Source of the DNA: Opitutia bacterium
GTDB taxonomy: Bacteria; Verrucomicrobiota; Verrucomicrobiia; Opitutales; Opitutaceae
Reading direction: 5' to 3'
DNA: 32,647 nt
Assembly: GCA_025360615.1 (NCBI GenBank)
Contig: JANYBX010000376.1
Span: 1-32,647 of the forward strand
Shown here: one piece after another, positions 1-32,647 of the stretch
Numbering within the stretch: position 1 is the stretch's first letter
Layout of the letters: each line of letters opens with the position of its first letter
Program-made: the position numbers and the translations under genes
Notes under the pieces: model-generated
Seen by the model: the letters and a program-made list of their open reading frames with translations, nothing else
Told to the model about the DNA's origin: nothing
Database searches by the model: none

Positions 1-111
1 TTGGAAGATCACCTCGCCGCGGCCGCCCGACCCTGGTCCACCCCCACCGCCGTCGCCTCTCTCATCCACTCCTGGCTCTCCGATCAGGTAAACTTTGGCG
101 ATCCAGCCTAA
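1..111 (+). CDS. 3' end of a CDS that starts before the window; product unknown
   Basis: Open frame 1 from base 1 translating ...LEDHLAAAARPWSTPTAVASLIHSWLSDQVNFGDPA, stop TAA at 109-111. Confidence 0.5.
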   Translation: MEDHLAAAARPWSTPTAVASLIHSWLSDQVNFGDPA

Positions 112-142
112 AGTGTATTAGCTAGGGGTGATTGGTATAAGA

Positions 143-177
143 TTGGCGTCCCCCACGGGATTTGAACCCCGGTTCTC
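143..177 (-). repeat. Degenerate copy of a tRNA 3' end (T-arm plus acceptor 3' strand plus CCA); att-like remnant
   Basis: TTGGCGTCCCCCACGGGATTTGAACCCCGGTTCTC closely matches the 3' end of the tRNA-Glu at 3828-3904 (TTGGCGTCCCCACGGGGATTCGAACCCCGGTGCCC), same orientation; no matching 5' acceptor strand found. Confidence 0.65.
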
Positions 178-343
178 AAAAAAGGTCGGCGCCAGCGACA
201 TCGTCCTGCGTCACGAAGAAAGACCAACCGTCCGCCGCAAAACGAGCGCATCGATTTTTAGGATGCTCAAGCGAATCGTCACAATCCGGAAGCAATCGCG
301 CTCACCTGACATCGCAGAACTCGATTTCAGAATTCTTCAACGC

Positions 344-3300
344 ATGCTCCTCTTGATGCTTTCGTCCAAATCCTGCCACGTTTTCAGAGCATCCGTTCTC
401 GTGGGAGGTCTCATGGCGTTTTTGTTGAACGGTGCCGGTGCCGCACAAACGATCGCCGGTGAACCCCGCGCTTCCGACGATTTGGCTGAAGGCTTTTTCT
501 CTCCGCCGGTCTCGGCCAAGCCCCGGACGTGGTGGTTTTGGGGAGAGTCGGTGATCACTGAGGAAGGGATCACGAAGGACCTTGAGGCACTCAAGCGCGT
601 GGGATTCGGCGGCGTGGTCGTTTATGAGCAAGTTTTCACCGACCGACCGGATGCGTTGAAAAGCCTGTCGCCCGAGTGGCTGAGTCGATTTCGATTCGCC
701 GCCACTGAATGCAACAGGTTGGGCATGACGCTCGAGGTTAACGTGAGCAGCGGTTACGTGGCTGGTGGTCCGTGGATCACGCCCGAATTGGGGATGCAGC
801 GCTTGGTGGCAAGCGATACGATCATCGAAGGAGGGGGTCGCGTGGAGGTATCACTCCCACTGCCGCCTTCACGGCTGGACTTCTACCGCGATGTGGCGGT
901 GCTCGCTTATCCAACACCCGCTGGGGCGGAATCAGACGGAACGAGCCAGGCGGTCATCACCAGCACTCTCGCCGCCCAAAGACGGTGGTTCCGTGTTGAT
1001 CCAATTCGACTATGGCCCGGCTTACACCGCGCGCAGCATCAGCTACTCGCAGCGGCCAAATTGGAAGGCGCTCGTCATCGCGACCCAAGTGCCGACGAGC
1101 TGGGCAGACGACGCCTATGGGGAAAATATGCGCCTCAATCCGCCGATCGGCCAACTAGAAGCCAGCGATGACGGCCACGCATGGCGCGGGCTCTGCAGCT
1201 TGCCCGCGATCGGCCAGCAGCATGACAGCTGGACCCAACAGACGATCTCGTTTCCGGCCACGACCGCGCGTTTCTTTCGCCTGAATCTCAAAGGCTGGGG
1301 TTACAATGACCGCGTGAAAGACAGCGATCTGTTGCTGGCGGCAGTCGTGTTGCGCAATGAGGCGCGCGTGGATCATTGGGAATCCAAGTCGGGGAATGTC
1401 GTCGATTTTTCGAATCCCGATCTGACTCCGGCGTATCAAGGCAATGAAACGATCGATCCTGCTCACGTCGTCGATTTGACCCATCAGCTCGGAGCCGATG
1501 GAAAACTCACGTGGGACGCGCCGCCGGGGCGATGGACGGTGTTGCGGCTCGGCCACACTCCAACGGGCGTGCGCACGAAACACGGACGTCCGGAAACCAT
1601 GGGACTGGAATGCGACAAACTCAGCGCGACGGCCGCACGCGTCCAATTTGAAAACTATGTCGGTGTACTTCTCCGCGAAATTCGCCGCGCTCCCGGCGCC
1701 AAGCTCGCAGGGATCAACATCGATAGCGCCGAACACGGTTCGCAAAACTGGACGTCGGATTTCGAAATGCAGTTTGAAAAACGCCGGGGCTATTCGTTGC
1801 GCCGTTTCCTGCCCGTGATGATGGGACGTATCGTAGGCAGCCGCGAGCAATCGGAGAAATTGTTATTCGATGTGCGGCGCACGATCGCGGATCTGATGAG
1901 CGATGCTTATTTCGGAACGTTTCAGCAGCTCTGTCATGCCGCCGGAATGACTTCGATGGCGCAGGCTCCCGGCATCGCGACGTGCCTGCCCAGCGACAAC
2001 ATTCAGGCGAAAGGACGCACCGATATTCCGATGGGTGAATTCTGGATGACGCAGAAAGACGGGACCATCGATTGCAAGGAGGCGGCTTCGGCCGCGCATG
2101 TCTATGGATTAAGGGTCGCGGCTGCGGAAGCATTTACCGGCAGCGGCGCGGACGTTCAGCCGGCGATGATGAAGCCGTTTGCGGATGCCGCACTCGCCCT
2201 CGGTATCAATCGGTTCGTCGTTCTCGCGAGCATTCACCAGCCTTGGGATGATCGGAAACCTGGCGTCACCGAGGACCGCTTCTACCTGCCTTATCAACGT
2301 CACAACACTTGGTGGGAGGAGTCGGCGGGATTTTGGAATACGCTTGGACGCTCATCGCATCTGCTACAACAGGGGCGCGCCGTCGTGGACGTACTCTACC
2401 ACTTGGGCAACGACACACCGTTGAAGATCGCCACGTCGCGCCTGCGTCCCGCACCGCCCGCGGGATATGACTACGATGTAATGGGCGATGAAGTTTTCCT
2501 TGCTCGTACCCGAGTGGAAGATGGCCGGATCGTTCTGCCTGATGGCATGAGTTATCGCTTGCTCATTCTTGCCGGTGGGCAGCGAATGTCACTCGCGGCT
2601 GCCCGGCACCTGAAGACATTAGTGACTGCGGGTGCGGTCGTGCTCGCCCTTAACAAGCCACTCGAGTCACCGAGTCTCGGAGACGGGACTCGGGGTGACG
2701 AGGAGGTCAGGCAAATCGCCGACGAGTTGTGGGGCTCCGGACCCTCTGCGGTGGCGGGCGAAAAGAAAACCGGCGCCGGGCGGGTCGTTTGGGGCCGCTC
2801 GCCAGCAAACATTTTAGCTGAGTTGAAGATCGGACGCGATTTCGCGCTCGCTGAAGCGCGGCGGGGCGCGTCGGTGCTCTTCGCGCATCGGGCGACTGCG
2901 GACAAAGACATCTACTTCCTCGCGAATCATGGGCCGCACGGCGAAAAAATCACCGCGGCCTTTCGAGTGATGGGCCGGGTTCCGGAATTCTGGGATCCCG
3001 AGACGGGCGCCATCACACGGGCGACGGATTGGCAGATCGTCGGTGAATCAACGCAGGTGAAAATTTCTTTGGAAGCATCCGCCTCTCTCTTTGTTATTTT
3101 CCGCGAGAAATCCTCCAGCAAACAAGGCGTGGAGCCCGCCAAACCCGCTGTGCTCATAAGAGAGTTGCCGGTAGTGAAAACGTTGAAAGGTCCTTGGCAG
3201 GTCCGGTTCACTCCGGGCTGGGGTGCGCCGGAAAAAATTGAAATGCCCACGCTTCAATCCTGGACCGAAGCGGCCGACCCGGGCGTGCGGGCGTACTCGG

Positions 3301-3659
3301 GCTCGGCGGTCTACACGCACGATTTCGATCTCGCGGCCTCCGCGAAAAATGAACGCGTGTGGCTGGATTTGGGTGACGTAGCCGTGGTTGCTTCCGTGAA
3401 CATCAACGGCCACTCGTTGGGAACGGTTTGGAAAGCGCCCTATGCGGTGGACATCACGGATGCGCTTCAGCCTGGTCGCAATCAGCTCGAGGTGCGCGCC
3501 ACCAATCTTTGGAGCAACCGCCTCATTTACGATTCAGGGTTGCCCGAAGCAGAGCGCAAAACGTGGGTGACTTGGAATCCTTATCGCCCGACGGACACAG
3601 CTCCTCCTTCGGGGCTCATTGGGCCGGTGCTCCTCCGGAGCACCGTGTCGCAGCAATAA
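344..3659 (+). pseudogene. GH106-like alpha-L-rhamnosidase, secreted, interrupted by one frameshift near 975-990
   Basis: N-terminal part in frame 2 (signal peptide, FFSPPVSAKPRTWWFWGESVITEEGITKDLEALKRVGFGGV...) continues in frame 3 (PKDGGSVLIQFDYGPAYTARSI...PGRWTVLRLGHTPTGVRTKHGRPETMGLECDKLS...). C-terminal carbohydrate-binding-like domain present. Start taken at ATG 344 (or 356), downstream of the tRNA remnant. Confidence 0.75.
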
Positions 3660-3795
3660 CGCGAGTTCCGTCCGGAAGGCCGTGGATTTCCGCCCCGAAA
3701 AAACGCTCTGCGTCATCCAAAAACGTCCCCAAGCCTCGGGGTAATTATTGTCACTTCCATTGTCACTTTGACTACTTTCGTCCACAATAAGCCAC

Positions 3796-3813
3796 GTAAC
3801 TCGCTAAAGTTAC
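3796..3813. repeat. Short inverted repeat GTAACT-cgctaa-AGTTAC beside the tRNA 3' end
   Basis: 6-bp perfect arms, 14 nt from the tRNA CCA end. Confidence 0.4.
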
Positions 3814-3827
3814 GGGGCTTAAAAAAT

Positions 3828-3904
3828 TGGCGTCCCCACGGGGATTCGAACCCCGGTGCCCACCGTGAAAGGGTGGTGTCCTAACCGGGCTAGACGATGG
3901 GGAC
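3828..3904 (-). tRNA. tRNA-Glu (anticodon TTC), CCA encoded
   Basis: Reverse complement GTCCCCATCGTCTAGCCCGGTTAGGACACCACCCTTTCACGGTGGGCACCGGGGTTCGAATCCCCGTGGGGACGCCA folds as a cloverleaf; anticodon loop CTTTCAC. Confidence 0.97.
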
Positions 3905-4020
3905 TAACACGGAACCGGTGAAGCTACGGCGCGACCCACTTCGCGCAAGGACTTTTTTCCGCCCGATTTTCCCCGTGATTTTCTGCTGACTCACACCCTC
4001 GCCCGCCTGAATTCTCCCCC

Positions 4021-4932
4021 ATGACGTTCGCCGCCATCGCCGCCGCGCTCCCTCCCTCCGCCCGCACAGCCATCACGGGCCTGCCCTTCCCCCTCCTCGC
4101 TTCGGGCAAGGTCCGCGAGATCTTCGACCTCGGTGACGCGTTGCTCCTCACCGCCACCGACCGGCTCTCGGCTTTCGACGTCATTCTGCCCGACGGCATT
4201 CCCGGAAAAGGCATCATCCTCACGCAAATGAGCCTCTGGTGGTTCGAGCAAACGCGGGGCCTCATCGCGAATCACCTCCTCCCCGATCAGGCCGGTGAAT
4301 TCTCCCGCCGAGGCATCGCCGACCGCGATCTCCAACTCCGCAGCATGATCGTGCGTAAACTTAAACCCCTTCCCATCGAGTGTGTCGCCCGGGGCTACCT
4401 CATCGGCAGCGGTTGGAGTAGTTACCAAAAAACCGGCGCCGTTTGCGGTCTCCGTCTCCCCGCTGGCCTGCGCCAAGCCGACCGTTTGCCCGCCTCGATT
4501 TTCACCCCGACGACCAAAGCTCCGAAAGGCCAGCACGACGCCCCCATCGACGACGCCCAAGGCGCCGCCGCCATCGGTTCCGCGCTCTACGAAAAAGTGA
4601 AAGCCACCAGCCTCGCCCTCTACCAACTCGGCCATGACCGCGCCCGCGTCGCCGGCATGATTCTCGCCGACACAAAATTCGAGTTCGGCACCGACGCCGC
4701 CGGCAACCTTATCCTCATCGACGAAGTGCTCACGCCCGATTCCTCGCGCTACTGGCCTGCCGACGAATACCGTCCCGACTGCTCACCACCGAGCTATGAC
4801 AAGCAATTCGTCCGCGACCACCTGCTCGCGATCAACTGGAACCAACAGCCTCCCGCGCCCCACCTGCCCGCCGAGGTCATCACTCGCACTCGGGAAAAAT
4901 ATCTGGCCGCGCTGAAAAACCTGCTCAGCTGA
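4021..4932 (+). CDS. purC: Phosphoribosylaminoimidazole-succinocarboxamide synthase
   Basis: GKVREIFDLGDALLLTATDRLSAFDVILPDGIPGKGIILTQMS..., ECVARGYLIGSGWSSYQKTGAVCG, LILIDEVLTPDSSRYWPADEY are SAICAR synthetase signatures. Confidence 0.96.
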   Translation: MTFAAIAAALPPSARTAITGLPFPLLASGKVREIFDLGDALLLTATDRLSAFDVILPDGIPGKGIILTQMSLWWFEQTRGLIANHLLPDQAGEFSRRGIADRDLQLRSMIVRKLKPLPIECVARGYLIGSGWSSYQKTGAVCGLRLPAGLRQADRLPASIFTPTTKAPKGQHDAPIDDAQGAAAIGSALYEKVKATSLALYQLGHDRARVAGMILADTKFEFGTDAAGNLILIDEVLTPDSSRYWPADEYRPDCSPPSYDKQFVRDHLLAINWNQQPPAPHLPAEVITRTREKYLAALKNLLS

Positions 4933-4949
4933 GCGGGAGCGACGCAACT

Positions 4950-4973
4950 GTAGGAGCGGCTTTACGCCGCGAT
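4950..4973 (+). repeat. REP-like element, family A, single copy
   Basis: GTAGGAGCGGCTTTACGCCGCGAT; same sequence recurs at 32228. GTAG head followed by GCGGC/GCCGC stem; intergenic, downstream of purC. Confidence 0.75.
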
Positions 4974-4984
4974 TGATTGCTCGT

Positions 4985-6319
4985 TCACTGCATCGCCCCG
5001 AGCCGCCGCGGCGGCAAACTTGCGCCGCTGGCCGCGCGCACGAGTTCGCGGCGGAGCCAGTCGAGCGCTGCGTTCACCGCGCGCACTTTCACCGTCTGGC
5101 GCGGGCCGGGGTAATTGAGTTTTTTCGACCACATGCCGTGCGGCGCGTGGAGCGCGATGTAGATCGTTCCCACCGGATTTTCCTTCGTGCCGCCGCAAGG
5201 GCCCGCAAAGCCCGTGATCGCCATCGCGTAGTCGGCGCCGAGTTTCTCCGCCGCACCCGTCGCCATCGCCACGGCGTTTTCCGCGCTCACCGCGCCGTGC
5301 TGCGCGAGCAGGCACTCGGGCACGTCGAGCAGCTGCATTTTTGATTCGTTCGAGTAACACACGCAGCCGCCGGCAAAAAATTTCGACGCGCCGCAAATAT
5401 CGGTGAACGCATTCGCCAGCAGGCCGCCCGTCGCCGTCTCGGCCAGCGCGAGTTTTTTCTCCTGGGCCCGCAGCAGGTCCGCGCACACTTTCGCGAGCGA
5501 ATCGTGGCCGTAGCAGACGAAGTCTTCGCCGAGCAGCCGCGCGCACTCCGCCGCGATGTCGTGCAGTTCCCCATCGCTCAACTGGTCGCCGGGTGAACTC
5601 ACGCGACAGTCCACGTGGCCCGAGTGCGCGCAAAACGCGATGCTCAGCGCCGGGCCGAAGCGGTCGAAGATCGGCTGCAGTTTCGTCTCCAGCGCACTTT
5701 CGCCGACGCCCGAGGTGCGCAGCTGCACATACGCTTCGCGCTCCATCAGCAAGCCGCGCTCCGCGAGCCGCGGGATCACCTGATCGGTGAACATGGGCTG
5801 CAATTCGTTCGGCGGCCCCGGCAGCATCACGAGAATTTTCCCATCCTGCTCGACCCAGAGCCCGGGGGCGGTGCCGTTCGCATTGGCCAAAACTTCGCCG
5901 CGCTCAAAACAATCGGCCTGCTTCAGGTTGTTATCCGTCATCTTCCGGCCCAGCCGCGTGAAGCGATCGACGATGCACTGCACGATACACGCATCGCGCA
6001 CCAGCTTTTGGCCCAACACCGCCGCCACAGCTTCGCGCGTGCGATCATCGCACGTCGGCCCGAGTCCGCCCGTCGTGATCACCACGTCGGCCCGCGCCCA
6101 ACTCTCGCGAAACTGCGCCACGATCGCATCCGCCTCGTCTGTGATCGTGACGTTGCGGGCGAGGGTCACTCCCCGCCGGCCGAGTTGCGCGCCGACGAAA
6201 GTCAGGTGCCCGTTCGCCGTGAGCCCGAGGAGTAACTCATCGCCGAGCGTGAGCAGCTCATAGCGGATTGGGGCGACGGGCTTGCGCCGCCCCGGGGTGT
6301 TGCTGGAAGGAGAAACCAT
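4985..6319 (-). CDS. cinA: CinA family protein (MoaB/CinA domain plus C-terminal nicotinamide-nucleotide amidohydrolase-like domain)
   Basis: IRYELLTLGDELLLGLTANGHLTFVGAQLGRRGVTLARNVTITDE..., VVITTGGLGPTCDDRTREAVA, C-terminal LALAETATGGLLANAFTDICGASKFFAGG. Start ATG at 6317-6319. Confidence 0.92.
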   Translation of the reverse strand: MVSPSSNTPGRRKPVAPIRYELLTLGDELLLGLTANGHLTFVGAQLGRRGVTLARNVTITDEADAIVAQFRESWARADVVITTGGLGPTCDDRTREAVAAVLGQKLVRDACIVQCIVDRFTRLGRKMTDNNLKQADCFERGEVLANANGTAPGLWVEQDGKILVMLPGPPNELQPMFTDQVIPRLAERGLLMEREAYVQLRTSGVGESALETKLQPIFDRFGPALSIAFCAHSGHVDCRVSSPGDQLSDGELHDIAAECARLLGEDFVCYGHDSLAKVCADLLRAQEKKLALAETATGGLLANAFTDICGASKFFAGGCVCYSNESKMQLLDVPECLLAQHGAVSAENAVAMATGAAEKLGADYAMAITGFAGPCGGTKENPVGTIYIALHAPHGMWSKKLNYPGPRQTVKVRAVNAALDWLRRELVRAASGASLPPRRLGAMQ

Positions 6320-6355
6320 ACTTGCGAGGAGTAAAATTAGGCGGATTCTGCGAAA

Positions 6356-7858
6356 ATGCCAGCGAGCGATTCGGTCAACCTCAAGGAGAAGGTCCGCCAC
6401 CTCCCCGACAAACCGGGAATCTACTTAATGAAGGACCGGCTCGGTCGCATCATCTACGTCGGGAAGGCTAAAAGCCTGAAAAAGCGCGTGTCCTCCTATT
6501 TCACGCCATCGCGCGCCATGACATGGCATCCGAAAATCCGCGCGCTCATCGAGATGATCGCCGACTTCGACATCCATGAGGTGAAGTCCGAGCCCGAGGC
6601 GCTGCTCCTCGAGGGCAAGCTGATCAAACAGTGGAAACCGAAATACAACACCGACTTCACCGACGACAAACGCTTCCTCCTCGTCCGCGTCGATCCCGGC
6701 GAGGAACTGCCGCGCTTCCGCCTCACGCGTTTTAAAAAAGACGAGCGCTCGCGCCACTTCGGCCCCTTCGCCCACAGCGGCCTGCTGCGTAAAACCCTCG
6801 CGCAGATGCGCCGCCAGTTCGGCATCCTCCTCGGCGATGCCACACCGCAAAAACTCCCCGACGGCACTTGGCAGCTCTACAACGACGTCCGTCAGGAACT
6901 CTACGGTTTTGAAAATATCACGACGCCCGAGGCCTACCGGCGCCGCGTCGCCGACGCCTGCACTTTCCTCGAGGGCAAATCCCGCGAGTGGCTCGAAACG
7001 CTCCGCACCGAAATGCGCGCCGCCGCCGAAAAGCAAAACTTCGAGAAAGCCGCCGAGTTGCGCGACATCGTCTTCGCCCTCGAAAAAACCCTCGCGAAGA
7101 CCCGCAACTTCGAGCGCACCGATCCCACGCTGCCCGACGCCAGCGTCGAAGCCATGCGCGCACTCGGCATCGCGCTCGCGCTCGATCCACCGCCGCGCAC
7201 GATGGAGTGTTTCGATATTTCCCACATCTCCGGCACCTTCGTCGTCGCTTCGATGGTCCGCTTCGCCGAGGGCCGGCCCGACAAGGACAACTACCGCCGT
7301 TTCCAAATCAAAAGCTTCGTCGGCAACGACGACTTCCGCGCGATGGAGGAAGTCGTGGGTCGTCGCTACCGCCGCCTGCGCGATGAGAACAAGCCGATGC
7401 CCGACCTCGTCGTGATCGACGGCGGTCGCGGGCAAATCGGCGCGGCGTTGAAGGCCTTCATCGCGCTCGATCTCACACCGCCGCCGCTCATCGGCCTCGC
7501 GAAGAAACACGAGACGATCATCTTCCCCGATGAACGGCCCCCTCTGAACCTTTCGCTCAACTCGCCCGCGCTCAACCTGCTCCAGCGGATGCGCGACGAG
7601 GCCCACCGCTTCGCCAACACCTACAACGCCGATCTCCGCACGCGCAAAATCCGCGAGAGTGTGCTCGACGATTTCCCCGGCCTCGGCCCCGTGCGCCGCG
7701 CCGCACTGCTCGCGCATTTCGACACCATCGAAAAACTCCGCGCCGCTCCCGTGGAAAAAATCCAGGAAGTCGCCGGTTTCGGCGGGAAACTCGCCGCCGA
7801 GCTGCGCGCGTTTCTCAACCGCCCGGCCGCGACCGCCTCAGCCTCGACTCACGATTGA
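6356..7858 (+). CDS. uvrC: UvrABC system protein C
   Basis: GIY-YIG domain PGIYLMKDRLGRIIYVGKAKSLKKRVSSYF, UVR motif EKQNFEKAAELRD, RNase H-like MECFDISHISGTFVVASMVRF, C-terminal HhH. Confidence 0.95.
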   Translation: MPASDSVNLKEKVRHLPDKPGIYLMKDRLGRIIYVGKAKSLKKRVSSYFTPSRAMTWHPKIRALIEMIADFDIHEVKSEPEALLLEGKLIKQWKPKYNTDFTDDKRFLLVRVDPGEELPRFRLTRFKKDERSRHFGPFAHSGLLRKTLAQMRRQFGILLGDATPQKLPDGTWQLYNDVRQELYGFENITTPEAYRRRVADACTFLEGKSREWLETLRTEMRAAAEKQNFEKAAELRDIVFALEKTLAKTRNFERTDPTLPDASVEAMRALGIALALDPPPRTMECFDISHISGTFVVASMVRFAEGRPDKDNYRRFQIKSFVGNDDFRAMEEVVGRRYRRLRDENKPMPDLVVIDGGRGQIGAALKAFIALDLTPPPLIGLAKKHETIIFPDERPPLNLSLNSPALNLLQRMRDEAHRFANTYNADLRTRKIRESVLDDFPGLGPVRRAALLAHFDTIEKLRAAPVEKIQEVAGFGGKLAAELRAFLNRPAATASASTHD

Positions 7859-7948
7859 GGTAGGGCGGGTTATCCCTAACCCGCCGCTGCGACTCGGCCG
7901 ACCAGTCTGCTGAGTCCCACCGGCGCGTTAAGGATAACGCGCCCTACC
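7859..7948. repeat. Inverted pair of REP-like palindromes, family B (BIME-like)
   Basis: GGTAGGGCGGGTTATCCCTAACCCGCC... and reverse complement of CGGCGCGTTAAGGATAACGCGCCCTACC; each half is itself a hairpin. Confidence 0.85.
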
Positions 7949-9281
7949 GCTTCAACTGCCGGTCAGCGAAATCGAGATACCGCGCCCAGTCGTAGTCGGT
8001 CATGTCGTGTTTCCCCGTGCGGTCGTGGTAGCCGATCGTCTCGCCCACCGGCGTGTTCAACGCCGGCATCGCCGTCACACCCAACCCCTTTTTCCCGAAT
8101 AACGCATAGACTGGCTCGGCGCCCTGCGCCCCGAGAAATTCGCCGCGTGGGTCGCTCCACTGGTCGCCATCGGCGCTCGCCACATAGAGCGGGCGCGGCG
8201 CGATGAGCGCGAGTAGCTGGTGCTGATCGACGGGCAGGGCGCTTTCGTTGTCGTCGTAACGGCGAAAGTTTTTCGCGAACCAGTACGGGAACTTCCCGTT
8301 GATGATCGCGACCGTCTCCCCGTAGATGCGTTTGCTGAGCGCCGAGCCACCGCAGCCGCTCTCGTTGGTGACAAGCATCGCGAAGCGCTCATCCTGCGCC
8401 GCCGCCCAATCCGCCGCCTTGCCGAGCCGCGAAAAGCCGTGCACCGCCACGCGCTTCGCATCGAGGTCGCCATCGCTCTCGATGTAGTCGAGCGCGCGGC
8501 TCAGGCCCCACGCCCATGCGCCCATCGCACCCCAGGCATCGCCGGCGCGTTCCTCCGCCCCGCCCGTCACAAAAAGCGCCGCGACACTCATCGGATCCTT
8601 CAAGCCGTCGAGACGATCAGGGCAGAGATCGTTACACCACGCAGACGCCGTCGCGTAGCCGCGCGCGATTACTGTTTCGATCTGCCATTTATCCGCGTGG
8701 GCGCCGCGCTGCTCTTCTTTCACAGCGGGCTGCGAATCCGCGGGACGATAGCGCGGCACGTCGTAGACGACGCGCGGCTGCGCGAGCGTGATTCCGGGAT
8801 CGGCGTGGACCGTGTGATTTCCGATAAAATTCAGGCCGAGAAAAACCGGCGGCGGCGTGCTCACGCCGTTCGGCTGGTAAATCAAGAGGTGCATCCGCGG
8901 GCCGTCGGTTTTGCCGGTGAACCACAACGTCACCTCCTTGCGCGTGGCTTTGCCGCCGAGCGCCTCGCGATCCACTGAAGTTACCTCAAAGCGCATCGCC
9001 GCCGGACGGCCCGCGGGCGTGCGGCCGTAGATTTCCCGCGCAAAAATTTCCAGCAGCTCCGGCCGGCGTTTCGCGCGCCACACGGCGACATCGCGCACCG
9101 CCGTGCCGTCGGCGCACACCAGCGGGTCGGGCAACGTGTAGGGCGGCACCTTCGCTTCTTGGGTAATCGCCGGCGCCGGTGCGGCCCATCCCGACGCGAC
9201 CGCCAGCGCACAAGTCATCAAGGATAAACCGATACGCGGGGACATGTCCGCAACTTGGCGCGCATTCGCCGCGGCGCGCAA
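7944..9281 (-). CDS. CE15-like glucuronoyl (4-O-methylglucuronoyl) methylesterase
   Basis: [40 protein letters not shown], nucleophile motif [24 protein letters not shown], signal peptide. Confidence 0.88.
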
Positions 9282-9353
9282 GCCGGAGCTGCTCCGCAGC
9301 GCTCACTTTGGCGCTCGAAACGACCCTCCGCTCCCTTACGTCTATGCACCTTG

Positions 9354-10886
9354 ATGAAGAATTTGCCCCGCCTGTTCTTGCTCGCGTTCCTCGCCACCAC
9401 CCTGCGCGCCGACGTGAGCCTTGCCCCGCTTTTTACGGATCGCGCCGTGCTCCAGCGGGACAAGCCGCTCCCCGTGTGGGGTCTCGCGGACACCGGCGAG
9501 CACGTGCAGGTAACTTTCCGCGATCAGTCGCGCGGCACCACGACTGGAGCCGACGGACGCTGGATCGTGTTTCTCGATGCGTTGCCCGCCAACATCGAGG
9601 GAGCCGATCTCGTCGTCGCCGGGAAAAATACGCTCACAATCCACGACGTGCTCGTGGGCGAGGTGTGGCTCTGCTCCGGACAGTCGAACATGGAGTTCAT
9701 GGTCAAACAGGGTGACAACGCCGCCGCCGAAATCGCCGCCGCGAACTTTCCGTTTATCCGCCACGTCAAAATTAAGCACACGGTCGGTGCCAGCCCGGCC
9801 GACACGGTCAGCACGGGCGGATGGCAGGCGGCTTCGCCGGAGACGGCGGGCAATTTCACCGCCGCCGGCTATTTTTTCGCCCGCGATATTTTTAAAAAAC
9901 TTAACGTGCCGATCGGCATCGTGAACAGCACGTGGGGCGGCACGCCCGTCGAATCGTGGATGAGCCCGGCAGCCGTCGCGAGCGATCCAGCTTTCGCTTT
10001 CATCGCGGCGCGCTGGCAACAACGCGTGGCGGAGTATCCCGTGAAAAAACCCGCGTGGGACGCCAAGTTTGGCGACTGGCGACCGGCCGAGGCCGCGGCG
10101 AAAGCGCAAGGCACCGCCGCGCACGCCGCGTTTCTCAAACAACGTCCCTGGCAAAGTGCTCCGCGCGGCCCCGGCGATTCGTGGACGCCCACCAGCCTCT
10201 TCGACGGCATGATCAATCCGCTTCTGCCTTACGCGCTCCGCGGCGCACTCTGGTATCAGGGGGAGAGTAATTTCGACCACGCCTCCGAATATCATGCGCT
10301 CTTCGCCGCGATGATCACCGCGTGGCGCGCGCATTTCGGGCAGGGCGATTTCCCCTTCTACTGGGTGAGCCTCGCCAACTACAAAAACACGGGCGAAGAC
10401 AAGACCGGGCTCACGTATGCCTTCCTCCGCGAAGCGCAGGCCCAAACACTCACTCTGCCCAACACGGGCCAGGCCCTCGCGATCGATATCGGCGATCCCG
10501 ACGACATTCATCCGAAGAACAAGCAGGACGTCGGCCGCCGCCTCGCGCTGCTCGCGAAGAACCGCGTTTATGGGATCACGGGCGACGACACCGGCCCGAC
10601 ATTCGTCGGCGCCACGCGCGAAGGCGCCGTGCTGCGCGTGAAATTTATCCACGCCAGCGCGGGCCTCGTCGCGCATGACAAGCCGGTGCAATCGCTCGAG
10701 CTCGCCGGCGCGAACAAAGTTTTTTATCCCGCGACCGCGAAGATCGATCGCGACTCGCTGCTCGTGAGCGCACCCGAGGTGCAGGAGCCGGCGGCGGTGC
10801 GCTACGCGTGGAAAAATTTCCCCGAAGCCAATCTCTATAACGGCGCGGGCCTGCCCGCGGTGCCGTTTCGCTCGGATAGTTGGTGA
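9354..10886 (+). CDS. Sialate O-acetylesterase (SGNH/GDSL esterase), secreted
   Basis: SLAPLFTDRAVLQRDKPLPVWG, VWLCSGQSNMEF, GIVNSTWGGTPVESWM, LWYQGESNF. Signal peptide from ATG 9354. Confidence 0.92.
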   Translation: MKNLPRLFLLAFLATTLRADVSLAPLFTDRAVLQRDKPLPVWGLADTGEHVQVTFRDQSRGTTTGADGRWIVFLDALPANIEGADLVVAGKNTLTIHDVLVGEVWLCSGQSNMEFMVKQGDNAAAEIAAANFPFIRHVKIKHTVGASPADTVSTGGWQAASPETAGNFTAAGYFFARDIFKKLNVPIGIVNSTWGGTPVESWMSPAAVASDPAFAFIAARWQQRVAEYPVKKPAWDAKFGDWRPAEAAAKAQGTAAHAAFLKQRPWQSAPRGPGDSWTPTSLFDGMINPLLPYALRGALWYQGESNFDHASEYHALFAAMITAWRAHFGQGDFPFYWVSLANYKNTGEDKTGLTYAFLREAQAQTLTLPNTGQALAIDIGDPDDIHPKNKQDVGRRLALLAKNRVYGITGDDTGPTFVGATREGAVLRVKFIHASAGLVAHDKPVQSLELAGANKVFYPATAKIDRDSLLVSAPEVQEPAAVRYAWKNFPEANLYNGAGLPAVPFRSDSW

Positions 10887-10900
10887 GGCGGCGGTCGTGA

Positions 10901-10985
10901 GGTGGAGCGCGTTGACCTCACCGCGCTTTGGGATGCCGCATGAGGCCGGCCACGATCTAGCGGCTTGAGATCAAGCCGCTCCACC
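10901..10985. repeat. Inverted pair of REP-like palindromes, family C (GTGG head)
   Basis: Left GGTGGAGCGCGTTGACCTCACCGCGCT; right (reverse complement) GGTGGAGCGGCTTGATCTCAAGCCGCT. Confidence 0.8.
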
Positions 10986-11026
10986 CCGGAGAGCCGTGCT
11001 ACACGGATCTGTTATTCAGCTCCACC

Positions 11027-14000
11027 TTATGGAGCTGCGTAGATGTCGGCGAGGGCTTCGCCGGTCGTGCCGTTAGCTCCGGTGATTTCGAAGGTGTAGC
11101 CGCCGGGTGTGAGCGTCAGGAGGAGCGCGGCGTCCCTGCTGCCGGCGTCGAGGGCGAAGGCACCCGTGGCGGCCGCGGCGGTGGAGACGTCGCTACCGTT
11201 CCAGTTGTCGTTCGTGGCAATGAGCGCGCCCGCGGAGTCGTAAACCTTGAGCACGGGGTCGGCGAGTGCGTTGGTCACGCCGAACTTCGCGATTCCAGGG
11301 CCGACCGCGCGGATGAGGACGTGCTGCGTCGCGGGGGCGCCGTTGGCGGCGGTGATCACGAAGCCGCCGACGAGCGGAGCGCCGGGCGCGACGGGGGCGC
11401 GCGTGGAGAGGTTGCTGAAGCGCGGGGTGACGGTGGCGCCGTTGGCATCGTAAACTTCGGTGAGCACCACGCCGCCGCGGCCGGCGGCATCGGTGACCTG
11501 CGCGGTGTAGCCGCCGGCATCGAGGTTGAGCACGAGGGCGGCGTCTTTGCTGCCAACCGTGAGCGGGAACGCGCCGGTGGCGGCGGCCGTCGTGGAAACG
11601 TTGTTACCGCTCCAATCGTTGTTCTCGGTGATGAGCGCGCCGGTGCTGCTGTAGATTTTGAGCACGGGGTCGGCGAGCGCGCCGCCGACCCCGAAGCCGG
11701 TGAGGCCGGGGCCGATGGCGCGGATGAGCACGGCGCCGCCGGAGCTGTTGAAGCCGGTGATGGCGGTGCCATTGGCGGCGACTTGCGCGCGGGCTGAGAG
11801 GTTGATGAGGCGGATGGAGCCGCCGGCGATCGCGGGGTCGGCGGTGCCGACGCTGAGGGTGAGCGCGGCGCTGACATTGCCGCCGGCGTTGCTGGCGGTG
11901 ATGGTCACGGCGAAGTTGCCCGTCTCGGTGGGCGTGCCGGTGATGAGGCCGGTGGCGGAGTCGATGCTCAGGCCGGCGGGCAGGCCGATGGCGCTGTAAA
12001 CTGCGGCGGTGCCGTCGGCCGTGACGTAGCGGAAGCTTTTGCCGGCGGCGGCGCCGACGGTGCCGCTCGCACCAAGGACGGGCGTGACGGCGAAGTTGAA
12101 GGCTTGCTCGCTGCGGAGGAGGCCGGAGGAAGAGTTTTTCGAGGTGGGGGCGGTGCCGCTGGCGCGCACGTAGAAGGTGGTGCTGGCCGGAAGCGCGAGG
12201 CCGGTGAGTTCCCAGTTCGCGGGCACGGCGGCAACACGGTTCGCGGTGCCAAGCGTGGTCCAGGTGATGGCGTCGGTCGAAAACTCAAAGCGCACGGCGC
12301 TGACTTCGGGGCTGCTGCCGCCGCGCGTCCACGTGAGTTTTTGGCGGTCGGCGGAGGCGGAAACCTTCTGGGTGGCGAAGGTGGTGCCGACGCCGAGGCG
12401 GGCCAGGCGGTAGCGGGCTTGGCCGGTGACGGTGTTGAACAAACCGCCGAGGACCGGGGAACCTTCGCCTTGCAACGCGAGCGCGAGCACGGAGGCATCG
12501 GCGCCGGGATCGAAGGTGGCGTCGAGGGTGCCATCGGCGTTGAGGCGCGCGACGTTATTGCGGCCCGCGCTGCCGACGCTGGTGAACGTGCCGCCGAAGA
12601 TCAGCTTGCCGTCGACCGAGGCGACGAGGGCGACGACGGGGCCGTTGACGTTGGGGTTGAAGGCGGGGTCGAGCGTGCCATCGGAATTGAGGCGGGCGAG
12701 GCGGTTGCGCGCGACTCCGCCGATCGCGGTAAAGGAACCGGCGACGACGATCTTGCCATCGGGACGGAGCAGAAGGGCGCTGACCTGGCCGTTGGTCGCG
12801 GGGCTGAAGGCGGGGTCGAGCGTGCCATCGGAATTGAGGCGGGCGAGGTTGGAGCGCGGGGTGGCGCCGACGTTGTTGAAGGTGCCGCCGACGATGAGTT
12901 TTCCGTCAGCAGGCTGGAGTGCGAGAGCCGAGACGGCGCCGTCGAAATTGGGACTGTAGTTCGTATCGACGGTGCCGTCGGTCGCGAGGCGGGCGAGGCG
13001 GTTGCGGGGCACGCCGATGTTGGTGAAGCTGCCGCCGACGATGAGCTTGGTGTCGGCCTGCTGGACGAGCGCGGCGACGGGGCCGTTGGGATTGGGCGCG
13101 AAGGTAGGCACGACGTTGCCGTTGGCATCGAGCTGCGCGAGGTTGGCGATGGATGAACCGCCGATGTTGGCGAAGCTGCCGCCGACGATCAGGTTGGCGT
13201 CGGCCGCGAGGCTGGTGAAGGAACCGCCCACGAGCACGCTGCCGTCGGCGGGCGCGACCACCGCGAGCACATCGCCAGCGGGACCGGGATTAAAGGCGGT
13301 GCTGAGCGCGCCATCGCTGCCGACGAGGGCGAGGTGGTTCCGGGCGACCGCATTGAAGGCGGTGACGGGTTGGAGCGCGGTGAAGCTGCCGCCGAGCACG
13401 ATGGTGCCGTCGGAGGCGACGGCGATGGCGCGAACGAAGCTGTTGGGCCCGGGATTGAAATTGGAATCGACGCTGCCATCGGTGTTCAGGCGCGCGACGT
13501 AGGGACGGACGAAGGTGCCGCCGTTCGTGGGTTGCAGGACGGTGAAGGCGCCGCCGATGATGGGCTTGCCATCGGCGGGTTGCAGGGTGATCGCGTAAAT
13601 GGGGCCGTTGGCGGTCGGGACAAAGACGGTGTCGAGTTCACCTTTTTCTTTCGTCAGGCGCGCAATGTAGGCGCGTCCGGTGGTCGTCGATGCGCTGTTC
13701 GGCTGGAAGGAAACAAAATCGCCGCCGACGACGAGGTTGCCGTCGGGCTGGATGGCGAGGGCTCGCACGGCGGCGCTGGGCGTGGGATTGTAGGCGGTGT
13801 CGAGCTTACCGTCGGTGTTGAGGCGCGCGAGGTAGGTGCGAGCGGTGGTGGCGGTATCGCCGTTGGGCTGGAAGGTCGTGAACGCGCCGCCGACGATCAC
13901 CTTGTCGTCGTCCTGAATCGCGAGGGTGTAGACGGTGTCGCCGGGATAGGGGTCGTAGCTCGTGTCGAGCTTGCCGTCGGTGTTGAGGCGGGCGAGGCGG

Positions 14001-16897
14001 TAGCGCTTGACGCCGGCGACGGAATCGAAGGAGCCGCCGATGACGAATTTGCCATCGGATTGGCGCACGATGGCGTTGACGGTGCCGGCGGGCTGGGGAT
14101 CGAACGTCGGATCAAAGTTGCCGTCGGTTTTCAGGCGCACGAGGTAGTTGCCCGAGGTGCCGGCCTTGTTGGTGAAGGAGCCGGCGAGGATGATTTTTCC
14201 ATCGGACTGGACGAGGATGGCGTTGATCTGGCCGACGAGTTGGGAGACGGCGATGGCGGCGTTGAACGAGGCGCGCAGGGTGCTGTCGCGGTTGAACCAC
14301 GCGAAGACGTTCGCCTGCGGCACGGTGGTGCGCACGGGTTGCACGAGGACGGTGGCGACCGGGCCGTCGGCATTCGGCAGGAAGCCGGGGTCGGCCTCGC
14401 CGGTGGCGGTGAAACGCGCGAGGTTGGCGCTGCGTGAACCGCCGAAATTGCTGAAGGCGCCGGCGACGACGAGTTTGCCGTCGGGCTGCACGACGATGGT
14501 TTCCACCGAGCCGCCGTTCTTGGTGGTGGCGCTGGGATCGAAGGTCGGGTCAACGGTGCCGTCGGCATTAAGACGAACGTAGCGATTGGGCGTGAGCACG
14601 AGATCGCGACCGGCGGGCTGCAACGCCGTGAAGCCGCCGCCGACCAGAATCTTGCCGGAGGGCTGGACGAGCACGGTCGAGACTTGGCCGGACGAGTGGG
14701 GATCGAACGCGGCGTCGATAGTGCCGTCGGCCTTGATGCGAGCGAGGCGGCTGCGATCGGCGTTCTTGGTCGAATCGTCGCCGGGGCGGAAAAAAGTAAA
14801 CAGGCCGCCGGCGACGATGGCCCCATCGGCTTGGAGCGAGAGGGTGTTGACCATGCCGCCAGCGCGCGGGTTGTAGCCGGTGTCGAGGGAGCTGTCGGAG
14901 TTGAGGCGGGCGATGAAGTAGCGGGTGGCGACGGCGCTTTCCTTCGGCGCGATCAGGCTAAAGCTGCCGGCGATGACGATCTTGCCGTCGCCCTGGATGA
15001 CTTGGGCGACCACGGGGCCGTTGGTGAGCGGATAGTAGGAGGTGTCCACGGTGCCGTCGGGGTTGAGGCGCGCGCCATAGGGCCGGCGAACGGCGGCACC
15101 GGCGTTGGGGGCGAAGGCGGTGAAGCTGCCGCCGAGGAGAATTTTCTGGTCGGTCTGGATCGTGATGACCGCAGCCGCACTGTCGGCATTCGGATTGAAG
15201 GCGGTATCGAGCGTGCCGTCGGTCGCGAAGCGCGCGAAGTGACCGCGCGCGGTGAAGGTGCCGCTGTTGGGCGTGACGCCGGTGAAAGCGCCGGAAATGA
15301 TCACCTTCTGGTCCGCCTGCACGGCGATCGCCGTGACTTGACCGTTGGTGTTGGGATCGAAAGTCGAGTCGAGCGTGCCGTCGGTTTTGAGGCGCGCGAC
15401 GTTGTTGCGGATGACGCCGCCGATGTTCGTGAAGGTGCCGCCGATCAGGATTTTTTGATCGGCCTGAATGGCGACGGTGAAGATCGGGTTGTTGATATTC
15501 GGCGCGAACGTCGTGTCCACGGAGCCGTCGAGATTGAGGCGCGCGATGTAGGTGCGCGTGAGGCCGCCCATGACGGTGAAGCTGCCAACGAGGACGACTT
15601 TGCCATCCGTCTGGACGGCTTGGGCGAGCACGAGGCCGCTCGCCGCAGGATCGAGAGTGGTGTCGGGCGTGCCGTCGGCGTTGAGGCGGGCGACGCGGTT
15701 GCGGTTAACCGGATTGGCGGTCGAGCTGGTGCGGAGCTGGGTGAAATAGCCGCCGGCGACGATCCGGCCGTCGGGCTGCAACGCGATGGTCTGGATCGCG
15801 CCGTTCAAGAAGACGTTGAAGTTGCTGTCCACGGTGCCGTCGACGTTGAGGCGCGCGATGTAGGTGCGACCCGAAGCGCCGGCCGCGCCGCTCGGAAACA
15901 CGGAAGTAAACGCGCCCGCGAGAAGAAGGCGGCCGTCAGGTTGGAGGACGAGGGCGGAGACTTGGCCGCCGGCGTTGGGATTGTAGAAAGCGTCGATCGC
16001 GCCGGTCGAATCGAGCCGCGCGATCCGGCTGCGCGGCGTGGCCGTATCGCTGGCACCGGGCTGGAGGTTGCCAAAAGTGCCGCCAATGACGATCGCACCG
16101 TCGGTCTGCACCGCGATGGCGTGGACGGTGTTATCGGGCCGGGGATCGAAGGTCGAATCGAGGGTGTCGGATTTGAAGCGCGCGAGGTAGCGGCGCGCGG
16201 TCGCCACCGTGTCACCGGTCGGCTGGAAGGTGGTGAAACTGCCGCCGATGAGCAGCGAGCCATCGACTTGGCGGGCGAGGCTGAGCACCGCGCCGTTGGC
16301 GTTGGGATTGAAGGGCTCCAACGCGCCGGTCTTCGCGAGCCGCGCGAGGCGGTTGCGCGTGACGCCGCCCACTGTGGTGAACGAGCCACCGACGACAATG
16401 CGGTCGTCGGGCAACACGAGCAGCGCGTAAACTTCCGGGGCGAGTCCGCCGCCAAGATTGGGATCGAACGTGAGGTCGAGGGAGCCGTTGGTGTTCAGGC
16501 GGGCGATGCGATTGCGCGGGACGCCGCTGATCGTCGTGAAGGCGCCGCCGACGATAATTTTGCCGTCGGACTGCGCGGCCATGGCGAAGATCTGGCCGTT
16601 GGCGTTAGGGTCGAAATCGAAATCGAGCGTGCCATCGGCGTTGACGCGCGCGAGGTAGTTGCGGTCCACGTTGTCCACGGCGTTATTCGGCCGGATCGTG
16701 GTAAACGCGCCGCCTAGGATCACTTTGCCGCCGCTCTGCGGGAGCACGACGTTGACGACGCCGTTGACGTTCGGATCAAATCCTTCGCTCGCGGAAGGCT
16801 GGTTGGACTGGCCGAGGAGCGCGGTGCCCAGCGAAGCCAGGAGCATGACAGCGAGAAGACGAGCTTGCCGGAAACGGGGAGACAATGAGAACGACAT
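11027..16897 (-). CDS. Very large secreted protein with about 28 delta-60-type (beta-propeller) repeats plus Ig-like domain and a duplicated ~130-aa C-terminal module
   Basis: Repeat consensus V.AL.VQPDGKI.VGGSFT..GG..RNR.ARLN.DGTLD.TFDPN; LPAGLSIDSATGLITGTPTETGNFAVTITASNAGG putative-Ig segment; two copies of ...VLIRA[IV]GPG...ALADPVLK[IV]Y.... Signal-peptide start at 16897 (MSFSLSPRFRQARLLAVMLLASLGTALLGQ). Confidence 0.92.
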   Translation of the reverse strand: MSFSLSPRFRQARLLAVMLLASLGTALLGQSNQPSASEGFDPNVNGVVNVVLPQSGGKVILGGAFTTIRPNNAVDNVDRNYLARVNADGTLDFDFDPNANGQIFAMAAQSDGKIIVGGAFTTISGVPRNRIARLNTNGSLDLTFDPNLGGGLAPEVYALLVLPDDRIVVGGSFTTVGGVTRNRLARLAKTGALEPFNPNANGAVLSLARQVDGSLLIGGSFTTFQPTGDTVATARRYLARFKSDTLDSTFDPRPDNTVHAIAVQTDGAIVIGGTFGNLQPGASDTATPRSRIARLDSTGAIDAFYNPNAGGQVSALVLQPDGRLLLAGAFTSVFPSGAAGASGRTYIARLNVDGTVDSNFNVFLNGAIQTIALQPDGRIVAGGYFTQLRTSSTANPVNRNRVARLNADGTPDTTLDPAASGLVLAQAVQTDGKVVLVGSFTVMGGLTRTYIARLNLDGSVDTTFAPNINNPIFTVAIQADQKILIGGTFTNIGGVIRNNVARLKTDGTLDSTFDPNTNGQVTAIAVQADQKVIISGAFTGVTPNSGTFTARGHFARFATDGTLDTAFNPNADSAAAVITIQTDQKILLGGSFTAFAPNAGAAVRRPYGARLNPDGTVDTSYYPLTNGPVVAQVIQGDGKIVIAGSFSLIAPKESAVATRYFIARLNSDSSLDTGYNPRAGGMVNTLSLQADGAIVAGGLFTFFRPGDDSTKNADRSRLARIKADGTIDAAFDPHSSGQVSTVLVQPSGKILVGGGFTALQPAGRDLVLTPNRYVRLNADGTVDPTFDPSATTKNGGSVETIVVQPDGKLVVAGAFSNFGGSRSANLARFTATGEADPGFLPNADGPVATVLVQPVRTTVPQANVFAWFNRDSTLRASFNAAIAVSQLVGQINAILVQSDGKIILAGSFTNKAGTSGNYLVRLKTDGNFDPTFDPQPAGTVNAIVRQSDGKFVIGGSFDSVAGVKRYRLARLNTDGKLDTSYDPYPGDTVYTLAIQDDDKVIVGGAFTTFQPNGDTATTARTYLARLNTDGKLDTAYNPTPSAAVRALAIQPDGNLVVGGDFVSFQPNSASTTTGRAYIARLTKEKGELDTVFVPTANGPIYAITLQPADGKPIIGGAFTVLQPTNGGTFVRPYVARLNTDGSVDSNFNPGPNSFVRAIAVASDGTIVLGGSFTALQPVTAFNAVARNHLALVGSDGALSTAFNPGPAGDVLAVVAPADGSVLVGGSFTSLAADANLIVGGSFANIGGSSIANLAQLDANGNVVPTFAPNPNGPVAALVQQADTKLIVGGSFTNIGVPRNRLARLATDGTVDTNYSPNFDGAVSALALQPADGKLIVGGTFNNVGATPRSNLARLNSDGTLDPAFSPATNGQVSALLLRPDGKIVVAGSFTAIGGVARNRLARLNSDGTLDPAFNPNVNGPVVALVASVDGKLIFGGTFTSVGSAGRNNVARLNADGTLDATFDPGADASVLALALQGEGSPVLGGLFNTVTGQARYRLARLGVGTTFATQKVSASADRQKLTWTRGGSSPEVSAVRFEFSTDAITWTTLGTANRVAAVPANWELTGLALPASTTFYVRASGTAPTSKNSSSGLLRSEQAFNFAVTPVLGASGTVGAAAGKSFRYVTADGTAAVYSAIGLPAGLSIDSATGLITGTPTETGNFAVTITASNAGGNVSAALTLSVGTADPAIAGGSIRLINLSARAQVAANGTAITGFNSSGGAVLIRAIGPGLTGFGVGGALADPVLKIYSSTGALITENNDWSGNNVSTTAAATGAFPLTVGSKDAALVLNLDAGGYTAQVTDAAGRGGVVLTEVYDANGATVTPRFSNLSTRAPVAPGAPLVGGFVITAANGAPATQHVLIRAVGPGIAKFGVTNALADPVLKVYDSAGALIATNDNWNGSDVSTAAAATGAFALDAGSRDAALLLTLTPGGYTFEITGANGTTGEALADIYAAP
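12430..16790 (-). repeat. About 28 diverged tandem coding repeats of roughly 150-190 nt inside the giant gene
   Basis: Recurring FDPN...GGSFT...RLARLN..DGTLD units counted from the translation. Confidence 0.85.
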
Positions 16898-17161
16898 GAG
16901 GAAAGGCGGCGGGTGGGCGAAAAAAATCGGGAAATGGGTCGAAACCGAGCGAAAGCCGTGGTCGCGAAGAGGCTTGGGGCCCACTCGGCGAGACGACCGT
17001 TGCAACGGCAAGGGCAGACACATTTTAGTCCTCGCGGCCTCGGCGCAAGTTCCGAAAATCTCCCGTCCCGGGCTCCGGCGCGCGCCAGTCTGACGGCTCC
17101 AGCCCAGAAAAATCCCTTCCAAACCGGGTTAGCTCACCCCCTCGCCCCCTCCCCTCTCGCC

Positions 17162-18826
17162 ATGAAAATCCCCCTGCCGTTCGCCTCGCTCGCGCTCCTG
17201 TTTGCCCTCGGCTCCCTCGCCGCCGCACCCGTCGATTCCCGCCTGACCGCCGTCACCGTTTACGCGGATCGCGCCGTCGTCACCCGCACCGCCGCGCTCG
17301 ACCTCGCCCCTGGCGCTGTCGAAATCACCTTCGAAAAATTGCCAGCCACGCTGCTCGACCAATCGCTCCAAGTCTCCGGTCGCGGCACCGCCGAGGCCAC
17401 GATCCTCGATGTGACCGCCCGCACGGCCTACCTCGACTTCACGCCCAACGAGCGGGTGAAAACCCTCGAGGACGAGCTCCGCGGCCTCGGCAAACAGCGC
17501 CGCGCCCTCGATGACCGCGCCAAGCTCCTCGACGCCCAGCGCACCTCCGTCGAGCGCATCGAGGCCTCCCTCGTTTCCCCGCCGACGAAGGACGCCCCCC
17601 GCCCCGCCCTCGCCGATCTCACCACGGCCCTCGCGTTCGTGACCGAGCAACGCGCCAGGATTTCCGCCGAGGTCGCCACCCTCGATGAGCAACGCGCCGC
17701 GCTCGTCGAAAAAATCACGGCCGTCGAGCAGCAGCTCAACCAGCTCCGCGGCGCCGGCGGGCGAAACTACAAAACCGTGACCGTGCGCCTCGACGCCAAG
17801 TCCGCCGGCAAACTCGATCTCGCCCTCAGCTACGCCCTGCCCGGCGCCAGCTGGTCGCCAAGCTACGATGCCCGCGTGCTCAGCGGCGAACACGCCGTCG
17901 AGCTGAGTTATTTTGGCGTCATCCGCCAAAATACCGGCGAAGACTGGAAAGACATCGCCCTCACCCTCTCGACCGCGCGCCCCAGCCTGGGCGGAGCGGC
18001 CCCGCAGCTCGCACCCTGGGCGCTGGATGTTTTTGTGCCGCGACTGATGCGGGCCGATGCGAACGACGCCATCGTGTTGAGCCCGTTCGAGGTGAAAACA
18101 AAAGAGGCCCGCAGCCTCAACGCTCCCGCCGCTGCCGGCGGCAAACTGGCCTTTGCCGAGCCCCGCGAGCGCGACGCCTCCCTCGCCCAAGCCACGGTCG
18201 AGAACGCCTCCACCAGCGCCTCCTTTAAAATCGCCACGACCGCCACCGTGCCCAGCGACAACTCCCCGCAGAAAGTTCCCATCACCTCCGCGCGCCTCGC
18301 GACTGCGCCCGAATATTCGACCGTGCCCAAGCGCCTCGCCGCGGCGTTTCTCACCGCCGACGTCACCAACACCTCCGACTTCCCGCTGCTCGGCGGCGCG
18401 ATGCACGTGTTTCTCGACGGCACCTTCGTCGCGACGAGCTCACTGCGCACCGTGATGCCCGGCGAGAAATTCGACCTCGCCCTCGGCGCCGACGAAGGCC
18501 TCGCCGTGAAACACAAACGCGTGACGCGTTTCACCGAGGACACGGGCCTCACCAACAGCGGCAAACGCATCACCTACGAATACCTCCTCACGATCCAGAA
18601 CAACAAGAAGACCGCCGAGCACGTGATCGTCTCCGATCAGGTGCCCGTTTCGCGGAATGAAAAGATCGTCGTCAAAATCCACGCCCCCGACGCGAAGGAC
18701 GTGAAGCCCGCCGCCGACGGCACGCTCAAGTGGACGCTCGACCTCAAGCCCGCCGAGAAACGCGAGCTCACGGTCAAGTTCTCCGTCGATTATCCCAACG
18801 AGGTAAACGTGACCGGCCTCGATTGA
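17162..18826 (+). CDS. DUF4139/DUF4140 (MuiA-like) secreted protein
   Basis: VDSRLTAVTVYADRAVVTRTAALDLAPGAVEITFEKLPATLLDQSLQVSGRG; coiled coil; LSYALPGASWSPSYDARV; C-terminal LKWTLDLKPAEKRELTVKFSVDYP. Confidence 0.9.
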   Translation: MKIPLPFASLALLFALGSLAAAPVDSRLTAVTVYADRAVVTRTAALDLAPGAVEITFEKLPATLLDQSLQVSGRGTAEATILDVTARTAYLDFTPNERVKTLEDELRGLGKQRRALDDRAKLLDAQRTSVERIEASLVSPPTKDAPRPALADLTTALAFVTEQRARISAEVATLDEQRAALVEKITAVEQQLNQLRGAGGRNYKTVTVRLDAKSAGKLDLALSYALPGASWSPSYDARVLSGEHAVELSYFGVIRQNTGEDWKDIALTLSTARPSLGGAAPQLAPWALDVFVPRLMRADANDAIVLSPFEVKTKEARSLNAPAAAGGKLAFAEPRERDASLAQATVENASTSASFKIATTATVPSDNSPQKVPITSARLATAPEYSTVPKRLAAAFLTADVTNTSDFPLLGGAMHVFLDGTFVATSSLRTVMPGEKFDLALGADEGLAVKHKRVTRFTEDTGLTNSGKRITYEYLLTIQNNKKTAEHVIVSDQVPVSRNEKIVVKIHAPDAKDVKPAADGTLKWTLDLKPAEKRELTVKFSVDYPNEVNVTGLD

Positions 18827-18858
18827 GAAAAGCAGCCATCGAGGTTTCGATGGCTGCT
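18824..18858 (-). terminator. Rho-independent terminator for the minus-strand barrel gene
   Basis: Perfect 12-bp stem AGCAGCCATCGA-GGTT-TCGATGGCTGCT (18831-18858); minus-strand reading is followed by TTTTC. Confidence 0.8.
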
Positions 18859-18899
18859 CGGGAGATCTACCTCCGGCTGCTCGATGATGCGTTCGCCGC

Positions 18900-19547
18900 T
18901 CAGTAGTGGAAATTCACGCCGAGCGCGTATTCCACGTTGTGCTGCTCGTCGAGCTGCACGCCGAATGCACCGCTCCACTGTTTCGTGAAACGGTAGGTCG
19001 CCTTCGCGCCGTAGTTCCACTCGTAAACGCCAAGGTGCTTCGCCCCATTGTAGCTCACGTAGGGCGTGACCACGAGCGCCGGGAGCAGTTGAAACTCCAC
19101 GCCCGTCTTCAGCGTGTAGGCGAACGAATCGCTCCGCGCCTTGCCGGCCTTCTGCCAGATCCAGCCAATGTCACCCTGCAAAAACGGCTTGCCCCAGCTC
19201 TGCGGCCGGTAGCCCGTGAGGCCGAGGCCCACGCCCTGCTGGTGCGACTTCACGCCGAACGCGCTGCCCGTCGTGTAGTCGTAGTTGAAGTTAAAATCCA
19301 CGCCCTCGGGCAGCGGCGTGTTATAGATGAAACCGTAGCGATGCAGCACGCTTGGCGCGCTCTCGACGTGGTGGGTGTAGCCGAACTCCGCGCCGGCGTA
19401 GGTCGTGCCGAGCAGGCCGTAGTTGGTCGTCGGAGACACCGCCTGGTCGGGCGTGGTTACGGTCGCATCCTGCGCCGCGGCGGAGGCCGCGAGGCCGAGC
19501 GCCAGAACGGCGGTTAAAAACAACTGGGTTTTGATGGTAGTTTTCAT
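18900..19547 (-). CDS. Outer-membrane beta-barrel protein
   Basis: Signal peptide MKTTIKTQLFLTAVLALGLAASAAAQ; alternating amphipathic strands; terminal ...YALGVNFHY ending in an aromatic residue. Confidence 0.7.
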   Translation of the reverse strand: MKTTIKTQLFLTAVLALGLAASAAAQDATVTTPDQAVSPTTNYGLLGTTYAGAEFGYTHHVESAPSVLHRYGFIYNTPLPEGVDFNFNYDYTTGSAFGVKSHQQGVGLGLTGYRPQSWGKPFLQGDIGWIWQKAGKARSDSFAYTLKTGVEFQLLPALVVTPYVSYNGAKHLGVYEWNYGAKATYRFTKQWSGAFGVQLDEQHNVEYALGVNFHY

Positions 19548-19702
19548 GGTTTGGTTTTTTATTTCCTGATTTTTGCCTTAAGCCTGCCGTCGCTTGCGCG
19601 CTGGCAGGGCGAGTTGGAACCGCGGACTGCCACAAGGGTTCCGTGCGAAAAATTGCGCGCCCGGCTTGCACCACCGCCGCGGGCGACACACGGTGCCGCG
19701 CC

Positions 19703-20221
19703 ATGAAACTCCGCCCCCTCCTCCTCCTGCTCACATCCTTCCTCGCCATGTTTTCCCTCGCCTCCGCCGACCCGCTGAAAGTCGGCGACCCAGCCCCCGT
19801 CATCTCCGCCACCACCGACACCGGCACCACGCTGAACCTCGGCGATGTTTACAAAAAAAACTCCTACACCCTCGTGTGGTTTTATCCGCGCGCGCTCACT
19901 GGCGGCTGCACCAAGCAAGGCTGCTCGCTGCGCGACGTGAACGACGAACTCACCAAGAAAGGCGTGGCGATCGTAGGCGTGAGCGTCGACCCCGTCGAAA
20001 AACAAAAGGAGTTTAAGGCCGTGAACCACTTCCCCTTTCCCCTGCTCGCCGATACCGACAAGTCCGTCATGAAAGCCTTCGGCCAGTCCGTCGGCGTGAC
20101 CGGCATGGCCAGCCGCGAAGCCTATCTCATCAAGGACGGAAAAATCGTTTACAAGGACGCCGGCGTCACCACGGAGCAGGGCCAGAACATTCTGCAATAT
20201 CTCGCGTCCGTGAAGAGCTGA
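19703..20221 (+). CDS. Exported peroxiredoxin (AhpC/TSA, BCP-like)
   Basis: Signal peptide; VGDPAPVISATTDTGTTLNLGDVYKKNSYTLVWFYPRALTGGCTKQGCSLRD. Confidence 0.9.
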   Translation: MKLRPLLLLLTSFLAMFSLASADPLKVGDPAPVISATTDTGTTLNLGDVYKKNSYTLVWFYPRALTGGCTKQGCSLRDVNDELTKKGVAIVGVSVDPVEKQKEFKAVNHFPFPLLADTDKSVMKAFGQSVGVTGMASREAYLIKDGKIVYKDAGVTTEQGQNILQYLASVKS

Positions 20222-20254
20222 GCGGTCGTTCCGCCCGCGTGACGCTCCCCGCCC

Positions 20255-20281
20255 AAGCCGGACGCAGTGTCCGGCTTTTTT
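20255..20281 (+). terminator. Rho-independent terminator after the peroxiredoxin gene
   Basis: AAGCCGGAC-gcagt-GTCCGGCTT followed by TTTT. Confidence 0.88.
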
Positions 20282-20341
20282 GCGCCCACGCTGCGGCGTA
20301 ATTTGGATCGCGGCTGGATCGCCCGGATATTTTCTCACCCC

Positions 20342-21493
20342 ATGCGCCCGCGATTTTTCCTTCGCCCCGCCCTCTTCCTCGCCGGCGTTTTTTTCGCCGC
20401 CGCCTCGCTCGCCGTCGCCAAACCCCGCGCCCGCGATCTCGGTGTGCCCTTCGAGGGAAACCCCGGCCCGCTCAACGCCATCACCGATGTCGCCGGCGTC
20501 ACCGTGGGCCACACCACCCTCGTCCGCGGCGAGGGGAAACTCGTCGTCGGTGAAGGCCCCGTGCGCACTGGCGTGACCGCGATTTTTCCGCGCGGCCGAG
20601 AAAACTCCGCCCCCGTTTTCGCCGGCTGGTTCTCGCTCAACGGCAACGGCGAGATGACCGGCACCGCCTGGCTCGACGAAGCCGGCATCCTCGACGGCCC
20701 CATCGCGCTCACCAACACCCACAGCGTCGGCGTCGTGCGCGACGCGATCATCCAGTGGCAGGTCCGCCACCCGCCGCGCGACGGCGACATCACCTGGTCG
20801 CTCCCCGTCGTCGGCGAAACGTGGGACGGCTGGCTCAGCGACATCAACGGCTTTCACGTGAAACCCGAGCACGTCTTCGCCGCGCTCGCCTCCGCTGCGG
20901 GCGGCCCCGTCGCCGAAGGCAACGTCGGCGGCGGCACCGGCATGATCTGCCACGAGTTCAAGGGCGGCATCGGCACCGCCTCGCGTATCAGCGCCGGTTA
21001 CACGGTCGGCGTGCTCGTGCAGGCCAACTACGGCCTGCGCTCCCAACTCCGCATCGCCGGCGTGCCCGTCGGCCGCGAAATTCCCGACGGCGCGCTCCGC
21101 TCCGCCGTCGAAACCGGGTCGCTCCTCGTCGTAATCGCCACCGACGCGCCGCTCCTCCCCCACGACTTGAAACGCCTCGCCAAACGCGCCGCGCTCGGCC
21201 TCGCGCGCAACGGCGGCGTCTCCGGCAACAGCTCCGGCGATCTCTTCGTCGCCTTCGCGACCGGCAACGCCGTGCCCACCACCCCGCGCCAACCCGGCAC
21301 CGTGAAAATCCTCGCGCCCGCGGATCTCGACCCGCTCTTCGCCGCCGTCGTGCAAGCCACCGAGGAAGCGATCGTCAACGCCCTCGTCGCCGCCGAGACG
21401 ATGACGGGGCGCGACGGGCACACCGCCCTCGCCCTCCCCCACGAAAAACTCCAGGCCGTCCTAAAAAAATACGGCCGGCTGGAGGAGAAATAA
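20342..21493 (+). CDS. P1 family peptidase (DmpA-like aminopeptidase), exported
   Basis: GPLNAITDVAGVTVGHTTL, RTGVTAIFPRG, LTNTHSVGVVRDAI, GGGTGMICHEFKGGIGTASR, NSSGDLFVAFATGN. Confidence 0.92.
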   Translation: MRPRFFLRPALFLAGVFFAAASLAVAKPRARDLGVPFEGNPGPLNAITDVAGVTVGHTTLVRGEGKLVVGEGPVRTGVTAIFPRGRENSAPVFAGWFSLNGNGEMTGTAWLDEAGILDGPIALTNTHSVGVVRDAIIQWQVRHPPRDGDITWSLPVVGETWDGWLSDINGFHVKPEHVFAALASAAGGPVAEGNVGGGTGMICHEFKGGIGTASRISAGYTVGVLVQANYGLRSQLRIAGVPVGREIPDGALRSAVETGSLLVVIATDAPLLPHDLKRLAKRAALGLARNGGVSGNSSGDLFVAFATGNAVPTTPRQPGTVKILAPADLDPLFAAVVQATEEAIVNALVAAETMTGRDGHTALALPHEKLQAVLKKYGRLEEK

Positions 21494-21511
21494 GTTCGTC
21501 TCGAAATTTCC

Positions 21512-23800
21512 CTAGCGCGCTGGCGCGGGGATGAAGTCGTCCAGTCTTCTCATGCCCAATTTCATCGCCGCCGCATCCCCCCGCGCCGCCGCCCGTTCGA
21601 TCGTTTCCGCCGCCGCCACCCACTCCGCCTCGCCGAGCACCCACGCGGAATTCCGCAGATAGTGCGCCCGCCGGCGCACGTCATCCCAATTACGCGCTTC
21701 CACCGCGCGCCGAATCGTCGCGCATTCCCCCGGCAACTCGGCACGCGCCCGCCGCCGCGCGGCGGCCGCCACATCATCCGTTCGCATCAGCGAAAACAAA
21801 TCGGAGCCCACCGCGGGCTTCCCCTCCAGCGCCGCTCCCAGCTCCGCGCGGCTCACCGGCTTCACCAAAAACGCGTCCATCCCTGCCGCCAACGCCGCCG
21901 CTCGCATTTCCGGCTGCCCATCGGCGGAGCAACCGACAATTCTGGGCCCCGTGTTCCAACCGCGTCGCTTCGCGAGTTCGGCCCCGAGTTGCACGCCATC
22001 CGCGCCCGGCAAATTCACGTCGAGCACCACCGCGTCGAATTCTCCGCCTGCCAGCGCCACCCACATCGTGACCCCATCCGCCGCCGCCGTCGGCGCATGT
22101 CCCAGCGAGCGCAGAAAATCCATCAGCACCTCGCGCGTCGCCGGATGATCCTCGACGACGAGCACCCGCAACCCGCTCCCTTCGCTCGGCCGCACGGCGA
22201 CTATCGCCTCCGCCCCTCGGACCTCGACTGCGAGGGTCGGCACGACCAGTTCCACGGTGAACTCCGCGCCCAACCCGTCGCTGCGATTCAACGCCGTCAC
22301 GGTTCCTCCCATGAGATCGACGAGCCGCTTCACCAACGCCAACCCCACTCCGGCGCCTTCGCGGGCCACGGCCACACCCCCATCGAACCGCGTGAACAAC
22401 GTGAAAAGCTGCGCGATTTTTTCCGGCGGCAGACCGATCCCCGTGTCGCGCACGACCAGTCGCACCCGCGCCGCATCCACCGCATCACCCGCGCCCGCCG
22501 GCTCGCGCGTGACGCCCAACTCCACTCGACCTGCCACCGTGTATTTCACCGCGTTGCCCAGCAGATTCCCCAGCACTTGCCGCCAGCGCGCCTCGTCGCC
22601 CACGATTCCATCCGGCACATCGGGCGCCACCGTGAGTTCAAACTCCAATCCCGTGGCCCGCGCCGCCGCACCATGCGTTCCAGCGATCGCGCCGAGCAAT
22701 GTTCGCAGTGAAAACACCTGCGGCCGCAGTTCGAAGCGCCCCGCCTCGATCGCGCCGAGATCGAGCAGATCGTTCACGAGATTCAGCATCACGCGTCCCT
22801 CCGCCGCGATGGTCGCCACCGCCGCTCCCCGCGCAGCCGGATCGTCGTCGCCCCGCAGCAGCTCGGCCCGACCGAGGATCGCCTGCAACGGCGTGCGCAA
22901 CTCGTGCCCGAGAAACGCCAGAAACTCCGTCTTCGCCCGGCTCGCCGCCTCGCGCCGCGCCGCCGCGAGTTGCTGCGCCATCGCGAGCGCCTGCCACCAC
23001 GCGAACAAAAATCCGGCCTCGCCAAAAACCACCGCCAGCCCGCCGGCCAGCAGGATCGGACGCGCCTCCGCCGGCCCGACCACGCGCATCGCCAGCGGCA
23101 CCGCCAGCGCCACGCCCGCGAGCACCCATGCAAATCCCACTGCGAGCCGCCCATCAGCTCCGACCGCGCGCAAGCTCGCCCATGCGACGCTGCCCGCGAG
23201 CAGCCACGGTACCAGCGGCTGAAGCACGCCCACCAACAGCGGAGTTTCCGTCCACAGCGCCAGCAGGACGCAAACGCCCATATAAACCGCCGCACCCGCC
23301 ATTCCCGCCCAACGCGGCCACCCGCGTTCACCCCGCCCGCCCGCCCACCACGCGAATTGCCGCATCGCATCCGCGCAGATCAGCGGCGGCAAAATCACCA
23401 GCCCGAATTCGCCCAGCCGCACGCCCCAGTCGAAGCGTCCGGGAAATAGCATCCCCACCCCCACCAGCCCGCTCACCACGAGCAATGGCACGTGCGTGAG
23501 CCGCGACCCCATCCGCCCACCGCCCAACCCCCGCGCAAATTCCCTCACAAATCCAAAGCTCGCGAGCTTCGCCAGCGCCAGCCACCCACCCGTCGAGTCG
23601 CCAAACGACAGCACATCGTAGTGAAAAAATCCGCCCATCCCGAAGCTCATCTGCGCCGCGCCAAACATCCCGAGCGCGAGCCCGGCCCGCCGGGGCGGCA
23701 TCCGCGGCACACCCGCCGCCAGCCAGCACACCAGCGTCGCCGCGGCCCAGCCCAGCACACGGAGAAACGTGATATAGTCCGGGAGAAGTGAAGCGGCCAC
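21512..23800 (-). CDS. Membrane hybrid sensor histidine kinase with receiver and C-terminal HPt-like domain
   Basis: Multiple TM helices; H-box FLAFLGHELRTPLQAILGRAELL; N/G boxes LLGNAVKYTVAGRV, RDTGIGLPPEKIAQLF; receiver LRVLVVEDHPATREVLMDFL..DAVVLDVNLPGADG; C-terminal AHYLRNSAWVLG. Confidence 0.92.
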   Translation of the reverse strand: MAASLLPDYITFLRVLGWAAATLVCWLAAGVPRMPPRRAGLALGMFGAAQMSFGMGGFFHYDVLSFGDSTGGWLALAKLASFGFVREFARGLGGGRMGSRLTHVPLLVVSGLVGVGMLFPGRFDWGVRLGEFGLVILPPLICADAMRQFAWWAGGRGERGWPRWAGMAGAAVYMGVCVLLALWTETPLLVGVLQPLVPWLLAGSVAWASLRAVGADGRLAVGFAWVLAGVALAVPLAMRVVGPAEARPILLAGGLAVVFGEAGFLFAWWQALAMAQQLAAARREAASRAKTEFLAFLGHELRTPLQAILGRAELLRGDDDPAARGAAVATIAAEGRVMLNLVNDLLDLGAIEAGRFELRPQVFSLRTLLGAIAGTHGAAARATGLEFELTVAPDVPDGIVGDEARWRQVLGNLLGNAVKYTVAGRVELGVTREPAGAGDAVDAARVRLVVRDTGIGLPPEKIAQLFTLFTRFDGGVAVAREGAGVGLALVKRLVDLMGGTVTALNRSDGLGAEFTVELVVPTLAVEVRGAEAIVAVRPSEGSGLRVLVVEDHPATREVLMDFLRSLGHAPTAAADGVTMWVALAGGEFDAVVLDVNLPGADGVQLGAELAKRRGWNTGPRIVGCSADGQPEMRAAALAAGMDAFLVKPVSRAELGAALEGKPAVGSDLFSLMRTDDVAAAARRRARAELPGECATIRRAVEARNWDDVRRRAHYLRNSAWVLGEAEWVAAAETIERAAARGDAAAMKLGMRRLDDFIPAPAR

Positions 23801-23870
23801 GAAGGGAAATCAGTTTAAGCCAACCGGCCGCATCGTTTCCGAATCACGCGTCAAAATCCAGCCGTCCCGT

Positions 23871-24695
23871 TTACCGCTCGGCGGCCGCCGGCGGCACATG
23901 CAGCCCGCGCAGAAAATCCAGCGGCAGCTCCACCGCCCCGCTCTCGGCGCCGCGCCGCCAAAATAATTTCAGCGTGCGCGGATTCGGTCCCATCGGAAAA
24001 AAGAAACACCCCGCCCGCGCCTGTCCGGGAGCAAGCCTCACCGGCAGCGCCAGCCGCCGCAGGCGAAACTCCGCCTCGATGTCCGCGCGATTCTCGCGGT
24101 TGGCGAGCACGCGCTCTGCGATCGCCACCGGCACGAGGGCGTAACCGGCTGCGGTGGAAAATCCGACCGACGCCGGCGCCGGTCCCTCGAAACCGCGCGG
24201 CCCCACTCCCTCACCATCGTAAAACACCGTCTGCACAATCCGCCTCGCCCAGCCCACGTAGGCGGAATACTCCGCGGCGGCCCCGGCCACGAGTCCCGCG
24301 GGCAGCGCCTCCTTCGCGAAGGTCACGCCCGTGCGTTTAAACTCCTTCGCGAGCGCGACGCTTTCGCTTTCGAGTTTCCACGGCTCCGCACCCGCCAATC
24401 GCACCGCACCGGAAAAATCCTCCAGCTCGACCCCGGTCAACATCACCGGCTCGGCCCCGGAATTTTTCAGCCTGACGACATATTCATCCCACAGCGCCTC
24501 GCGCTTCCACGAACCGGGGCCGCCACAAACGATCACCGTCGTGAGCGACGCCTCCACGGGCGCGGGCGAAAAGGGAATGTTGAGCAACCGCGCGACCGGC
24601 ACCCCGCTGGCCGCCGCCTGATATTTCGTCGCCGAGCCGCATCCGCAAAATGCCAGGGTCGCAAAACCGAACAGCCGGATGGCGCGCATCGTCAT
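23871..24695 (-). CDS. Putative lipoprotein of unknown function (paralogue of the upstream gene)
   Basis: Lipobox LAFCGC near the N-terminus; shared motifs TVIVCGGPGSWKREALWDEYV and LALPVRLAPGQARAGCFFFPMGPNPRTLKL. Confidence 0.7.
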   Translation of the reverse strand: MTMRAIRLFGFATLAFCGCGSATKYQAAASGVPVARLLNIPFSPAPVEASLTTVIVCGGPGSWKREALWDEYVVRLKNSGAEPVMLTGVELEDFSGAVRLAGAEPWKLESESVALAKEFKRTGVTFAKEALPAGLVAGAAAEYSAYVGWARRIVQTVFYDGEGVGPRGFEGPAPASVGFSTAAGYALVPVAIAERVLANRENRADIEAEFRLRRLALPVRLAPGQARAGCFFFPMGPNPRTLKLFWRRGAESGAVELPLDFLRGLHVPPAAAER

Positions 24696-25459
24696 CACGG
24701 TTTCGGTCCCGCACCGGGCGCGATCTGTTTCAAAAAGTGCAGCCCCGCCAGCGGCGCGAGATCGAGCACGATCTCCTGGCTCGCCTCCGCGGTCGCGCCG
24801 CGCAGCATCAAACGCTGCGGGCCCGGGGAAATGGGAAAGAAAAAATCCCCGCTCTTCGTCTCTCCCGGTGCGAGCGTGCACGGCAGCGCGAGTTCACGGC
24901 GATGAAACTCGCCCGTCACCCCGCTCCGGGCGACGAGCGTGCGCACCCCGCTGCCGAGGACCCAGACCGGAATCGCGACAAAGGTGATGACGCCCGCGAA
25001 CAACATGGCCGTCGAGCCGCTGGCGACCCCAACCGCAGCCCACCCCGGCGTGGAAAGCCACGTCAGCGTGAGGCCCGCGCCCACCGCGACTTTCCGGCCG
25101 CTGTGCTCAAACTTTTTGATGTTCTCCCGACTGCGTTGTTCCAGTGCCCACGGTTCGTCGCCGGGAGCTTGATCCGCGTCCAGCGCGTCCACGAGCGTGG
25201 CCGACTCGACGGTGAGCGGCGTCGCGCCGCGGTTCGTGATCGAGCAAACATACTCGTCCCAATACGCCTCCTTCCGCCACGAGCCCGGCCCTTTCTGGAC
25301 GATCACCGTGTGCAGCGCCAGCGCGAGGGCTGACTGCTCCGCCGCGAAGTTCAACGCCAGCGGCGGCGGCGTGCTCTTCGGCGCGCGTTTGTATTTCGTG
25401 GACACGCAGCCCGTGCAGGCGAGCAGCAGCGCGGCCGCCAAGACTCCAGTGAAGTTCAT
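24695..25459 (-). CDS. Putative lipoprotein of unknown function (paralogue of the downstream gene)
   Basis: MNFTGVLAAALLLACTGC lipobox; TVIVQKGPGSWRKEAYWDEYV and LALPCTLAPGETKSGDFFFPISPGPQRLML. Confidence 0.72.
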   Translation of the reverse strand: MNFTGVLAAALLLACTGCVSTKYKRAPKSTPPPLALNFAAEQSALALALHTVIVQKGPGSWRKEAYWDEYVCSITNRGATPLTVESATLVDALDADQAPGDEPWALEQRSRENIKKFEHSGRKVAVGAGLTLTWLSTPGWAAVGVASGSTAMLFAGVITFVAIPVWVLGSGVRTLVARSGVTGEFHRRELALPCTLAPGETKSGDFFFPISPGPQRLMLRGATAEASQEIVLDLAPLAGLHFLKQIAPGAGPKP

Positions 25460-26235
25460 GCCGCGCAAAGTCTCGATCCCGCAGCGCAGACCGACTTCCT
25501 CTGAATCAATACGACCGAGGTGAAGAACTGGCAGACCGAATGGAGGTGAGCGCCAAACCTCGCCGGCAAAAGACACGTGAGCTGGGTGCTGAGCCCGCAC
25601 GCTTTTGAGAGTTCCACGATTTCAGCCAGCGAGCGATAGTGCACCATCCGCTCCAAATACCGGTCAAATTCCTCGACGAACTGCCCGTGGCTGTAGCCCC
25701 TGGTTTTCCGATACGCGGGATATTTTCCCAGAAACGCACCGACACGCAAAAGCCGCCGCCGCCAGGTTTGCGACCAGTGGCAAAAAGGGACGCCCGAATG
25801 CGGATCGATCAAAATGCGCCGCGTGGGGAAATAGTGGATCGCCGTTCCACCGGGCTTGAGGACGCGCTGGATCTCACGAAAAAGCTGACCCAGGTCAGCG
25901 ACGTGCTCCAGCACTTGGATCGAAAGGGCGCCATCCACGCTGGCCGTGTCACGCGGAATGGGCTCTTCACTGCCCACGAATCTCGCGTCCTCCGAGGGAA
26001 TTCCGGCCCGGGTGAGGCGATGGTGAAGCCTGCTGGCTCTCCCACCGTCCAAGCCCGCGTGCTCGTGGATGTCGTAGCCAGAAAAACGCAGTCCGTTCTG
26101 CTTCGCGTAGACCAGGAAGGCCCCTTCCCCGCAGCCGATTTCGAGGAGATTGCCTCCCTCGGGCTGCGTGGATTTGAGCAGCCCGATCAGGGCCGGATAG
26201 TAGGGTTTCATCGGGTCGAAACCCCAAACTATCAC
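25456..26235 (-). CDS. Class I SAM-dependent methyltransferase
   Basis: LLEIGCGEGAFLVYAKQNGLRFSGYDIHE; SIQVLEHVADLGQLFREIQRVLKPGGTAIHYFPT. Confidence 0.9.
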   Translation of the reverse strand: MIVWGFDPMKPYYPALIGLLKSTQPEGGNLLEIGCGEGAFLVYAKQNGLRFSGYDIHEHAGLDGGRASRLHHRLTRAGIPSEDARFVGSEEPIPRDTASVDGALSIQVLEHVADLGQLFREIQRVLKPGGTAIHYFPTRRILIDPHSGVPFCHWSQTWRRRLLRVGAFLGKYPAYRKTRGYSHGQFVEEFDRYLERMVHYRSLAEIVELSKACGLSTQLTCLLPARFGAHLHSVCQFFTSVVLIQRKSVCAAGSRLCAA

Positions 26236-26304
26236 GCCTGACTCGCCGCCACCTCGGGCCGCGCACCGGAATTTATGCTAAGAGATTTCCCTAGCCGCGA
26301 GCCT

Positions 26305-26982
26305 TCAACCCGACCCGCCGTCGCGCACCCAAAGCGCTGCGCGCGCCACGAGCGCGGGACCGGATTCGAGCCCGAGTTTGTTCTTAATGTTTTCCCGGTG
26401 CGCCTCGATCGTCTTCACGCTCACGCCGAGTTTCTCCGCGATTTGTCGCGAGCCCAACGCGAGACCGGTCAGCCGGAAAACCTGCAATTCCCGATCGGTG
26501 AGCTGCGCGTAGCCGCCCGTGGATTTGCGCGCCGCTCCGCTCACGCTGCCGAGCAACAGCGCCGTGACCCGCGGCGAAAACGCCAGCCCGCCCGCCGCCA
26601 CCGCGCGGATCGCCGCAAACAACGTGTCCACGGGCTCCTGTTTCATCACGTAGCCATGCGCGCCCGCCCGCAGACAGCGTTCCGCGTAAACTTCCTCCCG
26701 TTGCAGCGAAAACACGACGAGCCGCACGGTCGGCGATCGCGCCACCACATCTTTGATCAGCGCGAGCCCATCCTCTTCCCGCAGCATTAAGTCCAACACG
26801 AGCACCTGCGGCGCCTCCCGCTCGACCAGCGCGCGCACCTCCTGCGCCGTGCTCGCGCGCGCGCCCACTTTAAAACCACCGCGATGTTCCAATACCGCGG
26901 CGAGACCTTCCAACACCGCGGGATGATCGTCCGCCACGGCGACCGAGATGGGCGAAACGGAAACAGCGTGGGGCAAACTCAT
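26305..26982 (-). CDS. NarL/LuxR-type response regulator
   Basis: VAVADDHPAVLEGLAAVLE, VLVLDLMLREEDGLALI, HTH LTDRELQVFRLTGLALGSRQIAEKLGVSVKTIEAHRENIKNKLG. Confidence 0.93.
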   Translation of the reverse strand: MSLPHAVSVSPISVAVADDHPAVLEGLAAVLEHRGGFKVGARASTAQEVRALVEREAPQVLVLDLMLREEDGLALIKDVVARSPTVRLVVFSLQREEVYAERCLRAGAHGYVMKQEPVDTLFAAIRAVAAGGLAFSPRVTALLLGSVSGAARKSTGGYAQLTDRELQVFRLTGLALGSRQIAEKLGVSVKTIEAHRENIKNKLGLESGPALVARAALWVRDGGSG

Positions 26983-27044
26983 CGCGCCGCGGAAACAACC
27001 CTCCCGCGCTCCGACCGGCAAGCGTCAACCGGCGGACCGGCCTC

Positions 27045-28016
27045 TTATAACTCCTCATCCCGTGCCCCCGGCAGCGCACTCGCCCGGGGATCGCGCCGCA
27101 CGCGCTCCAGCCAGTCCGCCAGCAACGTCTCCCGCGCGGTCATCGCCGCCGGCCACGGCGCTGCGACGAGATCGATCACGTGCAACCCGCCGTCGGCGCC
27201 GCGCACAAAATTCCGCGCATGCAAATCCGCCACCAAATACGGCCGCACCGTCTCGCCACCGTTCACCGCTTCCAGAAAAAATAAACGCGGGTGATCGCGA
27301 TTCGCCCGCAGAAACCGCGAGGGAATCTCGATCAACCCCGCCGGCAATAGCCGCGATACATCGTCGCCCTGCGCGAGCGTTTCCCCGATCACCTGCTTCG
27401 CGACGAGGATGCCCTCGGGCGTTACCGCCACCACCTCCGACGCCATTCCGCCGAGCGCGTGGACGAGCAAAAGTTTTTCCAGCAGCGCGCGATAATCCCC
27501 CAGCCCCGCCTCGGCGCTCAGCGTCGTCTCCTCGCCCCGGCGGAAAACAAACTCGCTCCCGATGTGCGAGCCCTCGCGCGGCAGGTAAAATTTATACACC
27601 GAGCCGTCCGCCTCCGCCGCAAACGCCCACGCTTCCACGCCACCGCCGATGCGCCGCAGCCGCGCGTTGCTTTCCTCGAGTGGGTTTTGGGTTTCCACGT
27701 CGTCTTCCGCGACCGCCGGGAAACCGTAGTCCTCCAGCGTGCGAATCGGCAGCACCGCGCGCAGTTCGCGGATCGCGTCGCCGAGCGCCGCCCAAGCGCC
27801 GCCGGTGCCTTCGAGCAAACTTACTTCGTCGGACGCGAGGAGGACGAGATCGCGGTCCGAATCTGCGCGGAGACCGCATTCGGCCGCCGCCGCGACGAGG
27901 CGAGCGAGCGCCGCCAGTCTTCGCTCGTGATCGTGTTGAAGAGCGCGTCTTTCCTCGGCGCGCGGGAGGAGACTTCCGCGGATGAGAGTGGCTTGGCCGG
28001 TGAAGTGGTCTTGCAT
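27045..28016 (-). CDS. Protein-kinase-like / polyvalent-protein-kinase-like protein of unknown function
   Basis: AWAFAAEADGSVYKFYLPRE (beta3-like) ... YLVADLHARNFVRGADGGLHVIDLV (catalytic HxxN plus ID motif). Start taken at ATG 28014-28016. Confidence 0.55.
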   Translation of the reverse strand: MQDHFTGQATLIRGSLLPRAEERRALQHDHERRLAALARLVAAAAECGLRADSDRDLVLLASDEVSLLEGTGGAWAALGDAIRELRAVLPIRTLEDYGFPAVAEDDVETQNPLEESNARLRRIGGGVEAWAFAAEADGSVYKFYLPREGSHIGSEFVFRRGEETTLSAEAGLGDYRALLEKLLLVHALGGMASEVVAVTPEGILVAKQVIGETLAQGDDVSRLLPAGLIEIPSRFLRANRDHPRLFFLEAVNGGETVRPYLVADLHARNFVRGADGGLHVIDLVAAPWPAAMTARETLLADWLERVRRDPRASALPGARDEEL

Positions 28017-28098
28017 GATTCCGCCATGAGCGAAACGTCCGCGCGCCCGCGCGGATTGGCAAAGGGTTTTTGCCGACAAGTTGTTCGCAGGCGGCAGG

Positions 28099-28306
28099 CC
28101 GGAGGGAGGAACCGCTAATCGGGATTCGCCAACGGGCGAATCCTTAAAATTCCCCTCGGGCTCATCGCCCTCGGAATTCATCATTGGTGGCGGGTGATCC
28201 CCGCCCGCGATCAGCGGGCCCAACCTTTCCAGCGCAGGCGATCAGCCGAAGCCTCCTCCCCAAGATTTCCCCTCTTGGGGAAATCCGATTAGCGGTTTCC
28301 TCCCGG
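28099..28306. repeat. Structured intergenic element bounded by imperfect terminal inverted repeats and packed with hairpins
   Basis: CCGGAGGGAGGAACCGCTAATCGG (28099-28122) versus reverse complement of 28285-28306 CCGGGAGGAAACCGCTAATCGG; internal hairpins 28122-28143, 28148-28178, 28189-28205 or 28203-28219, 28264-28285. Confidence 0.7.
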
Positions 28307-29629
28307 TTCGTTCCCCCGGGTTGCCCCCGCCCGCGTGACCAGCACTTTGTCCACGCGCCGCCGGTCCATGTCGACGACTTCAAACCGCCAGCCGTTCCAA
28401 TCAAAAAGATCCCCCGCGGTCGGGATGCGCCCGAGCTGCGTCACCACGAAACCACCCACCGTCTGAAACTCCGCCTGACCTTCGTGCGGCAACGCCACGT
28501 CGAGACTCAGCAGCGTTTTTAATTCGCCCGTCGCCAGCGTCGCGTCGATCAGCCACGAGCCGTCCTCGCGTTGTTTCGCCTCCGGCTGCACGCGGTCGCC
28601 CGGCGAGGGCAGGTCGCCCACGATCGCCTCCATCACGTCGATCAGCGTCACCAGTCCCTGCACCATGCCGAATTCATCCGTCACCACCGCGATGTGTTTT
28701 CCCGTGCGCTTGAACTGCTCGAGGAGCTGGATCGCGGTGAACGTCTCCGGCACGAGCACCGGCGGCACGAGCAGGTTTTTCAACGTCGTCGGCAGCCCGA
28801 TGGCCGAGTGCGCCCACAACGCTTTCACGGCGACCATGCCCACGATCTGGTCGCGGTTGCTCTGGAAAACCGGGAAATACGAGTGGCCGCTCGTGACGAT
28901 TTTTCGCCAGTTGGCCTCCTCGGGATCGTCGATGTTCAGGAAAACTATTTTCGGCCGCGGCGTCATCAGCCGCGTGATCGGCAGTTGATCGAGCGCGAGC
29001 ACGCCCTCGACCATTTCCTTCTCCGCGCGTTGAAACACGCCCGCGTGCAGCCCCTGCTCCACGAGAGCGCGCACCTCGTCCTCGCTCACGCTGTCCGCCG
29101 CCGTGCGCGCCTTCAGCCCGATGAGCCCGACGAGCGCCTCCGTGCAAAACTCGAAAAATTTCAGCAGTGGCGCCGCCAGCCACGCTAGCCCGCGCATCGA
29201 GCCCGCGAGCAGCGACGCCACCTTTTCCGGCTGCGCGAGGCCCACGCGTTTCGGCACCAGCTCGCCGAAGACGAGCATGAACGAGGTGAGCCCCACCGTC
29301 ACGATCACCATCGCGAGCCCGTCGGCGTGGGTCGCGATCTCCGGCCATCTCGTCGCCAGCCAAGCGCCAAGCTGTGCCGCGAGTTTCGCACCCGCCAGCA
29401 CGCCCGCAATCATGCCCGAAAGCGTGAGCCAAAACTCCACCAGCGCCAAAAACCGCGCCGGCTGCTCCGCGAGCGCGAGCGCCTTGCCCGCGCCGGCGTC
29501 GCCTTTCGCGGCCAGTTTTCTCAGTTTGGTTTTTTTCGCGGAAACGATCGCCGTCTCCGCCATGGCGAGCAGGCCGTTGGCCAGCACCAGCAGTCCCATA
29601 ATCAGCAGCGCAATCGGTAGGCTCAGCAT
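28289..29629 (-). CDS. CNNM/CorC/HlyC family transporter-like protein (DUF21, CBS pair, CorC_HlyC)
   Basis: MAETAIVSAKKTKLRKLAAKGDAGAGKALALAE, LVFGELVPKRVGLAQPEKVA, ITRLMTPRPKIVFLNIDDPEE, IAVVTDEFGMVQGLVTLIDVMEAIVGDLPS. Confidence 0.94.
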   Translation of the reverse strand: MLSLPIALLIMGLLVLANGLLAMAETAIVSAKKTKLRKLAAKGDAGAGKALALAEQPARFLALVEFWLTLSGMIAGVLAGAKLAAQLGAWLATRWPEIATHADGLAMVIVTVGLTSFMLVFGELVPKRVGLAQPEKVASLLAGSMRGLAWLAAPLLKFFEFCTEALVGLIGLKARTAADSVSEDEVRALVEQGLHAGVFQRAEKEMVEGVLALDQLPITRLMTPRPKIVFLNIDDPEEANWRKIVTSGHSYFPVFQSNRDQIVGMVAVKALWAHSAIGLPTTLKNLLVPPVLVPETFTAIQLLEQFKRTGKHIAVVTDEFGMVQGLVTLIDVMEAIVGDLPSPGDRVQPEAKQREDGSWLIDATLATGELKTLLSLDVALPHEGQAEFQTVGGFVVTQLGRIPTAGDLFDWNGWRFEVVDMDRRRVDKVLVTRAGATRGNEPGGNR

Positions 29630-29727
29630 TGAAGTCGCCGCACCCTAGCTCGCGGCCGTCGCGAGGCAACGCCCCGTTTTTCCCCGCCCTCGCGCCACCC
29701 CCGCCACCGTCAAAATCCCCTCCCTGG

Positions 29728-29764
29728 AAACCCGAGTGTCACGTATTACGTGACACTCGGGTTT
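29728..29764. repeat. Perfect 37-nt palindrome (18-bp arms, 1-nt centre) in a divergent intergenic region
   Basis: AAACCCGAGTGTCACGTA-T-TACGTGACACTCGGGTTT. Confidence 0.95.
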
Positions 29765-29836
29765 GCGCGTTTCGCGCCTCATCCCGCGTCGCCGGCCGCT
29801 ACTTCCCGTTGGACACCCCGCCCGCCGCGCGTTGGC

Positions 29837-31264
29837 TTGGCCGCGGTGATTCCCCAACTCCAATCACTCCTCGGCGCGTCGAACGTCCTCACCGCGCGCG
29901 AAGACCTGATTCCCTACGGCTTCGACGGCACCGCCGCGTTGAAACAACTCCCGCGCGCCGTCGTTTTCCCGCGCGACGCCGCCGAGATTTCCGCCGTGCT
30001 CAAGCTCGCCCTTGAACACCGCGCGCCCGTCGTCACCCGCGGCAGCGGCACCGGCCTCAGCGGCGGCAGCGTGCCCGTCGCCGGCTGCCTCGTGCTCTGC
30101 GTCCTGCGGATGGACCGCATCCTCGAGCTCGACGAAAAAAACCTCACGCTCCTCACCGAGACCGGCGTTATCACCCAGAAAATTTTCGAGACCGCCGATG
30201 CCGCCGGCCTGTTTTATCCGCCCGACCCCGGCTCGATGAAAATCTCCACCATCGGTGGCAACGTCGCCGAAAATTCCGGCGGACTCCGCGGCCTCAAATA
30301 CGGCGTCACCCGCGACTACGTCATGGGCCTCGAAGTCGTCCTCGCCGACGGCTCGATTTGCTGGCTCGGCAACAAATGCGTGAAGGACGTCGCCGGCTAC
30401 AACCTCCGCGACCTTTTCATCGGCAGCGAAGGGACGCTCGGCGTCATCACCAAAGTCCTCCTCAAACTCCTTCCGAAACCCGCCGCGCGCCAGACGCTCC
30501 TCGCCACCTACGCGCAGATGGATGCTGCTGCGGAAACCGTTTCCGCGATCATCGCCGCGAAAATCATTCCCTGCACGCTGGAGTTTCTCGACCGCAAAAC
30601 CATTCGCTGCGTCGAGGATTTCGCGCATGTCGGCCTGCCCCTCGACGCCGAGGCCGTGCTCCTCATCGAGACCGACGGCCACCCCGCCGCCGTCGCCGAC
30701 GAGATCGCGAAAATCGAGGAGATCGCCCGCGCCCACGGCGCGACCAACGTCCGCCGCGCGCGCGACGCCGCCGAGGCCGCGCAACTCGCCCTCGCCCGCC
30801 GCAGCGCCTTCAGCGCCCTCGCCCGCGTGAAGCCCACGACGATCCTCGAAGACGCCACCGTCCCCCGCAGCGAACTCGCGAAGATGATCCGCTTCATTCA
30901 GGAAGTCGGCGCGCGCCACCGCCTCGACATCGCCACCTTCGGCCACTTCGGCGACGGCAATCTCCACCCGACTTTTCTCACCGACGAACGCGACACCGCC
31001 GAGATGCACCGCGTCGAGCTGGCGATGAAGGAAATCTTCGAGGAAACGCTGCGCCTCGGCGGCACCATCACCGGCGAGCACGGCGTCGGCTTGGCGAAGA
31101 AAGGTTTTCTAAAACAGCAGCTCGGCCACGAAAGCTACGCGCTGCTGAAAGCGATCAAGCACACGCTCGATCCGGAGGGTATTCTTAATCCGGGGAAAAT
31201 CTTCGACGTCTCCGAACATCCAACTCCCAACATCGAACATCCAACTCCCAATGAAACCCGATAA
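29837..31264 (+). CDS. glcD: FAD-linked oxidase, glycolate oxidase subunit GlcD-like
   Basis: VVTRGSGTGLSGGSVPVAG, PPDPGSMKISTIGGNVAENSGGLRGLKYGVTRDYV, FGHFGDGNLHPTFL, GTITGEHGVGLAKKGFL. Start TTG 29837 or GTG 29846 uncertain. Confidence 0.93.
   Translation: MAAVIPQLQSLLGASNVLTAREDLIPYGFDGTAALKQLPRAVVFPRDAAEISAVLKLALEHRAPVVTRGSGTGLSGGSVPVAGCLVLCVLRMDRILELDEKNLTLLTETGVITQKIFETADAAGLFYPPDPGSMKISTIGGNVAENSGGLRGLKYGVTRDYVMGLEVVLADGSICWLGNKCVKDVAGYNLRDLFIGSEGTLGVITKVLLKLLPKPAARQTLLATYAQMDAAAETVSAIIAAKIIPCTLEFLDRKTIRCVEDFAHVGLPLDAEAVLLIETDGHPAAVADEIAKIEEIARAHGATNVRRARDAAEAAQLALARRSAFSALARVKPTTILEDATVPRSELAKMIRFIQEVGARHRLDIATFGHFGDGNLHPTFLTDERDTAEMHRVELAMKEIFEETLRLGGTITGEHGVGLAKKGFLKQQLGHESYALLKAIKHTLDPEGILNPGKIFDVSEHPTPNIEHPTPNETR
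31214..31250 (+). repeat. 21-nt-period direct repeat, left flank of the four-helix-bundle gene
   Basis: GAACATCCAACTCCCAACATC | GAACATCCAACTCCCA. Confidence 0.85.
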
Positions 31265-31642
31265 GGAACCGAGGAAATACGATCTTGAGGAACGCCTGCT
31301 GGAGTTTTCCGCCCGCATCATTCGACTTTCAGAGAAATTGCCCGGAACCGACGCTGGTCGGCACGTCGGAAATCAAGTGCTGCGCTCCGGGACGTCGCCT
31401 TACGCGAACCACGGGGAAGCCGAGGACGCGGAATCCACCGACGACTTCATTCACAAATTAAAGATCTGTCTCAAAGAAATGCGCGAAACCTGGCGCTGGC
31501 TGCGTCTGATTCGCCACGTGCCCCTCGTCGAAAACCCGCCCTGCTCGATCCGCTCATCGACGAAGCCGACCAACTCATTCGCATTTTCCGTCAAAGCGTG
31601 ATCACCGCCCGAGCCAATCGCACCCGGAGGCCCGGCCCTTGA
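31251..31642 (+). pseudogene. Four-helix-bundle protein (23S rRNA intervening-sequence-protein-like), C-terminus frameshifted near 31536-31541
   Basis: YDLEERLLEFSARIIRLSEKLPGTDAGRHVGNQVLRSGTSPYANHGEAEDAESTDDFIHKLKICLKEMRETWRWLRLI...; the family-like tail ALLDPLIDEADQLIRIFRQSVITARANR continues in frame 2 to TGA at 31640-31642. Confidence 0.8.
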
Positions 31643-31676
31643 GCGTTGGAAGTTCGACGTTGGATGTTGGGCGTTC
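31641..31676 (-). repeat. 21-nt-period repeat, right flank, inverted relative to 31214-31250
   Basis: Reverse complement: GAACGCCCAACATCCAACGTC | GAACTTCCAACGCTC. Confidence 0.75.
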
Positions 31677-31722
31677 TGGAGGACGGAGTAATCTAGCTTT
31701 GCTAGATTACTCCGTCCTCCAG
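31676..31722. repeat. Perfect 22-bp inverted repeat with TTT loop covering the likely glcF ribosome-binding site and start
   Basis: CTGGAGGACGGAGTAATCTAGC-TTT-GCTAGATTACTCCGTCCTCCAG. Confidence 0.97.
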
Positions 31723-32647
31723 CAGTGCATCCACTGCGGCCTCTGCCTCCCGTCCTGCCCGACCTACGCCGAAACCGGCCGCGAAAAAAATTCCCCGCGC
31801 GGCCGCATCGCGCTCATGCGCGCGGTCGCCGATGGCGAACTCGAAACCACCCGCGCCTTCGCCGAAGAGATGAGCTACTGCCTCGGCTGTCTCGCCTGCA
31901 CCACCGCGTGTCCCGCCGGCGTCGATTACACAACACTCCTCGAAACCGCCCGCGCCCACGTCGAGCAAAGCAGCATCGTCGCCACACCCACGCGCAGCAC
32001 CGTCCGTGCGCTCACGCTGCGCTGGCTCTTCGTCCATCCACGCGTCCTCCGCGCCGCCGGCCGCCTGCTTTGGCTCTGCCAAATCTCCGGCCTGCAAACC
32101 CTCTCACGCACCCTCCGCCTCACCGCGCTCCTCCCCCGCGCGCTGCGCGAACTCGAACCTCAGACCCCGCGCATCCAACGCCATTTCTCCGACGCCCTCA
32201 TCGCCGAGCGCGAATCCCCTCCGACCTGTAGGAGCGGCTTTACGCCGCGATCCGAAACCTCCCTCGATCCATCGCGGCATAAAGCCGCTCCTACAACCCA
32301 ATCCCCGCTTCCTCCGTCCTCCGCGTTTCAATCCCCGCAAAAAAAACCGCGCCACCGCGTCGCCCTCCTCACCGGCTGCGTGCAAGACCTCGTGTTCTCC
32401 GACGTCAACCGCGCCACGGCCGACGTGCTCCTCGCCAACGGTTGCGAAGTCATCACGCCCCGCGCGCAGCACTGCTGCGGCTCGCTCCACGCGCACAACG
32501 GCGATCCTGCAACCGCGCGCCACCTCGCCCGCCGCCAGCTCGACACCATCGACCCCTTTGCCTTCGACGCGATCATCTCCAACTCCGCCGGCTGCGGCTC
32601 GCACCTCAAGCACTACGACCACCTGCTACACGACGATCCGCGCTACG
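31699..32647 (+). CDS. glcF: Glycolate oxidase iron-sulfur subunit GlcF-like, truncated by the window end
   Basis: Frame 1 open from TTG 31699: LDYSVLQQCIHCGLCLPSCPTYAETGREKNSPRGRIALM..., CLGCLACTTACPAGVDY, later VALLTGCVQDLVFSDVNRATADVLLANGCEV...HCCGSLHAHNGD. Not in the supplied ORF list, presumably because it runs off the window. Confidence 0.92.
   Translation, partial: MLDYSVLQQCIHCGLCLPSCPTYAETGREKNSPRGRIALMRAVADGELETTRAFAEEMSYCLGCLACTTACPAGVDYTTLLETARAHVEQSSIVATPTRSTVRALTLRWLFVHPRVLRAAGRLLWLCQISGLQTLSRTLRLTALLPRALRELEPQTPRIQRHFSDALIAERESPPTCRSGFTPRSETSLDPSRHKAAPTTQSPLPPSSAFQSPQKKPRHRVALLTGCVQDLVFSDVNRATADVLLANGCEVITPRAQHCCGSLHAHNGDPATARHLARRQLDTIDPFAFDAIISNSAGCGSHLKHYDHLLHDDPRY
32227..32295. 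repeat. Inverted pair of family A REP-like elements inside glcF
   Basis: TGTAGGAGCGGCTTTACGCCGCGATCCG...GATCCATCGCGGCATAAAGCCGCTCCTACA, 69 nt, in frame. Confidence 0.92.

What the first reader, a model, noticed from the sequence alone, without database searches (positions are those of the whole stretch)
28017..28306. Dense multi-hairpin element with terminal inverted repeats upstream of the kinase-like gene
Ends CCGGAGGGAGGAACCGCTAATCGG / CCGGGAGGAAACCGCTAATCGG pair over ~200 nt. Inside are GGATTCGCC-aacg-GGCGAATCC and GATTTCCCC-tctt-GGGGAAATC (related hairpins with different but complementary stems), an AATTCC/GGAATT hairpin, and two overlapping hairpins described separately. It could be a non-autonomous mobile element or a structured 5' UTR for 27045-28016. 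I do not recognise it as a known RNA class.
Basis: partly seen in the sequence, partly recalled or inferred. Interest (0 to 1): 0.62.

Follow-up and report, generated by a model that had tools for sequence, protein, structure and literature searches.

The report
Replication-oriented multi-hairpin mobile DNA repeat
The hairpin cluster is one copy of an apparently undescribed family of small, gene-less jumping DNA repeats found in one family of Verrucomicrobiota; single copies almost always point the same way relative to DNA replication, which suggests they move through single-stranded DNA at the replication fork.

Summary
The hairpins are real (RNA fold z -6.7, DNA fold z -7.1), but the element is 28104-28304, not 28017-28306. 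It consists of two inverted ~97-nt units. Each unit has a terminal motif AACCRCTNAT and three hairpins; hairpins 2 and 3 carry TNATC loops. Twenty-seven units show strong covariation: 14 of 23 pairs have compensatory changes.

It is a dispersed repeat found only in the window's own family, apparently Opitutaceae (40 of 150 genomes; none in sampled genomes of other families in the phylum). The kinase-gene junction is unoccupied in 7 congeners and filled in one, so it is an inserted mobile element and not a kinase 5' UTR.

Some genomes carry inverted doublets, others single units. In a complete genome with only single units, 21 of 21 have their forward strand on the lagging-strand template. In a second genus 26 of 27 do. 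Gene orientation does not explain this.

Best reading: a non-autonomous, REP/REPIN-like element mobilised as single-stranded DNA by an unidentified enzyme. It is not a classical REP: no GTAG foot, three hairpins per unit, and no Y1/RAYT gene flanked by it in 34 loci. The enzyme and the transposition itself remain inferred.

The parts
28104..28304 (.). whole element: two inverted ~97-nt units (doublet); imperfect palindrome, so it has no intrinsic strand
   Evidence: repeat map; matched as two units by model R1 at 28110-28206(+) and 28202-28297(-); alignment with 7 relatives
28110..28122 (+). left terminal motif AACCGCTAATCGG
   Evidence: sequence; AACCGCTAATC occurs 15 times in the genome against 0 for the reversed control
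28122..28143 (+). unit L hairpin 1 GGATTCGCC-AACG-GGCGAATCC
   Evidence: covarying helix 1
28148..28178 (+). unit L hairpin 2 (AATTCC...GGAATT with inner GGGC-TCATC-GCCC)
   Evidence: helices 2-3
28189..28205 (+). unit L hairpin 3 GGCGGG-TGATC-CCCGCC; overlaps the next hairpin by 3 nt because the central spacer is lost in this copy
   Evidence: sequence; helix 4; spacer in relatives
28203..28219 (-). unit R hairpin 3 (plus strand GCCCGC-GATCA-GCGGGC)
   Evidence: helix 4
28234..28251 (-). unit R hairpin 2 (plus strand GCAGGC-GATCA-GCCGAAG)
   Evidence: helices 2-3
28264..28285 (-). unit R hairpin 1 GATTTCCCC-TCTT-GGGGAAATC
   Evidence: helix 1
28285..28297 (-). right terminal motif CCGATTAGCGGTT (AACCGCTAATCGG on the minus strand)
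28101..28109 (+). GGAGGGAGG just outside the left terminal motif, within CCGGAGGGAGG; CGGAG lies within 30 nt upstream of AACC in 16 of 21 single units of G016 (2-6 of 21 in control windows). Possible target or recognition motif

Best explanation
The feature is one old copy of a family of non-autonomous mobile DNA repeats. The mobile unit is ~97 nt: terminal motif AACCRCTNAT followed by three hairpins, hairpins 2 and 3 with TNATC loops. Units occur alone or as inverted doublets such as this one. Shown here: dispersed copies in many genera of one family; unoccupied orthologous sites; conserved, covarying hairpins; sharp unit boundaries; and near-perfect orientation of single units, with the AACCRCT...TGATC strand being the lagging-strand template. 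Inferred: the hairpins fold on single-stranded DNA exposed on the lagging-strand template, a trans-acting ssDNA transposase (most simply a HUH/Y1-type enzyme) recognises them, and the unit is inserted elsewhere in fixed polarity. A doublet would carry a usable unit on each strand, so doublets would need no preferred orientation. The window copy entered the junction between the CNNM/CorC-family gene and the kinase-like gene before the split from G004 and is probably no longer active.
For: Dispersed copies: own genome 7 blastn and 9 model matches; 40 of 150 family genomes and 18 of 49 genera; 11 of 388 phylum genomes, all in the same family; a pattern scan of ~85,000 species genomes hit only Opitutaceae, Opitutae or Verrucomicrobia MAGs. 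Unoccupied sites: same gene pair without the element in G001, G002, G008, G009, G010, G011, G012; filled in G004. Structure: 14 of 23 pairs with compensatory changes, 95.7% of cells paired against 35-50% when slid, 0 of 500 shuffles. Discrete single unit: identity among G016 copies falls to background at AACC on the left and within 3-9 nt after hairpin 3 on the right. Replication polarity: G016 21 of 21 copies (with skew); G022 26 of 27 copies, 17 of 18 regions; genes are not the cause (82 of 163 long ORFs on the leading strand, flanking genes mixed). IS200/IS605 elements and TnpA_REP use the lagging-strand template (PMC6006769).
Against: No enzyme was found: none of 34 Y1/RAYT loci has a confident unit within ~1.5 kb (one weak 20-bit match near L229), and the three Y1 genes of the G016 genome have their own GTAG-type REPs. 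No transposition event, excision product or base-resolved junction was seen; the unoccupied sites are too diverged for that. In G101 the main doublet subfamily sits inside inverted repeats of a different MITE type, so those copies may have spread by another enzyme. Polarity could in principle come from selection instead of insertion.
Confidence: 0.66

Rival explanations
1. A classical MITE: a deletion derivative of a DDE insertion sequence, moved as double-stranded DNA through its terminal inverted repeats.
For: Doublets have inverted termini AACCGCTAAT...ATTAGCGGTT. In G101 the main subfamily is bounded by GGGAGTGTYTTCAAA repeats that also bound other short MITEs there, 88 sites against 0 in the control.
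Against: Single units have only one such terminus yet are discrete and multi-copy. Internal hairpins covary. Single units are replication-oriented. No autonomous partner was found; the one long GGGAGTGT pair holds an IS110 apparently inserted in a MITE. No consistent direct target duplication is visible around G101 doublets (by eye).
Confidence: 0.12
2. Selected, polar chromosomal signal (comparable in logic to KOPS, Chi or BIME gyrase sites): orientation is kept by selection for a role in replication, segregation or repair.
For: Near-perfect polarity in two genera. No copy within ~0.9 Mb around the presumed terminus of G016.
Against: Low and very uneven copy number (0 to ~42 units), absent from most genomes of the family. 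Doublets carry both polarities. Lineage-specific subfamilies and unoccupied sites indicate spread by mobility.
Confidence: 0.1
3. Structured 5' UTR or cis-regulatory RNA of the kinase-like gene 27045-28016.
For: The element lies directly upstream of that gene and folds strongly as RNA.
Against: Absent at the same position in 7 congeners. No gene family recurs beside copies. Orientation follows replication and not genes.
Confidence: 0.03
4. A true REP/REPIN family moved by one of the known RAYTs in these genomes acting in trans (a narrower form of the best explanation).
For: Single and inverted-doublet organisation matches REP/REPIN (PMC3116915). Every one of the 10 element-carrying genomes tested has Y1 genes.
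Against: No GTAG foot, three hairpins per unit, and Y1 genes inspected in G000 and G016 are flanked by other repeats, not by this element. The long ~330-aa Y1 class was not found in the complete genome G016 although it has 21 units.
Confidence: 0.2

Closest known systems
REP sequences, BIMEs and REPINs with their RAYT (TnpA_REP) transposases
   Same: Short, multi-copy palindromic units between genes; single copies and inverted doublets, often heterodimers; hairpins with conserved loops; no coding capacity; lagging-strand ssDNA logic.
   Different: Unit ~97 nt with three hairpins instead of one hairpin of 20-40 nt; no GTAG/GTGG or CGTC tag; no flanked RAYT gene found; single units are discrete and strongly replication-oriented.
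TnpA_Y1 subclass 2.6 and class 3 with 'atypical secondary structures' (Quentin et al. 2018, PMC6006769)
   Same: Non-GTAG hairpin repeats present in many copies; class 3 repeats have a CnGA foot, and CGGA lies a few nt upstream of many units here.
   Different: Described there as weaker structures next to their own tnpA gene, in Bacteroidetes, Planctomycetes, Acidobacteria and Proteobacteria; no class 3-type Y1 motif was seen among the Y1 loci examined. The sequences of those repeats could not be compared here.
IS200/IS605 insertion sequences and their non-autonomous derivatives
   Same: Strand-polar insertion in the lagging-strand template; hairpins near the ends; no need for terminal inverted repeats in single units.
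   Different: No autonomous copy with these ends found; three hairpins in tandem form the whole unit.
DDE-type MITEs
   Same: Doublets have inverted termini and no coding capacity.
   Different: Single units lack a second terminus; hairpin covariation and replication polarity are not expected for a double-strand element.

Membership tests
REP / REPIN (RAYT-associated) | 5' GTAG/GTGG (or CGTC) tetranucleotide at the foot of the hairpin | tested here: not met
   Conserved start is AACCRCTNAT; no GTAG in alignment A1 consensus
REP / REPIN (RAYT-associated) | unit of 20-40 nt with a single hairpin | tested here: not met
   ~97-nt unit with three covarying hairpins; definition from PMC3733652
REP / REPIN (RAYT-associated) | inverted doublets | tested here: met
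   42 unit matches forming about 20 head-out doublets in G101; window, L003, L036, L048 and others
REP / REPIN (RAYT-associated) | RAYT gene flanked by copies of the repeat (REPtron) | tested here: not met
   34 Y1 loci from 10 genomes, one weak 20-bit match only; other repeats next to the RAYTs inspected
REP / REPIN (RAYT-associated) | multi-copy, extragenic | tested here: met
   Multi-copy. Extragenic: checked for the window copy and looked at in the G022 array, between ordinary genes; not checked for every copy
IS200/IS605-type ssDNA element (non-autonomous) | insertion polarity tied to the lagging-strand template | tested here: met
   21/21 in G016, 26/27 in G022
IS200/IS605-type ssDNA element (non-autonomous) | autonomous copy with the same ends and a Y1 transposase | tested here: not met
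   No Y1 gene with these ends in 34 loci; a partner elsewhere is not excluded
IS200/IS605-type ssDNA element (non-autonomous) | fixed short target sequence at the left end, no duplication | tested here: inconclusive
   CGGAG within 30 nt upstream in 16/21 copies against 2-6/21 in control windows, at variable distance
DDE MITE | terminal inverted repeats | tested here: inconclusive
   present in doublets, absent in single units
DDE MITE | target-site duplication | tested here: inconclusive
   no consistent duplication seen by eye in 20 G101 doublets; unoccupied sites too diverged for base-level junctions
Known structured RNA (Rfam 15) | match at gathering score | tested here: not met

The most novel reading that the evidence does not exclude
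A distinct class of single-strand-DNA mobile repeat whose three-hairpin unit is mobilised at the replication fork by an enzyme that is not a RAYT or any recognised Y1 transposase.
Probability: 0.3. Interest if true: 0.82.

Novelty: new variant of a known kind. Interest (0 to 1): 0.6.

Why it matters
If the inference holds, REP-like ssDNA mobility is wider than the GTAG/RAYT system: a unit about three times larger, with three hairpins, shows a very clean replication-strand bias and has no known enzyme. That gives a tractable case for finding a new ssDNA transposase. It also warns against reading strongly folded intergenic elements in Opitutaceae as regulatory RNAs.

Tried and rejected
(1) Cognate Y1/RAYT gene: 4 loci in the own genome and 30 from nine element-carrying genomes searched with the unit model and by end motif; only a 20-bit match near L229. 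(2) Recurrent neighbour gene: all-against-all blastp of 5199 ORFs from loci with copies; the top cluster appears, from its positions, to be the element itself translated. (3) Autonomous DDE partner in G101 through the GGGAGTGTYTTCAAA repeats: the only long pair is an IS110 apparently inside a MITE. (4) Integron-like cassette array, considered because G022 contig C2 has 8 same-strand units in 14 kb: the genes between are ordinary chromosomal genes (PNPOx, RsgA, Schlafen-type helicase, cyclase, DUF748). (5) Gene orientation as the cause of polarity: rejected. (6) Outer stem of doublets as a covarying helix: the left and right termini of one element often differ, so pairing of the termini is not shown by covariation. 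(7) A closed cloverleaf for G016 single units (CCACT...AGTGG): not the predicted minimum-energy fold. (8) Phages, plasmids, viral contigs: no match. (9) A class 3-type Y1 motif suggested by the CGGA upstream motif: not seen in the loci examined.

Full report
OBSERVATION. Folding 28103-28306 gives -107 kcal/mol as RNA (z -6.7; minus strand z -6.2) and z -7.1 as ssDNA, with 0 of 200 dinucleotide shuffles as stable. The element proper is 28104-28304. The stretch 28017-28099 is the upstream region of the kinase-like gene; part of it is conserved in congeners that lack the element. Rfam has no match.

A DISPERSED REPEAT. Blastn of the element in the window's own genome gives 7 hits: the window copy, one other full copy (L003/L007) and several halves. 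Its terminal word AACCGCTAATC occurs 15 times, against 0 for the reversed control; some of these belong to a second repeat type. Relatives in the same family carry it too, up to 12 blastn hits in G004. In G004 a copy lies at the same gene junction as the window copy (L034/L208).

ANATOMY. Comparing copies shows two inverted units of ~97 nt, each reading AACCRCTNAT - hairpin 1 (consensus ATTTCGCCAAYGGGCGAAAT) - spacer - hairpin 2 (CGGCTGATCGCC core) - spacer ending in G residues - hairpin 3 (CCGCTGATCGCGG). An alignment of 27 units supports the three hairpins: 95.7% of cells pair (35-50% when slid by 1-3 columns), 14 of 23 pairs have double compensatory changes, and the covariation score is 0.373 against 0.146 +/- 0.011 in shuffles. 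Loops of hairpins 2 and 3 are mostly TNATC. The two units of one element may differ, as in heterodimers.

MOBILE, NOT CIS-REGULATORY. The same gene pair (CNNM/CorC_HlyC-type gene, and the kinase-like gene) is found without the element in G001, G002, G008, G009, G010, G011 and G012, and with it only in the window genome and G004. A comparison of 5199 ORFs around loci with copies found no gene family recurring near them. The element is therefore most simply an insertion older than the G000/G004 split and not a conserved leader of that gene.

DISTRIBUTION. A covariance model of the unit (R1) finds it in 40 of 150 family genomes and 18 of 49 genera, and in 11 of 388 sampled phylum genomes, all of the same family. 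The large sampled searches used stricter filters, which can lose weak matches. A sequence pattern in ~85,000 species genomes hit only MAGs named Opitutaceae, Opitutae, Candidatus Didemnitutus or Verrucomicrobia. Phages, plasmids and viral contigs gave nothing.

TWO ORGANISATIONS. G101 (one contig) has 42 unit matches that form about 20 head-out doublets. G016 (one contig) has 21 units, none forming a doublet, and G022 mostly single units. In G016 the single unit is discrete: identity between copies drops to background immediately before AACC and 3-9 nt after hairpin 3, depending on the subfamily. CGGAG lies within 30 nt upstream of AACC in 16 of 21 copies, against 2-6 of 21 in control windows.

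REPLICATION POLARITY. In G016 all 13 units between 0.48 and 2.05 Mb are on the minus strand and all 8 between 2.31 and 4.28 Mb on the plus strand. GC skew sampled at 20 points is negative from about 4.4 to 2.05 Mb (through the end of the record) and positive from 2.1 to 4.3 Mb. The unit's forward strand is thus always the G-rich strand, which by the usual rule is the leading strand and has the sequence of the lagging-strand template; 21 of 21, two-sided binomial p about 1e-6. In G022, another genus, 26 of 27 units (17 of 18 regions) agree with local GC skew. Long ORFs in G016 are split 82:81 between strands and genes beside units point both ways, so gene orientation is not the cause. A few tandem neighbours may not be independent events. 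A model asymmetry that favours G-rich strands cannot be excluded for decayed copies, but strong copies in the opposite polarity would have been found.

MECHANISM. Strict polarity on the lagging-strand template together with conserved hairpins is what ssDNA transposition predicts (IS200/IS605 and TnpA_REP; PMC6006769). My reading: the unit folds when its strand is exposed as lagging-strand template, a trans-acting enzyme recognises the hairpins and terminus, and inserts it elsewhere in the same polarity. A doublet offers one such unit on either strand. Structural conservation, polarity and dispersal are shown; the ssDNA intermediate and the enzyme are inferred.

ENZYME. Y1 (PF01797) genes are present in all ten element-carrying genomes tested. 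None of 34 loci has the element's end motif on both sides of the gene, and the only model match is a weak 20-bit one near L229. The three Y1 genes of G016 and three of the four in the own genome are flanked by unrelated GTAG-type or similar palindromes. The long ~330-aa Y1 class is not in G016 at the threshold used. Flanks were ~1.5 kb, so a more distant gene is possible. In G101 the main doublet subfamily is enclosed by GGGAGTGTYTTCAAA inverted repeats of another MITE type; these copies may have been amplified by a second mechanism.

COMPARISON WITH KNOWN KINDS. It works like REP/REPIN elements (single units, inverted heterodimer doublets, hairpins), but two defining features fail when tested: the GTAG-type foot and the single 20-40-nt hairpin; the flanking RAYT was also not found. 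Quentin et al. mention 'atypical secondary structures' for Y1 subclass 2.6 and class 3 (the latter with a CnGA foot), mainly in other phyla (PMC6006769). I could not compare sequences, and no class 3-type motif was seen in the Y1 loci here. My literature searches found no description of this repeat in Opitutaceae. O. terrae is known for GTAG REPs (PMC3733652), which are different.

VERDICT. Real, inserted, mobile in origin, structurally conserved and replication-oriented. A new variant of REP/REPIN-like ssDNA repeats, with the enzyme unidentified.

Noticed in passing
L011, L012, L018/L025, L021/L026 (own genome C119, C184, C410, C539): A second repeat type of ~130 bp with the same outer word (TTTTAACCGCTAATC...GATTAGCGGTTAAAA) and one central hairpin CTTCGCC-TGATC-GGCGAAG with the same TGATC loop; folds with z -5.7. 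Probably related to the window element.
   Followed up: partly
L059, L060, L061 (own genome) and L236, L244, L252 (G016): Y1/RAYT genes flanked by GTAG-type or similar palindromic repeats (e.g. GTAGGAGCGGG..., GTAGGGCCGGCACGCCGTGCCCGGCC); a classical REP system coexists with the window element.
   Followed up: partly
window 28056-28074: TTGGCAAAGGGTTTTTGCC, a short hairpin upstream of the kinase-like gene, largely conserved in the aligned congeners with this gene pair, with or without the element; perhaps a real leader or promoter feature.
   Followed up: no
window 28289-28306: The CNNM/CorC_HlyC-type ORF (28289-29629, minus) ends inside the element: its stop codon and last codons come from the right terminal motif and its edge, so the insertion seems to have replaced the gene's end.
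   Followed up: no
G101, 88 sites, e.g. L317-L323: Short MITEs of 145-186 bp bounded by GGGAGTGTTTTCAAA inverted repeats (88 sites against 0 in the control); one holds an IS110-family transposase gene (L316).
   Followed up: partly
L092 (G022 C2:127000-146000): Eight single units in 14 kb, all on one strand, accompanied by other repeats (ATCAGCGTNNATCAGCGGTTCC, GTCGCTGCGCTCACGCGCAGCGCTAC) between ordinary chromosomal genes.
   Followed up: partly
G016, 4.28 Mb to 0.48 Mb through the end of the record: No unit in ~0.93 Mb around the presumed replication terminus (about 4 of 21 expected if even).
   Followed up: no
L230-L235, L238-L242, L058 and similar: A ~330-aa Y1 transposase class (RNHYH...YIHLNP) common in these genomes, without the window element nearby.
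   Followed up: no
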